Assembly: GCA_016788115.1 (NCBI GenBank)
Contig: JAEURR010000003.1
Coordinates: 186,001 to 250,000, forward strand
Direction: 5' to 3'
From: Chthonomonas sp.
Lineage (GTDB): Bacteria; Armatimonadota; Fimbriimonadia; Fimbriimonadales; Fimbriimonadaceae
Length of the DNA stretch: 64,000 bases
The stretch's first letter is position 1; each line of letters begins with the position of its first letter. The translations under genes were made by a program, and so were the position numbers. Below the pieces are notes generated by a model. That model did not search any database. It had not been told where the DNA came from and saw nothing but the letters and a program-made list of their open reading frames with translations. Of this stretch, positions 1 through 64,000 are shown piece after piece.

Positions 1-1
1 C

Positions 2-796
2 TACAACCGATCGGGCTGGTCGAAGGCCTCGTCCACGTTCGTGATCCAGAAGAACACTGCGCCTGGCGGTGTCGCGGATAGCTACAACACGCCGTACGCA
101 ACCACCCTGAATATCGGGGCTCCGGGCGTGCTGGGCAATGACACCGATGCCGAACTCGACACGTTGACCGCGGCTCTGCTCACGACCACGGCGAACGGCT
201 CCCTGACGCTGAACGCGAACGGTAGCTTCACCTACACCCCGAACGCTGGTTTCTCGGGTGTGGATAGCTTCACTTACCGCGCGAGCGACTCGGCGCTGTT
301 TAGTCCGTCGACCACCGTGCAGATCACGGTCGGTCCGCGACCTCAGCTGTTGGGCACGGTCACGCTCTCCGGTTGGACGGCTCCTGTGACTGGGCAGCCA
401 GTCGAGGTCCAGATCCGGACGGTGGGTTCGCCCGCTCCGCTCTACACGTTCAACGTAGCCCTCAGCGCCAGTGGCCAGTTTGTGATCAATCTGGTTCCGC
501 CGACTCTGTCGGGCAACTACGACGTGGCGATCAAGGGCCAGAAGTGGCTGCGAGGCACGGTGGCAAGTGTGAACTTCTCAACGACCGTGGCCACGGCCAA
601 TATCAGCCTGATCAACGGAGACGTGAACAACGACAACCAAATCGACTTTTTCGACTACCTCATCATGAGCGATACGTTCGAAAAGTCACTGGGGGACTCG
701 GGTTACGATGCCCGGGCCGACCTCAACGGAGATAATACGGTCGACTTCTTCGACTATCTCATCTTGAGCGCCGGCTACGACCTAGAAGGCAACTAG
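2..796 (+). CDS. Secreted cadherin-like/dockerin-tailed protein (5' partial)
   Basis: The frame is open to the left edge, so this is the C-terminal part of a larger protein; the GTG at 41 is only the first start-like codon. Residues after the edge (about 20-95 of the 251-residue tail) form a bacterial cadherin/VCBS-like beta-sandwich with the motifs GVLGNDTD and GSFTYTPNAGFSGVDSF. A second beta-rich segment resembles a carboxypeptidase-regulatory fold. The last 60 residues carry two calcium-loop repeats, GDVNNDNQIDFFDY and ADLNGDNTVDFFDY, which is the duplicated F-hand layout of a type I dockerin. Such proteins are extracellular. The dockerin may act in surface attachment or folding; no cohesin is seen here. 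Followed by a clear hairpin terminator. Confidence 0.8.
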   Translation, partial: YNRSGWSKASSTFVIQKNTAPGGVADSYNTPYATTLNIGAPGVLGNDTDAELDTLTAALLTTTANGSLTLNANGSFTYTPNAGFSGVDSFTYRASDSALFSPSTTVQITVGPRPQLLGTVTLSGWTAPVTGQPVEVQIRTVGSPAPLYTFNVALSASGQFVINLVPPTLSGNYDVAIKGQKWLRGTVASVNFSTTVATANISLINGDVNNDNQIDFFDYLIMSDTFEKSLGDSGYDARADLNGDNTVDFFDYLILSAGYDLEGN

Positions 797-816
797 AGTT
801 CGCCAACAACCAGCGA

Positions 817-851
817 GCTAGCCCGCGTGACTTCGGTCATCGCGGGCTAGC
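817..851. terminator. Hairpin terminator with UUCG loop
   Basis: GCTAGCCCGCG (817-827) pairs with CGCGGGCTAGC (841-851). TGAC and GTCA extend the stem around a TTCG tetraloop with one bulged base. A T-rich stretch follows at 852-860. It lies between two convergent stop codons, so it may serve both strands. Confidence 0.8.
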
Positions 852-852
852 T

Positions 853-1611
853 TTAGTCTTCTTGCCCTCCCTCGAAGAGCTTTCGAAGTCTCTCGCGTTC
901 GGCACGCTCTTTCTCACGATCCTTCACCTTGTCCAGGTACTCGCGTTCCGCCCTCTCTTGTCGCTTGGGATCGGCGGAAAACTTGAACGTAGTGCCCGCA
1001 TGCTTGCGCGTCGCACTGAACGGAATCGGTAATCGGTCCAGCGCCCAGTAGTACGAGAGCACCACGGGAACCGTCACCAGGACGGCGGCAAGGGGTGGCG
1101 ACTGCTGCAACAGTGAGATGACCGCTGTCAGGAGAGCGATCCCCCACGCCGGAACGGGCAACATACCGAACAGATTGATGCTGGCGGTCGGGAATCGGCC
1201 GCACCAAATCATGACCGCGAACGAAACGAGCATCGTCATCCCGCCCATCACCACCGGGACACCAAGCATCGATGCGACGAAACCCACCGCGCCTGAGAGG
1301 GTCAACCAGACCAGGAGCATGAGCCCATACTGCCTGGACCCGAGCTGTGTCTCAAGCTGGCCGCCGAACTGCCAAAGGATAAATGAACCGAGCAAGAGCG
1401 CGAGGATGGAAGAGGTCGGTGCGAGCCAGTACGTGAGCATGACCCAAGGGCTTTGGCTGGCGTTTTGTCCAACGAACATCAGAGAGGGGTAAATCGCCGT
1501 CCAATCAAAGGCGCGAAACCAGACGGCCAGGAACAGGACCAAGCTGACCGCAATGATCCCGAACGTCACGGGATCAGAGGACACGGCTCTTCGCGCCGAA
1601 CTCGCTTTCAT
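853..1611 (-). CDS. Rhomboid-like membrane protein lacking the catalytic serine
   Basis: 252 residues with about six hydrophobic helices and a charged C-terminal tail (about 205-252) rich in Glu, Lys and Arg. The fold looks rhomboid-like: a W-x-F-G-G-x-L-E motif follows the second helix (about residues 80-87). The tail, beginning near DPKRQERAEREYLDK, resembles the cytosolic tail of bacterial rhomboids. Where an active rhomboid has GxSGxxF, this protein reads MGGMTMLVSF, and no catalytic His is evident in the last helices, so it is probably a pseudoprotease. A TAGAAT hexamer lies only one base before the ATG, too close for a leaderless start; GTG codons 10 and 15 are alternative starts. Its stop lies just past the terminator hairpin shared with the upstream gene. 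Confidence 0.6.
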   Translation of the reverse strand: MKASSARRAVSSDPVTFGIIAVSLVLFLAVWFRAFDWTAIYPSLMFVGQNASQSPWVMLTYWLAPTSSILALLLGSFILWQFGGQLETQLGSRQYGLMLLVWLTLSGAVGFVASMLGVPVVMGGMTMLVSFAVMIWCGRFPTASINLFGMLPVPAWGIALLTAVISLLQQSPPLAAVLVTVPVVLSYYWALDRLPIPFSATRKHAGTTFKFSADPKRQERAEREYLDKVKDREKERAERERLRKLFEGGQED

Positions 1612-1626
1612 GATTCTACTGACGAG

Positions 1627-2469
1627 CTAGCGGTCCATCCCGTGGCCGAGGTCGGCAAAACTGATGATTTGCCACGCGGCCTGGTGCACCTCGGCCCAAG
1701 AATCGCCGGTGTACTCGACCGTGTAGCCGTCGAGCCGTCGAGTCCCGATCAGCTTCAACGCCGCGTCGGTTTCCTCGGTTCGGTTGAACTCGATGCGTAC
1801 CGTGGTGGGCACGTCTGGCAACCAGGGATCGAAACGCCCGCACTCTTCCACTCCATGCCTCGCGGCCTCCTCGATCATCGGTCCGGTCTCGGCTGGGTGC
1901 AAGACCCGCCCCATGAACCGTCCGAACCCTTCCTTCACGACCGCAGTCGCGATGCCCGGGATCAAAGCAGCAGCCTCTTCGCAACCTGCGCGGTCACTCG
2001 AGATACAGACCACCGGGACGTCGAAACATCCCGCCAGCGCGGTGCTCAGCCCGATCTCCCCCGAGGGCATGCCGTTGATCCACATGCGGTGGACGTAACC
2101 TGTCAGGGTGTGTTCCATGATTGCGTTCGGCGTGCCCGCCATCGCGTGGTAGCCGATGAGCATTGCGCACGCAAACGTGCGATCGATGCCAACCATCATG
2201 CCGCCCTGGCGTGCACCGTGGCCTGACACGAGTTCGATGCCGGGCTCAAGTTGATCGATGAGCAGGTTCTTGCTGTTCCCGTGGCTATCCTTCACCACCA
2301 CGTGCTCCGCACCGCCTGCGCGGGCCCCTCGGATCGCCGCGTTAACGTCTTCCGTCAGACGTGCGCGTGCCCACTGGTAGTCGTAGTGATCTGAGTTTGG
2401 GCGGCCGCACTGGGACCACGAAACGAGTCCCGTCACGCCTTCGATATCCGCGGAGATATAGACCTTCAT
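1627..2469 (-). CDS. dppA: M55 family D-aminopeptidase (DppA-like)
   Basis: 280 residues, usual for zinc-dependent M55 D-aminopeptidases, which remove D-amino acids from the N-terminus of short peptides such as D-Ala-D-Ala. Metal-ligand motifs are visible: SADIEG with D8 and E10, DSHG around H63, GYHAM with H108, and an EHT motif at 119-121. The rest follows the family, including a GMPSGEIGL loop. In Bacillus dppA lies in a dipeptide permease operon; here no transporter is adjacent, so a peptidoglycan or peptide recycling role is inference. A TATCCT hexamer ends 8 nt before the ATG, suggesting a leaderless transcript. Confidence 0.88.
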   Translation of the reverse strand: MKVYISADIEGVTGLVSWSQCGRPNSDHYDYQWARARLTEDVNAAIRGARAGGAEHVVVKDSHGNSKNLLIDQLEPGIELVSGHGARQGGMMVGIDRTFACAMLIGYHAMAGTPNAIMEHTLTGYVHRMWINGMPSGEIGLSTALAGCFDVPVVCISSDRAGCEEAAALIPGIATAVVKEGFGRFMGRVLHPAETGPMIEEAARHGVEECGRFDPWLPDVPTTVRIEFNRTEETDAALKLIGTRRLDGYTVEYTGDSWAEVHQAAWQIISFADLGHGMDR

Positions 2470-2477
2470 CGGCCAGC

Positions 2478-2483
2478 AGGATA
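2478..2483 (-). promoter_or_regulatory. -10 hexamer TATCCT for dppA
   Basis: Reads TATCCT on the minus strand, 8 nt before the dppA ATG, with no Shine-Dalgarno sequence between. Confidence 0.45.
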
Positions 2484-2487
2484 CCGT

Positions 2488-3996
2488 TCAGGCCGCGCGG
2501 TCGTCCGACCGGTGTCCCAGTCCAAGCTCCTGAAGGCACTGGCGATGCGACACCTGGGCGGTTTCGTCGTTGCGGAGTTTCAACCCCGATTCGAACAGAA
2601 ATGCCGCGTCTCCCACTTGCCCCGAGCGCATCAGCAGATCGCCCAGCGAGAAGTACAAGTCGGGTTGATCGGGCGCGCGCCTCAGCGCCTCGGCAAAGCA
2701 GTTTCGGGCGTTGTCGGTCTCGCCTCGCTCGTCAAATTCGCGACCCCATTGGACCAACATTGGAACGCTCGTGTGGCCGATGACCGAGTACTTTTCGTAA
2801 ACCGACTGGATCCGCTCGGGATCTGCCAGACCCTCGCACGTCTTGATCCACGCCACAAACAGGTCCGGGTTTTGCTCGCCCGCATCCCAAGCTACTTCGT
2901 AGTGATGGTCGCTCTCGAGGTAGTTTCCGAGCTCGAACTGGAGCTCGCCCGCTAGCCGGTTGGCTACCGGAGCGTAGTCACGATCGGACAGCGCCGGGCG
3001 CAATGTGTGCAGCGCCTCTAGCGGCTTTCCGACCCGCTTCAGAATCTGGGTGATACTCAGCGCCGCGCTTGACTGCAGGAGTGCCGTGTCGGGCAAATCG
3101 TTGAGGGCCTCCAGGGCTTCCTGGTCGCGCAAGGTATGGACGTGAATCTCTGCGCGCAGCAGCTGCCGCGCAACTTCGGCCGCGTGATCGGGCGACGTGT
3201 ATCGGCCATCCCAAGGCAGTTTCAGGCTGTAATCGAGCAGATCGTGCGCGAGCGTGATGTGGTTCTGGACCAAATGCGCGCGGGCACCATAGTACAGCGC
3301 GGGGGCGGACTCTTGGTCGGTAAGGCGGGCGGTCCGCAGGTGCTCGTTGAGCTGGCGATAGCGCAGCATCCGAAACATCGCATGGGCGATGATCTGGCTG
3401 GCGTCCAACGATTGCTCTTCGCTGGCACGCAAGAGCGCATGACGAGCCGACGCTTCTGCGTTGCTCCACTGGCGCAATGCCAGATACAGTCCGGCGGAAT
3501 CGAGCCAGGCAGTGGCCGAGTGCGGGTAGGCCTCGACCGTCTCGAGCGACAACATCAGCCGGTGCCGAAGGGCATGCGAGGCGTCGTGGCGCATCACTGG
3601 GTCGGTTGCAAAGCGGATGCAGCTAGCAAATCGAATCTCCTCGTCCAAATCCTCGGCGTCGATCACTCGCAACTCGGGGCGACGAATCGCAAGGTCGCTG
3701 GCGACGTGAGGTAAGAGGACGCTTACCGAACGGTGTCCGTCAGGATTTTGAGTGAGCTCGGTACGCAGCGCTTCCAGCGAAGGCTGCAAGCACTCATTGG
3801 CGTGAACGAGCAGTATGTGCCGATTAACACACTTCGCACCCGCTTCGGCGATGGTGGGATCAAGGAGCGAAGGAGCTGCCGTAGGGATGAACAGGAGTTC
3901 ATCGTTTGGGCGTAGTTGCGCGGTAAGCGCGGCGGTCACCCGATCGTGCGGGGCCGACATCACGAGAATACTGATGCCGAGAGCAGGCTTGGACAT
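2488..3996 (-). CDS. TPR-repeat protein with glycosyltransferase-like N-terminus
   Basis: About 502 residues. The first 110 or so (ALGISILVMSAPHDR, then an ILLVHANECLQP motif) recall the Rossmann-like start of family 2 glycosyltransferases, but I see no clear DxD metal site. From about 150 onward the protein is a chain of helical repeats; the last ones (GREFDERGETDNARNCFAEA and PDLYFSLGDLLMRSG) are recognisable TPRs. I chose the ATG at 3996; a TTG at 4005 is in frame. It lies 12 nt downstream of the MerR-type gene in the same direction and may be co-transcribed with it. Function not recognised; a scaffold role is only suggested by the TPRs. Confidence 0.7.
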   Translation of the reverse strand: MSKPALGISILVMSAPHDRVTAALTAQLRPNDELLFIPTAAPSLLDPTIAEAGAKCVNRHILLVHANECLQPSLEALRTELTQNPDGHRSVSVLLPHVASDLAIRRPELRVIDAEDLDEEIRFASCIRFATDPVMRHDASHALRHRLMLSLETVEAYPHSATAWLDSAGLYLALRQWSNAEASARHALLRASEEQSLDASQIIAHAMFRMLRYRQLNEHLRTARLTDQESAPALYYGARAHLVQNHITLAHDLLDYSLKLPWDGRYTSPDHAAEVARQLLRAEIHVHTLRDQEALEALNDLPDTALLQSSAALSITQILKRVGKPLEALHTLRPALSDRDYAPVANRLAGELQFELGNYLESDHHYEVAWDAGEQNPDLFVAWIKTCEGLADPERIQSVYEKYSVIGHTSVPMLVQWGREFDERGETDNARNCFAEALRRAPDQPDLYFSLGDLLMRSGQVGDAAFLFESGLKLRNDETAQVSHRQCLQELGLGHRSDDRAA

Positions 3997-4008
3997 GGTG
4001 CTCAACCG

Positions 4009-4278
4009 TTAGGCTGCGCGCCCGGGACGCCGCAGCGATTTGCGCGCCCCAGCGATGCTGAACATCTCTTCCCGCAAGAGTCGCTTGAGGGTGAAAATCG
4101 TCTCTATGTCCTCGGTCTGATAGCGGCGTTGGCCACCGGCCGTGCGCAGCGGGTTCAAGAACTCTTCGAATTCTCGTTCCCAATAGCGCAAGGTGTGGAC
4201 TTCAATCCCCGTAATCTTGCTTGCACCGCTAATGCTAACGGTGTGGTTGCTTTTCGTTTTGCGGCCTGGCGTGGACAT
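4009..4278 (-). CDS. MerR-family helix-turn-helix regulator
   Basis: 89 residues. A MerR-type winged helix spans about 14-75: the helix-turn-helix is in SGASKITGIEVHTLRYWER, followed by the wing GGQRRYQTEDIE and a helix with IFTLKRLLREE. There is almost no C-terminal effector domain, so it is a short MerR/HTH_17-like protein rather than a metal sensor. The RYWE motif and short form resemble MerR-like proteins that are often single-domain adaptors. It is divergent from hslU across about 140 nt, so it may regulate hslU or itself; this is inference. Target unknown. Confidence 0.85.
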   Translation of the reverse strand: MSTPGRKTKSNHTVSISGASKITGIEVHTLRYWEREFEEFLNPLRTAGGQRRYQTEDIETIFTLKRLLREEMFSIAGARKSLRRPGRAA

Positions 4279-4421
4279 GGCTGTCTGGTCGTTCTCCCTT
4301 CCAACGGCAACCCTTTGAGTGGTCTACCGGTATTTGTATTGGCGGCTGGGCACAAGTTCTGAAGAGTGCGCCCCTCAATTCGCCGCGAGTTGGACCCGAT
4401 CAACCCCGACGATGCGCCACA

Positions 4422-5807
4422 ATGACCACCATGCCCCTGCCGATTGAAGCGCTCACACCTACCCAGATCGTCGCGGAGCTGGACCGCTATATCGTGGGCC
4501 AAGCGGCGGCCAAAAGGGCAGTTGCCGTTGCGCTTCGCAACCGTTACCGCCGCCAGAACCTGCCTGCCGCCGAGCGAGAGGACGTGCTCCCAAAGAACAT
4601 TCTCATGAGCGGACCCACCGGAGTCGGTAAGACCGAGATCGCCCGCCGACTGGCCCAACTCGCCCGCGCACCGTTCATCAAGGTCGAGGCGACAAAGTTC
4701 ACCGAGATCGGCTACGTGGGGCGCGATGTCGAGTCGATGATCCGTGATCTCGTCGGCGCAGCCTATCGCCTGGTGGAGAACGAACGGATGACTGAAGTCG
4801 CCGCCGAAGCGCGGCAGCGCGCGCTCGAAAGGATTGCCGAATCGATCGAGGACGAGGTGTATCCCAACCTGGCCGACTACAGCTACAACCCGGAGACGAA
4901 CCAAGAGCCCGTGAGCTTCGAGGAGCGTGAGCGACTCCGGGCAGAGTTGGTCGCCGCAATCGATCGTGGGGAGCACCGCGAGCGGATGACCGAAATCGAG
5001 ACCGACGACGGCGGACAGAACTTCCTGCAAGTCTTCACGCCCGGGGGCATGGAGGAGATGGGGCTCGACATGGCTGCACTGAACCCATCGCTCGGCAACA
5101 ATCGACGCAGCTACCAACGGATGTCGGTCGCCGAAGCGCTGGAGGTCTTGGTGGACCAAGAGGCCCGCTCGCTCGTCGGCAAGAGCTCACTCGCCCGCGA
5201 CGCCATCGCACGCACCGAGCAAACTGGCATCATCTTTCTGGACGAAATCGACAAGGTAGGCGGCAAGTCCGGCGGCTCTGGCCCCGACGTCAGCCGCGAG
5301 GGCGTTCAGCGCGACTTGCTCCCAATCATCGAAGGAAGCACCGTCCCCACGAAGTACGGGCCCGTCCGCACGGACCATATCCTCTTCATCGCCGCGGGGG
5401 CATTCACGATCTCCAAGGTGAGCGACCTGATCCCTGAGCTCCAGGGCCGGCTTCCGATCCGCGTCGAGCTCGAAACCCTGCGCGAAGACGACTTCAAGAA
5501 GATCCTCACCGAGCCGAAGAATGCGCTCACCAAGCAGTACACCAAGCTACTAGCGGTCGACGGCATCACCATCGAATTCACCGACGATGCGCTGGACGAG
5601 ATCGCCCACGTGGCGTGGGAAGTCAACTCGAAGGTCGAGAACATCGGGGCCCGCCGGTTGCACACCGTCTTAGAGAAGCTGCTCGAAGAGATCGCCTTTG
5701 CAGCACCGGAAGTGGAAGAGAAATCGGTGCGCTTCGACTGCGCCAAAGTCAGGGAAATCCTGGGCCCGATCATGCGGAACCTGGACCAGACTCGCGCCAT
5801 GCTGTAG
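4422..5807 (+). CDS. hslU: ATP-dependent protease ATPase subunit HslU (ClpY)
   Basis: 461 residues, typical of HslU, the hexameric AAA+ unfoldase that feeds substrates to the HslV peptidase. Seen: LDRYIVGQ near the N-terminus, Walker A GPTGVGKTE (about 66-74), the pore motif GYVG (about 97-100), Walker B IIFLDEIDK, and sensor/C-terminal segments ending DQTRAML. The intermediate I-domain (about 115-245) is present. hslV usually lies immediately upstream in an operon, but here the upstream gene is a divergent MerR protein and no hslV is in the window. A CACAAT hexamer lies 7 nt before the in-frame ATG at 4431, which may be the real start, giving MPLPIEALTP. Confidence 0.95.
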   Translation: MTTMPLPIEALTPTQIVAELDRYIVGQAAAKRAVAVALRNRYRRQNLPAAEREDVLPKNILMSGPTGVGKTEIARRLAQLARAPFIKVEATKFTEIGYVGRDVESMIRDLVGAAYRLVENERMTEVAAEARQRALERIAESIEDEVYPNLADYSYNPETNQEPVSFEERERLRAELVAAIDRGEHRERMTEIETDDGGQNFLQVFTPGGMEEMGLDMAALNPSLGNNRRSYQRMSVAEALEVLVDQEARSLVGKSSLARDAIARTEQTGIIFLDEIDKVGGKSGGSGPDVSREGVQRDLLPIIEGSTVPTKYGPVRTDHILFIAAGAFTISKVSDLIPELQGRLPIRVELETLREDDFKKILTEPKNALTKQYTKLLAVDGITIEFTDDALDEIAHVAWEVNSKVENIGARRLHTVLEKLLEEIAFAAPEVEEKSVRFDCAKVREILGPIMRNLDQTRAML

Positions 5808-5833
5808 CTCCGGGTCCAGACCCCCCAGACGGG

Positions 5834-5839
5834 TACAAT
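5834..5839 (+). promoter_or_regulatory. -10 hexamer TACAAT for the TPR gene at 5849
   Basis: TACAAT ends 9 nt before the ATG at 5849 in the 41-nt gap behind hslU. This gap is the only space for a promoter and holds no ribosome site. Confidence 0.5.
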
Positions 5840-5848
5840 TATCGTACG

Positions 5849-7681
5849 ATGACGATTGCCGTTCTTCCGTTTAATGCGGGGCCAGATACCCCGCCCGCTC
5901 TCGCACGCCAGATCGCTAACTTTGCGTGCGACATCGTGCGTAACAACACCGGTGTCGAGGTCAATGCGGTCAACTACCTGTTGCGAGTCAACGAGAATCC
6001 TCCCCGCTTCGCAAACGTCAACGCGGCCGAAGTCCTGAACGAGTACGAGATGATTTCTCAGTTCTTTGAGCAGGCAGGCGCGGACAAAGCCATGGACGGT
6101 TTGCTCATAGCAAAGGACGGCACCTACCAACTGAACATCCGCTTCTTTGAGAAGGGCAACGAAGACCCGATTGCAACGCACGAATTCAACTTTGAAGAGA
6201 GCGAAGCGTTTAAGCCGATTCGCGAGACCATCGAAGAGCTCGCCAAGCAGGCTGAAGCCAAGCTCCCCGAGGAGCTAAACGACAACGCAAACATCTTTGG
6301 TACCGAGAGCGGCGCGGCGTTCCTGAAGTTCTTGGAGAGCTACGACGCGCTCCAGTACATCGAGAAGACGCAGGGCCAGGTCGCGGAAGAGTTTTCGCCG
6401 ACGCCCGCCATGCAGCAACTGCTGGAAAGCGCGAAACTCGATCCGGACTGGGAAGCGCCTTACATTACGCTAATCCAGCTTGGACGCGCGTGCAGCAACT
6501 TCCAGATCGGCAACCCGCAAGAGATCGAATCTCAACTGAAGGCAGCCATCGAAACCGCACCGGATGACGGTCGCGCCTACTTCGCGCTTGGCGAGCTCTA
6601 CTCGGCCATGGGCAACCTCACCGAAGCTTCGAATGCCCTGGAGAAGGCCTCCCAGCTCGAGCCGGAAGAACCCGCATTCCTGACTCGCCTCGGCATCGTC
6701 CAAGGCCAGATGGGGATGCCCGTCAACGCCGAACGCAACTTCCGAAAGGCAGTGGAGATGGAAGGTCCGGAGAAGCCAAGCATGGACTTCCTGGCGCAGG
6801 TACTGGCCGATACGAACCGGGCTCACGAAGTGCCCGCCCTGTGGAAGGGCATGATCGACGAGAATCCTCAGAATGCACAGGCCCACGCCAAGTACGCCAT
6901 TTCGCTGCATAACACCGGACAGGCTGAAGATGCGGTCCGCGCGTTTGACCTCGCCCTCGAAACCGTCGAGGACAACCTGATCATCAAGCGGTATTACGCC
7001 CCGCTCCTGGCGAACAACCAAGAATTCGACCGAGCGATGGACTTCTACGAGGACTGCCTGGACGTGGCCCCCAACGAGATCCCGCTGCTCATCGAGTACG
7101 CTCAGACGTTGCAATCCGCCGGACGCCAATTTGAAGTCCCGCGCATCCTCAAAGACGTGCTGGGCAGCAACCCTGATCCCAACACGCGCGCCCAAACGCT
7201 CGCCTGGCTCACCGAACTCGAGCAGCCGAAGCGCATCGAGACCGTCGAATCGGCCAAGAACCTCATGGAGAAGGGCGACTTTGAGGGCGGACTGCGCTTG
7301 CTCAAGCCCATGCGCAACTGGCTGGCGGACTACTGGAAGATGTGGCTGCTCATCGCAAGCTGCTTCAACCGCACCGAGCAGTGGGCCGATGCTGAGGACG
7401 CTTCGACGCGACTCATAAACCTATTCCCGGGTTGCGAACCGGCTTACGCAGAGCTCGCGGCGGCACTTGGTGGCCAAGAGCGCCACGAAGACGCCTACAA
7501 TATGCTCCGATTCGCCATGACGCAAGTCCAGGGATCGGTCGCGGTGGGCATCAACCTCGCGCTCGCTGCCAAACGCACCGGCCGCTGCGAGGAAGCCAAG
7601 GCAATCGCTCGGCAGATCCGAGAAGCCGTCGGCAACGAACCGAACCTGGAAGAAGTGCTGACCGAAATAGAGCGGGATTGA
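5849..7681 (+). CDS. TPR-repeat protein
   Basis: 610 residues from the ATG at 5849; the frame is open further upstream inside hslU but that part is noncoding shadow. The first 150 residues (MTIAVLPFNAGPDTPP) resemble the Rossmann-like beta strand seen at the start of adenylate-cyclase-associated and TPR-type proteins ('AVLPF'). From about 195 on there is a long series of TPRs, for example GRAYFALGELYSAMGN, AKYAISLHNTGQAEDAVRAF and ITEYAQTLQSAGRQ-like helices. No signal peptide or membrane helix is seen, so it is cytosolic. The function is not recognised; protein scaffolding is the general role of such repeats. A 12-bp hairpin follows its stop. Confidence 0.8.
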   Translation: MTIAVLPFNAGPDTPPALARQIANFACDIVRNNTGVEVNAVNYLLRVNENPPRFANVNAAEVLNEYEMISQFFEQAGADKAMDGLLIAKDGTYQLNIRFFEKGNEDPIATHEFNFEESEAFKPIRETIEELAKQAEAKLPEELNDNANIFGTESGAAFLKFLESYDALQYIEKTQGQVAEEFSPTPAMQQLLESAKLDPDWEAPYITLIQLGRACSNFQIGNPQEIESQLKAAIETAPDDGRAYFALGELYSAMGNLTEASNALEKASQLEPEEPAFLTRLGIVQGQMGMPVNAERNFRKAVEMEGPEKPSMDFLAQVLADTNRAHEVPALWKGMIDENPQNAQAHAKYAISLHNTGQAEDAVRAFDLALETVEDNLIIKRYYAPLLANNQEFDRAMDFYEDCLDVAPNEIPLLIEYAQTLQSAGRQFEVPRILKDVLGSNPDPNTRAQTLAWLTELEQPKRIETVESAKNLMEKGDFEGGLRLLKPMRNWLADYWKMWLLIASCFNRTEQWADAEDASTRLINLFPGCEPAYAELAAALGGQERHEDAYNMLRFAMTQVQGSVAVGINLALAAKRTGRCEEAKAIARQIREAVGNEPNLEEVLTEIERD

Positions 7682-7707
7682 CCCTCGCCCGGTAATTCGT
7701 GTGGTTC

Positions 7708-7737
7708 TAAGGCCGTTCCTCTCGCGGAACGGCCTTA
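7708..7737 (+). terminator. 12-bp hairpin just before the subtilase start
   Basis: TAAGGCCGTTCC (7708-7719) pairs perfectly with GGAACGGCCTTA (7726-7737) around a 6-nt loop. It could end the TPR transcript, but there is no T-run and it stops 3 nt before the ATG at 7741, so it could also control translation of the subtilase. Confidence 0.55.
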
Positions 7738-7740
7738 ACT

Positions 7741-9444
7741 ATGCGCAACCGGGGATTCATACTCTTTGCGACGTGGGCGGTGGGGGCCGTTCTCGCCGCT
7801 GCTCAGCCCGCTCCCAACGACGTGCTGGTTCAGTTACGACCAGGACCACCGTCGGTCATCACCGCCGCCTACACGGCCGCGATGCAGGGATCATGGCAAG
7901 TCAGCCGTCAATCTGGCAGCTTCGCGCGGATCAGCTTTCCGATCGGACAGTCCGCCACCCAAGTTGCAGAAGTGCTTTCCAAACTCCCCGGAGTCGCGTG
8001 GGCAGAGCCGAACTACACGGTGACCGCATTCGACACGCCGAATGATCCTCAGATCGTCAATCAATGGGCGCATGCCAAAATCCAAACGTTTGAATCGTGG
8101 GTAGGACTTCCCAACACGGAGAGCCCCATGATCGCCGTCATCGACACTGGGGTCAACCGTAACCACCCGGATCTCGTGGGCCGGATTGGGCCGGGTATGG
8201 ACTTCATCGACTTTGATCAAGACCCACTCGATGAGAACGGCCACGGCACTCACTGCGCGGGCACTATCGCCGCACGGTCGGACAACGGCATCGGGATTGC
8301 GGGCATGGTGCCCAATACACAACTGATGCCGGTGCGTGTCTTGGATGCCAGCGGCAGCGGAAACGTGGGCGACGTCGCGGATGGAATCCGATGGGCCGTC
8401 GATCACGGCGCAAAGGTCTTGTCTCTGAGCCTCGGCTCTGAGGGCAACAGCCAGGCGATGCGCGAGGCGGTGACGTACGCCATCGAACGCAATGTCATCG
8501 TCGTCGCCGCGGCGGGAAACACCGGACGAAACGTGCCAGCTTACCCGGCGGCGATCCCCCAGGTCGTCTCCGTCGCTGCGACCACCGCCCAAGACACGCG
8601 AGCCGATTTCAGCAACTGGGGCCCAAGTTGGGTCGATGTCGCTGCACCGGGGCAAAACATCCTCAGCACCGAGGGTGACTCTTACGTCGTTGAGAGCGGA
8701 ACGTCCATGGCCACCCCCCATGTCGCTGCGCTTGCGGCGCTCGTTTGGACCAAACTCGGGGACGGCGCGACCCCCGCCGAAGTCATGGAGCGCATCGAAG
8801 CACACTCTGACTACGTGGGCGAGTGGGTTCGCACCGGTCGCATCAACGCATTCCGGGCGCTCCACGAGGACACGGCCCCGGCGGTGCGCCTGGAGTCTGC
8901 GACTGAGATCGCTGGCGGCAGCCTCTTGCGGATGCGCATCGTGCTCGGCACCGCTGCGCCCGCGGGTGGCACGACGGTGAGCGTCAGTTCGTCCGACCTT
9001 TCACTTATCCCCGCGCGAAGCGTCGTAGTGCGAGCGGGAACTCGCTCAGCAGTGGTCGCCCTCCGCACCTACTCGGTGACGGCCGATTCAGACGTGGTAC
9101 TCACCGCGACCACGAATGACGGAACCGCAACGAGCAACGTAAGACTCCTCTCACCACAGTTGGCCGAATTGCGCGCCTCGCGCCGCACGTTGGCCTCGGG
9201 TCGCGCGACCACACTCCGCATCAGCTTGACCTCGGCAGCCAAGGGCTCCCTCGTGATGGGGCTCACTTCAACTCCTGGCACTCTGGAGCACCCGGCCCAG
9301 ATCACCTTCCGGCGCGGCGAGCGCGTGCGGTTTGTGCTGATTCGCGCGGCAAACGTGCAAGCAACAACTCTCGCAACGCTCACAGCAACGCTCAATGGTC
9401 GCACCGACAACTGCGCGATTGAGGTGCGTCCAGCCTCCCAGTAA
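7741..9444 (+). CDS. Secreted subtilisin-like serine protease (S8)
   Basis: 567 residues. A signal peptide (MRNRGFILFATWAVGAVLAAAQ) ends near residue 21, followed by an inhibitor-I9-like propeptide (about 25-95). The catalytic domain shows the triad in S8 motifs: D135 in VIDTGVN, H168 in HGTHCAG and S322 in SGTSMATPH, with oxyanion N260. Residues about 380-567 are beta-rich, with two Ig-like stretches, and may bind a surface or substrate. The gene is directly preceded by a perfect hairpin that ends 3 nt before the ATG. Extracellular proteolysis is the expected role; the substrate is unknown. Confidence 0.93.
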   Translation: MRNRGFILFATWAVGAVLAAAQPAPNDVLVQLRPGPPSVITAAYTAAMQGSWQVSRQSGSFARISFPIGQSATQVAEVLSKLPGVAWAEPNYTVTAFDTPNDPQIVNQWAHAKIQTFESWVGLPNTESPMIAVIDTGVNRNHPDLVGRIGPGMDFIDFDQDPLDENGHGTHCAGTIAARSDNGIGIAGMVPNTQLMPVRVLDASGSGNVGDVADGIRWAVDHGAKVLSLSLGSEGNSQAMREAVTYAIERNVIVVAAAGNTGRNVPAYPAAIPQVVSVAATTAQDTRADFSNWGPSWVDVAAPGQNILSTEGDSYVVESGTSMATPHVAALAALVWTKLGDGATPAEVMERIEAHSDYVGEWVRTGRINAFRALHEDTAPAVRLESATEIAGGSLLRMRIVLGTAAPAGGTTVSVSSSDLSLIPARSVVVRAGTRSAVVALRTYSVTADSDVVLTATTNDGTATSNVRLLSPQLAELRASRRTLASGRATTLRISLTSAAKGSLVMGLTSTPGTLEHPAQITFRRGERVRFVLIRAANVQATTLATLTATLNGRTDNCAIEVRPASQ

Positions 9445-9456
9445 AAACTACATTCT

Positions 9457-9487
9457 GCTCTAGGGTTTGTACTAGCTTTCCTAGAGC
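9457..9487. terminator. Inverted repeat behind the subtilase gene
   Basis: GCTCTAGG (9457-9464) pairs with CCTAGAGC (9480-9487) across a 15-nt loop, 13 nt after the subtilase stop. No T-run follows, so it is only a weak terminator candidate. Confidence 0.35.
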
Positions 9488-9599
9488 GGAACGGGGACAA
9501 GGCTAAAGATCACGCCACAGAACCAGACAATCATGCTGTAAGTCCTGATCACATGGATGGTGATGCCTGAGGGGCTTGCAGATACCAGGAGCAAACCGG

Positions 9600-10796
9600 A
9601 TGCCACATTTCCTTTACACCGCAATGGACACTAGCGGCCGCCAGTTCAAGGCGGTCATGGAGGCCGAGAACGAAGCAGTCGTTCTGTCGCGACTCCGAGA
9701 GCAGTCGCTGCATTGCCTGCACATCGAAGTCACTAAGCGCGCTTCGAAGAAGGCGATGGGCAAAATCAAGCCCAAGGCACTCGTCGTCTTCAGTCGGCAG
9801 TTCGCCACGATGATCGATGCCGGTATCCCGATCTTGCGCTGTCTGGACATTCTTACCAGTCAGAGCAAGGACCCGATCTTGAAGCAAACGCTGGAGGGCG
9901 TGACCGCGGACGTAAAGGCCGGTCTGACCCTGAACGAAGCGCTCGCCAAGCATCCCAAAGTCTTCAGCAAGCTCTACGTGAACATGATCCGCGCCGCGGA
10001 GATCGGCGGTATCTTGGACACGATCCTCGACCGTCTCGCCGGGTTCCTTGAGTACGAGGCCGAAATCAAAGGCAAGATCAAGAGCGCGATGATGTACCCC
10101 ACGTTGGTACTCGCGTTCTCGGTCATCATGCTCTTCGCACTGTTTAGCTTCGTGTTGCCCAAGTTCAAAGACATCTTCTCGGGTATGAGCGTCGAGCTCC
10201 CGCCCGTCACCAAGATGCTCTTCAATTTCGGTGACTTCATGAACGCCAACTGGTGGATCATCCTACTCATCACCGGCGGCTTCTTCTTCGGTGTGAAAAC
10301 GTGGGCCAAGACTCCCAAGGGCTCGTACCAGATGGACTGGTTCAAGCTCAAGGTGCCCGTCATGGGTGACCTCTCGCTCAAGATGAGCGTCGCTCGATTC
10401 TGCCGCACCTTCGGTACCCTGCTCAGTTCGGGCGTCCCGATGATGCGCAGCCTCGAAATCGTGGGTGAGACGCTGAGCAACGCGGTTTTGACCGCGGCGG
10501 TGGACAACACCCGAAACAGTATTCGCGAAGGTAACCGCCTCGCGGTCCCGCTCGTTCAATGCGGACTCTTCCCTAGCATGGTCACTCACATGATCGACGT
10601 GGGTGAAGAATCGGGCCGCCTGAGCGAGATGCTTGTCAAAGTCGGAGACTTCTACGACGGCGAAATTGAGGCCACCGTGAAGGGCCTGACCTCGATGATC
10701 GAGCCGCTGCTCATCATCTTCATGGGTGGCATCGTTGGATTCATCGCCATCTCGGTAATGACCCCAGTCTTCACGCTCGTCAACGAAATGAAGTAA
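9600..10796 (+). CDS. pilC: Type II secretion/type IV pilus inner-membrane protein (PilC/GspF)
   Basis: 398 residues, the usual length for PilC/GspF, the polytopic inner-membrane platform that couples the assembly ATPase to pilin or pseudopilin polymerisation. Two T2SSF domains are visible (about 65-190 and 265-390): FSRQFATMIDAGIPILRCL and ARFCRTFGTLLSSGVPMMRS are the paired signature helices. Hydrophobic helices lie near 165-190, 215-235 and 365-390. I chose the ATG at 9600 because AGGAG ends 8 nt upstream; the GTG at 9576 has no such site. It stands alone: no pilB, pilT or pilin gene is nearby, so the rest of the machine is elsewhere. Confidence 0.93.
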   Translation: MPHFLYTAMDTSGRQFKAVMEAENEAVVLSRLREQSLHCLHIEVTKRASKKAMGKIKPKALVVFSRQFATMIDAGIPILRCLDILTSQSKDPILKQTLEGVTADVKAGLTLNEALAKHPKVFSKLYVNMIRAAEIGGILDTILDRLAGFLEYEAEIKGKIKSAMMYPTLVLAFSVIMLFALFSFVLPKFKDIFSGMSVELPPVTKMLFNFGDFMNANWWIILLITGGFFFGVKTWAKTPKGSYQMDWFKLKVPVMGDLSLKMSVARFCRTFGTLLSSGVPMMRSLEIVGETLSNAVLTAAVDNTRNSIREGNRLAVPLVQCGLFPSMVTHMIDVGEESGRLSEMLVKVGDFYDGEIEATVKGLTSMIEPLLIIFMGGIVGFIAISVMTPVFTLVNEMK

Positions 10797-10816
10797 CAGA
10801 ACTCAAAACCTAGCCG

Positions 10817-10839
10817 TGGGCGCGCCGGAGGAAGTCGCG
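10817..10839 (+). terminator. GC-rich hairpin behind pilC
   Basis: GGCGCG pairs with CGCGCC around an 11-nt loop, 20 nt past the pilC stop. No T-run follows. The rest of the 153-nt gap to the sigma-factor gene shows no gene. Confidence 0.3.
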
Positions 10840-10949
10840 CCGAGAACACACAGAGAGCGGTGTCCGATCACGCCAGGATGGCAAGATCGTGCACCAGTCG
10901 GAACGGAGTCCGGCTCGCCTCTCAAATCATCAATCAACGGAGTGAATCG

Positions 10950-12263
10950 ATGTCTGAACAATCATCTAATGTCCAGGACCGGGAGGGTCTTGTACTTCGA
11001 TATATCGCGAACCCTCGGGCCGATCTGAAAGACATGATCATGGTCCAATACTCGGGGCTAGTCGAGCGCATAGCGCGACGGTTCTCGGGGCTTGAGCAGC
11101 AGGACGACCTCATGCAGGTCGGCTTCATCGGGCTCCTGAACGCGCTGTCTAAGTTCGATCCGTCCACGGGGGTCCGCTTCAACACGTACGCAACCCACCT
11201 GGTGGCGGGCGAGATCAAGCACTACCTGCGCGATCGAACCCAAACAATTCGCCAGCCAGCCTGGTTGCAAGAATTGCGACACCGCGTAAACAAGGCCGTC
11301 AACCTGCTGCAAGCGCAGTTGGGTCGCCAGCCGAGCATGGACGAAATCGCCAACGAACTGGGCATCTCGGCCGTTGCAGTCGAAGAAGTTTTCCAGACCC
11401 AGGAAATGCTCAAGCTAGCCTCGCTGGACCAATCGGCGAGCGGCGAGGAAGAAGGCACATCGGAAATCGACAACTTGGACGCGAGCGACTTCAGCTCGAC
11501 CCAGCTTGCGGTCGAGGATAGAGTCGTACTGGAGCGCGCCATCACGCAGCTTCGAGACTTGGAGCGCGAAGTGCTGGTTCTCTTCCACTTCGAATCGATG
11601 AACCAAACCGAGATCGCCCATCGACTGGGGATCTCCTGCAACTACGTTTCGCACATCCTGCGCCAGTCGCTGGGCAAGCTGCGCCGCATCCTCACCAACG
11701 AAGAGGCGAGCGACCGCGTGCTCAAGCGCCAAGCCGACACGCTGGAAGACACCGTGGTGGACAACCTGACCGGCGTCTACAACGAAGACTACTTCCGGTC
11801 GCGAGTGGGGGAAGAACTGCACCGCGCGTCGCACTCAGGTTCGCCTTTGGCGGTGGTCGGTATCCGGTTCGAAGGGATCCGCGATCTGAAGACCTACTAC
11901 GGTGAGGCGTGCGTGCGTGACTTTCTCGTCGACGCTGCCGAGCAACTGAAGGAGTGCGTCCGACGACTGGACGTGGTCTGTCGATTCGGCCCGCTTGGCT
12001 TCGCGGTCATCTTGCCGAGCACGAACGTCTCGACGGAGGTCGTCGTCCAGCGCCTCATTCGCAAGTTCGAGGACTGGCTGGAGAACCGGCGCGCGCCCAG
12101 CGGACCGATCACGATTGACGCGACGACGGTCGTCGCGCCGATGCAGGCAGGTTCGCTAGAAGAGATCATCGCCGCAATCCGAAAGGAAGAAGTCGAAGAG
12201 GCGCCCGTGCTCACTCTCTCCGTGGGCGAGGCGACGGGCAAGCGCAAGCGCAAAGCCGCCTAA
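10950..12263 (+). CDS. Sigma-70 family factor fused to a degenerate GGDEF domain
   Basis: 437 residues. Residues 10-105 match sigma region 2 (ENDLMQVG-like DDLMQVGFIGLLNALSKFD, then VRFNTYATHLVAGEIKHYLRD), 105-160 region 3 (LGRQPSMDEIANELG), and 190-250 region 4 (LRDLEREVLVLFHFE, then a helix-turn-helix MNQTEIAHRLGISCNYVSHIL). This is the SigB/SigF/WhiG-like group 3 pattern. Residues 268-415 align with a GGDEF domain: DNLTGVYNEDYF, a central LVDAAEQLKECVRRLDVVCRF, and LPSTN. The GG(D/E)EF signature is replaced by GPLGF (347-351), so cyclase activity is not expected; nucleotide sensing or dimerisation is inference. A basic tail KRKRKAA ends it. Start chosen at 10950 behind GGAG. No anti-sigma factor is adjacent. 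Confidence 0.85.
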   Translation: MSEQSSNVQDREGLVLRYIANPRADLKDMIMVQYSGLVERIARRFSGLEQQDDLMQVGFIGLLNALSKFDPSTGVRFNTYATHLVAGEIKHYLRDRTQTIRQPAWLQELRHRVNKAVNLLQAQLGRQPSMDEIANELGISAVAVEEVFQTQEMLKLASLDQSASGEEEGTSEIDNLDASDFSSTQLAVEDRVVLERAITQLRDLEREVLVLFHFESMNQTEIAHRLGISCNYVSHILRQSLGKLRRILTNEEASDRVLKRQADTLEDTVVDNLTGVYNEDYFRSRVGEELHRASHSGSPLAVVGIRFEGIRDLKTYYGEACVRDFLVDAAEQLKECVRRLDVVCRFGPLGFAVILPSTNVSTEVVVQRLIRKFEDWLENRRAPSGPITIDATTVVAPMQAGSLEEIIAAIRKEEVEEAPVLTLSVGEATGKRKRKAA

Positions 12264-12288
12264 ATCCAAGTCGCTCTGTTCGATGGCT

Positions 12289-12320
12289 CGGGCCGCACCT
12301 CTCCGATTGGGTGCGGCCCG
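12289..12320 (+). terminator. Intrinsic terminator after the sigma-GGDEF gene
   Basis: CGGGCCGCACC (12289-12299) pairs perfectly with GGTGCGGCCCG (12310-12320), followed by TTTGCTGTGT. It separates the sigma-factor gene from tdh. Confidence 0.75.
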
Positions 12321-12336
12321 TTTGCTGTGTCCCCGG

Positions 12337-12342
12337 TACAAT
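12337..12342 (+). promoter_or_regulatory. -10 hexamer TACAAT for tdh
   Basis: TACAAT ends 7 nt before the GTG start at 12350, directly behind the terminator hairpin, with no ribosome site between. Confidence 0.55.
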
Positions 12343-12349
12343 CGAACCG

Positions 12350-13387
12350 GTGAAAGTCATCGCAAAAACGCAACCCGGCCCCGGCGTCGAGATCATCGAA
12401 CGCGAGGAGCCAACGCTCCGACCGGGCCACGTAAAGGTCCGAATCGAGCGAGGTTCGGTTTGCGGCACGGACTTGCATATCTACAAATGGGACCCCTGGG
12501 CGGCCCACCGAATCCACCCGCCCCGCATCATCGGTCATGAGTTCTGCGGCACGGTTGTGGAGGTCGCCGACGGCGTTTCCACCCACCAGCCCGGAGATTT
12601 CATCGCCAGCGAGTCGCACATCGTCTGCGGCTACTGCCCCCAGTGCCTCGCGGGCCAAGGCCACGTCTGTGTGAACACGCGGATTCTGGGAGTGGACGTC
12701 GATGGCGGATTTGGCGCGTTCGCCGTCATCCCCTCAGCCAATGCACGCAAGATTCCAGACTCCATCCCACGCGAAGCAGCTTCAATGCTCGATGCAGTGG
12801 GCAATGGCGTGCACACTGCGCTCGCGGGCCCCGTCGAGGGGCGCACGATCCTCATTACGGGCCTCGGCCCCATCGGGCTCTTCGCCGCAGCGGTCTGTCG
12901 GGCCATGGGCGCGCGCCAGATCATCGGCACCGAGGTGAGTCCCTACCGGCTGGAGTTGGCCAAGAGCGTCGGGCTGGATCGCACCCTGAACCCGCTGACC
13001 GAGGACGTCCCCGCTGCCCTCCGCGAGATGGCCCCCACCGGCGTCGACGCCACTCTTGAGATGTCTGGTCACTCCTCTTCCCTGGCACTTGCAATCCACC
13101 ACACCCGCCCCGGCGGCAGGATCTCGTTGCTTGGAGTTTATCCTGACAATGCACACTCTGTTGATATCAACGAGATCATCTTCAAAGGACTGGATGTGCA
13201 GGGGATCGTCGGTCGGCGACTCTGGGGCACTTGGGAGCAGATGGAGGACCTGTTTGTGAACCGCGGATTGGACATCTCGCCGATCATCACCCACCATATC
13301 AACTTCAGAGATATCTCTTCAGGAATGGAGACTCTGAGTCAGGGGATGGCAGGCAAAATCGTGATCGATTTTCAGGACGCGGTCTAG
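12350..13387 (+). CDS. tdh: L-threonine 3-dehydrogenase, zinc-dependent MDR family
   Basis: 345 residues, close to the 341 of E. coli Tdh, which oxidises L-threonine to 2-amino-3-ketobutyrate with NAD+. The family pattern is clear: CGTDLHIYKWDPWA (catalytic zinc Cys about 38), GHE (about 63-65), structural-zinc cysteines in CGYCPQCLAGQGHVC, the GNGVHTAL loop, the Rossmann motif GLGPIGLFAA, and an EMSG motif. The GTG start at 12350 is supported by a TACAAT hexamer 7 nt upstream. No kbl (glycine C-acetyltransferase) gene is adjacent. Its TAG stop shares four bases (CTAG) with the convergent gene's stop. Confidence 0.9.
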   Translation: MKVIAKTQPGPGVEIIEREEPTLRPGHVKVRIERGSVCGTDLHIYKWDPWAAHRIHPPRIIGHEFCGTVVEVADGVSTHQPGDFIASESHIVCGYCPQCLAGQGHVCVNTRILGVDVDGGFGAFAVIPSANARKIPDSIPREAASMLDAVGNGVHTALAGPVEGRTILITGLGPIGLFAAAVCRAMGARQIIGTEVSPYRLELAKSVGLDRTLNPLTEDVPAALREMAPTGVDATLEMSGHSSSLALAIHHTRPGGRISLLGVYPDNAHSVDINEIIFKGLDVQGIVGRRLWGTWEQMEDLFVNRGLDISPIITHHINFRDISSGMETLSQGMAGKIVIDFQDAV

Positions 13388-14301
13388 ATCGCCCACGGCC
13401 GGTCGTCGCCTAATTCCCGCCCAGTCGAGTCGATCATCAGCGTCCCAATCTTCAGGATCCGTACAGGAGCGGGCGGCACCGACATCACCAACGCACGAAC
13501 CTCACCGTGTACAAAGTTGATCTCCTCGATCATCCCCATCCCGAAGTCCTCGCCGTCCTGCCGCGCAAAGCTGCACACGCGCCCCGAGTAGTCCATCGGG
13601 TCCACGACCACCGCCTTGGATGCGTGCGCCAGGTTGAGTGCCATACCGATCTGGCGATCACCCATGTCGCGCTTGGAAACCAAGAGCAGGTTCGTGCCCG
13701 TCTTCTCGGCCCAGAGCAGCCCTTCGATCCCGGCGGCGCTCAGTTGCTGAGGAGAGAGCGGCTCGCCGCTACCCAACCTCGTGCCGCTGATGGTGATTCG
13801 ATCAAACGGGAGGACGTGGTCGGAACTGTGCTCGATCATCTCCAGCCAGCGGGCACGACGTTGCGCCGCCTGGACCATCTCGGGGAAAGCCTGTTCCACG
13901 TCCTCGACGATGGGTCCCACTGGCCAGCCCTCCATCGGGATGTTGGCACCGTCGGGCACGAGAATCTCATCGGGCCGAAGGAGTTGCGCTAGCGTCTGAA
14001 GCAGTTGCCGGGCGACCGGCTGGCCCCGATAGTTCGGCGAAATGATGATCGCGTCGGGACCAAGGAGCGGGGACAGCTCGACTGCGGCTTGGACGACCGC
14101 AAGCGGATTTCGAGTGGCATCGAGGCTGCCGACGAATCGATAGTCCGCGAGCTTCCCTCCTCGCGCGATGCCGACGCGGGCGAGCGCCCCGTTCGCGGCG
14201 TCACTGGGGTCGAGCACCAGCAAATCACGTTGGCGTTGCTCACGCTTGAGCCACTCACGCCACGTAAATTTATGGGTCCCGATCAGAAGGGTGCGCGCCA
14301 T
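13384..14301 (-). CDS. Conserved-looking protein of unknown function
   Basis: 305 residues, no signal peptide, no clear membrane helix. It begins MARTLLIGTHKFTW, a beta strand followed by a small loop, and has IIISPNYRGQ and a GTNLLLVSKRDMG strand. The C-terminal third (about 225-300) looks beta-rich, with VCSFARQDGEDFGMGM and two hydrophobic strands. A Rossmann-like first half is possible but no P-loop or nucleotide motif is seen. I do not recognise the family. TAAACT lies 9 nt before the ATG, suggesting a leaderless transcript. It precedes no obvious partner: leuC lies upstream in the same direction with a 12-nt gap, so it may belong to that unit. Confidence 0.75.
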   Translation of the reverse strand: MARTLLIGTHKFTWREWLKREQRQRDLLVLDPSDAANGALARVGIARGGKLADYRFVGSLDATRNPLAVVQAAVELSPLLGPDAIIISPNYRGQPVARQLLQTLAQLLRPDEILVPDGANIPMEGWPVGPIVEDVEQAFPEMVQAAQRRARWLEMIEHSSDHVLPFDRITISGTRLGSGEPLSPQQLSAAGIEGLLWAEKTGTNLLLVSKRDMGDRQIGMALNLAHASKAVVVDPMDYSGRVCSFARQDGEDFGMGMIEEINFVHGEVRALVMSVPPAPVRILKIGTLMIDSTGRELGDDRPWAI

Positions 14302-14310
14302 TCTGAGGCC

Positions 14311-14316
14311 AGTTTA
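14311..14316 (-). promoter_or_regulatory. -10 hexamer TAAACT before the gene starting at 14301
   Basis: Minus-strand TAAACT lies 9 nt before the ATG at 14301. It overlaps the 3' end of leuC, so it would be an internal promoter. Confidence 0.35.
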
Positions 14317-15702
14317 GCCCAGGAGCGTGCGCGGGTCGGTGAACCGTCCGGTGAGAGCCGTGGCGGCCGCGGTCATCGGCGAAACCAAGTGCGTGCGTGA
14401 ACCGGGGCCTTGTCGCCCTTCATAGGGACGGTTGCTTGTGCTCGCGCTGCGTTGAGTGGGTCGCAGGATGTCGCCATTCATTCCCAGGCACATGGAGCAG
14501 CCGGCGCGGTGCCATTCGAAGCCCGCATCCTTGAAGATGGCGTCGAGCCCTTCTTTCTCGGCTTGCGCCTTGACCGCTTGGCTACCGGGGACGACCATCG
14601 CGCGGACACCCGAGGCGATCTTGCGACCGCGGGTGATCTCCGCCGCCTCTCGCAAGTCCTCGATCCGCGAGTTCGTGCACGATCCGATGAAGACGACGTC
14701 TACTGACAAGTCTCGCATCGAGGTCCCTTCCTCCAACCCCATGTACTTCAGAGCGCGCTCCTCGCTTGCGTCGCGCGGCGCGGGGATCGGCTCGTCGATG
14801 CAAACCGTCATGGCGGGCGTGGTACCCCAGGTCACCTGCGGCTTCAGGTCTCTCACCGCCAGCGATTCCAGACGGTCGTACTTTGCGCCGGGATCGGTGG
14901 CGAGCTTCCCCCATGACTCGATGGCCTCGTCGAGCTCTCGGCCCTTCGGGGCAAACGGTCGGTCGTCGCTCGCGACGTACTCGTACGTGGTCGCATCGGG
15001 GGCGATCATCCCCGCACGCGCTCCCATCTCAATGCTCATATTGCAGATCGTCATGCGTCCTGCCATCGGCAATCCTCGAACTGCGCTGCCGAAGTACTCC
15101 ACCACGTATCCCGTCCCGCCAGCGGCCCCCAACTTGCGGATGATCGCCAGGATCACGTCCTTGGCGCACACGCCGTGGGGGATCGGCCCCGCGATGTCGA
15201 TGCCGAGTGCCTTGGGTTTTTGGGGCGACCTCAGGGTCTGTGTGGCGAGCACATGCTCGACCTCAGTGGTACCGATGCCAAATGCAAGTGCGCCGAAGGC
15301 CCCATGAGTGCTGGTGTGGCTATCGCCGCAAACCATGGTGCAACCCGGCAACGTGATCCCCAGCGCCGGGCCGATGACATGGACAATGCCTTGACGCGCT
15401 TCACCGTATCCGAAGAGCGGAACGTCGAACTCACGGCAGTTGCGGGTGAGAGCGGCCAATTGCTGACCGCTGAGCGTGCTCTCATCAATGGCACGACCAT
15501 CGGTCGGCACGTTGTGATCGACGGTGGCAAAGGTGAGATCGGGACGTCGGACTTTGCGACCGCGCTCACGCAAGCCGTCAAAGGCTTGGGGGCTCGTCAC
15601 CTCGTGGACGAGATGGCGATCGATGTACAGCAACGTTCCGCCCCCTGGCAACTCGGTGACGACGTGACTGTCCCAAACCTTGTCAAACAACGTTCGACTC
15701 AT
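14314..15702 (-). CDS. leuC: 3-isopropylmalate dehydratase large subunit
   Basis: 462 residues, the usual length for LeuC, the 4Fe-4S subunit that isomerises 2- and 3-isopropylmalate in leucine synthesis. Cluster ligands are present: C342 in GSCTNSR and C402/C405 in CSMCLG. Also seen are [24 protein letters not shown] and [16 protein letters not shown]. The small subunit leuD is not adjacent and is not in the window. TACAAT lies exactly 6 nt before the ATG at 15702, so the mRNA is probably leaderless; the same intergenic region also serves the divergent HD-domain gene. Confidence 0.93.
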
Positions 15703-15708
15703 AAGATT

Positions 15709-15714
15709 ATTGTA
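15709..15714 (-). promoter_or_regulatory. -10 hexamer TACAAT for leuC
   Basis: Minus-strand TACAAT with exactly 6 nt to the leuC ATG. The divergent gene starts only 37 nt away, so the two promoters are interleaved. Confidence 0.6.
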
Positions 15715-15739
15715 TCCTTACAGCCTGCAAGGCACGTGT

Positions 15740-16432
15740 ATGGCGAATCTCCAGCTTGAACAAGTTCCGAATCGAATCACCCTGAACGATGTGCGCAGCC
15801 ACCCCAAGGTGCGAACTCTCATCGACGGGGCCAACGAAGTGATGCGTGCCATGGGTTACACCGAGCACGGCCACCGACACGTGGGCATCGTCAGCAGCAT
15901 CACGCGGTACATCATGGAGAACCTGGGCTGTAGCGCGCGCGAATGCGAGCTGGGACAAATCGCGGGTTACCTGCACGATATCGGCAACGTCATCAACCGC
16001 GTCGATCACCCGATCTCGGGTGCCAACATCGCTTTCACGCTCCTCAACGAAATGGGCATGGACCCCGCGGAAATGGCCCCGATCCTGGGTGCCATCGGCA
16101 ACCACGAGGAGCTTGTCGGCACGCCGGTCAGCGTTATGTCTGCGGCTCTTGTGATCGCCGACAAGAGCGACGTCCACCGCAGCCGGGTGCAGAACCCCAT
16201 CGTCGAGACCTTTGACATCCACGACCGAGTCAACTTTGCCGTCGACAAGAGCCGCGTCGAGATGGATAACGACGCCAAAGTCCTTACCTTGACCCTGGAC
16301 ATCGATAGCACTTCGGCATCGGTCATGGAGTATTTCGAAATCTTCCTCACCCGCATGGTCATGTGCCGCCGCAGCGCAGATGTCTTCGGCTACCGATTCG
16401 CTTTGCGGGTCAACGGCGTCAACCTGGAGTAG
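15740..16432 (+). CDS. HD-domain phosphohydrolase
   Basis: 230 residues from the ATG at 15740. The HD-domain metal site is visible: H45 or H47 in HGHRHVG, HD in YLHDIGN (about 95-96), and a downstream NHEE. Such domains bind divalent metals and hydrolyse phosphate esters, often nucleotides. The last 90 residues (HDRVNFAVDKSRVEM, then a long strand-helix segment) look like a separate alpha/beta domain. Substrate unknown. It is divergent from leuC with only 37 nt between start codons. hisG follows after 33 nt in the same direction. Confidence 0.85.
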   Translation: MANLQLEQVPNRITLNDVRSHPKVRTLIDGANEVMRAMGYTEHGHRHVGIVSSITRYIMENLGCSARECELGQIAGYLHDIGNVINRVDHPISGANIAFTLLNEMGMDPAEMAPILGAIGNHEELVGTPVSVMSAALVIADKSDVHRSRVQNPIVETFDIHDRVNFAVDKSRVEMDNDAKVLTLTLDIDSTSASVMEYFEIFLTRMVMCRRSADVFGYRFALRVNGVNLE

Positions 16433-16465
16433 GGGTCCGGCGGGTACCCTTTCGGACATCCCCCT

Positions 16466-17338
16466 ATGACCACTTTGAAGCTCGGCATTCCCAAAGGCAG
16501 CCTCCAAGAGGCCACGTTCGCACTCTTCCGCCGAGCAGGTTGGGACTTCAAGGTCTCCTCACGCAGCTATCAACCGGTCGTCGACGACCCCGAGATCGAG
16601 CCGATCCTCCTTCGCCCGCAAGAGATCCCGATCTACATCGCCAACAACGTCATCGACGCGGGGCTCACCGGTTACGATTGGGTCACCGACTGCGGCGTGG
16701 ACCTGCACGAGATCTGCGAACTGCGCTACAGCAAGCTGACCACCAACCCCATCCGCGTGGTGCTCGCCGTCCACAACGACTCGCCCTATCAACGGGCCGA
16801 GGACTTGGCGGGCAAGACCGTCGCCACAGAATATGTCCGCTTGACCAACCGCTTCCTCGCCGACAAGGGAACCCAGGCGCGTGTTGAGTTCAGCTGGGGC
16901 GCGTGCGAGGTCAAAGTCCCGTCGCTTGTCGACGCCATCGTCGTCAACACCGAAACCGGCAGCTCGCTCCGGGCCCACAATCTGCGCATCATCGATACGC
17001 TACTCACTTCGACCACCCGCCTTGTCTGTAGCCACTTGGCTTGGTCCGATCCCGCGAAACAGAAGAAACTGGAATCGCTGGAAATCCTCCTCACCGGCGC
17101 GATGAACGCCAGCAAGTTGGTCGGATTGAAGATGAACATCCCGACCAAGAATCAAGCAGAGATTCTTGGCCTGCTACCCGCCCTGCAAAATCCGACACTA
17201 TCGCCCCTCGCCGACCCGAACTGGATCGCCGCCGAGGTGATCTTGCCGGAATCGCAAGTGCGAGATCTGATCCCTGGGCTCAAACGAGCGGGTGCCACCG
17301 GACTGGTGGAGTACCCGCTCAACAAAGTGATCTTCTAG
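16466..17338 (+). CDS. hisG: ATP phosphoribosyltransferase (HisG, long form)
   Basis: 290 residues, matching the long HisG type that carries its own C-terminal regulatory domain and does not need HisZ. It joins ATP and PRPP in the first step of histidine synthesis. Seen: LGIPKGSLQEAT at the start, NNVIDAGLTGYDW, a PRPP-binding region EYVRLTNRFL to VEFSWGACEVK, and a C-terminal ACT-like part from about 210, with a VGLKMNIP strand. No other his gene is near. Its TAG stop overlaps the convergent serA stop by four bases (CTAG). A TACCCT hexamer lies 16 nt upstream of the ATG. Confidence 0.92.
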   Translation: MTTLKLGIPKGSLQEATFALFRRAGWDFKVSSRSYQPVVDDPEIEPILLRPQEIPIYIANNVIDAGLTGYDWVTDCGVDLHEICELRYSKLTTNPIRVVLAVHNDSPYQRAEDLAGKTVATEYVRLTNRFLADKGTQARVEFSWGACEVKVPSLVDAIVVNTETGSSLRAHNLRIIDTLLTSTTRLVCSHLAWSDPAKQKKLESLEILLTGAMNASKLVGLKMNIPTKNQAEILGLLPALQNPTLSPLADPNWIAAEVILPESQVRDLIPGLKRAGATGLVEYPLNKVIF

Positions 17339-18558
17339 ACAGTCGCCGGAACGCGCTCAATCGCAACGACGCTCGCGTCGAAGACGTTGTCGTTCGATTT
17401 GATCTGCAGCAGTGCTGCGGCTGACGGCTCGCTGTCACACGCGATCTGCGCGATCGCCGCTTGCGCCCCGCCGAGCACAATGTTCTCCATCTCCTGGACG
17501 TTCACGCTCTCATCCTTGAGCACGGCGAAGACGTGCGCCAGGACGCCCGGTCGGTCCAAGTGCCGCACGACCAGCAAGTGGGTGGCGGGCGAGCCCTGGG
17601 TGAGCACATTCACCACGTTCGGCGCGATGCCTGTTTTGCGGTACTCCTTGACGATTCGGACCGTCTCACGAGCGATCGCATCCTGCGCTTGGTCGGTGCT
17701 CGCGCCGATGTGGTGCGTGCAGTATGCGTTTGGCACTGCTTTGATCGAGCCGTTGAACTCGCCTTCGCCGGTACTCGGTTCATCGTCGAAAACGTCTAGC
17801 CCCGCGCTGATCTTGCCTGACTTGAGCGCCGCTTCGAGCGCAGCCTGGTCGACCACTTCGCATCGGCTGGTGTTGATGAAAATCGCACCGGGCTTCATCG
17901 CGTCGAAGAACTGCTTGCCGAGCAGTCCGCGAGTCTCCGGGGTGAGCGAGACGTGGACCGAGACGATGTCCGCGCTCTGCGCGACTTCAACCGGAGTGGC
18001 GGCCCGGCCAATCCCAAGTACGGCGGCGACCTCGGGGTTCATCCAGCGGCTGAAGGCGACCACGTTCATGCCGAACGCCTTGGCGCGAGGAATCATTTCT
18101 TGGCCGATCTTGCCCATGCCGATCAGACCAAGGGTGCGACCGTAAACGCCGCGTGCCTTCGAGTGGGTCTTCTTGTTCCAGCGTCCGTCGCGAAGCTCCG
18201 CCACGCAGTCAGGAATGTGGCGATCCACCGCGAGCATCAGGCCAAATGCGAGTTCGGCCACGGCTTGGGAGTTCTTGCCGGGACAGTTGGCAACGTAGAT
18301 GCCGCGGTTCGATGCGGCGGCGACGTCGATGGTGTTCACGCCTGCACCGGCCCGAATGATGAGGCCGAGCTTGGTGCCGTCGAGCATGCTCTCGTTGACC
18401 TTCGTCGAGCGGACCACAAGCACCTCTGCGCCGGTCTCGCGCAACGCTTCGCCGAGGGCGGCGTCCTTCAAATCGGGGTTGCTGATGACCTCCAGACCGA
18501 GCGCCTGGAGCCCCTCAATCCCCACCTTCTCAAACTTGTCTGCGATCAAAACCTTCAT
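17335..18558 (-). CDS. serA: D-3-phosphoglycerate dehydrogenase with ACT domain
   Basis: 407 residues. NAD-binding domain: GLIGMGKIGQEMIPRAKAFG (about 145-165). The active-site loop includes HIGAST with its His, and GIYVANCPGKNSQAVAEL precedes the nucleotide-binding domain. The C-terminal ACT domain (about 330-405; LLVVRHLDRPGVLAHVF) is the usual serine-sensing feedback site. It makes 3-phosphohydroxypyruvate in serine synthesis; 2-hydroxyacid dehydrogenases look alike, but the ACT tail favours SerA. TAAACT lies exactly 6 nt before the ATG, suggesting a leaderless transcript divergent from csoR. Confidence 0.9.
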   Translation of the reverse strand: MKVLIADKFEKVGIEGLQALGLEVISNPDLKDAALGEALRETGAEVLVVRSTKVNESMLDGTKLGLIIRAGAGVNTIDVAAASNRGIYVANCPGKNSQAVAELAFGLMLAVDRHIPDCVAELRDGRWNKKTHSKARGVYGRTLGLIGMGKIGQEMIPRAKAFGMNVVAFSRWMNPEVAAVLGIGRAATPVEVAQSADIVSVHVSLTPETRGLLGKQFFDAMKPGAIFINTSRCEVVDQAALEAALKSGKISAGLDVFDDEPSTGEGEFNGSIKAVPNAYCTHHIGASTDQAQDAIARETVRIVKEYRKTGIAPNVVNVLTQGSPATHLLVVRHLDRPGVLAHVFAVLKDESVNVQEMENIVLGGAQAAIAQIACDSEPSAAALLQIKSNDNVFDASVVAIERVPATV

Positions 18559-18564
18559 AGCTTG

Positions 18565-18570
18565 AGTTTA
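18565..18570 (-). promoter_or_regulatory. -10 hexamer TAAACT for serA
   Basis: Minus-strand TAAACT with exactly 6 nt to the serA ATG at 18558. It lies in the 67-nt divergent gap shared with csoR. Confidence 0.55.
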
Positions 18571-18600
18571 CTCGGCAGGAGGGTTCGCGAGGGCTCAGAT

Positions 18601-18616
18601 ATACCCATTGGGGTAT
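18601..18616. promoter_or_regulatory. CsoR-type operator
   Basis: ATACCCATTGGGGTAT: arms ATACCC and GGGTAT around ATTG, a perfect inverted repeat. CsoR operators have this GC-rich ATACCC/GGGTAT form. It overlaps the -10 element of csoR (TATCAT, 18614-18619), so CsoR bound there would block its own promoter. Copper-driven derepression of csoR, copZ and copA is the expected logic. Confidence 0.7.
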
Positions 18617-18619
18617 CAT
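18614..18619 (+). promoter_or_regulatory. -10 hexamer TATCAT for csoR
   Basis: TATCAT ends 6 nt before the GTG start and shares its first bases with the operator's right arm. Confidence 0.55.
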
Positions 18620-18625
18620 GGATTT

Positions 18626-18916
18626 GTGAACGACACGGAACGCCGTACGCTGGATCGCCGCCTGGCCCGAGTGGAGGGCCAGGTCCGGGGTCTTCGACGT
18701 TTGGTCGAGGAGGGGGCATACTGTTGCGATCTGCTCAACCAGATCAGCGCGGCTACGTCTGCTTTGAACCAAGTTGCGGCAGCAGTCGCGTCCAATCACA
18801 TCCAACACTGCATCGCCTCGCACCAAGACAAGGACGCCCACCCGACCGCAAAATCGATGACACAGGATGAGCTTATGGACGAACTAGAGGAAGTCCTCAG
18901 CCGACTGATGCGGTAA
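18626..18916 (+). CDS. csoR: Copper-sensing repressor, CsoR/RcnR family
   Basis: 96 residues, all helical, typical of metal-responsive CsoR/RcnR repressors. The CsoR-like Cu(I) ligand pattern Cys-His-Cys is visible: Cys in GAYCCDLLNQ, then His and Cys in NHIQHCIASH. The start RRLARVEGQVRGLRR is the family's first helix. The GTG at 18626 is the start supported by the TATCAT hexamer 6 nt upstream. The operator covers the promoter, and copZ and copA follow, so it is the copper regulator of this island. CsoR-type metal specificity over RcnR (nickel/cobalt) is inferred from the neighbours. Confidence 0.92.
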   Translation: MNDTERRTLDRRLARVEGQVRGLRRLVEEGAYCCDLLNQISAATSALNQVAAAVASNHIQHCIASHQDKDAHPTAKSMTQDELMDELEEVLSRLMR

Positions 18917-18919
18917 AAT
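18914..18919 (+). promoter_or_regulatory. -10 hexamer TAAAAT for copZ
   Basis: TAAAAT has exactly 6 nt to the copZ ATG and begins on the csoR stop codon (18914-18916). It would give copZ its own leaderless start inside the operon. Confidence 0.45.
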
Positions 18920-18925
18920 ACACTC

Positions 18926-19129
18926 ATGGGTATTAAGCTTCAAGTCTCCGGCATGAGTTGCCAGCACTGCGTCCGCGCGGTCACCGTGGCGCTTGAGTCC
19001 GTCGAAGGGGTTGAAAGCGCTGCCGTTGACCTCACCACGGCCACCGCAAACGTGGTCGGCACCGTCTCCGATCCGAGCGCGCTGATTCGTGCTCTGCAGG
19101 AGGAAGGCTACGACGCCCAACCCGCCTGA
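18926..19129 (+). CDS. copZ: Copper chaperone CopZ (HMA domain)
   Basis: 67 residues, one HMA domain with the Cu(I) site GMSCQHC near residues 9-15. Chaperones of this kind carry Cu(I) in the cytosol to the P-type ATPase. It sits between csoR and copA, and its 3' end overlaps the assigned copA start by 41 nt. The beta-alpha-beta-beta-alpha-beta order is recognisable: KLQVSGM, then a helix, ESAAVDLTTATANVV, then a helix ending GYDAQPA. Confidence 0.92.
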   Translation: MGIKLQVSGMSCQHCVRAVTVALESVEGVESAAVDLTTATANVVGTVSDPSALIRALQEEGYDAQPA

Positions 19130-21242
19130 GACCGAAGTCACGCGGCTGGCGATCCGCGGCTTGGAGTGCGCCGCCTGCGTACGCCGGGTCGAGAAGGCCC
19201 TTGCCAAACTCCCTGGAGTCCAAGAAGCCAGCGTTAATTTCGCGCTTCACGAAGCCCGGATCTCGCACGAATCGTCGCTTGATGTCGCGGCGCTCATCGG
19301 CTCTATCGAGCGGGCGGGCTACGGCGCGATGCCCGTCGAACAGGCCCCCGCGCCTAGCAAAGACCCGGTAGGCCGCCTGGTTGTCTGCGGCTTCCTCACC
19401 GCGATCATCATCGCGCTTTCAATGGCGTGGCACCCGCGGCCCGAATGGGCCAATATTGCCCTCCTGCTGTTGACCACTCCCGTCGTTTTCTACTTCGGTA
19501 GCGGCTTCTTCAAGGGGGCGTGGGCCGCACTGCGAAACCGAACCGCGACGATGGACACTCTGGTGGCCGTCGGTACAGGCGCGGCGTGGGTCGGATCGGT
19601 GGTCGCTCTCTTCACCCAGGCCGGACATCACGAGAGCAACCACATCTACTTCGAGACTGCCGCCGTCATCGTCGCGGCGATCCTCCTTGGACGGCATCTG
19701 GAACACGGCGCAAAACGGCGAATGTCGTCAGCCATGCAGATGCTGCTGAAGCTCGCGCCGGACACAGTGGTTCGGCTCGGACCGCAGGGGGATTCCGAGG
19801 TTCCCGCCGCGAGCATCGTCCTTGGCGACCTCCTCCGCGTGCGCCCCGGCGACCGGGTGGCGGTCGATGGCACCGTCCGCGAGGGCACCTCATCGGTCGA
19901 TGAGTCAAGCATCACCGGCGAGGCGATCCCCATCGCCAAGCAAGCGGGCGACCGACTCATCAGCGGCACCGTGAACCTGAACGGTAGCCTGGTGATGGAG
20001 GCTGAGCGCGTGGGGAGCGAGACCACCCTCGCGCGGATCACCAACTTCGTGGCCCGCGCCCAGGGCTCTAAGGCACCACTCCAGTCGCTGGCCGATCGGG
20101 TCGCGGCGATCTTTGTGCCCATCGTCCTCGTCATCGCGGTCATCACTTTCGCCGTGCACGCGGCGAGCGGCCAGAGTCTTCTCGGCGCGCTTAGTCCCGC
20201 CATTGCAGTGCTCATCATTGCCTGCCCTTGCGCGCTTGGGTTGGCGACCCCGACCGCGCTCGTCACGGGGATGGGGCGCGGATCGCAGTTGGGAGTGCTG
20301 ATCCGAGATGGCGAAGTGCTGGAACGAGCGGCGGCAGTGACGACCGTCGTTTTTGACAAAACTGGGACGCTCACCGAAGGGCGCGCGACCCTCGACCGGG
20401 CGCAAGTCTTCGGGCCGTGGTCCGAGACGCAGGCCCTGCAGATCGCGGCCAGCATCGAGGCGCACGGAACCCACCCGCTCGGCGTCGTCATCGGCGAAGC
20501 GGCGCAGGCTGCCCAGTTGGAACTCCTGCCCACAACCGGCGTCCACGCCACTCACGGTATCGGTATCGAAGCAACCATCGGGGGCAACACCTGGCGCATG
20601 GGGCGGCAAACCTACGCGGCACCCGAGCAGTCCGGCAGCCCGACCGGTACCCAAGTCTGGCTCAGTGACGGCATCCGAACAGCAGTCTTTGAATTCACCG
20701 ATGCGGTCAAGCCGACTTCCGCCGAGGCGATTCAGCAACTCAAGCAAATGGGTATCCGCACCGCGATGCTCACTGGCGATCGTCGCGCAGTGGCAGAACG
20801 ACTCAGTGCCGACCTCGGCATAGACGAGTTCGAGGCGGAAGTGCTCCCGACCGACAAGGGGGACGCAATCGAACGGTTCAAGCAGCACGGCCCCACGATC
20901 ATGGTGGGCGACGGAATCAACGACGCGCCTGCCCTTGCGATGGCCGATGTGGGCATCGCCATGGACTCCGGAGCCGATATTGCCATTGAATCGGCGAGCA
21001 TGACGGTACTCGGTAGCGACCCCCGCCGCGTCGTCGTCGCTATCCGGCTTGCACGCGCTACCGTCGCCACCATCAAAATGAACCTGTTCTGGGCGTTCGC
21101 CTACAACGTAGTGATGATCCCCCTCGCGGCCTGGGGCGTGCTGAACCCAATGCTGGCCGCTGCGGCCATGGCCATGAGCAGCGTCTCCGTCGTCGCTAAT
21201 TGCCTGCGCTTGCGCGGGTTTATGCGCTCGGGTAACTTCTGA
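19089..21242 (+). CDS. copA: Cu(I)-exporting P1B-type ATPase
   Basis: 717 residues. N-terminal HMA metal-binding domain with GLECAAC (C27, C30), eight expected membrane helices, actuator motif SITGEAIP (about 274-281), the CPC copper site (379-381) in IIACPCALGLATPTAL, DKTGTLTEG with phosphorylated D423, an HP motif and GDGINDAPALA. This is the CopA pattern for exporting Cu(I). The start is uncertain: the GTG at 19089 lies inside copZ in another frame, and a strong AGGAGG lies downstream at 19099-19104 with no ATG, GTG or TTG soon after. An N-terminally shorter form is possible. Confidence 0.93.
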   Translation: MLCRRKATTPNPPETEVTRLAIRGLECAACVRRVEKALAKLPGVQEASVNFALHEARISHESSLDVAALIGSIERAGYGAMPVEQAPAPSKDPVGRLVVCGFLTAIIIALSMAWHPRPEWANIALLLLTTPVVFYFGSGFFKGAWAALRNRTATMDTLVAVGTGAAWVGSVVALFTQAGHHESNHIYFETAAVIVAAILLGRHLEHGAKRRMSSAMQMLLKLAPDTVVRLGPQGDSEVPAASIVLGDLLRVRPGDRVAVDGTVREGTSSVDESSITGEAIPIAKQAGDRLISGTVNLNGSLVMEAERVGSETTLARITNFVARAQGSKAPLQSLADRVAAIFVPIVLVIAVITFAVHAASGQSLLGALSPAIAVLIIACPCALGLATPTALVTGMGRGSQLGVLIRDGEVLERAAAVTTVVFDKTGTLTEGRATLDRAQVFGPWSETQALQIAASIEAHGTHPLGVVIGEAAQAAQLELLPTTGVHATHGIGIEATIGGNTWRMGRQTYAAPEQSGSPTGTQVWLSDGIRTAVFEFTDAVKPTSAEAIQQLKQMGIRTAMLTGDRRAVAERLSADLGIDEFEAEVLPTDKGDAIERFKQHGPTIMVGDGINDAPALAMADVGIAMDSGADIAIESASMTVLGSDPRRVVVAIRLARATVATIKMNLFWAFAYNVVMIPLAAWGVLNPMLAAAAMAMSSVSVVANCLRLRGFMRSGNF

Positions 21243-21245
21243 TGC

Positions 21246-21698
21246 ATGCGAGTCTGTACCCGCTGCGGTAGGGAAAACGAGGGCGAAAACCGTTATTGTG
21301 GACGTTGTGGTTTGGACTTCACGCAGATCGTCGAACCGACCGCAAACACAGACCTCGTCGCATGTCCCAAGCATCCCCGTGAGAAGACCGCGCTCCGATG
21401 CGGCAAGTGCGACCGCCCGATCTGCACGAGGTGCACGGTCCTGAGCCCAGCGGGCACGCGGTGCACCGAGTGCTCGCGGAACCAGATTGCCTTTCGCCCG
21501 GAGACCGCGGCTCGAAGCTTCGGGCTCGAGCTCAAGCGTCTGACTCGCCTGGGCCCTATGTCGTGGTATGCCATCGCCATCGTCCTGAGCATCGGCTTCT
21601 CTGTTTTCCGAAGTTGTGGCGCACAACGGCGGGCACCTATCGTCATCGAGCAAGACTCGACCCAGTCCTCGTCTCGGATACCCGAGGACACTCGGTGA
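21246..21698 (+). CDS. Zinc-ribbon membrane-anchored protein
   Basis: 150 residues. The first 80 hold several Cys pairs: CTRCGREN...YCGRCG, a zinc ribbon, then CPKHPREKTALRCGKCDRP and CTRCTVLSPAGTRCTEC, which look like a B-box-like zinc finger. A single hydrophobic helix (about 103-120) is followed by a short polar tail. The first ribbon resembles zinc_ribbon_2/DZR proteins. It sits 3 nt behind copA, in the same direction, and its stop overlaps the crcB start (GTGA). Function not known; a metal or regulatory role next to copA is inference. Confidence 0.75.
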   Translation: MRVCTRCGRENEGENRYCGRCGLDFTQIVEPTANTDLVACPKHPREKTALRCGKCDRPICTRCTVLSPAGTRCTECSRNQIAFRPETAARSFGLELKRLTRLGPMSWYAIAIVLSIGFSVFRSCGAQRRAPIVIEQDSTQSSSRIPEDTR

Positions 21699-22078
21699 AG
21701 CCCTACTTGCTGGCAGGGGTTGGGGCGTTCTTTGGTGCGATGGGCCGACTCGGGCTCGGGGGCATGGTACTTCGCATGATGCCGAACTCCCACTTCCCTT
21801 GGGGCACCCTGACCGTCAACTTGCTCGGGTGTCTGCTGATCGGGCTCGTCGCCGGATTTGCCGAAAGAACGTCGGCTCTGAACGCCGACATGCGCGTGCT
21901 CCTGATCACCGGCGTGTTGGGAGGCTTCACCACCTTTAGCGCCTTCGGGCTGGAGTCACTAACGCTCATCAAGCGCGGCGATTGGGTGCCATTTCTGGGT
22001 TACGCGATCGGGAGTGTGACGCTTGGGGTCCTGCTCGTTTGGGCGGGCTGGATCGCGATGACACGTACCTTCGCCTGA
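21695..22078 (+). CDS. crcB: Fluoride channel CrcB/Fluc
   Basis: 127 residues, four membrane helices, the usual length for the dual-topology Fluc channels that export fluoride. Seen: GAFFGAMGRLGL early on, WGTLTVNLLGCLLIGL, and GVLGGFTTFSAFGLE, which is the Phe-box and Na+ site region. Only one copy is present, so a homodimer is expected. The GTG start at 21695 overlaps the stop of the zinc-ribbon gene by four bases. No fluoride riboswitch is seen upstream. Confidence 0.93.
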   Translation: MKPYLLAGVGAFFGAMGRLGLGGMVLRMMPNSHFPWGTLTVNLLGCLLIGLVAGFAERTSALNADMRVLLITGVLGGFTTFSAFGLESLTLIKRGDWVPFLGYAIGSVTLGVLLVWAGWIAMTRTFA

Positions 22079-22143
22079 GCTGCCGCCAGAACCCTGGTGA
22101 TCGTGCGAGGAAGGGCCGATAATCACGGGGAGACAGGGATCCT

Positions 22144-23838
22144 ATGCCCACCGACTTTGCCCAAATCGTCCTCCACTGCGCACCGGCGGACCCCAACCAG
22201 GGGTTTGTGCGTGAGGTCGTGGAGCATTGGGGCTTAATGGCGCAATGGGCGGAAACTCTTGATGAGACGGTCCTGAATGGGTGCGACGTCCTCGTTCTGT
22301 TCGGCCCCGGAACCGTCACCGAGTCGATGAACTCGGCGGTTGGCGGCTGGGTTGAGCGCGGCGGCCAGCTCCTCTGCGTCGGCTCGACGTGGGAACTTCA
22401 AAATGTCTTGGGTCTGTTGCCGTTCGAGCACGTGGCGATCGGTCGTTCGCACCTACAGCCCTTGTCTGGTGCAGCTCTTTTCTGGCCCGAAGAGGTCGGC
22501 GAGATTGCGATCGCGGGCGGCGTCCTGGCGGCCACCACTGCCTCGGAGATGCTCGCCCAATGCGGGCCAGATTTCTGCGGTTTCAGCCACCGCGTGCTGG
22601 GCCGCGGCGCGGCTTACTTCGTCGCCGGTGATCTGGGGCGCACCGTTTCGCTTTACCAGCAGGGCGTCGGCGTCGCCACCGCGGGCGTCGGTCCGAATGA
22701 CGGGACCGTCAAGTTTGGACAGGGCCCTCTGCGCGCCGAAGACGGCATCGCGCTGGACTTCAATCGCGACCGCTCGCATGCCGAGCACAACCAAGCTCCG
22801 TACTTCGGCACTCCCCACACCGATGCATTTAAAGAGCTGGTCCTGAAGTGGATCTTGCGGGCTACGGCCGAATGCGGCAAGTCGGCGGCCATCGCCTGGT
22901 ATTGGCCCGACAACGCCGAAGGCATCGCCATGATCAACGTCGAATGCGACGATTTTGACCCCGACCACGTTTTTCGGATGAAGCAGATCATGGACGTGAG
23001 CGCGGTCCCCAGCAACTGGCTGGTACCGAGTCCGGGCTATCCGCTTGAGACGTATCGCATGATCCGGCGATGGGACGATGAGGTCGGGCTTCTCTACGTC
23101 CCCGGCGAGCATTGGTCCGACGCTGCCATGCGCAGTCAGTATCTTTTGATTGGCCGTTCCAGCGGCACCCCCGCCTTGCTCACGGCGAGCATACGCGACG
23201 GAGGCTGGGAAGGGTACAACGAGTTTTACGCCATGTCGGACGGGGCCGGGGCCCGCCTGAGTGTGGCCAAAGGCGGACGTCAGCCTGGCTCAGCCGGTTT
23301 CGCGTTCGGCACCTGCCACCCGTTCTATCCCCGCAAGCGAGACGGTTCGGCATACCTGACTCTGGAACTGCCGGTGACTGTGTACGATCCTGGACACACG
23401 ACCCCGACATCCACCATGCACGCGATCTTCCGGCAGACCGCGATGCGCCACGGGTGCGCGAACGTGACGATGCAGGTCCGCATGTACCAGAACGTGCACG
23501 GACCGATCTCGATGAAGCAGGTCTTCCTGCTCGCAAAGCAGTATCGGCTTCAGTGGACGTTGCCAAACACCCTGATCCTCTTCCAGAGGGCGCGCCGCCA
23601 CCTGCAATGGACTGTCGATACTCGCGGGTCGATTACCCTCCAGAGCGACTTGGCTCTGAACAGTCTGACGCTCATGGTCACGGGCCACGAAACTCAGTGG
23701 ACGGCGAACCAGATTCGTCCGCGAAACGTGCGTGTCACGCGCTATGGGATCGATTTCACGACGGTCACCGTTGATCTCGGAGCACGCTCGCCGCTGACAC
23801 TCGCCCCCGCACGCGAGCTTGACGATCTCGCTGCCTGA
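22144..23838 (+). CDS. Unknown two-domain protein: GATase-like N-terminus, NodB-like C-terminus
   Basis: 564 residues, no signal peptide. The first 240 residues resemble the ThuA/class-I glutamine-amidotransferase-like fold seen in carbohydrate enzymes: DVLVLFGPGTVTESMN, then a strand-rich part ending near residue 235 in PHTDAFKELVLKW. The second half has AMINVECDDFDPDHVF (about residue 260), where D may mark a polysaccharide-deacetylase-like metal site, followed by an EVGLLYVPGEHW stretch. The C-terminal 130 residues look like a small beta-sandwich. I do not know the family. A GATAAT hexamer lies 21 nt upstream of the ATG. purS follows after 22 nt, but a carbohydrate role seems likelier than purine synthesis. 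Confidence 0.65.
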   Translation: MPTDFAQIVLHCAPADPNQGFVREVVEHWGLMAQWAETLDETVLNGCDVLVLFGPGTVTESMNSAVGGWVERGGQLLCVGSTWELQNVLGLLPFEHVAIGRSHLQPLSGAALFWPEEVGEIAIAGGVLAATTASEMLAQCGPDFCGFSHRVLGRGAAYFVAGDLGRTVSLYQQGVGVATAGVGPNDGTVKFGQGPLRAEDGIALDFNRDRSHAEHNQAPYFGTPHTDAFKELVLKWILRATAECGKSAAIAWYWPDNAEGIAMINVECDDFDPDHVFRMKQIMDVSAVPSNWLVPSPGYPLETYRMIRRWDDEVGLLYVPGEHWSDAAMRSQYLLIGRSSGTPALLTASIRDGGWEGYNEFYAMSDGAGARLSVAKGGRQPGSAGFAFGTCHPFYPRKRDGSAYLTLELPVTVYDPGHTTPTSTMHAIFRQTAMRHGCANVTMQVRMYQNVHGPISMKQVFLLAKQYRLQWTLPNTLILFQRARRHLQWTVDTRGSITLQSDLALNSLTLMVTGHETQWTANQIRPRNVRVTRYGIDFTTVTVDLGARSPLTLAPARELDDLAA

Positions 23839-23848
23839 ACCCGGGTGC

Positions 23849-23854
23849 CATAAT
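23849..23854 (+). promoter_or_regulatory. -10 hexamer CATAAT for purS
   Basis: CATAAT with exactly 6 nt to the purS ATG at 23861, directly behind the preceding gene's stop. Confidence 0.6.
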
Positions 23855-23860
23855 GGCGCT

Positions 23861-24097
23861 ATGGTCACCGTGCGACTGTACGTCACCCTCAAACCTTCGT
23901 TGCTCGATTCGGCGGGCCGCACCGTCGCAAGTTCGCTGCAGAAGCTCGGGTTTGCCGAAGTCGAGAACGCGCGGATCGGCAAGCTCATCGAACTGCAAGT
24001 GGAGTCGTACGACGAGGAGCGCGTGAAGTCGATGTGCCAGCAGCTCCTCGCAAACCCAGTGATCGAAGACTATTCGATGGAGGTCGTCGGCGCGTGA
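23861..24097 (+). CDS. purS: FGAM synthase subunit PurS
   Basis: 78 residues, the usual length for PurS, the small subunit that bridges PurL and PurQ in the fourth step of purine synthesis. The family start [17 protein letters not shown] and the motif [16 protein letters not shown] are clear. The ATG at 23861 is fixed by a CATAAT hexamer 6 nt upstream. It overlaps purQ by four bases (GTGA), so the two are translated together. purL is not in the window. Confidence 0.95.
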
Positions 24098-24759
24098 GAG
24101 TCGCCGTCACCAAGTTTCCCGGTTCCAACGGCGACCAAGACGCTCTCTACTCTCTCCGCGAAGACATCGGCGTCAAGGCCGAGTACGTCTGGCACGACGA
24201 CGAGTCGCTCGACGGATTCGACGCCGTCTTCGTCCCCGGCGGATTCAGCTACGGCGACTACTTGCGCTGCGGCGCGATCGCCGCGCGGTCGCACATCATG
24301 GACGCAGTGAAGCGGTTTGCCGACGACGGGCGACTCGTAATCGGCGTTTGCAACGGCTTTCAGATCCTGTGTGAGTCGGGCCTGCTGCCCGGCATCTTGG
24401 TCCAAAACGAGGATGAGCACTTCATCTGCAAAACCGTCAGTCTGGAGGCCGTCAATCGAACCTCGCCCTGGACCACCGGCGTCTCGGGCACAATCCACAT
24501 CCCTATCGCCCACGGCGAAGGCAAGTACGTGTGCGACGACGTCACCCTGGCACGACTGGAAAGCGAGAACCGAATCGCGTTCCGGTACGTCTCACCAGAG
24601 GGCAACCCGAACGGGAGCGTAGGCGACATCGCGGGCATACTCAACGAACGGGGTAACGTGCTTGGAATGATGCCGCACCCTGAGCGAGCGACGAAAGCGA
24701 TCCTCGGGAGCACGGACGGACTCCAAATACTCCGAGCTTTTACAGCCGTTTCTGTCTAA
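24094..24759 (+). CDS. purQ: FGAM synthase glutaminase subunit PurQ
   Basis: 221 residues, a class-I glutamine amidotransferase that supplies ammonia to PurL. The nucleophile elbow GVCNGFQIL (Cys near residue 88) and the His-Glu pair in MMPHPERA near the C-terminus are visible, with the oxyanion strand [13 protein letters not shown]. The GTG start overlaps the purS stop by four bases. Together with purS this is a standard purSQ pair; purL lies elsewhere. Confidence 0.95.
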
Positions 24760-24766
24760 AGCGATG

Positions 24767-24772
24767 GCATAA
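24767..24772 (+). promoter_or_regulatory. -10-like CATAAT upstream of the NlpC/P60 gene
   Basis: CATAAT lies 22 nt before the ATG at 24795, so it would give a short leader rather than a leaderless start. Only the hexamer supports it. Confidence 0.3.
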
Positions 24773-24794
24773 TCCTTCCGAAACTCTGAAGAGC

Positions 24795-25508
24795 ATGCGT
24801 GTGAATTCGAAAGCGGTTTTGATAGCGATCACGGTGGCGACGACGGCATTCTCGTCTGCTCAGTCCGCCCCAAACGTCACGCTTGGCAAACTTGGCCAAG
24901 CGCTGGAATCGATCAAGATCTACTCGCGCATGAGCACCAAGAGCCGGGTCTACTACTCTGCCAAGCCGTACGAGTACTTGATCATCCGCTCAACCAAAGA
25001 TTCGAACTGGATCGGCGTTGTGATGCGTACCGGAGTCCTAGGTTACGCGCAGGCCGACGCCATTGCCCGATTGCCCTACGACGTGACCACCGAGTCGGCG
25101 GAAAAGCCGACGGCCTCCGGTCGTGATGTCGGCTCTTCGACGAGCCGAGGAGCCATTGCTCAGTACGGGCTGCGTTACCAGGGCACACCCTACGTCTGGG
25201 GCGGCAACGACCTGAACAAAGGGATCGACTGCTCCGGGTTCGTCAAGCAGCTTTTCGGAAAGATCGGCGTGAGCTTGCCACGCACCGCGTCCGAGCAGGC
25301 CCTGGTTGGGAAGCCGATTCGCAACTACGAAGAGTTGCAACCGGGCGATCGCCTGTACTTCTGGGAAAAGAAGCGCAACAAGATTGGCCACACCGGCATC
25401 TATCTTGGGAACGGCTACTTCGTCCACTCCAGTCGAGGCAAGGGCGGCGTGTCCACCGACATCCTCACCGAGAAGTGGCAACGCATTCTCGTCGCCGCAC
25501 GGCGTTAG
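24795..25508 (+). CDS. Secreted NlpC/P60 endopeptidase with SH3-like domain
   Basis: 237 residues. A signal peptide (about 1-22, ending FSSAQS) is followed by an SH3-like domain (about 28-95) and the NlpC/P60 domain (about 115-237). Catalytic C146 is in GIDCSGF, H199 in IGHTGIYLG and a third polar H211 in HSS. Enzymes of this family cut the D-Glu to diaminopimelate bond of peptidoglycan stem peptides. It is therefore likely a cell-wall hydrolase; exported after cleavage. Its TAG stop overlaps the alr stop by four bases (TTAG). Confidence 0.92.
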   Translation: MRVNSKAVLIAITVATTAFSSAQSAPNVTLGKLGQALESIKIYSRMSTKSRVYYSAKPYEYLIIRSTKDSNWIGVVMRTGVLGYAQADAIARLPYDVTTESAEKPTASGRDVGSSTSRGAIAQYGLRYQGTPYVWGGNDLNKGIDCSGFVKQLFGKIGVSLPRTASEQALVGKPIRNYEELQPGDRLYFWEKKRNKIGHTGIYLGNGYFVHSSRGKGGVSTDILTEKWQRILVAARR

Positions 25509-26599
25509 GGCTGCCGGTACCGTCTCGGAACCCGGGACATGATCCGGGTCACGATCTCATGTACATTGGTGTTGGCGAGCTGACTCAGCGTCTCGACACT
25601 CGCCTCGCTCCCGATGAGATCTGCCTCGGCGCCGAGTCCCACTTCCGGCAAATCGGTGACGTCCACCAGAATCTGATCCATACACACAAGACCCACCACC
25701 GGGGCGCGCCGCTCACCGAACATCACGAATCCCCGGTTGCTGAGCGACCGCGGATAGCCATCACCATAGCCGACACCAAGGGTCGCAATGCGCGATTCGC
25801 GGGTCAAGACGTGTGTGCCCGAGTAGCTGACCGACGTGCCTGCCGGTCGTTCGCGCATGCTCATGACGCGCGCACGCCAGCTTAGAACGGGACGGGCTCT
25901 CCCCCCGAACATCCCATACGGATCGACACCGTAAGCCGCAATCCCGATGCGAACGAGGTCGAAACGAAGATCGTCATAGAGCGTCGCCCCCGCACTATTC
26001 GCGACGTGGACCAGAAGCTCGGATTGATCGATGGTGGCAAGGAGAGCCGCGAACTCGCCCATTTGTGCCCGGGTACGGTCCGGATTCTGCCCCGAGTCGG
26101 CGAAGTGCGTACCGATCCCCTCGACTCGGATCCCGTCAATTGCGCGCAGTTCGCCGAGCAGCTTTGCAGCTTCCGCGACGGTACAGCCGAAACGATTCAC
26201 ACCGGTATCGACCGGGATGTGGACGACGGCAGTTTTCGATTGGGTCACCGCCGCTTGGCCAAGCGCCCGTGCCAGGTCCAGATGCTCGACCATCGTGATC
26301 AAGTCGTAGAAAACTGCTTGATCGGCTTCGACATTCAGGATCGGCGAGAGCACGATAATGGGGCAGCTCATCCCCGCATCACGCAGTGCGATCCCCTCTT
26401 GGACCGTCGCCACCGCAATCCAGTCGGCCCCATTACGAACGGCGAACCTCGCGATCGGGACGAGCCCGTGTCCGTAGGCGTCGGCCTTGGCCACTAGCGC
26501 AATCTTCGCATGATGCCCGATCCGTTCACGCACTAGACCTAGGTTGTGAGCCAGGCTCGCAAGGTCGATTTCGATCCAGGTGCGGGGGTAGGGATTCAT
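25505..26599 (-). CDS. alr: Alanine racemase
   Basis: 364 residues from the ATG at 26599; an upstream open frame continues but its sequence does not look like coding. PLP-dependent racemase making D-alanine for peptidoglycan. The PLP lysine K38 is in VAKADAYGHG, and the catalytic tyrosine is in the C-terminal barrel in SVSYSGTH. TRESRIATLGVGYGDG is the family's C-terminal motif. It is convergent with the NlpC/P60 gene; both concern peptidoglycan. TATCGC lies 5 nt before the ATG, weakly -10-like. Confidence 0.95.
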   Translation of the reverse strand: MNPYPRTWIEIDLASLAHNLGLVRERIGHHAKIALVAKADAYGHGLVPIARFAVRNGADWIAVATVQEGIALRDAGMSCPIIVLSPILNVEADQAVFYDLITMVEHLDLARALGQAAVTQSKTAVVHIPVDTGVNRFGCTVAEAAKLLGELRAIDGIRVEGIGTHFADSGQNPDRTRAQMGEFAALLATIDQSELLVHVANSAGATLYDDLRFDLVRIGIAAYGVDPYGMFGGRARPVLSWRARVMSMRERPAGTSVSYSGTHVLTRESRIATLGVGYGDGYPRSLSNRGFVMFGERRAPVVGLVCMDQILVDVTDLPEVGLGAEADLIGSEASVETLSQLANTNVHEIVTRIMSRVPRRYRQP

Positions 26600-26631
26600 G
26601 GGCGGCGATACTCGCCTGATTGTCCCATATG

Positions 26632-26659
26632 CTGACGTAGGGGTGCGTTGAGGTATAGT
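26632..26659 (+). promoter_or_regulatory. Promoter of the Lys/Ala-rich small protein gene
   Basis: CTGACG (26632-26637) and TATAGT (26654-26659) are spaced by 16 nt. The start codon lies 39 nt further on, so this unit has a leader. Confidence 0.45.
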
Positions 26660-26686
26660 CCTGTTCTGATATCCTAATCGAGGACT
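26657..26686 (+). repeat. Inverted repeat in the 26.7 kb leader
   Basis: AGTCCT (26657-26662) pairs with AGGACT (26681-26686) over 18 nt. It overlaps the end of the -10 element and could be an operator or a leader hairpin. Confidence 0.3.
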
Positions 26687-26698
26687 GAGTACGACCGC

Positions 26699-26947
26699 AT
26701 GCGAATTCGAAACAAAGAGCTTCAAAAGAAGTGGCGCCGCAAAGAGCAGCGCATTAAGGAACTGATCGCCGAGGCGAAGGCCGCCAAGGGCGCGCCCAAG
26801 GCCAAGGCCGCTCCGGCCCCGAAGGCAGAAGCCGCTCCGGCTGCTCCGAAGAAGGCCGCTGCCCCCAAGAAGGCTGCCGCGCCAAAGGATGGCGCTGCGA
26901 AGCCAGCTGCCAAGAAGCCAGCCAAGAAAGCCGAAGCCGAAGCCTAA
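26699..26947 (+). CDS. Small Lys/Ala-rich basic protein
   Basis: 82 residues. The first 28 (MRIRNKELQKKWRRKEQRIK) form a very basic helix. The rest is low-complexity Ala, Lys and Pro with AAPKKAAAPKK repeats, like bacterial histone-H1-like proteins or the tails of some ribosomal proteins. It could bind nucleic acid or ribosomes, but that is inference from composition. A strong terminator follows at 26960, and a -35/-10 pair lies upstream, so it is a monocistronic and probably well-expressed gene. No family recognised. Confidence 0.7.
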   Translation: MRIRNKELQKKWRRKEQRIKELIAEAKAAKGAPKAKAAPAPKAEAAPAAPKKAAAPKKAAAPKDGAAKPAAKKPAKKAEAEA

Positions 26948-26959
26948 GCTGAAAAGATT

Positions 26960-26998
26960 AAGCACTCCCTGGGCGAAACGCTCGGGGAGTGCTTTTTG
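26960..26998 (+). terminator. Strong intrinsic terminator
   Basis: AAGCACTCCC (26960-26969) pairs with GGGAGTGCTT (26985-26994), with an inner GGGCG/CGCTC helix and a run of T at 26993-26998. It ends the small basic gene; on the minus strand it would also end pyrG, as both genes converge here. Confidence 0.9.
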
Positions 26999-27016
26999 CT
27001 TTCTGACCGGACTGGC

Positions 27017-28639
27017 TTACGCGATGCCGACTTTCGCCTGTCGCTTTACGGCCGCTGCGATCAAACCGCTGAAGAGCGGATGGGGTCGGTTGGGGCGGCT
27101 CTTGAACTCGGGGTGCGCCTGGGTGCCCACGAAGAACGGGTGGCCGGGGATCTCGACCATCTCGACGAGTCGATAGTCTGGCGATACACCGGAGATGGCC
27201 ATTCCGTGCTCAATGAGCTTCTCCCGAAAATCGTTGTTGACCTCGAACCGGTGACGGTGTCGCTCCGTGATGCGGGTATCGCCGTAGACCTCCGCCGAGA
27301 GCGATCCCGAGGCCAGGTTACAGGGGTAGCTCCCGAGCCGCATCGTTGCCCCTTTGTCAATCACGCCCTTCTGGTCGGGCAGCAGGTGGATCACGGGGTA
27401 CGGCGTGTTTGGATCGACTTCTTCGCTGTTCGCTCCGGTCAGTCCGCAGACGTTTCGCGCGAACTCGACCACCGCCATTTGCATGCCGTAGCAGATCCCG
27501 AGGAACGGCAATCCGGTCTCACGTGCCATACGCACGGCTTCGACCTTTCCTTCGATGCCGCGACCACCAAACCCCGGCGCAACAACCAGGCCGTCAATGT
27601 TTCCGAAAACTTGTTCGTGCGGCAGCCCCAATTCGAGCTGGTCACTCTCCACCCAAAGCAGCTCCACCGCCGCTTGGTTGGGAATCCCTGCGTGGATGAG
27701 CGCTTCCGAGATTGACTTGTACGCGTCCCCGTTTTGGGTGTACTTGCCAACCACCGCGATGCAGACACGGCGTTGCGGGTTCTTCAGTGTCTGGACGATC
27801 TTCTCCCACTCGTTCAGATTCGCTGCGCGTTGTTCCAGAGCCAATCGCTCGACGACGAGCTCGCCCAACCCGGCCGCTTCGTACTTCAGCGGGACCTCGT
27901 AAATGGTTTCGGCATTGGTCGATTCAATGACCGCGCGCTCGGGCACGTCGCAAAAGAGGCTGATCTTTTCGCGCACGTCGTCCGGCATGGAGACTTCGGT
28001 ACGGCAGATGAGGACGTCTGGCGAGATACCGATCTCGCGCAAGGCACCGACGCTATGTTGCGTGGGCTTGGTCTTGATCTCGCCCCACGGACCGACTTGC
28101 GGCACAAGCGTCACATGGAAGTACATCGTGTTTTCGGGGCCGACTTCCTTGCGCATCTGCCGGATCGCCTCAAGGAACGGCAAGCTTTCGATGTCACCGA
28201 CCGTGCCGCCGATCTCCGCAATCACCACGTCCGCCTCTTGCTCTTTGCCAAGGGCGATGATGCTGCGCTTGATCTCGTTTGTGACGTGAGGGATGACCTG
28301 GACCGTGCCGCCGAGGTAGTCCCCGCGTCGCTCGGCCTCGATGACCTTCTGATAGATCTTGCCGGTGGTGACGCTACTGCCTGCGGAGCAGCTCACGTCC
28401 ATAAAACGCTCGTAATGGCCGAGGTCGAGGTCCGTTTCCGCGCCGTCTTCGGTGACGAACACCTCACCATGCTGGAAGGGGTTCATGGTGCCGGCATCGA
28501 CGTTGATGTACGGATCAAGCTTGAGCGGGGCGACGGTGTAGCCGCGGTTTCGCAGAAGGCGCCCGAGACTCGCCACCGCGATTCCCTTGCCAATCGAACT
28601 CACAACCCCGCCCGTAATAAAGATATATTTCGTCGCCAT
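27017..28639 (-). CDS. pyrG: CTP synthase
   Basis: 540 residues, the usual length for PyrG, which converts UTP to CTP with glutamine and ATP. The N-terminal synthase domain shows [20 protein letters not shown] and [21 protein letters not shown]. The C-terminal amidotransferase has the Cys elbow LGICYGMQ and a His-Glu pair in [19 protein letters not shown] before the ATG offers a ribosome site, and TACAAC lies about 25 nt upstream. The neutral-ceramidase-like gene lies upstream in the same direction. Confidence 0.96.
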
Positions 28640-28684
28640 GCCCTTCCCTCGCCAACGTCTGTTGTACCCCGCGGCGGCCTCTTC

Positions 28685-29875
28685 TCAGGGGGTACGCAGA
28701 GCTTCAAAACAACGACGGGCGGCATCGATCAAACGGCTGCTGAAATCGCGGCCGTAGAAGTTCAGCGTCGCCTCGTAGCCGCCGCGGTCATAGTCCTCGG
28801 GCAAGAGCATGTACCCCGCCCAACCATTGACATGGCTCACGACGACCACACCTGCGAATCCGCGATTCCTGCCCATGAGTTCAAGCTGCCTGCCCAGTTC
28901 GGCACTCGGCTCGCCGGGCACCCCCAGCAGCACCCACGATCCCAGCCGCACGCCTGTAAGGGAGGCTTCCTTGGGCGCAAAAGCGTTTACCACGAGCTTC
29001 GCGATGCCGTCCACCACCTTGTAATCACGCGCAAAATCTGGGTGCGGCGCGGGCGCGGGCAAGCTGATTGGAGTGCTGACCACCTTGAGTCGGTCGTCGA
29101 GTCGCTGGGTCTCATGACGCCCTGTGACGTCCGCCAAAGCAGTCGCCATCCGGTGGACGCGCTCTGCAGCGGTCGCTCCCTCGGACTTGGGCGAGACGTC
29201 ACCGATCGACGCGGGAAACATCAGGCCCGCGCCCATTCGCATGAATTCACCCGGCCAGTCCCCGCGCGTTCGAAGTTCGGTCTCGTTGTACAACGTCGCG
29301 TGCGCGGCGTACGTCGAGATGGTCTTGGCACCGCCGAAGCTAAAGGTCACTGCGAGCGAGCTCGGTTGGGCAAGCCTGCGACGGCCACGGTTGAGAGTCA
29401 ATCTCCGCACATCAATCGTGCCTGTCAACCCCACTTGTCTCGGGGCAGTGGCAGCCTCATTGATCGTCTCCGCGATTCGGTCCGCCACCCAGTTCAGCCA
29501 CTTGCGCTGAAACCGGGCGATCCCCGGAACGTCGAAGTTCATCCGCTCGTTCAGCATCTGGCTGTCGGGCGCGCAGTGGGTGTGCGTCGCGCCCATAAAG
29601 AGGGGCAAATCCGGTCCGATCCGGGCTCTCACCTCGCGCACCAAGCTCTCCGGCACAGTGAGCATTTCGAGATTGACAAACGCCACTCGCGCGCTCCCCT
29701 CACCCACAATCCGAACGCGACACCGAAGGTCGTCGCCACCGGGAACGAACTTCGCGCCTTGACGTGCCGTGTACCCACCGAGCGGCAACGGCTCTGGCGG
29801 CAAAAGCGATGCCTCTGCACCCTGCAGACTCCAGCCGTGAACGGCAGCCAGCAAGCCCAACAGAGTCGCGAACAT
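28685..29875 (-). CDS. Neutral/alkaline ceramidase-like secreted protein
   Basis: 396 residues from the ATG at 29875. A signal-like hydrophobic N-terminus (FATLLGLLAAVHGW) suggests export. The pattern is that of the N-terminal domain of neutral ceramidases: ATHTHCAPDSQ (zinc His) near residue 95, ISTYAAHATLYN, PGEPSAELGRQ, and NGWAGYMLLPEDYDRGGYEA near 350-370. Bacterial relatives are often annotated as neutral/alkaline non-lysosomal ceramidase family proteins with unknown substrate. The start is chosen because TACCCT lies exactly 6 nt before it; an upstream ATG at 29923 would add a non-secretory stretch. Confidence 0.8.
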   Translation of the reverse strand: MFATLLGLLAAVHGWSLQGAEASLLPPEPLPLGGYTARQGAKFVPGGDDLRCRVRIVGEGSARVAFVNLEMLTVPESLVREVRARIGPDLPLFMGATHTHCAPDSQMLNERMNFDVPGIARFQRKWLNWVADRIAETINEAATAPRQVGLTGTIDVRRLTLNRGRRRLAQPSSLAVTFSFGGAKTISTYAAHATLYNETELRTRGDWPGEFMRMGAGLMFPASIGDVSPKSEGATAAERVHRMATALADVTGRHETQRLDDRLKVVSTPISLPAPAPHPDFARDYKVVDGIAKLVVNAFAPKEASLTGVRLGSWVLLGVPGEPSAELGRQLELMGRNRGFAGVVVVSHVNGWAGYMLLPEDYDRGGYEATLNFYGRDFSSRLIDAARRCFEALRTP

Positions 29876-29881
29876 GAGCTC

Positions 29882-29887
29882 AGGGTA
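29882..29887 (-). promoter_or_regulatory. -10 hexamer TACCCT for the ceramidase-like gene
   Basis: Minus-strand TACCCT, 6 nt before the ATG at 29875, with a divergent CATAAT for the plus-strand gene 17 nt away. Confidence 0.5.
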
Positions 29888-29903
29888 CCCCTGTCTAACC
29901 TGC

Positions 29904-29909
29904 CATAAT
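29904..29909 (+). promoter_or_regulatory. -10-like CATAAT for the gene at 29922
   Basis: CATAAT with 12 nt to the ATG at 29922. The spacing is longer than at most such sites, so a very short leader is likely. Confidence 0.35.
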
Positions 29910-29921
29910 GACGGGTACCTC

Positions 29922-31547
29922 ATGAGCTTCCAAGTACGTTTGCCCCATGACCTCGTGCGTGTCGAGGCGGGCTCGAAACAACCGATGGCGTTTGAAATAA
30001 CGCACTCGGGGGAGCAGGCTGATACCTATGAGATCGTCATCGAGGGGCTCGATGTCGAGTGGTACAGCATCCCGGTCGGCACCGTGACCGTCCAGCCGGG
30101 CGAGACGATCAAGGAATCGATCTTCCTCAATCCACGGCGCAGCAGCGAGAATGTCGCCGGACTTTACGCCTTTGTCATTCGCGTTCGATCTCTGGAAACG
30201 GGTGAGGCGGTCTCGACTCCTGCGTCGTTGCAGATCGAAGCGTTTCACCACCTCAGCGTCGATGTCCAACCGAAGAAGGGCGTCCTGACTCCCGCTCGCA
30301 AATCGTGCGAGTTCTCGGTCACCGTCATCAATCTTGGCAACGCAGAGCACACCGTGCAACTGACCGCAACCGACGTCGATGACCAATGCGCGTTTGAATT
30401 TGACCCACCCACCGTGACCGTCGGACCAGGACAAGAACGGACGGTCAGCGTCCTCGCTAGCAGCCAGCGACGCCCGCTCCTCGCCAACAGTCGCCTCTTT
30501 GGGTTCACCGTCACCGCGCGCAGCAGTTCCAATCCGTCCGTGGTCGCAACGGCCCAAGGCCAGCTCGAACAGCGCGCGCTCGCTTCGCCTGGTGCCTTTT
30601 TCGTCGTGCTTGCCGTGCTGCTCATCGTCGGCGCGTGGATTGTCAGCTTCCCCAAGCCCCCGCAGATCCGCGATTTCGTCGTGAGCCCGGAGAGTTCCGA
30701 ACTGGGTCAGCAGATCAATATCGCGTGGCGGACCGAATACGCGACCAGCATCGAAATCACCGTGGATGGCGCGCCGCTTAAGAAAGCGCTGACGGCAGCG
30801 GGCTCATTCGAGTTCAAGCCTCAGGTAGCAAAGGAGTACGTGATCCAGGCGATCGCAGCCAATGGACGGCGCGTCAGCAGTGCGGTCACACGAACCTTGT
30901 CCGTGGTCGAGCCGCCACCGACTCCTGAGCCGCGAATCCTATCATTCACCGTGAGTAAGAAGTCCGCGAACGTCGGCGAGCCGGTCATCCTCTCCTACTC
31001 GATCAACGACGCGGTGACCAAGGTCGTTCTTGAACCCAAGGATCTGGAGTTGGACCCGCGCCTCAAGACCGTGCAGAAGGAAGTCGTGATCTCTCAGGAA
31101 GGGAACAATGAGTTCACCCTGACCGTGTTCAATGCCGCAGGCCAGACAGATCGCGCGACCGTAAGCGTCAAGGGGGTCAAGGCGAGCGTCGCCCGGATCA
31201 TCGCCTTCCAGGCGATTCCCCAAGAGGTCCAAGATACGACTCAGCCCGTAACCGTGAGTTGGCAAGTGCTGAACGCCGTGCGCGTCGAACTCGTCATCAA
31301 CGGCGTGCCGGAGCTCCTGACGACTTTGAGTGGAACCCAAGTCATCGCCATCGCCAAGACATCGAAGATCGTCCTCCGAGCCTATGACGCCGAAGGCTTG
31401 ACCGTCACCCGCGAAGAGACCGTGTCCGTCGTTCCCAAACCGACCCCTGATCCGAACCCACCGATCGGTCCTGATGGGCTCCCCAAACAGCCTGAGCAGG
31501 GTCCACCGACCTCGCATCCCGAAACCAAACCCCCTACTACCCCATGA
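29922..31547 (+). CDS. Ig-like repeat protein with one membrane helix
   Basis: 541 residues. The N-terminal 200 consist of two beta-sandwich repeats that resemble NEW3/CARDB-type domains: each has a hydrophobic strand pair with a GETIKESIFL or GQERTVSVL end. A single membrane helix (about 220-240, AFFVVLAVLLIVGAW) separates them from three further Ig-like domains (about 250-505). The C-terminus is a proline-rich tail. There is no signal peptide, so the first half is probably cytosolic, with the rest outside, or the reverse. Its TGA overlaps the purH start (ATGA), implying co-translation, though no functional link is evident. Confidence 0.7.
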   Translation: MSFQVRLPHDLVRVEAGSKQPMAFEITHSGEQADTYEIVIEGLDVEWYSIPVGTVTVQPGETIKESIFLNPRRSSENVAGLYAFVIRVRSLETGEAVSTPASLQIEAFHHLSVDVQPKKGVLTPARKSCEFSVTVINLGNAEHTVQLTATDVDDQCAFEFDPPTVTVGPGQERTVSVLASSQRRPLLANSRLFGFTVTARSSSNPSVVATAQGQLEQRALASPGAFFVVLAVLLIVGAWIVSFPKPPQIRDFVVSPESSELGQQINIAWRTEYATSIEITVDGAPLKKALTAAGSFEFKPQVAKEYVIQAIAANGRRVSSAVTRTLSVVEPPPTPEPRILSFTVSKKSANVGEPVILSYSINDAVTKVVLEPKDLELDPRLKTVQKEVVISQEGNNEFTLTVFNAAGQTDRATVSVKGVKASVARIIAFQAIPQEVQDTTQPVTVSWQVLNAVRVELVINGVPELLTTLSGTQVIAIAKTSKIVLRAYDAEGLTVTREETVSVVPKPTPDPNPPIGPDGLPKQPEQGPPTSHPETKPPTTP

Positions 31548-33079
31548 GCAAACGCGCCCTTCTTTCCGTCACCGACAAGTCGGGTGTCCTTGAGTTCGGT
31601 TGTGCTCTGGCCGATCTCGGATTCGAGCTTGTAAGCACCGGCGGCACCGCAACGGCGTTACGCAACAGTGGTCTCGAAGTCCGGGACGTCGCCGACGTCA
31701 CTGGCTTTCCGGAGATGCTGGATGGCAGGGTAAAGACGCTCCATCCGCGGGTCCACGGAGGGTTGCTCGGTAACGTCCAGATCGCCGATCATCGCGCCCA
31801 GATGGAAGCGGCCGAGATCGAGCCGTTTGAAGTGCTCTGCGTAAACCTTTACGCCTTCGAAGCGATGGTCACCCAGCCGCACTCACTTGCCGAAGCGGTG
31901 GAGTCCATCGACATCGGCGGGCCAGCCATGATCCGCGCCGCCGCCAAGAACTTTGAGAACGTCGCGGTGGTGGTCGACCCAAACGATTACGCCCTCGTTG
32001 TCGAAGCAATCCAAGCTGGCAGCCTCGACGCCCTGAAGCCGAGACTCATGGCCAAGGCGTTCCGCCACACCGCGTTCTACGACTCCATGATTGCGCGCTA
32101 CTTCTCACGCGTCGCGGGCGAGCCGGAGCTCACGGATACCTTGACCCTGGGACTGCGCAAATCCATCGGCCTGCGTTACGGCGAGAACCCCCACCAAGAA
32201 GGTGCATTGTACGTCGATCCGTTTGGCAAGCCGGGCATCGCCTCGGGCAAGCAGATCTGGGGCAAAGAACTCAGCTATAACAACATCCTCGATGCCGACG
32301 CCGCGTGGGAGTTGGTGGCCGACTTACCGGCGAATGCGTGCGCCATCATCAAGCACGGCAACCCGTGTGGTGCCGCAGTCGGCACGGACTTCGGGCAGGC
32401 TTACAACAGCGCGCGCGAGTCCGATCCGATCAGCGCATTTGGCGGGATCGCCGCGTTCAAAGGGATCGTCGATCGCGTCGCTGCAGAAGCGATGACGCAG
32501 AAGGGCAACTTCCTCGAAGTCGTCATCGGCACGGATTTCACCGCCGAAGCACGCGAGTTGTTCGAGACCCGCGCGGGATGGGGCCAGAGCGTGCGGCTCA
32601 TCATCGCCGCGTTGCCGAGCAACGATGCTGACCTGACCTTCCGATCGGTCCGGGGCGGCGTTCTCGTCCAGTCGCTGGACGAAGATCCCGCGCAACCGTG
32701 GCGAGTGGTCAGCGCGCGCACTCCGAGCGAGGACGAAATGGCCGCACTGAGACTCCAATGGGCGATCGTCCCGCATGTGAAGTCCAACGCCATCGTGATC
32801 GGAAACCGCGAGCGGCTACTCGGTGTGGGGGCCGGGCAAATGAACCGCGTGCGCAGTGTTCGGCTCGCACTGGAGCAAGCGGGTGAACTCTCGCAGGGGG
32901 CGGTTCTCGCCAGCGATGCGTTCTTCCCATTCCCTGACAGTATCGAGACCGCGGCAAGCGCGGGAATCACCGCGATCGTACAGCCCGGCGGCAGCAAAAA
33001 GGATCAAGAAGTGATTGACGCCGCGAACGCTCACGGAATCGCGCTCGTCTTCACGGGCATAAGGCACTTTAGGCACTAA
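31544..33079 (+). CDS. purH: Bifunctional AICAR transformylase/IMP cyclohydrolase
   Basis: 511 residues, the usual length for PurH, which completes IMP synthesis. N-terminal cyclohydrolase: LLSVTDKSGVLEFG, STGGTATALRN and KTLHPRVHGGLL. C-terminal transformylase: RYGENPHQEGALY, IKHGNPCGAAVG and SDAFFPFPDSIE. The ATG overlaps the preceding Ig-like gene's stop by four bases. Not adjacent to other purine genes. Confidence 0.97.
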   Translation: MSKRALLSVTDKSGVLEFGCALADLGFELVSTGGTATALRNSGLEVRDVADVTGFPEMLDGRVKTLHPRVHGGLLGNVQIADHRAQMEAAEIEPFEVLCVNLYAFEAMVTQPHSLAEAVESIDIGGPAMIRAAAKNFENVAVVVDPNDYALVVEAIQAGSLDALKPRLMAKAFRHTAFYDSMIARYFSRVAGEPELTDTLTLGLRKSIGLRYGENPHQEGALYVDPFGKPGIASGKQIWGKELSYNNILDADAAWELVADLPANACAIIKHGNPCGAAVGTDFGQAYNSARESDPISAFGGIAAFKGIVDRVAAEAMTQKGNFLEVVIGTDFTAEARELFETRAGWGQSVRLIIAALPSNDADLTFRSVRGGVLVQSLDEDPAQPWRVVSARTPSEDEMAALRLQWAIVPHVKSNAIVIGNRERLLGVGAGQMNRVRSVRLALEQAGELSQGAVLASDAFFPFPDSIETAASAGITAIVQPGGSKKDQEVIDAANAHGIALVFTGIRHFRH

Positions 33080-33117
33080 GTTTCTTGTAGAATAGAGCGT
33101 CAAAGGATTTATTACCG

Positions 33118-33438
33118 ATGAAACAGAACGACTGGATTGTGATTGGGGTTTGCGGCGTATTCGCGATTGGCATGGTGGTGGTTGCGCTGACCCAGGCCCG
33201 AACACCGGAAACTCCCGCAAAGCCGACCGTGGTCCCCACGGCTAAGGTGGAAATTCCCGCACCTGCACTAACGATGGCTAACGGCTTGCCTGGCGGCTCG
33301 GATCAGCAGGGAGGAGGAGGAGGCGGAAGCCTCGCGGGCGGCGGTGCTCCCGGCGGTGGCCCGGGCGGCGGACTGTCCAGCACTTCTGACGCGGGCGGCA
33401 AGGGCGGCCTCGGCTTCTCGACGACGGAAGGCCGGTAA
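33118..33438 (+). CDS. Small membrane-anchored Gly-rich protein
   Basis: 106 residues. One N-terminal hydrophobic helix (about 7-24) followed by a Pro/Ala stretch and a Gly-rich tail containing GGSDQQGGGGGG and GGGPGGGLS. No homology recognised. It may be a secreted low-complexity protein or a periplasmic anchor. An AAAGGA ribosome site lies 11 nt before the ATG, and TAGAAT lies about 24 nt upstream. It sits between purH and the remA-mre cluster. Confidence 0.55.
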   Translation: MKQNDWIVIGVCGVFAIGMVVVALTQARTPETPAKPTVVPTAKVEIPAPALTMANGLPGGSDQQGGGGGGSLAGGGAPGGGPGGGLSSTSDAGGKGGLGFSTTEGR

Positions 33439-33456
33439 GGCAGCCGCAACCGATCA

Positions 33457-33723
33457 ATGCCCGTACCTCCCGTCTTGAACGTGGGGTTCTACAATTTTGT
33501 GATGACCGACAAAATTGTAGCGCTGATCAGTTGTGACTCCGCGCCGATGCGTCGGCTAATCCAGACATTGCGCAAAACGGGTGCAGTCATTGATGCAACT
33601 CAGGGGCGCCGGACGAAGACCGTGATCTTCACTTCGGGTAGCGAAGTCGTGCTATCCGCACTGGGCCAGGAAACGCTGGCCAAACGGTTGAGTTCAGGAG
33701 ATGCCCTAACGGATGAAGAGTAA
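33457..33723 (+). CDS. remA: RemA-like DUF370 regulator
   Basis: 88 residues, the length of the DNA-binding regulator RemA of Bacillus. The match is clear in [14 protein letters not shown] and [13 protein letters not shown]; the N-terminus [10 protein letters not shown] aligns with RemA's INIGYGNMV, so the start is at 33457. A TACAAT inside codons 11-13 would otherwise suggest a later ATG at 33502, but it lies inside the conserved N-terminus. RemA activates biofilm-matrix genes in Bacillus; here it overlaps mreB by 11 nt, which suggests a link to envelope or shape. The residues that bind DNA in RemA (GRRT) are kept. Confidence 0.85.
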
Positions 33724-34774
33724 TGGTCGCGGATTTTTCTCGTCGCTAACGGCGGGAATGCGGCGCGATGTCGGAATTGACCTCGGCACCGCCAACACGC
33801 TTGTCCATTTGGGCGGACGCGGCATCATCCTGCGCGAACCCAGCGTCGTCGCCATCAACAAGGACACCAAGGAACTGCTCGCCGTCGGCGAAGAGGCCAA
33901 GCGGATGCTCGGTCGAACCCCCGCCTACATCGTCGCATCACGCCCGCTCCGCGATGGCGTCATCGCCGATTACGACAGCACCGAGTACATGCTGCGCGAG
34001 TTCATCAAGCGCGCGGCCCGGCGACCCGCCTTCTTCGTCACCGTCGTCGTCGGCATCCCCAGTGGCGTCACCGAAGTCGAACGGCTGGCGGTCATCGAAG
34101 CGGCCAAGAAGTCTGGCGCATACCGAGCGTACGTCATCGAAGAGCCCATGGCGGCGGCGATCGGCGCGGGCATGCCCATCGAAGAGCCGATTGGGAACAT
34201 GATCGTGGACATCGGCGGCGGCACGACTGAAGTCGCCGTGATCTCGCTCGCTGGCATCGTGCACTCTCGATCCGTCCGCGTGGCGGGAGATGAACTCGAC
34301 GAGTCCATCGTCAGCTACGTGCGCAGGGCCTACAACCTCTTCATCGGCGAACGAACCGCGGAACAGGTGAAGATGGAGATCGGCAGCGCCTACAAGCTTG
34401 AGCAAGAATTGACGATGAGCATCAAGGGTCGCGACTTGGTGAGCGGACTGCCGCGCAGCGCGACCATCAGCAGCGAAGAGGTTCGCGCAGCCATCGCAGA
34501 GCCCGTCAGCATCATCGTCGAAGCGATCAAGCTGACCTTGGAAGCGACTCCCCCCGAGCTCGCCGCTGATGCCATGAACAGCGGCATCATGCTCGCAGGA
34601 GGTGGGGCCCTTCTCCGAGGACTCGATACGCTCATCTCCTTGGAAACGGGAATGCCCGTGCACATCGCACCCAATCCCCTCGACTGCGTCGTCATCGGCA
34701 CGGGCAAAATGCTGGAGCTAGTCCACGATAGCCCTAGGATTCGGCGCATGCTGGAGAAAGCATCGAAAGGTTAG
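33713..34774 (+). CDS. mreB: Rod-shape protein MreB (bacterial actin)
   Basis: 353 residues. ATPase motifs of the actin fold: [25 protein letters not shown] and [21 protein letters not shown] and [13 protein letters not shown] complete the pattern. MreB forms membrane-bound filaments that orient cell-wall synthesis. It begins 11 nt inside remA and is followed by mreC and mreD, a standard mre operon. Nothing unusual in the catalytic residues. The start is taken as the ATG at 33713; [10 protein letters not shown] at codon 16 could be an alternative. Confidence 0.97.
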
Positions 34775-34809
34775 ATCGAACAAAACTCTCAGATTTCGCC
34801 TGGCTGGGG

Positions 34810-35592
34810 GTGTGTATTCTGCTCGGGATATTGCTCGGCCGTGTGCAGAATTCGGCGCGCAGTGCGGGCCGAATCGACCCTTTTTCAAGTTCTGTTCAAG
34901 CCCTGGTCGGTGGCCCCTCCTCGTGGATGCGATCCAGCCTGATCGGAATGTCAGATTGGACCTCCAGCGTTTTTCGCGCTGGTGCCCTCCGCGCTGAAGT
35001 CACCAATCTTCGCCAATCCAAGGCGGCTGCCGATCTATACAACGAGCGGGTAACGGAACTCGAAGATCAGATCGAGTCGCTCAACGCGCTTCTGAAGCTC
35101 CCTCCCACCGTCGGCAAGACTCGGGTTCCCGCCGTCGTCACCGGCTACTTCCCCACCGAACTGCGGATGACGCTCAATGTAGGTTCCAAACAAGGCATCG
35201 AACGACGCATGCCGGTCATCACCGGGACGGGTCTGCTCGGCGTCGTAGATGCCGTGAGTGCCAATGCTTGCCAGATCGACCTCATCAGCTCGTTCCAACT
35301 CCGCGTCGGTGCGATGGTCCTCAGCCGCAACGACCCCACCGCACCCGCCATCGCCGGTTTGCTCCGGGGTGAAGGCGGAGAGCGGCTGGTGCTTGAGTTC
35401 GTCGAGACTTCGGCAGAGATTGAGCCTGGCGATCTGGTTGTCACAAGCGGCTATTCGGACAAGACCCCCCGCGGTATCCCGATCGGGCGCGTCACCGAGG
35501 TCCGAAAAGACGAGGATTACGGCAGCCGCAAAGTAAGCGTGGCCGCTATGACTCGGCTCGGTGAATCCCGCGAGGTGTTTGTCCTGAAATGA
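34810..35592 (+). CDS. mreC: Rod-shape protein MreC (start uncertain)
   Basis: 260 residues from the GTG at 34810, but this cuts into the membrane helix; the open frame extends back to before 34770 with no ATG, GTG or TTG, only ATC (34762), TTA and CTG codons. The usual cytosolic N-terminus plus membrane helix would therefore need a rare start codon or be shorter than normal. A helix (about 60-95) followed by beta domains (from about 100) matches MreC: VTGYFPTELRMTLNVGSKQGIERRMPVIT and GDLVVTSGYSDKTPRGIPIG. Its stop overlaps mreD by four bases. MreC links MreB to the cell-wall synthases. Confidence 0.9.
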   Translation: MCILLGILLGRVQNSARSAGRIDPFSSSVQALVGGPSSWMRSSLIGMSDWTSSVFRAGALRAEVTNLRQSKAAADLYNERVTELEDQIESLNALLKLPPTVGKTRVPAVVTGYFPTELRMTLNVGSKQGIERRMPVITGTGLLGVVDAVSANACQIDLISSFQLRVGAMVLSRNDPTAPAIAGLLRGEGGERLVLEFVETSAEIEPGDLVVTSGYSDKTPRGIPIGRVTEVRKDEDYGSRKVSVAAMTRLGESREVFVLK

Positions 35593-36062
35593 GCGGGCCG
35601 CTGGGAATCGTAGTTTGGATGATCGGCGCAGCCATCCTGCAGTTCGGGCTGGCGCCGAGCCTGAACCTCTGGGGCATTCGCCCAGACTTTCTGCTCGTGT
35701 TCCTGGGTTGCTTTGCGCTTCGCACGCGACCGTCCGCAGGGGCAGGGCTGGGATTCTTCGCCGGGCTCGTGCAAGGCGCAATGGCGGGGGCGAATACCAC
35801 CCACTACATACTCAGTCGCAGCATCACCGGGTTCGTCGTCTCGCTCTCCCGGCAATCCGGACTGGAGTTTGGTCCGGTCCTGACCGCGCTTACGGTCATG
35901 GCCACGACGATCGTTGCCCGAATCGCGTTCATGTTTGGAGCCGCGCCCCCCGGCATCGGCGAGTTCCTAAAAGATACAATATCTATGGCGATTTACAACG
36001 GCGTGCTCGCCCTGCCCGTGTACCTGGTCACCAGGAACGTGGGCAAGCCGAAGAAGGTTTGA
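35589..36062 (+). CDS. mreD: Rod-shape protein MreD
   Basis: 157 residues, about five membrane helices, the usual MreD size. Identity rests on size, topology and position behind mreC more than on motifs; ATG at 35589 overlaps the mreC stop (ATGA). A TACAAT at 35975, followed by an in-frame ATG 4 nt later, is inside the gene and is probably coincidental. gdh follows after 3 nt. Confidence 0.85.
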   Translation: MSGPLGIVVWMIGAAILQFGLAPSLNLWGIRPDFLLVFLGCFALRTRPSAGAGLGFFAGLVQGAMAGANTTHYILSRSITGFVVSLSRQSGLEFGPVLTALTVMATTIVARIAFMFGAAPPGIGEFLKDTISMAIYNGVLALPVYLVTRNVGKPKKV

Positions 36063-36065
36063 TCT

Positions 36066-37316
36066 ATGAGTGGAAAATCAGTATTAGAGATGGCTCGCGA
36101 GCAACTCTCGGTTGCCGCTGAGCTCTTAGATCTTGACTCGGGCCTCCGAGATGTTTTGGCCCGCCCGAAGCGACAGCTGATCGTTAATTTTCCGGTCGTG
36201 CTGGACAGTGGCGAAGTCGAAGTTTTTGAGGGATATCGAGTTCAACACAACTTGACCCGAGGTCCTACGAAGGGCGGTATTCGCTACCATCCCGACGTGG
36301 ACGTCGAAGAAACGACTGCCCTGGCCATGTGGATGACTTGGAAGTGCGCAGTCGCCAATCTCCCCTATGGCGGTGCCAAAGGATCGGTGAAAGTCGATAC
36401 CAAGCGCCTGTCGATTCGAGAGTTGGAGAAGCTCACGCGCCGCTTCGCGACCGAAATCAACATCGTGATCGGTGAGCGCGGCGATATCCCCGCCCCCGAC
36501 ATAGGCACCAATCCCCAAGTCATGGCATGGATCATGGACACCTCGTCCATGCAGCATGGCTACACAGTCCCCGGTATCGTCACGGGCAAGCCCATAGAAC
36601 TCGGCGGTTCGGAAGGACGCGTCGAAGCCACCGGTCGCGGCGTCATCGTCGCTGCCGAAGAGGCTGCCAAGCAAATGAATATGGACCTGGGAGGTGCCCG
36701 AATCGTCGTGCAGGGCTTCGGCAATGTCGGTGCGGTCGCGGCAAAACTCGCAGCCGAGCGCGGCGCGATCGTGGTCGGTGTCAGCGATGCCCGCGGCGGT
36801 ATCTACAATCCCAAGGGCCTGCCGATCGACGATCTGTACCACCGGTACAACGGCAAGGAAGGCGGCATTCGCGAATTCACCGATGCCGAGCAGGTCAGCA
36901 ACGAGGAACTCCTTGAGCTGGATTGCGATGTCCTGATCCCGGCTGCAATCTCGCAGCAAATCCACAAGGACAACGCGGGCAAGATCAAGGCGCGGCTGAT
37001 CGTCGAGGGTGCCAACGGCCCCACGACTCCCGATGCAGATCACATCTTCTCGGATAAGGGCGTCTTCGTAGTTCCCGATATCTTGGCCAACGCTGGTGGC
37101 GTCATCGTCAGCTACTTCGAGTGGGTGCAAGACCTCCAGAACTTCTTCTGGGACGAAGGCACCGTGAATCAAAACCTCGAGCGAATCATGCGCCGGTCGT
37201 ACCACGACGTGCACAGCATGATGGCGACCCACAAGACCGATATGCGCACCGCAGCGCTCATGATCGGTGTCAAGCGGGTTTCCGACGCGACGATGAAGCG
37301 CGGCATCTTCCCCTGA
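36066..37316 (+). CDS. gdhA: Glutamate dehydrogenase
   Basis: 416 residues, the size of hexameric Glu/Leu/Phe/Val dehydrogenases. Seen: LTRGPTKGGIRYHPDVD, PYGGAKGSVKVD (catalytic and substrate lysines), GDIPAPDIGTNPQVMAW with its catalytic Asp, and the dinucleotide motif GFGNVGAVAA. The motif set fits glutamate dehydrogenase linking 2-oxoglutarate and ammonia; the coenzyme preference cannot be read with certainty. It follows mreD by 3 nt, so it may be read from the mre transcript. Confidence 0.93.
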   Translation: MSGKSVLEMAREQLSVAAELLDLDSGLRDVLARPKRQLIVNFPVVLDSGEVEVFEGYRVQHNLTRGPTKGGIRYHPDVDVEETTALAMWMTWKCAVANLPYGGAKGSVKVDTKRLSIRELEKLTRRFATEINIVIGERGDIPAPDIGTNPQVMAWIMDTSSMQHGYTVPGIVTGKPIELGGSEGRVEATGRGVIVAAEEAAKQMNMDLGGARIVVQGFGNVGAVAAKLAAERGAIVVGVSDARGGIYNPKGLPIDDLYHRYNGKEGGIREFTDAEQVSNEELLELDCDVLIPAAISQQIHKDNAGKIKARLIVEGANGPTTPDADHIFSDKGVFVVPDILANAGGVIVSYFEWVQDLQNFFWDEGTVNQNLERIMRRSYHDVHSMMATHKTDMRTAALMIGVKRVSDATMKRGIFP

Positions 37317-37346
37317 TCTCTCAGAGGAACCGCAAACTCAGGAGGC

Positions 37347-37820
37347 TCAGCCGTTCTTCGGCGGGGCCTCCGCCAATTTTTCGACCTTGCGCCACTCGTC
37401 TTCGGTCACCGGCATCACGCTCAAACGCTGGCCACGCTGAACCACCAGCATCGCTGCCAGCTCAGGCGTCGCTTTGATCTCGGCAAGGGATATGACCCGC
37501 GGAAACTTCTTCACGAACTTCACGTCAACGACCATCCAGCGCGAACCGTCGGGCGGAGCTTTAGGGTCGTAGTACTCGCTCGTGGGATCGAACTGCGTGG
37601 GATCGGGGTATCCGCCCCGCACGATCTCCATCACCCCCACGATGCCAGTCGGAGCGAGGTTGGAGTGGTAGAAAAAGGCGAGATCGCCTGGCTGAAACTG
37701 GTCGCGGAAGAAGTTCCGGACCGTGTAGTTCCGACACCCCTCCCACATGTTCACCCCATCGCGCTCAAGGTCGTCGATAGAGTAGGTATCGGGCTCGGAT
37801 TTCATCAGCCACCATCTCAT
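37347..37820 (-). CDS. EVE-domain protein
   Basis: 157 residues, one EVE domain: MRWWLMKSEPDTYSIDDL is the family start, then GVNMWEGCRNYTVRNFFRD, GDLAFFYHSN and GVMEIVRGGYPD. EVE is a PUA-like fold that binds modified nucleobases in RNA or DNA. TACACT lies exactly 6 nt before the ATG, so the transcript may be leaderless. It is not next to restriction genes. Confidence 0.9.
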   Translation of the reverse strand: MRWWLMKSEPDTYSIDDLERDGVNMWEGCRNYTVRNFFRDQFQPGDLAFFYHSNLAPTGIVGVMEIVRGGYPDPTQFDPTSEYYDPKAPPDGSRWMVVDVKFVKKFPRVISLAEIKATPELAAMLVVQRGQRLSVMPVTEDEWRKVEKLAEAPPKNG

Positions 37821-37826
37821 GGCCGA

Positions 37827-37832
37827 AGTGTA
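37827..37832 (-). promoter_or_regulatory. -10 hexamer TACACT for the EVE gene
   Basis: Minus-strand TACACT with exactly 6 nt to the ATG; a GGGGGGC/GCCCCCC hairpin (37837-37858) lies just upstream. Confidence 0.5.
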
Positions 37833-37836
37833 TCCC

Positions 37837-37858
37837 GGGGGGCAGTTTCCCGCCCCCC
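37837..37858 (-). terminator. GC hairpin behind the DUF4097 gene
   Basis: GGGGGGC pairs with GCCCCCC around an 8-nt loop, 10 nt past the DUF4097 stop. No T-run follows, so termination is uncertain. Confidence 0.4.
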
Positions 37859-37868
37859 AGGTAGCGCA

Positions 37869-39068
37869 TCAAGCGCTGTGGATGCGCTGACGAACAGTGA
37901 TGTCGCCGGTGATTGCGCTTACGTCGAGCGTCCCCGTACCTTCACCGAGCGTCCCGGTGATACGGCGCTGATCGCGCTGGACGTCCTGCATGTCCAACAC
38001 ACAATCGACGGTCCCGCGCAGGGTAGACAGAGTCACCCGCACGTCCGAGCCGTCCGCGATGCCGATCGACGCGTTCCCTTGGACCGACCGGACCGTCACC
38101 GTCCCTGAGATCGGAGTGCTCAGGTCCATCGAGATGTCTCCCGACACGGCCTCCAGGCTGATCGAGCTACCAGAGCAGTTCACAAGCGAGAGATCTCCGG
38201 ACGCCGTGCGTAGGTTCAAAGCTCCAGTCACGTTTTCCAGCTTGACACTGCCGCTCTTGTCCTCGACCACCACCGTAGTGCCGGTCACGTCTTTGAGAAA
38301 TACGTCTCCGTGCGAAGTCGTGACTTCGACCGCGCCCTCGACGCCGCTGATCTTGACGTCACCGCTGTTGCTGGCGACTCGGCAAGGTCCGTGCGTCCCG
38401 TCCACGTCGATCGAACCGACCTGTCCGCGGACGTCCACATGTGCCTTCACCGCGAGATGAATCTCCAAATCCGCTGTGATGTCGGAGCTGTCCGGGTGGC
38501 GGATCGTGACCGATCCATCGTTCTGCTCAATGACCGGCGAATACTCTTCGGCTCGCTTCTTAGCCTCCTCGGCCACTCCTCCGCGCACCTTGGCACGGGC
38601 GATGAGCTTGGTCTTCTCGGCCCCACCGATCACGCGGACATCGCCCACGCGGTTTTCGACTTTCACGAGCCCTCCCTCGGCAACCTCGAACTCCAGCTCG
38701 ACGTCTTTGCGTTCGGTCGCGCCAAAGATATCAAAGCTAATGCGCCCTTGCTTCACGCCTTCGACCGCATGCTTGATTGCCTCTTGGCCTTTGGTCACGC
38801 CGGTCTTCACCTGCGACGCGACGTCTTGCCAGTTGACCGACTTCGCGACCTCTTTACCAATCTTCTCGATCGATTCGATGATCCCGGCAAAAGGATCCTT
38901 GGCGTCGTTTGGCAGCGGTGGAGGCGTCGTGTTCGTGGTCTGCTCAGTCGATTCGGCGGCTCCGTCGCTGGTGCCGTCGAAGGCCTCCATGAGCTCGGCG
39001 GCATCCTCGGGCGAGAGCTTGCCCTCCTGGACCAGTTTCATAATGCGTCGTACTTCTTCTTTGTTCAT
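37869..39068 (-). CDS. SHOCT/DUF4097 adhesin-like protein
   Basis: 399 residues. The first 35 (MNKEEVRRIMKLVQEGKLSP) are a SHOCT-like helical motif. A linker is followed by a long DUF4097 beta-helix (about 130-399) with repeating strand pairs such as GDVKISGVEGAVEV and GDVFLKDVTG. Members often act with stress or envelope regulators, for example YvlB in Bacillus. The ATG overlaps the DUF2089 gene's TGA (ATGA), so they are co-translated. Location is probably cytosolic, since no signal peptide is seen. Confidence 0.85.
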   Translation of the reverse strand: MNKEEVRRIMKLVQEGKLSPEDAAELMEAFDGTSDGAAESTEQTTNTTPPPLPNDAKDPFAGIIESIEKIGKEVAKSVNWQDVASQVKTGVTKGQEAIKHAVEGVKQGRISFDIFGATERKDVELEFEVAEGGLVKVENRVGDVRVIGGAEKTKLIARAKVRGGVAEEAKKRAEEYSPVIEQNDGSVTIRHPDSSDITADLEIHLAVKAHVDVRGQVGSIDVDGTHGPCRVASNSGDVKISGVEGAVEVTTSHGDVFLKDVTGTTVVVEDKSGSVKLENVTGALNLRTASGDLSLVNCSGSSISLEAVSGDISMDLSTPISGTVTVRSVQGNASIGIADGSDVRVTLSTLRGTVDCVLDMQDVQRDQRRITGTLGEGTGTLDVSAITGDITVRQRIHSA

Positions 39069-39460
39069 GAACTCACTCCACGCAGGCGCTCTTTCGCCTC
39101 TTGAGCGGTGATTTCGCCCCGCTCCAACGCCTCGATCACGTGCAACTTCTCCGGGTTCGGGCTCTTCTCGGGCTTCTCGACAGGGGTCAACTCCAACGAT
39201 TGGAGCAGCGCGTCCAATCGCGCCTTGACGGTCGGATAGCTCAGGCCCAATTCGCGCTCTACGGCATTGATCACGCCGCGACATCGCAGAAACGTTTCGA
39301 GAAGATGGTATTGCTCCTCGTCAAGCTGCAACATCCGCGGGATGTCGAACCGGGACCGAATCGTCACATCCCCGTCGATGGTCTGCAGCTCGGTGATCGC
39401 GAGCGGCTTTCCAGAGATCGGGTCCTTACTAGGAATCGGTCGATGTTGATAAGATTTCAT
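39065..39460 (-). CDS. DUF2089-family regulator
   Basis: 131 residues from the ATG at 39460, behind GGAGG. DUF2089 signature: RSRFDIPRMLQLDEEQYHLLETF and GVINAVERELGLSYPTVKARLD, a helix-turn-helix of DNA-binding type, then a C-terminal helical part (AQEAKERLRG) resembling SHOCT helices. The usual N-terminal zinc ribbon is absent, so this is a shorter form. Partnered with the SHOCT/DUF4097 gene. Two palindromes lie upstream and may be its operators. Confidence 0.85.
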   Translation of the reverse strand: MKSYQHRPIPSKDPISGKPLAITELQTIDGDVTIRSRFDIPRMLQLDEEQYHLLETFLRCRGVINAVERELGLSYPTVKARLDALLQSLELTPVEKPEKSPNPEKLHVIEALERGEITAQEAKERLRGVSS

Positions 39461-39503
39461 CGTGCCTCCATGTTGAGTATTACGCCGTTGCTGGCACAGA
39501 GGG

Positions 39504-39542
39504 TTGAGTTTCTCAAGAGAATAGGCCGAAATTCTTAAGAAT
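39504..39542 (-). promoter_or_regulatory. Two palindromes upstream of the DUF2089 gene
   Basis: TTGAG-TTT-CTCAA (39504-39516) and ATTCTTAAGAAT (39531-39542) are perfect inverted repeats in the 103-nt gap between the capsid cassette and the DUF2089 start. TAATAC lies close to the ATG side. They are candidate operators for the DUF2089 protein. Confidence 0.45.
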
Positions 39543-39563
39543 CTGAACCTCCTGGGAGTTGCG

Positions 39564-39869
39564 TCATACGGCGACAAGGATCTTCATGACCGTTTCTCCA
39601 CGGTAGCGCAGGTCCACCACACGCTGAACGGCGTACGCCAACCCATCAATGTCGAGGGTATCGCCGGGACTGCCCGGACTCCCCTCCGGGACGTACACCG
39701 TCATGAACGGGCGGCTCGTCGTGACTCCCAACTCGGAGTCAGGCAAGTAGATACGCGCTTGCGAGGTCGAGATCGGCACCGCCACCGCAGTGGCGGGCTG
39801 TCCTCCCACAGTGATCGACTCGCCGTGCTGCTCGATCACCTTTTTGAACCGCCGTTGCACCGCGCTCAT
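39564..39869 (-). CDS. Phage head-completion/tail-attachment-like protein
   Basis: 101 residues, strand-rich. The C-terminal half (GDTLDIDGLAYAVQRVVDL) has the strand pattern of lambda gpFII-like or gp16-like head-tail joining proteins: GD-x-hydrophobic-x-hydrophobic-G, then alternating strands. ATG at 39869 overlaps the previous stop (ATGA). It is the last gene of the capsid cassette; no tail gene follows. Family assignment is by fold pattern, not by a strong motif. Confidence 0.6.
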   Translation of the reverse strand: MSAVQRRFKKVIEQHGESITVGGQPATAVAVPISTSQARIYLPDSELGVTTSRPFMTVYVPEGSPGSPGDTLDIDGLAYAVQRVVDLRYRGETVMKILVAV

Positions 39870-40282
39870 GGGGCCACCGCCCCTTGCTTGTCCTTGGCCA
39901 TGAGCACTGCGGCCGTCCGAGCGAATTCTGGATCGGCGCGCAAGAAGGGCGACAATCGTGCCCAACCTTGCTCGCGCATCGCGCGGACATCGTCGTGAAG
40001 GTCCTTCGCGGTGACCTGTAGCGCACCCACGTTCATTCCGTCAAAGAGCCCAGGAACCCGGATCAGCACCGCGAGCATGTCGGCGGTCACGAGTTCAAGA
40101 GCTGCCAAGTTCAGGGTCGACTGCAGCCCCGAGTTCCCCGTGTCCGCCACATAGACGGGCTCGATGGCGTAGTTCAACACCGGGACCCAAGCACTGATCA
40201 GTCCATTGATCTCGCTCACGTACTCGGCGGACTCAAGCGAGAGCCGCTGCTGGACTGCGGCAACGCTTACGGAGACTCCCAC
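39866..40282 (-). CDS. Phage head-tail connector-like protein
   Basis: 138 residues, mostly helical, with GTG start behind a full GGAGGTGA ribosome site. The first helices (VAAVQQRLSLESAEYVSEING) and the middle (LNLAALELVTADMLAVLIRV) resemble small head-tail connector proteins, which are helical bundles. I cannot name the family. Its order directly before a head-completion-like gene and after the capsid genes fits a connector. Overlaps the next gene's start by four bases. Confidence 0.5.
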   Translation of the reverse strand: MGVSVSVAAVQQRLSLESAEYVSEINGLISAWVPVLNYAIEPVYVADTGNSGLQSTLNLAALELVTADMLAVLIRVPGLFDGMNVGALQVTAKDLHDDVRAMREQGWARLSPFLRADPEFARTAAVLMAKDKQGAVAP

Positions 40283-40542
40283 GGGTCACCTCCGGACGAG
40301 AATTGTGCGCGCATCGCGTCGGCCCATCGGCGTAGAACCACATTCACTTCCACCATGCCCGCCTGAAGCGACTCCAGCGCCGCCCCCAAACGATCGTACT
40401 GGTGTCCCTGACGCTCCACGAGCCGGTCCAGGAACTCCATCATCTGCTCGGCGGAGGCACGCTGCTGAATGAGACTCAGACGTGCGATGGCGAATGTCGC
40501 GCTCACCACCGCACCAAGAAACAGCCACAGGTCTTTGCTCAT
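40267..40542 (-). CDS. Small protein with one N-terminal helix and coiled coil
   Basis: 91 residues: one hydrophobic segment (about 5-24, LWLFLGAVVSATFAIARL), then a long amphipathic helix (about 30-80). This is a holin- or membrane-anchor-like layout, but other members of phage head modules have similar small proteins. It overlaps the following gene by 16 nt and the preceding one by four bases (ATGA). Not recognised. Confidence 0.5.
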   Translation of the reverse strand: MSKDLWLFLGAVVSATFAIARLSLIQQRASAEQMMEFLDRLVERQGHQYDRLGAALESLQAGMVEVNVVLRRWADAMRAQFSSGGDPWESP

Positions 40543-40769
40543 AGCGCGACCCCTAACGCCCGCGCCAGCGCCATCGTCCTTGCACGCAGCGTCTCCAACT
40601 CTCGCCGGAGGGCCGCGAGCTTCGCTTGCACCTCCGGGTCGTTTCGGGCCGTGGCGGCGAGGTCCGTGGCCGATCGCTCAACGGCCTGAAGCTGGGCCAC
40701 CGCCTGAGCCACCGCCGACCAGGCGCTTCCCGAGGCACCTCGACAGATCCGATCCCATAGGCCGCGCAT
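40539..40769 (-). CDS. Small helical protein of the capsid cassette
   Basis: 76 residues, almost all helix with Ala, Leu and Arg-rich heptads (about 15-70), no membrane segment. GGAGG precedes the start: 6 nt before a TTG at 40772 and 9 nt before the ATG at 40769; I chose the ATG. Its start overlaps the capsid gene's stop (TGATG). Function unknown; perhaps a scaffold or minor capsid part. Confidence 0.5.
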   Translation of the reverse strand: MRGLWDRICRGASGSAWSAVAQAVAQLQAVERSATDLAATARNDPEVQAKLAALRRELETLRARTMALARALGVAL

Positions 40770-41704
40770 CAAATCTGTCCTCCGAATGCGGTTTGCCAGA
40801 GGCCCAGCCCAACGTTGTACCGCGCCCGAACTCCGTACAAGAAACGATCGCGCATGAACGCCGACTCGCTTTTGGAACTGGCGTCCAGTGCTGCAAACTC
40901 CACGGGCACATCGGACCGCTGCTGCAAGATCACCGCACGAATCGGACGTTTTGTATCAAGCAAGTACCAGTAGTCGTCGGCGCCTCCCGTCAGATAGGGC
41001 GAAACAACGACCTTGACCTTCCCCTGGAACGCATTCAGATAGTTGGTCGCGCTTGCGGTGTCGGTAGCGTTACCCTTGTACACCACTACCGGGCTGTCCA
41101 CGATCTCCGACGCTAGCCACTGGAGCTTTGGACCAACAACGAGCGTATCGGGCACGATCCCCAGCGGAATTCCCTGGTCGTCCGGAACCGTCATCATCTG
41201 GTTAATAGCGTCGGCGAGCGCATTGGTGGAGAGCGCCAAACTGGTCCTATTGGACCAAGTGCTTCCACCCACCGGGTGCTGACCCGAGAACAGCGACACT
41301 CCATCGTAGCCCGCTGCGTCGAACCCTGAAACCAGCGCTTGGATGACCATGTGATGCCGATGCTGCGCCACGCGGTATGCCAGATCCCGAATCCGCAGTC
41401 GGATCAGATCAATCTGATCGTCCTCAATCGCCTTTCGCTCAACCGCAATGGTCGATTCGAAGACCTTGTCCTCGATGCTGACCGCGTACGCACTGAGTCC
41501 GGAAGGACGACGTTCGTCCACGAACTCGCGCATCGGCGGGGTCGAACCCAGCCACGCATACTTTTGCACCGGAGTCGAAGTGTGGATCACAGTGGCGATC
41601 CGCTGGGCGATGCTCTCGTCCACTTCACTGCGGTACGCCGATTCAAACTCTGCCCTCAAACCTGGCAATAGCAGGTCGGGGATGTCACTTCTAGTAAGAG
41701 CCAT
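40769..41704 (-). CDS. Major capsid protein, Mu gpT-like
   Basis: 311 residues, the size of Mu-like major head subunit gpT. Seen: RPSGLSAYAVSIEDKVFESTIAVERKAIEDD, DQIDLIRLRIRDLAYRVAQHRHHMVIQAL, LFSGQHPVGGSTWSN and LVVGPKLQWLASEIV, which match the gpT pattern of an HK97-fold protein. The start is set by AGGAGGG, 3 nt before the ATG. It lies between the decoration gene and two small genes. No sign of decay: the frame is full length. Confidence 0.8.
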   Translation of the reverse strand: MALTRSDIPDLLLPGLRAEFESAYRSEVDESIAQRIATVIHTSTPVQKYAWLGSTPPMREFVDERRPSGLSAYAVSIEDKVFESTIAVERKAIEDDQIDLIRLRIRDLAYRVAQHRHHMVIQALVSGFDAAGYDGVSLFSGQHPVGGSTWSNRTSLALSTNALADAINQMMTVPDDQGIPLGIVPDTLVVGPKLQWLASEIVDSPVVVYKGNATDTASATNYLNAFQGKVKVVVSPYLTGGADDYWYLLDTKRPIRAVILQQRSDVPVEFAALDASSKSESAFMRDRFLYGVRARYNVGLGLWQTAFGGQI

Positions 41705-41718
41705 AGACCCTCCTTGAG

Positions 41719-41734
41719 TCTAACCAAATGGTTA
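41719..41734. repeat. TTAACCATTTGGTTA-type near-palindrome, copy 1
   Basis: Minus strand reads TTAACCATTTGGTTAG. It overlaps the stop of the decoration gene, in the 27-nt gap before the capsid gene. Two further copies lie at 50769 and 52278. Confidence 0.7.
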
Positions 41735-42172
41735 AACCGAATAATTGTCGATGCGAACGCGGACCCCGGCGAATCCAGCCGACGAGGTTTCGAGCGCCAC
41801 GAGCGTGCCGATCTTGTAGTTGTTGGTGAGGCCAGTGGTCACCACCTGGACTTCCCAGTCAGTGTTCACATAGGCCTCCTTGCCGAGATCGGCGACGGCC
41901 GGTGAGAAGCCGGACGCGGGCTTGAAGACAAACGAGCCGGTCTTGGTGACCGTGATCTGTTTGTCACCGGCGGCGCCCGCAAGGTTGTCCACCGTCTCAT
42001 TGGCCACGCCCACAAACTTGAGCGACGCGGTCCCATGCGCCATCGGCACAGCATAGCCCGACGTATTGAGCCCGACGAGGGCCCCTTTAAAGATTCGAGT
42101 CGCCGCAGTCTTGTACGCGACGACGAGGCCGGGGCGTTCGAACGCCTCGTACCCTTGGGTGAGTTGAGCCAT
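41732..42172 (-). CDS. Phage capsid decoration/cement-like protein
   Basis: 146 residues, beta-rich, no signal peptide. GAFVG-like turns and TVDNLAGAAGDKQITV strands recall DUF2190-like or phage decoration proteins, which often lie between the protease and the capsid genes. The start follows GAAGGAGG. The position is the strongest support: protease, this gene, then capsid. Other possibilities are a small capsid-associated protein of unknown fold. Confidence 0.65.
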   Translation of the reverse strand: MAQLTQGYEAFERPGLVVAYKTAATRIFKGALVGLNTSGYAVPMAHGTASLKFVGVANETVDNLAGAAGDKQITVTKTGSFVFKPASGFSPAVADLGKEAYVNTDWEVQVVTTGLTNNYKIGTLVALETSSAGFAGVRVRIDNYSV

Positions 42173-42182
42173 ATGGCCTCCT

Positions 42183-42968
42183 TCAGTGTTGATCGCGCTT
42201 GCGCTTTGCGATCGTGTTCAAGTCCATTTCGGGGAAGTACCGGCGATAGAACGCGGCTTCCTCGGGGTCAAGGTCCGTGGCAGGCGCACCGGATGCGCCC
42301 GGAGCGACCTCATGAAACGCCGCATGGGGCGGCTGCCGCTCGATCATCGCGATGAGCAGATCACGGAGGGCGGTCGGCTGACCACCAAATTCGACCGCAT
42401 CACCGGATCGTAGCAGTGCCTTGGCGAATGCGGCCTGCGAAGGGATCAACTTCCCCTCCTTCAGCCACTGGTCAATCTGTCGATCGGTCTCCGAGTCATT
42501 CCCGCGCTTGCGCGCTCGGTCGTACTCGGCTTGCCAATCGACACTCTCGAGCCCGCCGGTGAACCACACGTCCTCCGCAGAGAAAAGCTTGGCGTCGGGG
42601 ATGCGCGGCACGCTGACGAGGCTGACCTCGCGGATGTTCGTCATGTCGTTTGAGAGGCCGAGGGACAGCGACTTCGCTCCCGAACGCTCAATGAGCGCAT
42701 TGGCCTCGGGCGTGAGCTGGACGAGCCCGAAGAGCTCCTCCCCTTCCGCACTCACCTGGGTCAGGAACCCGAGTTCCAGCGGTGAGCGAGCATGTTCGAT
42801 GAGCACGGGGACGGGGTCTCTGAACGTACCCTCTAGCGTCTGCAGCGTCTCCTGGGTGATCGTCACGCCCTTGTCAAGAAACACGCCCGTCTGAAACAGC
42901 TTGGCCCGACGGGAGATCCAGTCTTCGCGCGCCACAAACTCCGGCGGCAAATCGTGGGATTTAGGCAT
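42183..42968 (-). CDS. Phage prohead protease/scaffold (Mu gpI-like)
   Basis: 261 residues. The N-terminal half (about 15-150) is a strand-rich protease-like domain: FLDKGVTITQETLQTLEG, PVPVLIEHARSP and LGFLTQVSAEGEELFGLVQ. His in the VLIEHARSP motif and Ser in SLSLGLSNDM are plausible catalytic residues, as in Mu gpI-type proteases. The C-terminal half is helical and acidic, as expected of a fused scaffold. The GGAGG site lies 8 nt before the ATG at 42968. It is the first gene of the cassette; no portal or terminase lies upstream. Confidence 0.75.
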   Translation of the reverse strand: MPKSHDLPPEFVAREDWISRRAKLFQTGVFLDKGVTITQETLQTLEGTFRDPVPVLIEHARSPLELGFLTQVSAEGEELFGLVQLTPEANALIERSGAKSLSLGLSNDMTNIREVSLVSVPRIPDAKLFSAEDVWFTGGLESVDWQAEYDRARKRGNDSETDRQIDQWLKEGKLIPSQAAFAKALLRSGDAVEFGGQPTALRDLLIAMIERQPPHAAFHEVAPGASGAPATDLDPEEAAFYRRYFPEMDLNTIAKRKRDQH

Positions 42969-42995
42969 TCATCGTTCCTCCATTGTTAGGATCGT

Positions 42996-43025
42996 TGAAT
43001 AGGTGTTAAAGCAGACAAACGTCAA
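42996..43025 (-). promoter_or_regulatory. Promoter of the capsid cassette
   Basis: Minus strand reads TTGACG (43025-43020), an 18-nt spacer and TATTCA (43001-42996), a conventional -35/-10 pair, followed by a 27-nt leader with GGAGG before the protease ATG. The -35 is one arm of CGTCAA-CTCAT-TTGACG (43020-43036), which also covers the pyk stop. Confidence 0.6.
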
Positions 43026-43036
43026 CTCATTTGACG
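43020..43036. repeat. Inverted repeat at the pyk end and cassette -35
   Basis: CGTCAA (43020-43025) and TTGACG (43031-43036), 5 nt apart. It could be an operator for a phage-type repressor or a short terminator hairpin for pyk. Confidence 0.4.
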
Positions 43037-44436
43037 GTTTCGACGTAAATCAGATTCGTGTTTCCGACCTGCCCGGCAGGGACCCCCGCGGTCACGATGA
43101 TGGTGTCTCCAACCTTTAGTTTTTTGTGCCGGATGAAGGCGTTGACCGCCGCGTGCATGACCTCATCGGTTGAGGGCGGAAGATCGACGCGTACGGTCTC
43201 GACGCCCCATTGGATGCTGAGGTGGGCCTTCGTTCGGTCGTTCCAAGTGGCGCAGTAGATGGGACACTTAGGCCGGAACCGACTCACCATTCTCGGCGTG
43301 AGACCGCTCGTGCTCGTGGTCACGATCGCCTTGGCCCGGACGGTTTGAGCAAGCTGGACGGCCCCGTGTGCGACCGCCTCGGTCAAGAGCTCGGCACCTT
43401 GTGCCGTCGGCTGCCATTCTCGCAGACGCTCGGCGTGGTCAAATGCGGCTTCAGCCTTTTCCGCGATGCGGTGCATCGTGCGCACGGCTTCGATCGGGTA
43501 GGCCCCCGCCGCAGTTTCGCCGCTCAGCATCACCGCGTCGGTGCCGTCCAAGATCGCATTGGCGATATCGGTGGCTTCGGCCCGTGTAGGCCGAGCGTTG
43601 GTAATCATGCTTTCCAGCATCTGGGTGGCGGTGATGACCGGCTTGCCAGCGCGATTGCAGCGCGCAATGATGTGCTTCTGAGCCATTGGCACGTCCTCCA
43701 GATCCATCTGCAACCCGAGGTCGCCGCGTGCGACCATAATCAGGTCGGCCACCTTCAAGATGTCGTCGATATCCCGAAGCGCCTCTTTCGTCTCGATTTT
43801 TGCGCACAACCGGATGCTTGGATCGTACTGATCGACCAAGCGTCGCAGCTCGCGCAGATCCGCGGCATGCCGGACGTAGCTGAGCGCAATGAAGTCGACA
43901 TTGGCCTTGGCCGCTTCGTACACGTCCTCGCGGTCTTTGTCGGTGAGCGCAGGGACGGCGAACGCTCGATTCACCAGGGTAATTCCTTGTCGCGACTTGA
44001 TCCGCCCGCCGTTGACGACCTTGGCTTCAAACTGCTCACCCGACCTGGAACCGATCTTGAGCTCAACGTCGCCGTCGCCCATGAGCACGCGCGCGCCGGA
44101 TTGCATCGCTTCGAAAATCTCATCGCCGGGCACCTGGATGATCGAGCCCGGCTCGCGCCCCACAGTCAGGGACTGTCCGGCGTGGACATCGATCCCGCCC
44201 CCCTCAAACGTGCCGATGCGGAACTTCGGGCCTTGAAGGTCGGCCAGCAAAGCGATATGCCGCGTCTCGGTGTCGTGCTTCCGGATCCAGTCCACCCACT
44301 GGTGTTTGGCGCTCCAATCGCCGTGGCTGCAGTTGAGCCGCGCGACGTTCATCCCCGCGTCGACCAGGTTTGAGATGTGCCCTTGGGAGTCCACCGCGGG
44401 GCCGAGTGTGCATACGATCTTGGTGCGACGCTTCAT
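43027..44436 (-). CDS. pyk: Pyruvate kinase
   Basis: 469 residues, the usual length. Motifs: KIVCTLGPA at the start, LNCSHGD with the active-site Asn, DFIALSYV, KIETKEALRDID with catalytic Lys and metal Glu, MVARGDLGLQ, KPVITATQMLESMI and MLSGETAAGAYPIEAV. It makes pyruvate and ATP from phosphoenolpyruvate at the end of glycolysis. purF lies upstream in the same direction, 44 nt away; the capsid cassette lies downstream after 58 nt with its own promoter. Confidence 0.97.
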   Translation of the reverse strand: MKRRTKIVCTLGPAVDSQGHISNLVDAGMNVARLNCSHGDWSAKHQWVDWIRKHDTETRHIALLADLQGPKFRIGTFEGGGIDVHAGQSLTVGREPGSIIQVPGDEIFEAMQSGARVLMGDGDVELKIGSRSGEQFEAKVVNGGRIKSRQGITLVNRAFAVPALTDKDREDVYEAAKANVDFIALSYVRHAADLRELRRLVDQYDPSIRLCAKIETKEALRDIDDILKVADLIMVARGDLGLQMDLEDVPMAQKHIIARCNRAGKPVITATQMLESMITNARPTRAEATDIANAILDGTDAVMLSGETAAGAYPIEAVRTMHRIAEKAEAAFDHAERLREWQPTAQGAELLTEAVAHGAVQLAQTVRAKAIVTTSTSGLTPRMVSRFRPKCPIYCATWNDRTKAHLSIQWGVETVRVDLPPSTDEVMHAAVNAFIRHKKLKVGDTIIVTAGVPAGQVGNTNLIYVETVK

Positions 44437-44480
44437 GCTAATGGGATTTTCGGTTCACCGCCCCGATCCTTCGAGTTATC

Positions 44481-45929
44481 TTACCGACTGTGGAATGTCG
44501 CGATCTGTCCGACATCGGGTGGCTGCTCGAACGCGAGCTTGGTTATCTGCTCGGGAACAGGGATCGGATACTCGCCGCTGAAGCAAGCCAGACAAAAGTG
44601 ATTCTCGTCACGTCCGGCCGCCCGCACCGCACCCGGAATGCTCAGATAACCTAAAGAACTCGCCCCGATGTGCGTACAAATCTCATCGATCGTCATGATC
44701 GCTGCGGCCAGTTCGCCCTTGCTCGCCATGTCGATCCCGTAGAAGCACGGGTGTTTGATGGGCGGCGCGGTGATCCGCACATGGACTTCCTTGGCACCCG
44801 CCTCGAAGAGCATCCGCACGATCTGCTTCGTGGTCGTCGCGCGCACGATCGAATCGTCCACGAGGATCACTCGCTTCCCCGCGATGTGATCGACCAAGGG
44901 AGTCAGCTTCATGCGCACGCCGAGCTCGCGCATCCGCTGGTCGGGCTGAATGAACGTGCGGTGGATGTACCGACTCTTGGTCATCCCTTCGCAGAATGGG
45001 ATTCCTGATTTCCGGCTGTAGCCAAGCGCAGCCGGAATCCCGGAGTCGGGCACAGGGATCACCACATCGGCATCGACGGCGTGTTCCTCAGCCAGATTCT
45101 CGCCCATCCGCCCGCGCACGCTGTAGAGCAATTCGCCGTACATGCGGCTGTCGGGCCGCGCAAAGTAGATGAATTCGAAGAGGCACATTGCCGGGCGCAC
45201 GGGAGGAGCACCTTGGGCAAACCGCATCCCTTGCGCATCGATGATCACCATTTCCCCGGGGCCAAGCTCATGCGTCACTTGCCCCCCAATCGGGTTGAAA
45301 GCGCACGACTCGCTCGCGATCATGTAGCCGTCGCCGAGCGTGCCTGCTGACAGAGGTCGAATCCCGTTAGGATCGCGGAAGCCCATGATCCGATCAGGTG
45401 TCAGGACGGTCACGCTGTAAGCACCTTTCAGCAATCGCATCACCGTCGCGACTGCATGCTCCGGCCCTTGGTCCAAGTGCAGAACGATGAGCCGCGCGAT
45501 GACCTCGCTGTCCGCCGTGGTCTCCAGTTCGATTCCATCGGCTAGCAACTGCTCCCTGATTTCGCCCGCGTTGATGAGGTTACCGTTGTGCGCGACGGCG
45601 ATCTCTCCCACCAGGCTCTGGCAGTAGATCGGCTGGGCATTGCGCAAAACACTTGCGCCGCTCGTGGAGTATCGAGTGTGACCGATGGCGATGTGCCCGG
45701 GCATGCGTGCCAATGTCTCTTCGTTGAAGACCTGGCTGACCAGGCCCATCCCCTTCTCCATGTGAACCGTCTCGCCGTCGCTCACCGCGATCCCGGCAGA
45801 CTCCTGGCCGCGATGCTGTAGGGCAAAGAGGGCAAAGAATGCAAGACGAGCCGCCTCGTCATGCGGCGTAAAGAGTCCGAGTACGCCGCACTCTTCCTTC
45901 AGTCGATCGTCGTCTAGGTCGTGCGGCAC
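44481..45929 (-). CDS. purF: Amidophosphoribosyltransferase
   Basis: 482 residues from the GTG at 45929. PurF makes 5-phosphoribosylamine in the first committed purine step. The Ntn nucleophile is C14 (ECGVLGLF), freed by removal of a 13-residue propeptide. YSTSGASVLRNAQP, SDEVIARL-like TADSEVIARL, the PRPP loop VILVDDSIVRATT and the C-terminal Cys pair of an Fe-S site (FCLACFSGEYP) are visible. TACACT lies exactly 6 nt before the GTG, which fixes the start; upstream codons have no start support. purA is 14 nt upstream. Confidence 0.96.
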   Translation of the reverse strand: MPHDLDDDRLKEECGVLGLFTPHDEAARLAFFALFALQHRGQESAGIAVSDGETVHMEKGMGLVSQVFNEETLARMPGHIAIGHTRYSTSGASVLRNAQPIYCQSLVGEIAVAHNGNLINAGEIREQLLADGIELETTADSEVIARLIVLHLDQGPEHAVATVMRLLKGAYSVTVLTPDRIMGFRDPNGIRPLSAGTLGDGYMIASESCAFNPIGGQVTHELGPGEMVIIDAQGMRFAQGAPPVRPAMCLFEFIYFARPDSRMYGELLYSVRGRMGENLAEEHAVDADVVIPVPDSGIPAALGYSRKSGIPFCEGMTKSRYIHRTFIQPDQRMRELGVRMKLTPLVDHIAGKRVILVDDSIVRATTTKQIVRMLFEAGAKEVHVRITAPPIKHPCFYGIDMASKGELAAAIMTIDEICTHIGASSLGYLSIPGAVRAAGRDENHFCLACFSGEYPIPVPEQITKLAFEQPPDVGQIATFHSR

Positions 45930-45935
45930 CACCGT

Positions 45936-45941
45936 AGTGTA
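45936..45941 (-). promoter_or_regulatory. -10 hexamer TACACT for purF
   Basis: Minus-strand TACACT with exactly 6 nt to the purF GTG, squeezed into the 14-nt gap behind purA. Confidence 0.55.
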
Positions 45942-45943
45942 AC

Positions 45944-47260
45944 TCAAACCCCTGCCGCTGCGACCGGTTGCGGGCCCCAGATCAAGTCGGGACGCAGGAG
46001 AATGGTTTGTTCCCGATCCGGGCCGACGCTCAGGACCGCGATAGGAGTCTCGCAGAAGTCTTCGATGAACCTCAAGTACCGTCGAGTCGCCTCCGGCAGG
46101 TGCTCCAACTTTCGCGCTGACTGGAGATCGCCGTCCCAACCGTCCATGGGCTGGAGTTGCGCCTCGACTCGGGCGAGGTCCGCGACGTCCGCAGGCAAGA
46201 ACGGGACATCGGCCCCATCAAGCTTGTAGCCAGTGGCCACTTGCAGCGGTCCAATGCCACTCAAAACGTCCAGCCTCGTGACGATCAAGCCGCTCATTGA
46301 GTTGAGCCGGCAGCTTTGCCGCAGCGCGACCAAGTCGAGCCAGCCGCAACGCCGCCCACGTCCAGTCGTCGTTCCGTACTCGTGGCCCTGCGCCCGGATC
46401 TGCTCGCCGGTCGCGTCGTCCAGTTCCGTAGGGAATGGCCCGCTCCCGACGCGCGTCGCGTACGCCTTGCAGACCCCCAGTACGTTTTGGATATCGCGCG
46501 GCCCGATGCCCGTCCCCAGACAAGCTCCCGCAGACGTCGGATGGCTGCTGGTCACGTACGGGTACGTCCCGTGATCCAGATCCAAGAAGGTCCCTTGGGC
46601 CCCCTCGAACAGGATCCGGTCGCCACGCTTGACCGCCTCCTGCAAGTCCCAGTCCGTGTCGCACACGAACGGCCGTAGACGGTCGGCGTACGCGCTGTAT
46701 TCGGCATAGACTTCCTCGAAATCCAGCGACTCGCTCCCAAACATCCCTAGCAGCCGGTTCTTCACCGCCATCACATCGCGCAACCGCTCGCGGAAATGCT
46801 CGGGATTGACGAACTCGCCCATCCGGATGCCGATGCGGGCGACCTTGTCTTGGTAGGCCGGGCCGATCCCGCGCGAGGTCGTGCCGATCTTGTTCGCGCC
46901 ACGAGCCTCCTCTTCCAACTGGTCCAGCAACCGATGGTAGGGAAAAACAACGTGGGCAGCCGAGCTGATCTTCAGCGTTCCGAGAGGTTGCGAAATCGCC
47001 GCCGTTCGGTCGTACTCTTCGAGAAGTCCTCGGGGGCAAATGACCATGCCGCTGCCGAGGACTGCGGTGCAGTCGGGGTGCAAGATGCCCGCCGGGAGCA
47101 GGTGAAACTTGTAAACTTGATCCCCAACGATGACCGTGTGCCCGGCGTTGTTGCCACCGCTGTAGCGGACGACGACGTGGGATTCCGATCCCAGCCAATC
47201 GACCATTTTTCCTTTAGCTTCATCGCCCCATTGGGCACCGACGATCACGAGGGTGGGCAT
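45944..47260 (-). CDS. purA: Adenylosuccinate synthetase
   Basis: 438 residues. PurA joins IMP and aspartate with GTP, the first step from IMP to AMP. Seen: VIVGAQWGDEAKGKMVDWL with the catalytic Asp, GGNNAGHTV with the His, the IMP loop TTSRGIGPAYQDK, QGTFLDLDHGTYPYVTSS, and the C-terminal GTTTGRGRRCGWLD. CACACT lies 4 nt before the ATG, weakly -10-like. A 424-nt noncoding region upstream may hold a leader. Confidence 0.97.
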   Translation of the reverse strand: MPTLVIVGAQWGDEAKGKMVDWLGSESHVVVRYSGGNNAGHTVIVGDQVYKFHLLPAGILHPDCTAVLGSGMVICPRGLLEEYDRTAAISQPLGTLKISSAAHVVFPYHRLLDQLEEEARGANKIGTTSRGIGPAYQDKVARIGIRMGEFVNPEHFRERLRDVMAVKNRLLGMFGSESLDFEEVYAEYSAYADRLRPFVCDTDWDLQEAVKRGDRILFEGAQGTFLDLDHGTYPYVTSSHPTSAGACLGTGIGPRDIQNVLGVCKAYATRVGSGPFPTELDDATGEQIRAQGHEYGTTTGRGRRCGWLDLVALRQSCRLNSMSGLIVTRLDVLSGIGPLQVATGYKLDGADVPFLPADVADLARVEAQLQPMDGWDGDLQSARKLEHLPEATRRYLRFIEDFCETPIAVLSVGPDREQTILLRPDLIWGPQPVAAAGV

Positions 47261-47684
47261 GAGTAGTGTGGTTCTCCAGGGGGCCTCTGGCCCTGTGAAG
47301 GATACCTTCGGACAAGGAAAGGCCCTACGCAGACTGGCCGCGCAGGGCTCAATTCACCCCAAAATACTCTCCAAGCGCTATATGCCCCAGAGTAGTCGGG
47401 CTTCAAGCCCGAATCCGCTATCCAGCAGACTCGGACGCTATGGGAATGGTACAAGCGTCCGCCCGAAGCATTTCCAAGCGCAGGCAAAACGGATGAGGCA
47501 ATGAAAGGAGCAATTGCCAGAAAGGAACAGCATGGTGCTGAAGGTCCTCAAGCCGAATACCAACGCTGGCTGCATCCCAGCCAGAACATTTGTGTATCCA
47601 TCTTAATGCAAACCCGGACCAGATGACAAGGAAAATGTGACAAGATCGTTCGCCGATGCTTGCCACGCGTTACAAATCTCGCAT
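47261..47684 (-). other. 424-nt gap upstream of purA
   Basis: No convincing gene on either strand; the longest frames lack a start with support. It contains three hairpins: CAGGG/CCCTG (47277-47295), TCGGGCTT-C-AAGCCCGA (47396-47412) and CTGGCTG-CATCC-CAGCCAG (47566-47584). As the purA leader it could hold an attenuator or a riboswitch, but I recognise no purine-riboswitch core. A 41-residue plus-strand frame from the ATG at about 47501 is not supported. Confidence 0.4.
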
Positions 47685-49211
47685 TTATGCGGGGTCCCCC
47701 GGATGCACCGAGTCGTGCCGGATCAAACACGTCCCCACGAGCAAGGTCATCACGGCAATTGCGATCGGATAACCCAGTCCCGCTAGGTTCTGTTTCGTGC
47801 TTGTCTGCAGGTAGGTCGCGATGACGGGCACCAGCCCGCCGAAGACCCCGTTGCCGAGGTGATACGGCAGCGACATGGACGTATAGCGGATGCGTGTCGG
47901 GAACATCTCGACGAGAAACGCGGCAATGGGGCCGTACACCATCGTCACGAAAACAACTTGTATGAAAATCAGTGCGCCCAGCGTAATACAAACCGCGAGT
48001 GGTGGCTGAATCTCCACCTTTGCTTTCTCCTTGGGCAAGGCACGATGCGGCTCGTCGGGGGTCACTGGCGTCTTGGTCGTCCGCACCAAGCCGTTCGACC
48101 ATCGCTCGGTCTTCTGCTCCACCCCGATCACCTGTTTTGTGACCGGATCGACGGCCCGATCCACTTTGAATTCGGTCCCCGCAACACCGACTTCGATCTT
48201 TGCGGGCGCAACCTGCAACAGCATCGCTTGATAGATCGGAATGTAGAGCAGAGCGGCCAGCGCGCACCCGAACATCATGATCTTCAGCCGTCCGACCCGG
48301 TCAGACAGCCGACCAAACACCACGAAGAGCGGCGTCGCCAGCAAGAGAGCAACCGCCACGATCATGTTGACCGTCATAGGGCGGATCATCATGACCTTCT
48401 CCAGGAACGTCATAGCGTAGAACTGCCCGGTGTACCAAACCACTCCCTGCCCCGCAGTCGCCCCAAACAGCGCGAGCAGCACCAAGCGGCGGTTCTCCGG
48501 CTGGACAAAGCTCTCGCGTAACGGGTTCTTGCTCGTCGTCCCGGCTGCCTTGATGTCCGCGAAGAGAGGAGACTCCTCCATGCGACGCCGGATCAGGTAG
48601 CTGACAAACACCAGCACCGCGCTCAGCAGGAACGGGATGCGCCAACCCCATTGCCCAAAGGCCGCTTCACCCAGCGACACCCGCGTGATGAGAATGACCG
48701 CCAGTGAGACGAACAACCCCAAGGTCGCCGTCGTCTGAATGTAGCTCGTGAAGTGGCCCCGCTGCCCCACAGGCGAGTGCTCGGCGACGTACGTTGCCGC
48801 ACCGCCGTATTCGCCCCCCAGCGCCAGACCCTGGAGCAGTCTCAACAACACCAGCACTACCGGCGCGGCAACCCCGAGCGTCTCGTAGGTCGGCAGCAAG
48901 CCGATCACGCACGTGGACGCACCCATCATCACGAGCGTGAGCAGGAACGTAACTTTGCGCCCGACGAGATCGCCCATCCGACCGAAGACCAGCGCCCCAA
49001 AGGGCCTCACGACGAAGCCCGCGCCGAAGGTCGCCAAAACGCTCAGAAAGGCCGCGGTCTCATTCCCCTTCGGAAAGAAGTTCGCCGCCAAGATCGTCGC
49101 CAGCGCACCGAACAGATAGAAGTCGTACCACTCAATCAGCGTCCCCGCGGACGAAGCGAGAATCACGCGCCGCAGATTGCGTCGCTCGTCGGGTGCTAGC
49201 ACGGCAGACAT
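47685..49211 (-). CDS. MHS-family MFS transporter
   Basis: 508 residues, 12 membrane helices, the metabolite:H+ symporter family (ProP/ShiA type). Signatures: GTLIEWYDFYLFG at the start, RPFGALVFGRMGD-V-GRK, RLLQGLALGGEYGGAATYVAEH and FGRLSDRVGRL. Between helices 8 and 9 (about 350-420) there is a polar insertion containing VAGTEFKVDRAVDPVTK. Substrate unknown; osmolytes and carboxylates are typical. CAAAAT lies 5 nt before the ATG on the minus strand. Divergent from rimO. Confidence 0.88.
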   Translation of the reverse strand: MSAVLAPDERRNLRRVILASSAGTLIEWYDFYLFGALATILAANFFPKGNETAAFLSVLATFGAGFVVRPFGALVFGRMGDLVGRKVTFLLTLVMMGASTCVIGLLPTYETLGVAAPVVLVLLRLLQGLALGGEYGGAATYVAEHSPVGQRGHFTSYIQTTATLGLFVSLAVILITRVSLGEAAFGQWGWRIPFLLSAVLVFVSYLIRRRMEESPLFADIKAAGTTSKNPLRESFVQPENRRLVLLALFGATAGQGVVWYTGQFYAMTFLEKVMMIRPMTVNMIVAVALLLATPLFVVFGRLSDRVGRLKIMMFGCALAALLYIPIYQAMLLQVAPAKIEVGVAGTEFKVDRAVDPVTKQVIGVEQKTERWSNGLVRTTKTPVTPDEPHRALPKEKAKVEIQPPLAVCITLGALIFIQVVFVTMVYGPIAAFLVEMFPTRIRYTSMSLPYHLGNGVFGGLVPVIATYLQTSTKQNLAGLGYPIAIAVMTLLVGTCLIRHDSVHPGDPA

Positions 49212-49260
49212 GGGCCATTTTGCGCATGCAGCCGCATCCTGCGCAACGCTAGAGGCCGGT

Positions 49261-49266
49261 CATAAT
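49261..49266 (+). promoter_or_regulatory. -10 hexamer CATAAT for rimO
   Basis: CATAAT ends 7 nt before the rimO ATG, in the 62-nt divergent gap with the transporter gene. Confidence 0.5.
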
Positions 49267-49273
49267 CAAGTTC

Positions 49274-50659
49274 ATGCCGGAAAAACCCAAGAACGCGCGC
49301 ATTATCACCCTCGGATGCGCCAAGAACGAGGTCGATAGCGAGGAAATCGCGGGCGTCCTCCGCCAGTCCGGCATGGGAGTGGACGGATCTGCCGCCAACC
49401 CCGAAGTCACGATCATCAACACCTGCGGATTCCTGGAGTCCAGCAAGCAAGAATCGATCGAGGCGATCAAGAAGGCGGTACGGACGAAGGGACACGGCAA
49501 GGTGATCGTCGCAGGCTGCCTCGCCCAGCGGCTGGGCGAAGAACTCGTCCGACTGGCCCCCGGCGCGGACGCCTACATCGGTGTGGGTCAGATGGGCCGC
49601 TTCAGTGAGATCGTCGCAAACACGCTCGTCGCCTCGGCACCAATTCTTGAAGTTGAACCGCCACACCACCGCTGGGCCGACGTTACCACCCGAGCCCGCA
49701 CCGGGCGACCTTGGTCCGCCTATCTCAAGGTGAGCGAGGGGTGCGACCACCAGTGCACGTTTTGCACCATCCCGAGTTTCCGCGGCAAGCACCAAAGCAA
49801 GCCGATGGAACGGGTTCTGGAAGAGGCCCGGCACCTCGCCCGCACGGGAGCGCGCGAGATAAACCTCATCGCCCAAGATGTCACCCAGTACGGCTACGAC
49901 CTATACCGCAAGTTCACGCTCCCGACGCTCCTGAAAGAGCTCGACGCGATCGATGGCATCGAGTGGACCCGTCTGCTGTACTTTTATCCGAATCGCCTCA
50001 CTGACGAGGTGATCGAGGCGATGGCCGGGCTCAAATCGGTCGTGCCCTACATCGACATCCCGTTGCAGCACGTCCACCCTGACACCCTGCGCCGCATGAA
50101 GCGGCCCTGGGAAGGCGAACGCTACCTCCAAGTTTTTGAGAAAGTCCGCCACGCGATGCCCGACGTCGCGATCCGAACCACCTACATCGTCGGCTTCCCC
50201 GGCGAGACGGAGGAAGAGTTCAAGGCTCTGCTCGATTTCACCCGTGAGGCTCGGCTCGACCGGGTCGGAGCGTTCCTCTTCTCGCGCGAACCCGGCACCC
50301 CCAGCTACGATATGCCCGGTCAGGTGCCGACCAAGGTGAAGCGGGATCGCTACGACAGGCTCATGCGGCTGCAGCAAGTGATCTCCCGCGAGAAGAACCG
50401 AGCGTGGGAGGGCCGAAACCTACGAGTGCTCATCGAAGAGGGACGCGACGGGTGGAGCGCCGCCCGCTCGCATCGAGATGCGCCCGAAATCGACGGCTGG
50501 GTCTACGTCCAAGGCGAGCACACCCCAGGGCTGTTCATGGATGTGACCGTCACGGAAGGGACAGATTACGACCTGATGGCCGTTCCCATCGGCACCGCAC
50601 CCGTAAACAAGCGACCCCTCACCAGCTTGCGCATGGCCAAACCACGCCCGCCGGTCTAG
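49274..50659 (+). CDS. rimO: Ribosomal protein S12 methylthiotransferase RimO
   Basis: 461 residues. N-terminal cluster cysteines C15 (LGCAKNEVD), C51 (NTCGF) and C82 (GCLAQR); radical-SAM cysteines C157, C161 and C164 in CDHQCTFC; GFPGETEEEF and a C-terminal TRAM domain (from about 385). RimO methylthiolates an Asp of ribosomal protein S12 (position 88 in E. coli); TRAM and SEGCDHQC favour it over MiaB. The stop shares CTAG with the waaA stop. Confidence 0.95.
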   Translation: MPEKPKNARIITLGCAKNEVDSEEIAGVLRQSGMGVDGSAANPEVTIINTCGFLESSKQESIEAIKKAVRTKGHGKVIVAGCLAQRLGEELVRLAPGADAYIGVGQMGRFSEIVANTLVASAPILEVEPPHHRWADVTTRARTGRPWSAYLKVSEGCDHQCTFCTIPSFRGKHQSKPMERVLEEARHLARTGAREINLIAQDVTQYGYDLYRKFTLPTLLKELDAIDGIEWTRLLYFYPNRLTDEVIEAMAGLKSVVPYIDIPLQHVHPDTLRRMKRPWEGERYLQVFEKVRHAMPDVAIRTTYIVGFPGETEEEFKALLDFTREARLDRVGAFLFSREPGTPSYDMPGQVPTKVKRDRYDRLMRLQQVISREKNRAWEGRNLRVLIEEGRDGWSAARSHRDAPEIDGWVYVQGEHTPGLFMDVTVTEGTDYDLMAVPIGTAPVNKRPLTSLRMAKPRPPV

Positions 50660-51909
50660 CTGCCGAGCGCCTCCAAGATCGCCTGTGCGTACCGCTGACT
50701 CGCACCAAGGTTCGCTTGCACAAGCGCCGAGGCGCGAGCCCCGAGTTCTGCCCGTTCATCGGGACCGTTTAACCATTTGGTTAACATGCTCGCCAACTCT
50801 GCTGGAGTCGCGCACGCGTGAGCACAGCCTGCCGCTCCCGCCATCGCCGAGACCTCGGCGAAATTCTGCATGTGCACGCCATGCAACACCGGCACTCCGG
50901 CCGCCAGAGGCTGGATTAGATTCTGCCCGCCCAGGTTCGCGAAGCCCCCACCGATGATGGCCACGTCGGCAATGGAGTACGCAGCCGACAGTTCTCCAAA
51001 CGTGTCCAGGATCAACTGCGGCCCCCGTTCACCCTTGGACCGCAATGCGACCTTGCCAAACTGCGCGCGGGTCTTCTCCGCCAGCTGAACCGCCGCCTCC
51101 AGGTGGCGCGGGGCATGCACGATCCGCACCCCGGTCAGGTCGACGCTCCGCAGCGCCTCCAGTACGAAATCCTCGTCCTCGGTCCCCCGCGTCGATCCGA
51201 TCACCACGACCCGTTCCCCGGGCTGTAACCCAAGAATGTCGCGCCACTGCTCGCGCGCGCCCGGTGGCACCATCGCGCCTTGGTCAAACTTGCAATTTCC
51301 CAGGACCCGCACCTCGCGCGCACCCAGGTCCCGAATCCGCTGGGCATCGACCTCCGTCTGCACCAGCGCCTGATCGAGGCTCTGAAATAGCGCACGGTAG
51401 TAGCCCCGGACCTTGATTGATCGTGGGTACGCCCGGTCCGAGATCCGCCCATTCAGCAGCAGAGTCTTCGCGCCCAGGTCCTTCGCCATGCACAGGAAGT
51501 TCAACCACAGTTCCGTCTCCATCACGGCGACCACGTTCGGTCGCACACGCATGAGCGAAGCGAGGACGAATCGCGGCACATCAATCGGAAAGTAAATGAG
51601 TCGATCGTAGAGCTCTGCGGCCTGCGACTGCGCAGTCGAGTGTCCGCTCGAAGTCGTCACGCTCAGGACAATCTCCGGGGGGTTGGCGTTGGCCCGCAGC
51701 GCCTTGAGAATCGGAAGCGCGGCGACCACCTCGCCAACCGACACGGCGTGGAACCACACCCTCCGCTTGGAAGCAGGCAGCGAAAAAGGGAGATTCCCTG
51801 TGCGCTCCTGCCAATCTGGCCCGTCTGCACGCCTACGAGCGCGCATCAACATCCACGGCACCCAAAGCGGCGAAAGCAGCGTCAGCAGCAGGTTATAGAG
51901 TAGCCGCAT
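50656..51909 (-). CDS. waaA: 3-deoxy-D-manno-octulosonic acid transferase
   Basis: 417 residues, GT30 family. SVGEV near residue 57 holds the catalytic Glu, FHAV precedes it, and HAPRHLEAAV and GGGFANLGGQNLIQPLA are the nucleotide-binding loops. WaaA adds Kdo from CMP-Kdo to lipid A precursor, so it marks a lipopolysaccharide outer membrane. An N-terminal hydrophobic stretch suggests membrane attachment. It begins 17 nt inside purC, an unusual pairing. A KdsD-type isomerase of the same pathway lies at 58.2 kb. Confidence 0.93.
   Translation of the reverse strand: MRLLYNLLLTLLSPLWVPWMLMRARRRADGPDWQERTGNLPFSLPASKRRVWFHAVSVGEVVAALPILKALRANANPPEIVLSVTTSSGHSTAQSQAAELYDRLIYFPIDVPRFVLASLMRVRPNVVAVMETELWLNFLCMAKDLGAKTLLLNGRISDRAYPRSIKVRGYYRALFQSLDQALVQTEVDAQRIRDLGAREVRVLGNCKFDQGAMVPPGAREQWRDILGLQPGERVVVIGSTRGTEDEDFVLEALRSVDLTGVRIVHAPRHLEAAVQLAEKTRAQFGKVALRSKGERGPQLILDTFGELSAAYSIADVAIIGGGFANLGGQNLIQPLAAGVPVLHGVHMQNFAEVSAMAGAAGCAHACATPAELASMLTKWLNGPDERAELGARASALVQANLGASQRYAQAILEALGS
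50769..50784. repeat. TTAACCATTTGGTTAA near-palindrome, copy 2
   Basis: TTAACC-ATTT-GGTTAA inside waaA, a rare AT-rich word in this GC-rich window. Confidence 0.7.
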
Positions 51910-52789
51910 CCAACTCCCGGCCCACGATCCGCCGGAAGGCCTCCAGGTACTTTGCGCGCGTCTGACTCACGACGTGGTCAGGCAGCTCTGGCCCGGGCGG
52001 AGTTTTCGCCCAGCCGATCGACTCCAGATAGTCACGTAGGAACTGCTTGTCAAAGCTTGGCTGCGCTCCACCGGGTTTCCAAAGGCTGGCCTCCCAGTAC
52101 CGCGAGCTGTCGGGGGTCAGCGCCTCATCGATCAGGATCAGTCCATCCTCGGTTAGACCGAATTCAAACTTGGTATCGGCCAGAATCAGCCCTTGCCTTT
52201 CAGCGTGGTCGCGAGCCCGGATATACAGTTCCAGCGTCCAATCCCGAGCCTGCTCCGCGACCTCACGCCCCACTGTATCAACCATTTGGTTAAAAGAGAT
52301 GTTCTCATCATGTCCGCTCATCGCTTTGGTTGAAGGGGTGAAGATCGGATCCGCGAGTCGGGAACCGTCAAGTAGGCCCTGAGGCAATCCCGCAATCGCT
52401 GTCTGTCCCGCGCGATACTCCTTGTAAAGCGAGCCCGTGATGTAGCCCCGCACGACGCACTCTACGGGCAACGGAGTCGCCTTACGGGCAATCGTCGTCC
52501 GCCCGATCAGAGGCTCTGCGCTCTGCGGCACCCGCGCGCGGATCTCGCGCTCCGAGGAGGCGATGACGTGGTTGGGGCAGATGTCGTGCAAGCGGTCGAA
52601 CCAGAAAAGTGACATCTGGTTCAGGATGCGCCCCTTGTCGGGCACCCCGGTCTGCATGATCACGTCAAACGCCGAGATGCGGTCAGTCGACACAATCAGA
52701 ACCTCGCTGCCCAGATCGTAGACCTCGCGGACCTTGCCGCTACGGGGTTCCGGCAAGCCCGCGAGGGCCGCCCCAGAGAGCATCACCAT
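51893..52789 (-). CDS. purC: Phosphoribosylaminoimidazole-succinocarboxamide synthase
   Basis: 298 residues, the long bacterial/fungal type. PurC joins CAIR and aspartate. Seen: GKVREVYDLG, STDRISAFDVIM, CVVRGYITGSLYKEY and DTKFEFGL, with ILIDEALTPDSSRYW. CATAAT lies exactly 6 nt before the ATG at 52789. Its 3' end overlaps waaA by 17 nt, so both genes likely share a transcript. Confidence 0.96.
   Translation of the reverse strand: MVMLSGAALAGLPEPRSGKVREVYDLGSEVLIVSTDRISAFDVIMQTGVPDKGRILNQMSLFWFDRLHDICPNHVIASSEREIRARVPQSAEPLIGRTTIARKATPLPVECVVRGYITGSLYKEYRAGQTAIAGLPQGLLDGSRLADPIFTPSTKAMSGHDENISFNQMVDTVGREVAEQARDWTLELYIRARDHAERQGLILADTKFEFGLTEDGLILIDEALTPDSSRYWEASLWKPGGAQPSFDKQFLRDYLESIGWAKTPPGPELPDHVVSQTRAKYLEAFRRIVGRELDAATL
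52278..52293. repeat. TTAACCATTTGGTTAA-type near-palindrome, copy 3
   Basis: Reads TCAACCATTTGGTTAA, one mismatch from copy 2, inside purC. Confidence 0.7.
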
Positions 52790-52795
52790 GCTCCC

Positions 52796-52801
52796 ATTAT
52801 G
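52796..52801 (-). promoter_or_regulatory. -10 hexamer CATAAT for purC
   Basis: Minus-strand CATAAT with exactly 6 nt to the purC ATG. Confidence 0.6.
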
Positions 52802-52809
52802 TCAGTCCG

Positions 52810-53361
52810 TCAGGGTTGATCGGAGAATTGCGCCCGCTGGAGCGCCCGCAGGTCCTCGTAGCGCCGGATCTGTTCCTCGATCTCCTCGCAGTTCGCGTCT
52901 GCGTACGCAATCGCGGCGGTCAGATCGGCTTCGCGTACGGAGGGGAAATGCTCAGGCAGCGCTCCAAAAGAGCCCAGGCGTCGATGCTCCCGCACGAGTT
53001 CCCAGACCGCCAAGCCCGAGTCTGCGAGCCGGGCAAATCCATGGTCGTCGTCGGCTCTCAGCACGGCGCATTGTCCTCGGCCCTGTTGCCGTAGTCGTAC
53101 CATGCGACCGATGACCTCTTCCTCCGAGACCCGGAGCACGCCCGCGGCTTCGGTGACGGTGATGTCCTCGTGCGCGACCGCCGACAAGGTGAGTTCCTCC
53201 AGCACATCGGGCTCAGAGGCGAAGAACCGTTCGAGGATCGTGGCGAGGTGGTCGGGGGCGGTTCGACTCAGAAGCATCAAGTGCCCCAACTGCCAATGTA
53301 GATGCGTGGTTTCCATAAAGGTCTCTTGGAACTCGCGGACCACGCTGTCCGCAACTTCCAC
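52810..53361 (-). CDS. DUF433-containing protein
   Basis: 183 residues from the GTG at 53361. The C-terminal 45 (FPSVREADLTAAIAYADANC) match DUF433, an antitoxin-like helix-turn-helix domain. The N-terminal 120 are helical, with a VTVTEAAGVLRVSEEEVIGRM helix-turn-helix. No partner toxin gene adjoins. CATACT lies 7 nt before the GTG, supporting that start; METT at codon 16 is an alternative. Located 19 nt after the hydrolase gene. Confidence 0.7.
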   Translation of the reverse strand: MEVADSVVREFQETFMETTHLHWQLGHLMLLSRTAPDHLATILERFFASEPDVLEELTLSAVAHEDITVTEAAGVLRVSEEEVIGRMVRLRQQGRGQCAVLRADDDHGFARLADSGLAVWELVREHRRLGSFGALPEHFPSVREADLTAAIAYADANCEEIEEQIRRYEDLRALQRAQFSDQP

Positions 53362-53368
53362 ATTCTTA

Positions 53369-53374
53369 AGTATG
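53369..53374 (-). promoter_or_regulatory. -10 hexamer CATACT for the DUF433 gene
   Basis: Minus-strand CATACT ending 7 nt before the GTG at 53361, in the 19-nt gap behind the hydrolase gene. Confidence 0.4.
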
Positions 53375-53380
53375 ACTACG

Positions 53381-54274
53381 CTAAGACGGTTGAAGTTCGT
53401 CGGCAGATGCTTGCGGTAGGAAAGAATAGTCGGTCAAAAACTTGTCCATCGCCGCGTAATACTGCTCCGGATGGACCCAGCGACCCTCGGCATGCTGGCA
53501 CCCTTCGAACCAAACAAGTTCACCCCGCGAACCCAAAACGTTGAAGTTTCGACTCGCCTGGCTGGGATCGGCCAACGTATCGTGGGTCCCGTGCAGGAGC
53601 AAAATGGGCAGTTCCCCCGCCGCTTCGAGCGCGTGGGCGACATCGACGTCCTTCGGGGAGAACTTGAGCATCAGCCGCGCCACCAGTGGGGTTGGCCACA
53701 AGAAAATCGACAGCCACTTGCCTCCGACGAACACCCACCAACCCGAAACCGCGTCCAGCAGCCGCGAGAACGCGGAGTCAAGAATGAGCCCATGCACTAC
53801 GCCTCGGCGATCGAGCGTCGCAAACGCACACGCCGCCGCGCCCATACTTGAGCCCCACAGTAGCACGCGTCCTTCGGGCACCTTCGCCTTCACCCAGTCG
53901 ATCGCAGACTCCACATCGGCCCGCTCGTGCCAGCCAAATCCGCACCGCTTCCCTCCGCTTCGGCCGTGGGCCCGCAGATCGATGCACAGCGTACTGAAGC
54001 CGCGCTTCCAGAACCAGTGCGCCACCGCGGCCGATTCGGACCGGTTCATCATGTAGCCGTGGACAAGAATGACCACGTCCAGTGCACCGGGAGTCTCGCT
54101 CCACCACCCGCGCAGCATGATCCCGTCCGGATTCTGAAACTCGACCGATTCCTGGGGTGCGCCAAGTGCTCCGGGCGAGTGGAATATGGGAATGCGATAC
54201 GGCCGGATGCTGACCAAGACGGCCACCACCTGAATCGCAACATACAGCAAGATCGCAACGACTACCCAAATCAT
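53381..54274 (-). CDS. Alpha/beta hydrolase with N-terminal membrane helix
   Basis: 297 residues. One N-terminal hydrophobic helix (about 3-22) anchors it. Nucleophile S143 in GSSMGAA, oxyanion region VHGYMMNRSE near residue 71, acid Asp in HGTHDTLAD and His in GCQHAEGR. This fits YqkD-like or BAAT-like serine hydrolases; substrate unknown. It is divergent from the ASCH gene across 56 nt. Confidence 0.85.
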   Translation of the reverse strand: MIWVVVAILLYVAIQVVAVLVSIRPYRIPIFHSPGALGAPQESVEFQNPDGIMLRGWWSETPGALDVVILVHGYMMNRSESAAVAHWFWKRGFSTLCIDLRAHGRSGGKRCGFGWHERADVESAIDWVKAKVPEGRVLLWGSSMGAAACAFATLDRRGVVHGLILDSAFSRLLDAVSGWWVFVGGKWLSIFLWPTPLVARLMLKFSPKDVDVAHALEAAGELPILLLHGTHDTLADPSQASRNFNVLGSRGELVWFEGCQHAEGRWVHPEQYYAAMDKFLTDYSFLPQASADELQPS

Positions 54275-54309
54275 CCGTCAGACACCTGAAGATCCGACCG
54301 TCGGTTGGC

Positions 54310-54315
54310 TACAAT
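54310..54315 (+). promoter_or_regulatory. -10-like TACAAT for the ASCH gene
   Basis: TACAAT with 15 nt to the ATG at 54331; this would be a short-leader start. Confidence 0.4.
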
Positions 54316-54330
54316 AGTTTCGGACCCAAC

Positions 54331-54702
54331 ATGCTAGCCCTTAACTTCTACTCCGAGATCTACGAAGACATTTTGCACAAGGGGCGAAAGACTGCAACAA
54401 TTCGACTCGGCGACAAAAGCGATAAGTATCGCGCGGGCGAAATCATCTGGATTACGGTTGGCCCCCGCTACGGAACGAAGCGCAAGCTCTACACGGGCGT
54501 CATTGACCGTGTCGAAGTCAAGCCCATCATGGAGCTGTCACCCCGCGATATCGAGCGAGAGAACCCCGAGTTTCGCAACCAAGACGATGTGATCGGCTTG
54601 CTCGGTCGTGTTTACCAGGAGTTCGTAACTCCCGCGCACACCGTCACCGTGGTGTACTTCTCGAAAATCGAGGAAGGCTCGGCGTCCGACTGGAAGCTCT
54701 AA
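54331..54702 (+). CDS. ASCH-domain protein
   Basis: 123 residues: an ASCH domain with KTATIRLGDKSDKYRAGEIIWITVG and VDRVEVKPIMEL-type strands, a PUA-like fold that binds RNA in other proteins. It could be an RNA-binding regulator or a small nuclease-like protein; the partner is unknown. Its TAA stop shares four bases (CTAA) with the convergent membrane gene. Confidence 0.88.
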   Translation: MLALNFYSEIYEDILHKGRKTATIRLGDKSDKYRAGEIIWITVGPRYGTKRKLYTGVIDRVEVKPIMELSPRDIERENPEFRNQDDVIGLLGRVYQEFVTPAHTVTVVYFSKIEEGSASDWKL

Positions 54703-55820
54703 GCCTTCAGGAAGAGCTTACGCTGGTAGAACCACGCGAAGAGTAGCCAAAACGCTCCGATGTACCCCGCAGTGTACATGCTGCCGCCCCAGATCGGCCC
54801 GAACCACAACTTCAGCCACTCCAGGGCCGCTGCGTGCATCTCGGCTCGTCCCGATGGACTCGGGAGCGTCCACGCTTTGAACCACAGCAGCTTCACGAGA
54901 ATGGGCAGGACGTACGCAAGCAAGGCGTTGGAGCCGAAGTACACCCAGACACGCGCCCCCTCCGCCTGCGCAGAACGATGTCGCTCCCACGATCCATCAA
55001 ACCAGGCGAAAAACCCCGCCAGGACGACCAGCCCGAGCCCACCCGACATGAGGATGTAAGATGGCGTCCAAACGGGCTTGTTGTAGGGCAACCAGAAATT
55101 CCACAGTGCGCCCGCCAGCATCAGCGCCGCCCCACGCGTCACCAGCCACCGAAGCTTCTCTGGGAAATCTAAGTCCTCGCGCCGCACGACCCCCGCCGCC
55201 CATGCGCCGATCACCACGAGCGGGGCGGTCGGAATCACCGATGTTAACCCTTTGAGGCGGGTGACCTCAAAGAAGCTCAGTGAGTTCAGCCAATTGAAGA
55301 CGTTCGCTCCCTCCTCGAACGCGGGGCCGCCGGGGAACGGTGTGAGGCTGGCAAACAGCCCGTAACCCACGAGTAATCCCCCGCACAGGATGGCTTGCGT
55401 CCGCGGGCGCAAACGGCAAATGAATGACCCCGCAACGAATGCCAGCGCGATAAGTTGAAGGACGCCCAGAGTGAAGACCGGTTTCTTCTCCAGCGCACTG
55501 CTCAGCACCAACCCCCAGAAGAAAATCACCGCCCCGCGCTTCCAGATGCGACGCACTAAATCCCGCTCGGTAAACCCTCGCTTTACTGCCGCCGCCTCTG
55601 CGAAGGGGATGCTCAGCCCCACACACAAGAGGAACCACGGAAAGACCAGATCGGCGATTCGCATCCCCTGATTCCAGGGGCCATGCATGAGCTGGTCGGG
55701 GGTGTAGACGTCCAGTGCGATGTTGTTCACGAGGAGCATCAGTACGATGTTGAACCCCCGGAAAACATCAAGGGACAACAATCTTACCGAAGGTATGATC
55801 TCCTTTTGAGCGGTCAACAT
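54699..55820 (-). CDS. HGSNAT/NagX-type acyltransferase-like membrane protein
   Basis: 373 residues from the ATG at 55820, about ten membrane helices. RLLSLDVFRGFNIVLMLLVNN at the start and RIADLVFPWFLLCVGLSIPFA match the heparan-alpha-glucosaminide N-acetyltransferase family (DUF5009), with the His-like active site replaced by polar residues in IADLVFP. The family moves acetyl groups across membranes or transfers them to sugars. Substrate unknown. A TTG further in could be the real start. Divergent from the deacetylase gene. Confidence 0.82.
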   Translation of the reverse strand: MLTAQKEIIPSVRLLSLDVFRGFNIVLMLLVNNIALDVYTPDQLMHGPWNQGMRIADLVFPWFLLCVGLSIPFAEAAAVKRGFTERDLVRRIWKRGAVIFFWGLVLSSALEKKPVFTLGVLQLIALAFVAGSFICRLRPRTQAILCGGLLVGYGLFASLTPFPGGPAFEEGANVFNWLNSLSFFEVTRLKGLTSVIPTAPLVVIGAWAAGVVRREDLDFPEKLRWLVTRGAALMLAGALWNFWLPYNKPVWTPSYILMSGGLGLVVLAGFFAWFDGSWERHRSAQAEGARVWVYFGSNALLAYVLPILVKLLWFKAWTLPSPSGRAEMHAAALEWLKLWFGPIWGGSMYTAGYIGAFWLLFAWFYQRKLFLKA

Positions 55821-55889
55821 CGACGGCTCTCCGGCAGCGTCGCCGGAACCCCCATGATCCCCGTGCTGTTGCATGGATTGGTCCACCGT

Positions 55890-56810
55890 ATGCGCAAGAT
55901 TACACCCGCCGCGAGCCTCAAGCTCTGCACTCTGAGCATTTCGCTCACAGTGACGGTTGTTGCGCATGCCTCCATGGGACCCTGGGCCGCCTGGCTAAGC
56001 TCCCGCTCTGTCCAGATCGAGGACGGTCAGGTCGTCGACCGGTCGCACTTCCCCGTGGACAGAACTGGCACCATGTTGCCACTCAAGAATCTTGCGGTCA
56101 TGCAACGCTCAGACCCGTATTGGATCAGTGCGAAGCGTGAATTTGAAGCCCCCCGACCCGCGACGGATGCGCGCACCGAGCCCCGAATATGGGTCATTTA
56201 TGGCGGACCCACGGGCGCAAAGAAGATCGCCCTGACGTTCGACGACGGCCCCAAGGAGCCCAACAACTCCGAGACCCTCGCCGCGCTCCGCGCGGTCAAC
56301 GTACGCGCAACATTCTTTCTTGTCGGCAAGATGGTACGCCGCTACCCGGAGGGGGCACGCGCGATCGCGGTCGCCGGACACGAAATCGCCAACCACAGTT
56401 TCAGCCACGCCACGCTCAGCCAAGTGTCGTACGAGGATGCCTCGGTCGACTACATGGCCGCCAACCTAGCGATCCGAGATGCGTGCGGCGTGACCCCCGT
56501 CTGGTGCCGCCCACCCGGTGGCAAGCGTGACCACGCGGTCTACCGGGCAGCTAGCCGAGCAGGCCTCAAGACGGCGCTGTGGACGAGCGACCCGCTCGAC
56601 TTTCAACAGCCTGCGCAAGACGTGCTCCTGGGTCGCATGGTGCGGGACCTACAGCCTGGCGCGGTCTACTTGCTACACAACGGAGCACGACAGACGTTCG
56701 CGGTGCTGCCCGACTTCGTCCGAATAGCCCACGAGCAAGGCTACGAATTTGTCACTTTGAGTGAGCTTTTCTCAGAAGGCAAACCATCTGCCGCTAGCGC
56801 AAGGCCATAA
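55890..56810 (+). CDS. Secreted polysaccharide deacetylase (NodB-like)
   Basis: 306 residues from the ATG at 55890, chosen because it gives a clean signal peptide (MRKITPAASLKLCTLSISL, cleaved after AHA near residue 27); an ATG at 55854 adds 12 residues. NodB-like motifs: TFDDGP (116-121), zinc H169 and H173 in NHSFSHAT, RPPGG and a C-terminal Leu-His strand VYLLHN. This family deacetylates chitin, peptidoglycan or other N-acetylated glycans outside the cell. It may act together with the neighbouring acyltransferase-like gene on cell-surface sugars; that is inference. Confidence 0.88.
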   Translation: MRKITPAASLKLCTLSISLTVTVVAHASMGPWAAWLSSRSVQIEDGQVVDRSHFPVDRTGTMLPLKNLAVMQRSDPYWISAKREFEAPRPATDARTEPRIWVIYGGPTGAKKIALTFDDGPKEPNNSETLAALRAVNVRATFFLVGKMVRRYPEGARAIAVAGHEIANHSFSHATLSQVSYEDASVDYMAANLAIRDACGVTPVWCRPPGGKRDHAVYRAASRAGLKTALWTSDPLDFQQPAQDVLLGRMVRDLQPGAVYLLHNGARQTFAVLPDFVRIAHEQGYEFVTLSELFSEGKPSAASARP

Positions 56811-56826
56811 TCACCCCTGTTGAACA

Positions 56827-56858
56827 CAAAAAAATGCCCCGCCACTTTTGGGCGGGGC
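56827..56858 (-). terminator. Strong intrinsic terminator of ftsZ
   Basis: GCCCCGCC (56836-56843) pairs with GGCGGGGC (56851-56858). On the minus strand a T-run of seven (56828-56834) follows the stem. It lies 68 nt past the ftsZ stop and is directed against minus-strand transcription. Confidence 0.88.
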
Positions 56859-56925
56859 TAGTGTTGGACCAGTACGTTGCGTTCAAAAGACGTGATTCAT
56901 CGGATGGCGAGGGGGCAACAGCCCC

Positions 56926-58083
56926 TCAGCTTCCGAGCTTCTGCCTCCGCAAGAAGGTCGGGATGTCCAAGTCGATCTCGTCCATCGTAATCGGCGGAGG
57001 AGCCGAGGTCATCCCCGAAGCGACCGGTGCAACCCGGACTTCCGAGCGGACGGCACCCGCGTTCCCCATGAAGACCTGAGGATCAAGCTGCTGCGCACCT
57101 TCGGGCATGCCCGCTGCGAGCACCGTGATGAAGACTTCGTCGTGCTCGGTCTCCTTGGTCACGTGGCCCATGAAGATTTCCGCATCTTCCAGGTCGGCGT
57201 ATTGTTGCAGATACTCCATCGCTTCGTGCGCTTCGCCGATGCTGAAGTTCTTGCCCGCGGTGATGTTCACCAGCAGTTTCTTTGCGCCGTAGATGCTGGT
57301 CTCCAGCAAGGGGCTATTCGCGGCAGTCTGCGCGGCCAACCGCGCGCGCTGCTCGCCCATACCTCGCCCCATACCCATGAGCGCCACTCCGGCTTCGCGC
57401 AGCACCGTGCACACGTCGGCAAAGTCCACGTTGATGAGACCGGGCAGCAAGATGATGTCACTGATCCCCTGGACGCCCTGGCGCAGTACGTCATCCGCGG
57501 CGGCAAAGGCCTGCTGCATCGTCGTGCGCTTGTCCACCACGTTCAGCAACCGGTCGTTCGGCACCGTGATCATGGTGTCGACTTCGGCGCGCAGTCGTTC
57601 GGCTCCGTCCGCGGCGAGCTTTCGTCGGCGAGGGCCCTCGAAGAGGAACGGCTTGGTGACGACGCCGACGGTCAGAATCCCCTTCTCGCGCGCCATCTTG
57701 GCGACGATGGGTGCACCACCGGTGCCTGTACCACCGCCCATACCGGCCGTGATGAAGACCATGTCGGTATCGGCGAGGATCTCGGCGATTGCCTTCTCAC
57801 TCTCATGGGCCGCAGCGGCACCCACGCTGGGATCACCGCCCGCACCAAGGCCGCGAGTTGCCTTCTCACCGATCTGAAGTTTCACACCCGCCTGGCTGCT
57901 ATCCAGCGCCTGGGCGTCTGTGTTGAGGCTGACGAACTGAACACCACTTACGTTCTCGGCAATCATGCGGTTCACGGCGTTGCCGCCTGCCCCGCCAATG
58001 CCGATCACCTTAATGGTGGCCTGCATATCAAAGAGGTTAATCGCTTGCATATTTTCCTGGTCCTGCATAATATTCGCGTCCAT
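56926..58083 (-). CDS. ftsZ: Cell-division GTPase FtsZ
   Basis: 385 residues from the ATG at 58083. GTPase motifs: [23 protein letters not shown] (tubulin signature) and the T7 loop [10 protein letters not shown] with its catalytic Asp. The C-terminal peptide DIPTFLRRQ (membrane-tether binding) is present, and the linker is short. FtsZ is usually next to ftsA and ftsQ in the dcw cluster; here no division gene adjoins, so it is separated. A later start at [12 protein letters not shown] is possible. Confidence 0.96.
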
Positions 58084-58170
58084 ACAAAGTTCAAATAAAT
58101 GCCTTCCGTGGTCGGCAGTTGCATTCAGGACGCCTGCTCTGGCCAAAAAGCCGCAGGAAAATACCGGCAC

Positions 58171-59157
58171 TCAAACGATGCCGCAGCGAAGCAAATCTTT
58201 GAGGACGAGGAGCCCCAGTAGGGTGCCGTCCGCATCGACGACGGGCATCTCGCCCACCTTTTTCGCAAGGTTCTGGAACACCTCTAGGGCCTCGATGGCC
58301 ATGAGTTCCGGCTCCAACGTCCAGCGGGTGGGGTTCATCATGTCCGAGGCTGTACCCGAACGCGGGTCTTCGCTTTCGAGGAACCATCGCCGCAGGTCGC
58401 CATCGGAAATGAACCCGAGCAAGTGCCGCCGTTCATCGACGACGCACGCCGCACCGGCACCCGCCGCGGTGATCGCCCGCATAACGGTGACGACCGCATC
58501 GGCAGGCTGAACCATGGCCACATCGTCGCCCGAGCGCATGACGTCTCCGACCGTCAGCAGCAGCCGCTTCCCTAGCGCACCGCTCGGGTGGTACCGGGCA
58601 AAATCTTCACGCGTGAACCCGCGCAGTGTCATCGCGGCGATCGCGAGGGCGTCGCTGAGCGCGAGCATCGCGGTGGTCGAAGTCGTCGGCGCAAGGTTGT
58701 TCGGACACGCCTCTTCCCGAACGCCCGTATCGAGCACCAAGCTCGCTGCTCGGCCCGCGCTTGATTCGGCTCGCCCAGTCATCAGGATCGTTCGTGCACC
58801 AATCGCCCCCAACGGGACGAAGAGGTTGACGACTTCATCCGTCTCGCCGCTGTGCGAGTACAGCAGCACGATGTCGTCCGCCGTGACTTTGCCCAGATCG
58901 CCATGGACGGCTTCCGCCGCGTGAAGGAACAGCGAGGGCGTTCCCGTCGAACTGAGCGTTCCCGCCGTCTTCCGAGCAATGTGTCCCGACTTGCCGATGC
59001 CACACGTGATGACCCGGCCCGGGCACTCGACGAGCCACTGGACGGCCGTCACGAAAGCGGGATCGATCGATGCAGCAAGTTCGTTGAGAGCGCGACCTTC
59101 GGCCCGAAGCACGTCGACAATCACCGACCGCGCAAGGTCAGAATTGAACGCGGTCAT
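58171..59157 (-). CDS. kdsD: Arabinose-5-phosphate isomerase, KdsD/KpsF type
   Basis: 328 residues. SIS domain (about 30-180) with ITCGIGKSGHIARKTAG and SHSGETDEVV, followed by two CBS domains (about 205-328, VGDVMRSGDDVAMVQ and LLGFISDGDLRRWF). It converts ribulose-5-phosphate to arabinose-5-phosphate, the first Kdo precursor. It fits the pathway of waaA. The ATG at 59157 has GAGGGG before it, and the gene overlaps the arginase gene by 20 nt. Confidence 0.9.
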   Translation of the reverse strand: MTAFNSDLARSVIVDVLRAEGRALNELAASIDPAFVTAVQWLVECPGRVITCGIGKSGHIARKTAGTLSSTGTPSLFLHAAEAVHGDLGKVTADDIVLLYSHSGETDEVVNLFVPLGAIGARTILMTGRAESSAGRAASLVLDTGVREEACPNNLAPTTSTTAMLALSDALAIAAMTLRGFTREDFARYHPSGALGKRLLLTVGDVMRSGDDVAMVQPADAVVTVMRAITAAGAGAACVVDERRHLLGFISDGDLRRWFLESEDPRSGTASDMMNPTRWTLEPELMAIEALEVFQNLAKKVGEMPVVDADGTLLGLLVLKDLLRCGIV

Positions 59158-60103
59158 GCCCCTCAAGGATCTGCTTGCCGAAGAGCGAGCAAAGCCATTC
59201 GACCGCAAACTTGGCCGTCATATTGTTGGCGTCGAGAAGCGGATTCACTTCGACGACATCCAACCCAACGAGTTCTATGTCGTGCGTCATAGCGGCTTGA
59301 TGCAGCAGCTCAGCCAGGAAGTGGCCCTCCCGGTAGCTCAGCCCTCCCATCACGGCCGTGCCCGTCCCTCCGGCAAACACCGGGTCCAAGACGTCCACAT
59401 CAAAGCTGATCCAAAGTTTTTGGCCCTTGCGTGCCTTCATCCAGTGCACAAACGCATCCACCACTCGGTCCACGCGATGACGGTCGATGTCTTGCATCGT
59501 CGTCGCAAAGCAGCCCGAGAGTGTCGAGATAATCATCCGCTCGCCGTGATCCACCGCGCGCAGGCCGAGCCACGCGATGTGGTCCCGTTTCAGCCGCGTC
59601 ATGGGGATCACGCACTCGATCAGGTGTCGCCACTGGGCTCCCAGGATTCCATCCGAGTTCGCAGGCAGGCCAAGCAGCGCGGCCACCGGCATCCCGTGGA
59701 GGTTGCCGCTGGGCGAGCTTTCGGGGGTATTGAGGTCGGCATGAGCATCGATCCAGAGGACACTCAGTTCGCCGTTCGTCGCTTCGAGGGCACCCGAGAT
59801 CGAACCGATGGAGTTGCTGTGATCACCAGCCATCACGACGGGGACGTTCCCACTCAAAATCGAATCGCGAACCGTCTGCTTGACGAGTTCGTACGAAGAC
59901 ACCGCGCCTGCGAAGTTCCGTAGGCCGTCCTGGGTAATTGGTTCCGGGTCCGGTTCGGTCTCCAGATCGCCGAGGTCTCGCCACTCGAGCCGCAAGTCAG
60001 TGAGGGCCTCGTGCAGTCCGGCAATGCGCATGGCGACGGGCCCGAGTGCGCTCCCCCGGGATCGGCCACACAGATCAAACGGAACGCCGATCAGGTCCAA
60101 CAT
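59138..60103 (-). CDS. rocF: Arginase-family ureohydrolase
   Basis: 321 residues, usual arginase size. Manganese ligands: H95 in GDHS, D119-H121-D123 in DAHADLN, and D235 and D237 in SFDVDVLDP. NLHGMPV (134-140) is the substrate loop, and the GTGTAVMGGL pattern favours arginase over agmatinase. The reaction gives ornithine and urea from arginine. TACAAT lies 8 nt before the ATG. It overlaps kdsD by 20 nt. Confidence 0.87.
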   Translation of the reverse strand: MLDLIGVPFDLCGRSRGSALGPVAMRIAGLHEALTDLRLEWRDLGDLETEPDPEPITQDGLRNFAGAVSSYELVKQTVRDSILSGNVPVVMAGDHSNSIGSISGALEATNGELSVLWIDAHADLNTPESSPSGNLHGMPVAALLGLPANSDGILGAQWRHLIECVIPMTRLKRDHIAWLGLRAVDHGERMIISTLSGCFATTMQDIDRHRVDRVVDAFVHWMKARKGQKLWISFDVDVLDPVFAGGTGTAVMGGLSYREGHFLAELLHQAAMTHDIELVGLDVVEVNPLLDANNMTAKFAVEWLCSLFGKQILEGHDRVQF

Positions 60104-60111
60104 GCAGGCTC

Positions 60112-60117
60112 ATTGTA
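60112..60117 (-). promoter_or_regulatory. -10 hexamer TACAAT for the arginase gene
   Basis: Minus-strand TACAAT ending 8 nt before the ATG at 60103. Confidence 0.5.
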
Positions 60118-60149
60118 CTTCGGTACACTCTCGGGCGTCCACCACGTCC

Positions 60150-60722
60150 ATGAGCCAGACCACCGTCGGAATTGTCACCATCCAGGGCGACTTCGAGAAG
60201 CATGTTAAGTCGCTTCGTGCGCTGGACCCAGGCATGGATATCCGCGGGCTCAAGACTCCCGAGGACCTCCAAGGCGTCGATCGCGTCATCATTCCTGGCG
60301 GCGAGAGCACCACGGTCGGCATGCTCATGCAGCGGTTTGGCCTCGGGGATGCGCTCATCGAGCGTGTCCGAGCCGGAATGCCCATCTGGGGCACGTGCAT
60401 GGGCCTCATCCTGCTTGCCAACGAGATTGAGGGCCACGAGCAATACAGCCTCTCGCTGCTGGACGTGACGGTAAGGCGCAACGCCTTCGGGGCCCAGGTG
60501 CACAGCTTCGAGGATTCGGTCGATTTCGAGGGGTTGCCCGAACCCGTTCTCGGCGTTTACATCCGCGCACCGATCATCACTCGGCTCGGTGACGGAGTTC
60601 AGGCACTCTCACACTACGACGGCAAGTGCGTCGCCGCGCGCCAAGGCCACGTGATCGGGACTTCATTCCATCCAGAACTAACGGATGACACGCGTCTGCA
60701 CGCCTGGTTCCTGGGGCTCTAA
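60150..60722 (+). CDS. pdxT: Pyridoxal 5'-phosphate synthase glutaminase PdxT
   Basis: 190 residues, class-I amidotransferase. TVGIVTIQGDFEKH opens the domain; PGGESTTVG is the conserved loop, nucleophile C83 is in GTCMG, and the His-Glu pair is in SFHPEL. It supplies ammonia to PdxS for vitamin B6 synthesis. pdxS, usually beside pdxT, is not adjacent. A TACACT lies 20 nt before the ATG. Confidence 0.93.
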   Translation: MSQTTVGIVTIQGDFEKHVKSLRALDPGMDIRGLKTPEDLQGVDRVIIPGGESTTVGMLMQRFGLGDALIERVRAGMPIWGTCMGLILLANEIEGHEQYSLSLLDVTVRRNAFGAQVHSFEDSVDFEGLPEPVLGVYIRAPIITRLGDGVQALSHYDGKCVAARQGHVIGTSFHPELTDDTRLHAWFLGL

Positions 60723-60729
60723 CAGAGTT

Positions 60730-60759
60730 TGGCCCCGCGCTGAGGGGAAGCGACGGGGC
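60730..60759 (+). terminator. GC hairpin behind pdxT
   Basis: GGCCCCG pairs with CGGGGCC, with inner CGCT/AGCG; no T-run follows. The remaining 60760-60855 is noncoding, with an AT-rich stretch at 60831-60848. Confidence 0.45.
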
Positions 60760-60855
60760 CGTGGGGTATTTGGAGAGAAGAGTCTGTGCTCCGAATCATT
60801 GACCACGATGCGACAGTAGTTGTTCCAGACTATTCTCAATTTTTTACCGAGCGGT

Positions 60856-61857
60856 CTACTGTCCGTTGAGTCGCTCGTACACAAGCTCTATGTCGGGGCC
60901 CCAACTATGAGTTCTCCTCAGCTTGAACCGCTCAGTGATGTCAACCGCCGGTCCGGTACCGGTCCAAGTTCGACCCTCCAAGAACAGTGTCGGCGCGACA
61001 AAGAGGTGGATCCGATCGACCAGATCCGCGCGCAAGAACGAGCCGATCGTGTGGCCCCCACCTTCCACGAGCAACCCAATGTGTCCGCGCTCCCTCAGCC
61101 CCGCGAGGATGGCGTGTAGGTCGACACTCCCGGTCACATGCCAATGGTTCTCGTCCGCGAATACAGTGGCTGTCCTTGGGAGCATCGCCGTCGGGTCGAG
61201 AATCACGCGCAGCGGTTGGTTGACCACCCCCGGGACGCGCGCCGTCAACGCCGGGTTGTCCTGCTCGACGGTCGCCCGGCCGACGCAGACCGCGCCCATG
61301 CGGGCACGCAGCCGGTGCCCCTCCTCACGCGCCTCGGGACCGGTGATCCACTGACTTGTCCCATCGGGTCGGGCAAGGTAACCGTCCAACGTGATCGCGG
61401 CCTTGACCGCTACAAACGGACGGGCTTCGCGGTGAGCAAACAAGAACGGTTCATTCGCAGCGGCTGCCTCTTCGCCGCACTGCCCGACCTCGACTTCGAT
61501 CCCCGCCTCGCGGAGCACTTGGACTCCGCCTCCGGCGCGCGGGTTCGGATCTGCGACCGCGACAAACACCCGGCGCACTCCCGCCGCGATCAGGGCCTCG
61601 GTGCAGGGTGGTGTTCGTCCGTGGTGCACGCACGGCTCGAGCGTCACGTATACGTCGGCTCCGCGTGCCGCTTCACCCGCTGCTTGGAGCGCGACCACTT
61701 CGGCATGGGCTCCACCCGCATGGTCGTGAAATCCGGTCCCCACAACGACGCCGTCGCGGACGATCACGCAGCCGACGTGGGGGTTGGGCGCAGTAAACCC
61801 TTGGCGACTAAGGTCGATCGCCTGCCGCATCATCGTCCAATGTGCGTGGTCGTTCAT
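60856..61857 (-). CDS. ribD: Bifunctional riboflavin deaminase-reductase RibD
   Basis: 333 residues. Deaminase domain: H51-A-E53 in GGAHAEVVAL, C76 in LEPCVHHG and C85 in TPPC. The reductase domain (about 145-333) shows VAVKAAITLDGYLA, SQWITG and LLVEGGGHTIGSFL. RibD catalyses two steps of riboflavin synthesis. No other rib gene is adjacent. It begins 50 nt inside the small membrane gene. Confidence 0.95.
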   Translation of the reverse strand: MNDHAHWTMMRQAIDLSRQGFTAPNPHVGCVIVRDGVVVGTGFHDHAGGAHAEVVALQAAGEAARGADVYVTLEPCVHHGRTPPCTEALIAAGVRRVFVAVADPNPRAGGGVQVLREAGIEVEVGQCGEEAAAANEPFLFAHREARPFVAVKAAITLDGYLARPDGTSQWITGPEAREEGHRLRARMGAVCVGRATVEQDNPALTARVPGVVNQPLRVILDPTAMLPRTATVFADENHWHVTGSVDLHAILAGLRERGHIGLLVEGGGHTIGSFLRADLVDRIHLFVAPTLFLEGRTWTGTGPAVDITERFKLRRTHSWGPDIELVYERLNGQ

Positions 61858-62131
61858 GATCTCTGAGGCTCCCTTCTACCAAGTGCTTGAAGTTGTCTAC
61901 GGTGTCCTCCATGTACTCGCGCCGGGTCTGCCGTGCGACCAGCAGCGCCAGGTACGCCGTGACCAGGAACGAAGTGCACACAATGCCGAAGTACACCACC
62001 ATGCGCAAGCCGTGTTGGATCAGGACCGCGCGGATATTTGAGTTCGGCGCAGGACCGACGACCCAAGGCCAGGCGATCAGCAGCCCGACGCTCAACAGCA
62101 AGAACGCGGTCGTCCACCGATTCAGGGCCAT
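61808..62131 (-). CDS. Small two-helix membrane protein
   Basis: 107 residues with two hydrophobic helices (about 9-26 and 45-68) and a charged C-terminal tail. Not recognised. It lies between rpe and ribD, overlapping rpe by 10 nt and ribD by 50 nt, so it is a plausible operon member, but its existence rests on open frame and position only. Confidence 0.5.
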   Translation of the reverse strand: MALNRWTTAFLLLSVGLLIAWPWVVGPAPNSNIRAVLIQHGLRMVVYFGIVCTSFLVTAYLALLVARQTRREYMEDTVDNFKHLVEGSLRDHERPRTLDDDAAGDRP

Positions 62132-62763
62132 GCCGATCGCAACGCCTGTACGGCGCTCTCCATGGGACCACGGGTGAGGTAGCTACCGACGACAAAGACA
62201 TTCGCGCCGGCGGCCTTGGCTGTCGCCGCGGTCGTGTCGTCTATTCCGCCATCTACCTGGATCGGCAGGTCTGGCCGCCAACTTCTGAGGCGCTGCACCT
62301 TTTCCAAACAAGACGGGATCAGCGCTTGGCCACCCCATCCAGGATTCACCGTCATGACCAGTGCCATGTCCATCACGTCCAGCAATGGGCGCAAAGCTTC
62401 GACATCCGTGCTCGGGTTGATCGCGACTCCTGCCTCAATCCCCATCGCGCGAAGTTCGGAGCACAGTCGGTGCGAGTGGATGACCGCCTCGACGTGAAAG
62501 ATGATGCGAAAACAGCCCGCATTCGCAAACGCCTCGAAATGCCGCTCAGGGGTCATCGTCATCAGGTGGGCCTCAACCGGGCAACTCGCGATCTCCACAG
62601 CGCGCTTCGCCAAGTCCGCTCCGAAGGTGATCGGTGGCACGAACTGACCGTCCATCACATCCAAATGAATCAGGTCTGCCCCCAGCCCGCACACCTCTTC
62701 GATCCGCGGCCGAAATTCCGCCGGGTCAAAGCTCAGGATCGAAGGAGCCAGAAGCGTCTTCAT
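62122..62763 (-). CDS. rpe: Ribulose-phosphate 3-epimerase
   Basis: 213 residues, TIM barrel. APSILSFDP at the start, LIHLDVMDGQFVPPITFG (metal Asp and His), VEAHLMTMTPERH and VMTVNPGWGGQ, with IQVDGGI near the end. It interconverts ribulose- and xylulose-5-phosphate. It overlaps the PASTA kinase gene by four bases; a PASTA kinase near rpe also occurs in Firmicutes. Confidence 0.96.
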   Translation of the reverse strand: MKTLLAPSILSFDPAEFRPRIEEVCGLGADLIHLDVMDGQFVPPITFGADLAKRAVEIASCPVEAHLMTMTPERHFEAFANAGCFRIIFHVEAVIHSHRLCSELRAMGIEAGVAINPSTDVEALRPLLDVMDMALVMTVNPGWGGQALIPSCLEKVQRLRSWRPDLPIQVDGGIDDTTAATAKAAGANVFVVGSYLTRGPMESAVQALRSAWP

Positions 62764-64000
62764 GTTCGAGCCTCGGCGTCTGCCTGTTCCTTCGGCGCGT
62801 TGCGCTGTGCCACAAACTCCCCGTCATAGAAAATCTTGAAAACAACATTGTCACCGTAGCCTGCGGTGCGGACTGTGATGACGTCGCCCGGCTGATGGTC
62901 CTCTTCATAGACTTGCTCGGTCCCGTTGTCGTCGATCATATCGATGCGAACGCGGACGGCGATGGGCGCAGTCAGAGTGAACGACATCTCGTATCCGCGG
63001 CGCTCTCCGCGTGACGGCTCATTCGATCCGCGCGAACCGTTGCTCACGAACATCTGAATCGTCGATCCCTTCTCGATCTGGGTCCTTGGCTTCGGATTCT
63101 GCCGCACGACTTGCCCCTTGCTGAAGTCGCGGCTCGGCACCTCCTTCACCTCAACCTTCAGATTCGACTTTGTGAGCAGATCACGAGCCTCGCGAACCTC
63201 AAGCCCTAGAACGTCCGGGATTTCCACGATTCGCCGGCCGCCACTGACCTTGGCGTATATCGTCTCGCCGCTCTTTTGCCGAGTGTCCGCGGGCGGATCA
63301 ATCTCCAAGATGCGACCCTCCGGTTTATCACTAACGACCTCCTGGACCTTGAGCTTCAAACCCAGGTCTTCCAGGTCCTTGCCCGCCTGTATCGCGTTCT
63401 GGCCCACCAGGTTCGGTACGCGCACGAGCTTGGGAGACGTGACGTTCCAGAAAAGGTAAACGCCGATGAGCGCGAGAATCGCCAGCATGGCCAGATACGC
63501 CAGCGCAACGAGCCACCGTGGCAACGAATCGCTCAAATCGATCTCCTCTTCTTTCTTGGTTGGCCGAGCCTCGCGCGGCTCCTTCTGAATGACGCTCATT
63601 TTTGGCGCGACCAGTTGCGGACCAGGCTCGGGTGTCGGCGCGGGCGTGGGGCCGGTCGTGCGAATCGGCCAAGAAATCTGCTTCCCAAAGCGCAGTGCGT
63701 CTTGCAGTACCCGGAGGTCGCTCAGCATCGTTTGAGCGTCCTGGTACCGATCGTTGGGCGATTTGGCCATCGCCTTCTTGACGATTTCTTCGAGGATCGC
63801 GGGCACACCGGGGTTGGACATCCGCAGACTCGGAACCGGTGCGGTTGCGTGCTTCTCCGCCATCGAGTTCGGCGAGTCTGCACTAAAGGGGTACTTAGCG
63901 GTCAGCAGTTCGAACAGCATCACGCCGACTCCGTAGATGTCGGAACGCGGCGACAGCATCGCCCCCTGCGAGACTTCGGGCGCCATGTAGGGAGCCATCT
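62760..64000 (-). CDS. PASTA-domain Ser/Thr protein kinase (N-terminus outside window)
   Basis: The C-terminal 412 or so residues are in the window. They begin in the kinase C-lobe: MAPEV (APE motif) and SDIYGVGVMLFELLTAKYPF. A membrane helix lies near 165-190, then two PASTA repeats (about 190-325; VPNLVGQNAIQAGKDLEDLG and IPDVLGLEVREARDLL) and a C-terminal beta domain (about 340-400). The family senses cell-wall fragments outside the cell and phosphorylates cytosolic targets. Catalytic loop and ATP-binding residues lie beyond the edge. Confidence 0.93.
   Translation of the reverse strand, partial: MAPYMAPEVSQGAMLSPRSDIYGVGVMLFELLTAKYPFSADSPNSMAEKHATAPVPSLRMSNPGVPAILEEIVKKAMAKSPNDRYQDAQTMLSDLRVLQDALRFGKQISWPIRTTGPTPAPTPEPGPQLVAPKMSVIQKEPREARPTKKEEEIDLSDSLPRWLVALAYLAMLAILALIGVYLFWNVTSPKLVRVPNLVGQNAIQAGKDLEDLGLKLKVQEVVSDKPEGRILEIDPPADTRQKSGETIYAKVSGGRRIVEIPDVLGLEVREARDLLTKSNLKVEVKEVPSRDFSKGQVVRQNPKPRTQIEKGSTIQMFVSNGSRGSNEPSRGERRGYEMSFTLTAPIAVRVRIDMIDDNGTEQVYEEDHQPGDVITVRTAGYGDNVVFKIFYDGEFVAQRNAPKEQADAEART

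Follow-up and report, generated by a model that had tools for sequence, protein, structure and literature searches.

The window, by which we mean the whole stretch of 64,000 nucleotides analyzed here, carries on its forward strand a continuous open reading frame (10950 to 12263, ATG to TAA) for a protein of 437 residues, in which a sigma-70 factor is fused to a degenerate GGDEF domain. Sigma regions 2, 3 and 4 occupy residues 33-245 (11046 to 11684), with Pfam limits of 33-97 for Sigma70_r2 (PF04542), 108-170 for r3 (PF04539) and 197-245 for r4 (PF04545), all above cutoff. A long helix predicted by AlphaFold2 (residues 230-264, 11637 to 11741) leads from region 4 to the GGDEF domain at residues 269-407 (11754 to 12170), which was identified, with its enzyme site lost, by Pfam PF00990 (E=6.6e-19, 68.7 bits against a cutoff of 23.8), fold match and homologue counts. 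Inside the domain lie an RxxD I-site (R338-D341, 11961 to 11972) and the degenerate signature GPLGF, which replaces GG[DE]EF at residues 347-351 (11988 to 12002). The protein closes with a disordered tail (residues 416-437, 12195 to 12260) that ends in Ala-Ala and resembles an ssrA/ClpXP degron. All these features, as well as a hairpin resembling an intrinsic terminator 3' of the gene (12289 to 12320, 12 pairs, 10 of them G-C), are on the forward strand. Directly 5' and on the same strand lies a 406-residue reading frame (9576 to 10796), separated from the fusion gene by 153 bp, which we take from its sequence to be a pilC/gspF-like gene and thus presumably to encode the inner-membrane platform of a type IV pilus or type II secretion system.

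The original prediction had placed the sigma regions and a GGDEF-like fold in one continuous frame and had read the signature as GPLGF, and both observations hold. Because the frame is unbroken, Pfam matches both domains, and 58 of 61 relative genomes contain the full-length fusion across both halves (E<=1e-83) without internal stops, the fusion is neither a product of chance nor of a frame error. Two separate genes joined by such an error, the objection raised with the prediction, can be dismissed, since the window and nearly all homologues show a single frame. The same count provides the survey of related genomes that had been proposed; the three relatives without the fusion (G024, G052 and G054) gave sigma matches only. 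More widely, a family model was matched by 221 of 291 Armatimonadota genomes (E<=1e-45), the weaker of these matches being possibly to the sigma part only. Among the best 80 of 132 loci, those with a name are nearly all from Armatimonadota (Fimbriimonadales, Chthonomonadales or unplaced), and a few are titled "bacterium" only; the full set of loci may include other phyla.

For the comparisons below, 120 homologue loci were reduced to 94 distinct ones. Removal of two without the I-site region gave a set of 92, and removal of one open-ended copy gave a set of 93 for the C-terminal ends. One homologue (L095) runs off its contig end. The sole frameshifted copy, L083 from Uphvl-Ar1, breaks at residues 330/333 within the GGDEF half, through either a sequencing error or a real loss. 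The fusion is a new combination of known modules: no sigma/GGDEF fusion was described in the literature searched, which mostly leaves subscription papers outside its coverage, so that novelty is weakly supported, and none appears in the accessible parts of PMC9239204, PMC12564702 and PMC10333796.

The presence of regions 2, 3 and 4 in the Pfam matches makes the protein a member of the sigma-70 family of the group 3 type. Its best NCBIfam match was SigBFG, with 187 bits against a curated cutoff of 234.35 (TIGR02980), and the score against the FliA/WhiG subfamily (TIGR02479) was 131.3 bits, under the curated cutoff of 189.6. Regions 2-3-4 are common to the fusion and to the SigB/SigF/SigG and FliA/WhiG sigmas, but the fusion scores below both cutoffs and adds a GGDEF domain and a tail. 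That it is simply the FliA of the phylum could be rejected, as a separate sigma of the source genome (L171:4417-5193) exceeds the FliA/WhiG cutoff with 230.4 bits. In eight genomes (G006, G012, G017, G019, G026, G031, G032 and G044) another sigma gene was seen about 5-15 kb from the fusion gene, and in G032 this is the FliA/WhiG-type one.

Structure models were made of the full-length protein and of the GGDEF part alone. The full-length AlphaFold2 model, built with 40 homologues, had a mean pLDDT of 81 and a pTM of 0.41, which together with pLDDT values of about 65-77 for residues 241-270 leaves the arrangement of the domains unfixed, and the tail was modeled as disordered (pLDDT<50). In the PDB this model matched structures of sigma factors as well as of GGDEF proteins, with a TM-score by target length of 0.80 for 4urg. 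Modeled alone, the GGDEF part reached a pLDDT of 88 and gave Z values of 18-19 to PleD, WspR and other GGDEF structures (VIA-align), with c-di-GMP-bound PleD among the top fold matches. The similarity to GGDEF folds, for which structure prediction had been suggested as a check, was thereby confirmed, and as modeled the domain is a true GGDEF fold.

The enzyme site of this fold has been lost throughout the family. GG[DE]EF is retained in none of 92 distinct complete homologues, and none keeps the set of metal and substrate residues examined. At the positions aligned with metal- or nucleotide-binding residues, taken from the residue roles in PleD, D was found at 306 in 8 of 92 and N at 314 in 1 of 92, and both signature acids in 0 of 92. 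An active diguanylate cyclase was rejected on these counts, and the earlier suggestion that the domain probably does not make c-di-GMP is borne out by an enzyme site destroyed in 92/92. The c-di-GMP inhibitory site RxxD (R338-D341), on the other hand, is intact in every one of the 92. In alignment A2, which comprises 83 of 91 domain slices, E288, R338 and D341 are the only invariant columns of the GGDEF half, and elsewhere in the domain identity falls to about 20%. As a control we counted RxxD in GG[DE]EF proteins of the source and related genomes and found it in 29 of 33. Since the motif is this frequent in ordinary cyclases, RxxD alone proves no receptor role; it is its outliving of the enzyme site that counts.

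A domain that "senses or binds a nucleotide, or mediates dimerisation", as originally proposed, fits a true GGDEF fold that is catalytically dead across the family. Of the nucleotides listed at that point, the invariance of RxxD favors c-di-GMP over c-di-AMP, ppGpp and GTP, and from these alignments we consider c-di-GMP the likely ligand of the GGDEF part, with about two chances in three. The ligand would be available in the cell, as the source genome encodes four other GGDEF proteins, all with GG[DE]EF, and has five HD-GYP and three PilZ matches. The combination of a kept I-site and a vanished enzyme site is the one known from PopA and PelD, degenerate GGDEF proteins that bind c-di-GMP according to PMC12564702 and PMC10333796. 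PopA is a REC-REC-GGDEF protein that acts on a separate client, whereas the fusion has receptor, transcription factor and Ala-Ala tail in one polypeptide. With PleD and WspR, which are diguanylate cyclases inhibited through the I-site, it has the fold and RxxD in common, but it is without GG[DE]EF and is not an enzyme.

The same domain can be read in other ways. It could serve only for dimerization or for docking to an anti-sigma factor, a local cyclase or a pole, with no nucleotide bound and RxxD kept for structural reasons; the complete loss of the enzyme residues and, in the model, a helix of the kind that dimerizes cyclases leading into the domain would agree with this. We nevertheless regard it as unlikely, at about one chance in five, because two of the three invariant columns of the GGDEF half are exactly the I-site RxxD pair in a domain that otherwise drifts so far. 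Less probable still, and quite improbable in our view, is that a different guanine nucleotide, for instance (p)ppGpp or GTP, occupies the old enzyme pocket. The best fold matches include PDB entries 9g85 and 9g86, in which PleD is bound to c-di-GMP together with ppGpp or pppGpp, but the metal- and nucleotide-binding positions are lost or variable in the counts given above. The fast evolution of the GGDEF half might even suggest that the protein is a relic in which neither the sigma nor the enzyme part is still active, and to this we give hardly any credence, as the homologue alignment has many invariant columns in sigma regions 2 and 4, the frame is open in nearly all genomes across the phylum and both the tail and the I-site are conserved.

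The reading of the fusion as a c-di-GMP receptor can be set beside RsiG-WhiG, and the comparison made in the original prediction is apt. According to PMC8325347, no sigma/anti-sigma complex other than RsiG-WhiG is known to be a c-di-GMP target; there the ligand controls an alternative sigma factor, and in Rubrobacter type IV pili. The known route from c-di-GMP to sigma factors in that source thus runs over a separate anti-sigma of coiled-coil type, unlike the built-in domain of the fusion, and the RsiG motif E(X)3S(X)2R(X)3Q(X)3D was found in 0 of 94 fusion homologues.

The Ala-Ala end of the protein is conserved. Among 93 closed homologues 85 end in AA and five in VA; NF, LE and AF are each the end of a single homologue, AF that of the frameshifted L083. 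The linker before the end is unconserved. In a background of 496 neighbouring genes of at least 200 residues, which includes one homologue fragment (L081) and surely some false reading frames, AA ends were found in 14, or in 11 of 493 when three GGDEF proteins of the source genome are left out. ClpXP prefers AA ends, and an exposed tail with such an end is what characterizes an ssrA-like C-degron. The source genome has ClpX, and its tmRNA tag, ANNSYAYAA, is likewise AA-ended. According to PMC12564702 and PMC8138137, PopA works with ClpXP and the degron of its client CtrA ends in NAA, and CpdR/RcdA/PopA are given as the adaptors of CtrA degradation (PMC8138137). The tail may therefore be a degron, and regulated proteolysis of the fusion is plausible, at slightly less than even chances. 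The AA end is not particular to the fusion, as it was also observed in 23 of 32 closed GG[DE]EF proteins of the source and related genomes (L121, L122, L123, L141-L169), in two of five HD-GYP and one of three PilZ reading frames of the source genome, and in FliW of G000 and G033. From these ends the tail would seem to belong to the c-di-GMP and motility network as a whole.

To which programme the sigma belongs was approached through co-occurrence. Flagellin is present in 57 of the 61 relatives. Within the order, 94 genomes have both fusion and flagellin, three the fusion only (G015, G032 and G156), four flagellin only and 12 neither, kinship being uncorrected; the four with flagellin only are drafts of 72-89% completeness. 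In genus g20 the fusion was found in 11 of 11 genomes with flagellin and in 0 of 9 without (11/0/0/9, again uncorrected for kinship). Outside the order the association is looser (both 65, fusion only 23, flagellin only 30, neither 60), with the fusion counted at E<=1e-80 only, as matches weaker than that (about 1e-46 to 1e-78) may cover sigma only. A canonical FliA/WhiG-type sigma is kept in eight of the nine flagellin-less g20 genomes (E<1e-60; the G142 copy lies in two pieces), so that the co-loss with flagellin is specific to the fusion, which likewise argues against the fusion being the FliA of the phylum. The link to flagella may rest on few independent losses. Overall, flagella are the probable target of the fusion sigma, at odds somewhat better than even.

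The position of the gene points elsewhere, as it lies outside any flagellar operon and adjoins pilC, which is directly 5' on the same strand in 67 of the 83 loci with enough flank (median gap 106 bp); in the window no terminator-like site was found on the forward strand between the two genes. The fusion sigma could thus control type IV pili instead of flagella, as WhiG/RsiG does in Rubrobacter according to PMC8325347. Against this stand the g20 genomes, in all 20 of which presence or absence of the fusion agrees with that of flagellin, and the genome paper of Fimbriimonas ginsengisoli, the available part of which reports pili genes and no motility. We find control of pili possible but rather doubtful, with a probability of less than one in three.

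When the DNA preceding the fusion gene was searched, over at most 2.5 kb in each locus, eight SigB-like boxes (GTTT/GGGTA) were found against 3.4 in shuffles, and two FliA-like boxes against 0.0. The FliA-like boxes, TAAA-N15-GCCGATA, were found only in L110 and L120, at -98 and -100, which suggests from the sequence that these species transcribe the fusion gene with canonical FliA. Upstream of flagellin genes, FliA boxes were found in 4 of 65 (0.5 expected), and most of the others have a palindrome of about CCnaGTA-TTTTACtaGG (EM motif; L170-L259). This palindrome precedes many flagellin genes by about 100-130 bases and is probably an operator for some flagellar regulator. No site in the flagellin upstreams studied could be assigned to the fusion sigma as a target promoter or regulon. 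By inspection flgM was not in its usual place before flgN in the flg operon of L260 and L262.

The mRNA leader of the fusion gene carries a further possible level of control. Folding of 10830-10952 gave a first hairpin at 10859 to 10895 (forward strand) with GGA in the loop and the core GCCAGGATGGC at 10872-10882, and RNA fold and hairpin scan gave a second at 10896 to 10915, AGTCGGA-ACGGAG-TCCGGCT, again with GGA in the loop and resembling a CsrA site. The ribosome-binding site ACGGAGTGA (10937 to 10945, forward strand) itself contains GGA. CsrA sites have GGA in hairpin loops, and GGA hairpin loops near the ribosome-binding site, as in CsrA-regulated mRNAs, were thus found in this leader. 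In the leaders of the 90 of 94 homologues with at least 120 bases we counted 58 GGA-loop hairpins (stem score >=6), where dinucleotide shuffles yielded 1.4, and at least one was present in 47 of 90 leaders compared with 10 of 383 upstreams of other genes. By this strict rule 43 of 90 leaders, including most Chthonomonadales-like loci, have none. No other loop triplet tested exceeded 36 hairpins, the highest being AGG (36), which overlaps GGA. The sequence GGAGTGA is found in 32 of 90. Between species the stems vary in sequence and the loop is constant, as for CsrA sites. RNAalifold on 59 unselected leaders, in which loop lengths differ between sequences, gave no consensus pairs, the leader of the source genome is little more stable than its shuffled versions (z -1.26), and Rfam gave no match across the window.

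The regulator itself is widespread, with csrA in 60 of 61 relatives. In the source genome it comes after flgN, flgK, flgL and fliW (L174), FliW being assigned by NCBIfam, and in G007 about 1.3 kb separates csrA from the fusion gene. For the family of the window we judge CsrA control of the fusion, as read from these leaders, to be plausible and somewhat favored.

In our best reading, which we favor with moderate confidence, the fusion is a flagella-linked alternative sigma that is itself a c-di-GMP receptor, is unstable and is controlled by CsrA. This alternative sigma of Armatimonadota would carry its own c-di-GMP receptor of the PopA kind, a GGDEF domain that no longer makes the second messenger and has kept the I-site. 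There, c-di-GMP from the cell's own GGDEF enzymes would bind and probably cross-link two molecules, as in product-inhibited cyclases, and the ligand would alter the amount of free sigma able to join RNA polymerase, the rate at which the Ala-Ala tail delivers the protein to ClpXP, or both. CsrA at the GGA hairpins of the leader probably also limits synthesis. If the sigma serves the flagellar (motility) programme, high c-di-GMP would be expected to switch it off or destabilize it. More tentatively, and with rather more doubt than belief, we propose that the sigma combines the c-di-GMP receptor with a PopA-like adaptor acting on itself, where the I-site ligand would control the exposure of the Ala-Ala end to ClpXP, so that controlled destruction would set promoter choice; it would then be a node of a c-di-GMP and motility network in which cyclases and FliW are AA-ended too and CsrA limits translation. 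A sigma that senses c-di-GMP itself and is kept throughout a phylum would link this messenger to promoter choice by the most direct route possible, and a single protein with two point mutants would then suffice to test the motile-sessile decision in this poorly studied phylum.

Further Ala-Ala ends were seen outside the proteins discussed so far. In L036, L040, L100 and L107 the gene upstream of pilC is AA-ended, and by its place and a related PilT-looking sequence we presume it to be pilT. In the window itself, a 564-residue protein without any Pfam match (22144-23838, forward strand) ends in LAA.

Follow-up and report, generated by a model that had tools for sequence, protein, structure and literature searches.

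Seven phage-type head genes at positions 39564–42968 of the window (the whole stretch of DNA analysed here, 64,000 nt) raise the question of what such genes do in a chromosome of the Fimbriimonadales, with no terminase, portal, tail or integrase gene beside them. The initial annotation had left four options, namely a domesticated capsid, a gene-transfer-agent (GTA) head block, a satellite or a protein compartment, and we examined the products of the cassette, the rest of the genome and related genomes with these in mind.

Layout and products of the cassette

The seven ORFs are all on the minus strand, uninterrupted and tightly packed (Table 1), and, as had been described, they lie full length and contiguous between pyk and a DUF2089 regulator-like gene. 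The gene junctions had been called ATGA-type overlaps, which is correct for c4/c5 and c6/c7; the capsid gene and c4 share TGATG, and c5 and c6 overlap by 16 nt. The capsid gene is single-copy in its genome, and the composition of the cassette is host-like, with a GC content of 0.616 against 0.614 for the window and a likewise equal GC3. Immediately upstream of c1 there is a promoter-like site, and a terminator-like stem coincides with the pyk stop; sites of both kinds were about equally frequent in shuffled sequence. On the other side, beyond the DUF2089 gene, come a DUF4097, an EVE-domain and a PurF gene. A SHOCT-like DUF2089-C domain is encoded both by the DUF2089 gene and by its DUF4097 neighbour (together 37869–39460), and in the congener G001 the two are again next to the cassette; they could regulate it or be there by chance.

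Table 1. Features of the cassette and its flanks (positions in the window), followed by the variable gene of the compact clusters in other families (positions in the loci named).
Feature	Position	Strand	Evidence or remark
c1, head maturation protease/scaffold, 261 aa	42183..42968	-	phrog_976 E 1.1e-11; PF10123 weak; His59 and Ser102 invariant
c2, capsid decoration/cement-like protein, 146 aa	41732..42172	-	phrog_1731 E 1.5e-21; close-pair dN/dS 0.03-0.11
c3, gpT-type major capsid protein, 311 aa	40769..41704	-	PF10124 (Mu-like_gpT) E 2.3e-58; phrog_371 E 2.4e-63
c4, small helical protein, 76 aa	40539..40769	-	putative role only
c5, small protein with N-terminal transmembrane helix and coiled coil, 91 aa	40267..40542	-	hydropathy, family conservation
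c6, probable head-tail adaptor, 138 aa, GTG start	39866..40282	-	model pLDDT 88; weak fold matches
c7, stopper-type head completion protein (predicted fold), 101 aa	39564..39869	-	model pLDDT 90.5; stopper fold matches; PF05354 weak
Promoter-like site upstream of c1	42982..43009	-	no commoner than chance expectation
Terminator-like stem at pyk stop	43020..43036	-	near chance level; would part cassette from pyk
Flank, DUF2089 regulator-like gene	39065..39460	-	DUF2089 match 2e-20; beside cassette also in one congener
Flank, pyruvate kinase (pyk), host gene	43027..44436	-	PF00224 match 6e-107
Variable gene, L189	10333-11550
Variable gene, L191	9915-12872
Variable gene, L197	12412-13476
Variable gene, L313	970-3195

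Profile searches identified the 311-residue product as a homologue of gpT, as proposed, and likewise bore out the protease/scaffold and decoration-like assignments. The two invariant residues of c1, found in an alignment of 21 sequences, may be catalytic by analogy with the Mu-type protease family. Neither c6 nor c7 gave a convincing sequence match on its own, and structure models of both were built from alignments of relatives. The c7 model matched the stoppers of phage T1, FCWL1 and lambda and SPP1 gp16 with probability 0.99–1, which suggests a stopper-type head completion protein by fold. The helical c6 model found its best matches in the SaPI1 and SPP1 necks, weakly (E 0.3–0.4); position and helical layout agree with this match, and c6 is probably the head-tail adaptor. 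Of the two head-completion-like proteins annotated initially, c7 is thus upheld by its fold, and the adaptor likeness of c6 is weak by fold search. Equivalents of c4 in relatives start with a transmembrane helix, for which the window copy scores low; c5 may have a holin- or spanin-like role, and c4 and c5 together a putative lysis or membrane role.

Packaging genes elsewhere and the distribution of the system

The initial annotation described the cassette as lacking terminase, portal, tail and integrase. At the locus this description stands, also for tail and integrase; for the genome it fails in respect of terminase and portal. A search for the terminase nuclease domain revealed one large terminase (TerL) on contig C7 of the same genome, directly followed by a Mu-type portal (PF06074, E 8.5e-60). 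Its neighbours are a fatty-acid desaturase gene on one side and a DUF4397 gene on the other; no further phage gene adjoins the pair. The motor motifs of TerL are intact, and both Walker motifs (A and B) as well as the first nuclease motif are kept in 18 of the 18 TerLs compared.

Capsid, portal and TerL each occur in 42–48 of the 61 genomes of the order, nearly always in one copy. Around the capsid gene, the order protease-decoration-capsid-small-small-adaptor-stopper is found, whole or in its first part, in about 18 other genera, a recurrence that excludes its assembly by chance. The host genes beside it vary among genera. Conservation of the pyk-cassette-DUF2089 context in relatives, a check proposed at the outset, was not found: only the DUF2089 side, with its DUF4097, EVE and PurF neighbours, is shared, and only with G001. 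TerL-portal pairs are likewise isolated in relatives, and in some genomes TerL and portal are themselves separate; the head genes of Fimbriimonadales lie in two to four unlinked loci. In the complete genome G041, portal (1.23 Mb), capsid (1.41 Mb), TerL (2.27 Mb) and adaptor-stopper (2.56 Mb) are at four separate sites. G020 and G009, each a single contig, have about 1.03 and 0.76 Mb of contig, respectively, between the cassette and the TerL-portal pair. One genome that is 99% complete (G018) has portal and TerL and no capsid, possibly an early stage of loss of the system. As separate observations, capsid-carrying genomes are smaller in family f1, especially in genus g20, where sizes are about 2.6–3.5 Mb with capsid and 3.3–6.5 Mb without (Mann-Whitney p 0.0007, which ignores relatedness and is based on rounded sizes and an incomplete capsid-negative list); and a record titled 'Methanoregulaceae archaeon' (L116, JADZEW010000005.1) holds a Fimbriimonadales cassette and is probably a mislabelled MAG.

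Across the Armatimonadota the capsid gene was detected in 102 of 237 genomes (88 of the 194 good ones, about 45%) and in 60 of 140 genera, almost always as one copy. Families outside the Fimbriimonadales carry one compact cluster, TerS-TerL-portal-protease-decoration-capsid-(variable gene)-adaptor-stopper, which ends with two small proteins, one XhlA-like and the next holin-like, and then an amidase (PF01520) or an M15 or M23-like peptidase. Several clusters contain host genes, between TerL and portal in L309 and L310 and, as a GNAT acetyltransferase gene, between capsid and decoration in L318; the genes inserted among the head genes of these three clusters are aquaporin-like and GNAT acetyltransferase genes, and such clusters are perhaps intermediate steps toward the scattering seen in Fimbriimonadales. 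The variable gene in the capsid-adaptor gap of several families (Table 1) looks structural, encodes about 350 to 985 aa and is absent from the window cassette; it could be a receptor-binding or head-fibre protein. G038, whose capsid is 39% identical, stands apart in having long downstream genes that are peculiar to it, and families f10, f11 and f13 hold more distant capsid relatives that may be true prophages.

No linked tail gene was found in the clusters of any core lineage. The tape-measure family PF10145 is absent from the genome under study, and its single certain match belongs to an ordinary prophage of G007; the sheath family PF04984, likewise absent from this genome, was detected in 3 of 34 genomes. 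As a further tail probe, a baseplate-like protein from G038 gave only weak matches, in two other genomes, the stronger one inside a prophage, and was discarded. A scan of viral contigs with the single capsid sequence found no relative. When the capsid alignment was used, the nearest relatives were 38–43% identical, and several were tailed phages; the best annotated phage match is about 37% identical. Several of the nearest viral contigs continue into tail genes, including a long tape-measure-like protein, whereas the core chromosomal clusters do not.

Selection, joint retention and descent

Frame-shift decay in other genomes, which had been named as a possible objection, was not borne out: 62 capsids and 27 portals contain zero internal stops. 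The proposed dN/dS check on the capsid gene gave 0.04–0.05 in the closest pairs (dS about 0.3–0.4), indicating strong purifying selection. TerL close pairs gave 0.09–0.16, and the values for protease, decoration and adaptor are also well below 1; where dS is near 1, the medians are larger and can be trusted less. The TerL of G036 has one internal stop. Apparent internal stops in two other TerLs (G016 and G033) fall where the alignment ends, as was seen for PurA too, and were dismissed.

Unlinked head genes that work only together are expected to be lost jointly from their separate places. Among genomes of at least 90% completeness, 36 have both capsid and portal, 0 have the capsid alone, 3 have the portal alone and 12 have neither (Fisher 3e-9, uncorrected for relatedness). 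Mapped on a PurA host tree for 30 members of the family, the presence of the capsid switches about ten times; portal and TerL either follow the switch or stay as they are, and never go the opposite way; a sign test restricted to well-supported host branches had too few pairs for significance. Gene and host distances within the family are weakly correlated in Mantel tests, and genus g1 is unrecovered in the gene trees, yet unrejected (AU p 0.13, 0.35 and 0.084); some exchange among relatives is therefore possible. Family f5 forms a supported clade in both the capsid and the portal tree, and f5, f19, f30, f31, f33 and f34 do so in the phylum-wide capsid tree, where one origin for all core capsids is neither supported nor rejected (AU p 0.097). 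Taken together, the sequence comparisons point to long-term, mainly vertical maintenance under purifying selection, with weak congruence within the family.

A proposed GTA-like head-and-packaging system and its alternatives

We propose that the cassette forms the head part of a phage-derived head-and-packaging system, long domesticated, GTA-like and apparently tail-less, that packages host DNA and is maintained by Armatimonadota like any other genes of the chromosome; we consider this reading probable. Of the options listed initially, the domesticated capsid or GTA head block is the best supported because the genes are intact, single-copy, host-like in composition, under purifying selection and spread through the phylum. 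The features expected of a GTA that we found are a phage-derived capsid, portal and large terminase in a host genome, particle genes with no integration, replication or self-mobilising gene beside them at either locus of this genome or at the loci of relatives, and the long upkeep described above. We call the system GTA-like, a name that stops short of a proven gene transfer agent; its particles are predicted from the genes.

In such a system, some trigger would bring about joint expression of the unlinked loci, and a protease-matured gpT shell would assemble on the portal. TerL would fill the shell with chromosomal DNA, since there is no phage genome to package, and adaptor and stopper would seal the filled head. 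Release may proceed by lysis through the small membrane proteins, or in other families through the holin-like protein with the amidase or peptidase, after which the particles would bring host DNA to kin, like gene transfer agents. Delivery is the weak link in this scheme: tail proteins might be encoded elsewhere, a tail might be borrowed, or the particle might be tail-less. A more specific version, in which a tail-less gene-transfer or DNA-export machine was domesticated early in Armatimonadota and then dispersed, with dedicated lysis for release and uptake via competence or a borrowed tail, is one that we entertain tentatively; if true, its particles would export DNA in a manner unlike that of the tailed gene transfer agents known to date.

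One alternative builds on the conserved stopper, the face at which a tail docks. Host-encoded heads might be filled and then given the tails of a resident or infecting tailed phage, as by a capsid-forming satellite, either moving host DNA or depriving the phage of tails. Every core lineage retains head, packaging and stopper genes and lacks tail genes, and some carriers do hold ordinary tailed prophages; many others, however, have no recognised tailed prophage, as judged by two families only, and the scattered loci include no integrase or replication gene and show no mobility, so that we regard this alternative as unlikely. The same absence of any linked tail in the core group, together with the lysis genes that still accompany head genes in several families, would also fit capsids that transfer no genes, in which DNA-filled or empty heads freed by lysis serve biofilm DNA export, nutrient release, or as decoy or defence. 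This seems quite unlikely, as the long-conserved stopper and adaptor suggest a head that is completed and sealed, and not just the release of DNA. A satellite as listed initially is disfavoured because integration and replication genes are absent and the head genes scattered; nor is the system an integrated mobile island of the capsid-forming PICI kind, as host genes flank every module.

Slowly decaying remnants of old prophages, with head genes left by chance, would account for the phage derivation of the genes, for their absence from about half of the genomes and for the few partial copies. Strong purifying selection on intact frames, exact gene sets across contexts, single copies and the joint loss of unlinked genes make this explanation highly improbable; the broken frames and relaxed selection of a decaying prophage were not seen, and neither was the single element with head, tail, transposase or integrase and lysis genes that would mark an intact Mu-like prophage. 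An encapsulin-like compartment, in which a gpT shell holds protein or enzyme cargo, could be built from the cassette alone, which supplies shell, protease and decoration protein, but TerL, portal and stopper, which serve only to pump and hold DNA and are needless for a compartment, are conserved and lost together with the capsid. This last option, which would call for a shell without portal or terminase partners, is barely credible.

The favoured GTA-like reading can be set beside known systems. The best-studied gene transfer agents are those of Alphaproteobacteria, and GTA-like genes are scattered also in Rickettsiales. RcGTA is spread over five loci with at least 24 genes in all, and almost 60% of alphaproteobacterial genomes carry GTA-like genes (PMC10883770). 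The present system resembles RcGTA and CcGTA in its phage-derived structural and packaging genes, long host retention, lack of mobility genes and division among several loci. It differs in that the head genes themselves lie in two to four loci, the head is of the Mu/gpT type, no tail was found, the phylum is another one and host-DNA packaging is a prediction. Capsid-forming phage-inducible chromosomal islands (cf-PICIs) perform their own packaging and borrow tails. Like them, which encode their own capsids (PMC10803314), the system has its own head and packaging genes; unlike them, it has no adjoining integrase, replication or regulatory module; its genes are scattered and single-copy, and it is a lineage-wide system, not a mobile one. 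Its capsid, decoration protein, protease and portal are homologous to those of Mu-like and other gpT-type tailed phages; in several of the nearest viral contigs tail genes follow, unlike in the chromosomal copies. With encapsulins and other HK97-fold compartments the system shares a domesticated phage-type shell protein, but here portal, terminase, protease and stopper have been retained with the shell.

We found no earlier description of a GTA or head system in Armatimonadota in the open-access literature. If the proposed reading is true, the system would be an independent GTA-like case in a poorly studied phylum, with head genes that are dispersed and lost together, and it would open to testing the reasons for keeping lethal particle production, the set of parts that cannot be spared and the need for any tail. 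Prophage finders that seek clusters can miss scattered systems of this kind. An ordinary 45.5-kb prophage was reported in the first complete Fimbriimonadia genome (PMC4072686). Some of the genomes searched here also hold ordinary prophages, distinct from the scattered system, in which terminase, portal and other head genes are contiguous (L213, L216, L217 and L218; genomes G007, G012, G009 and G011).
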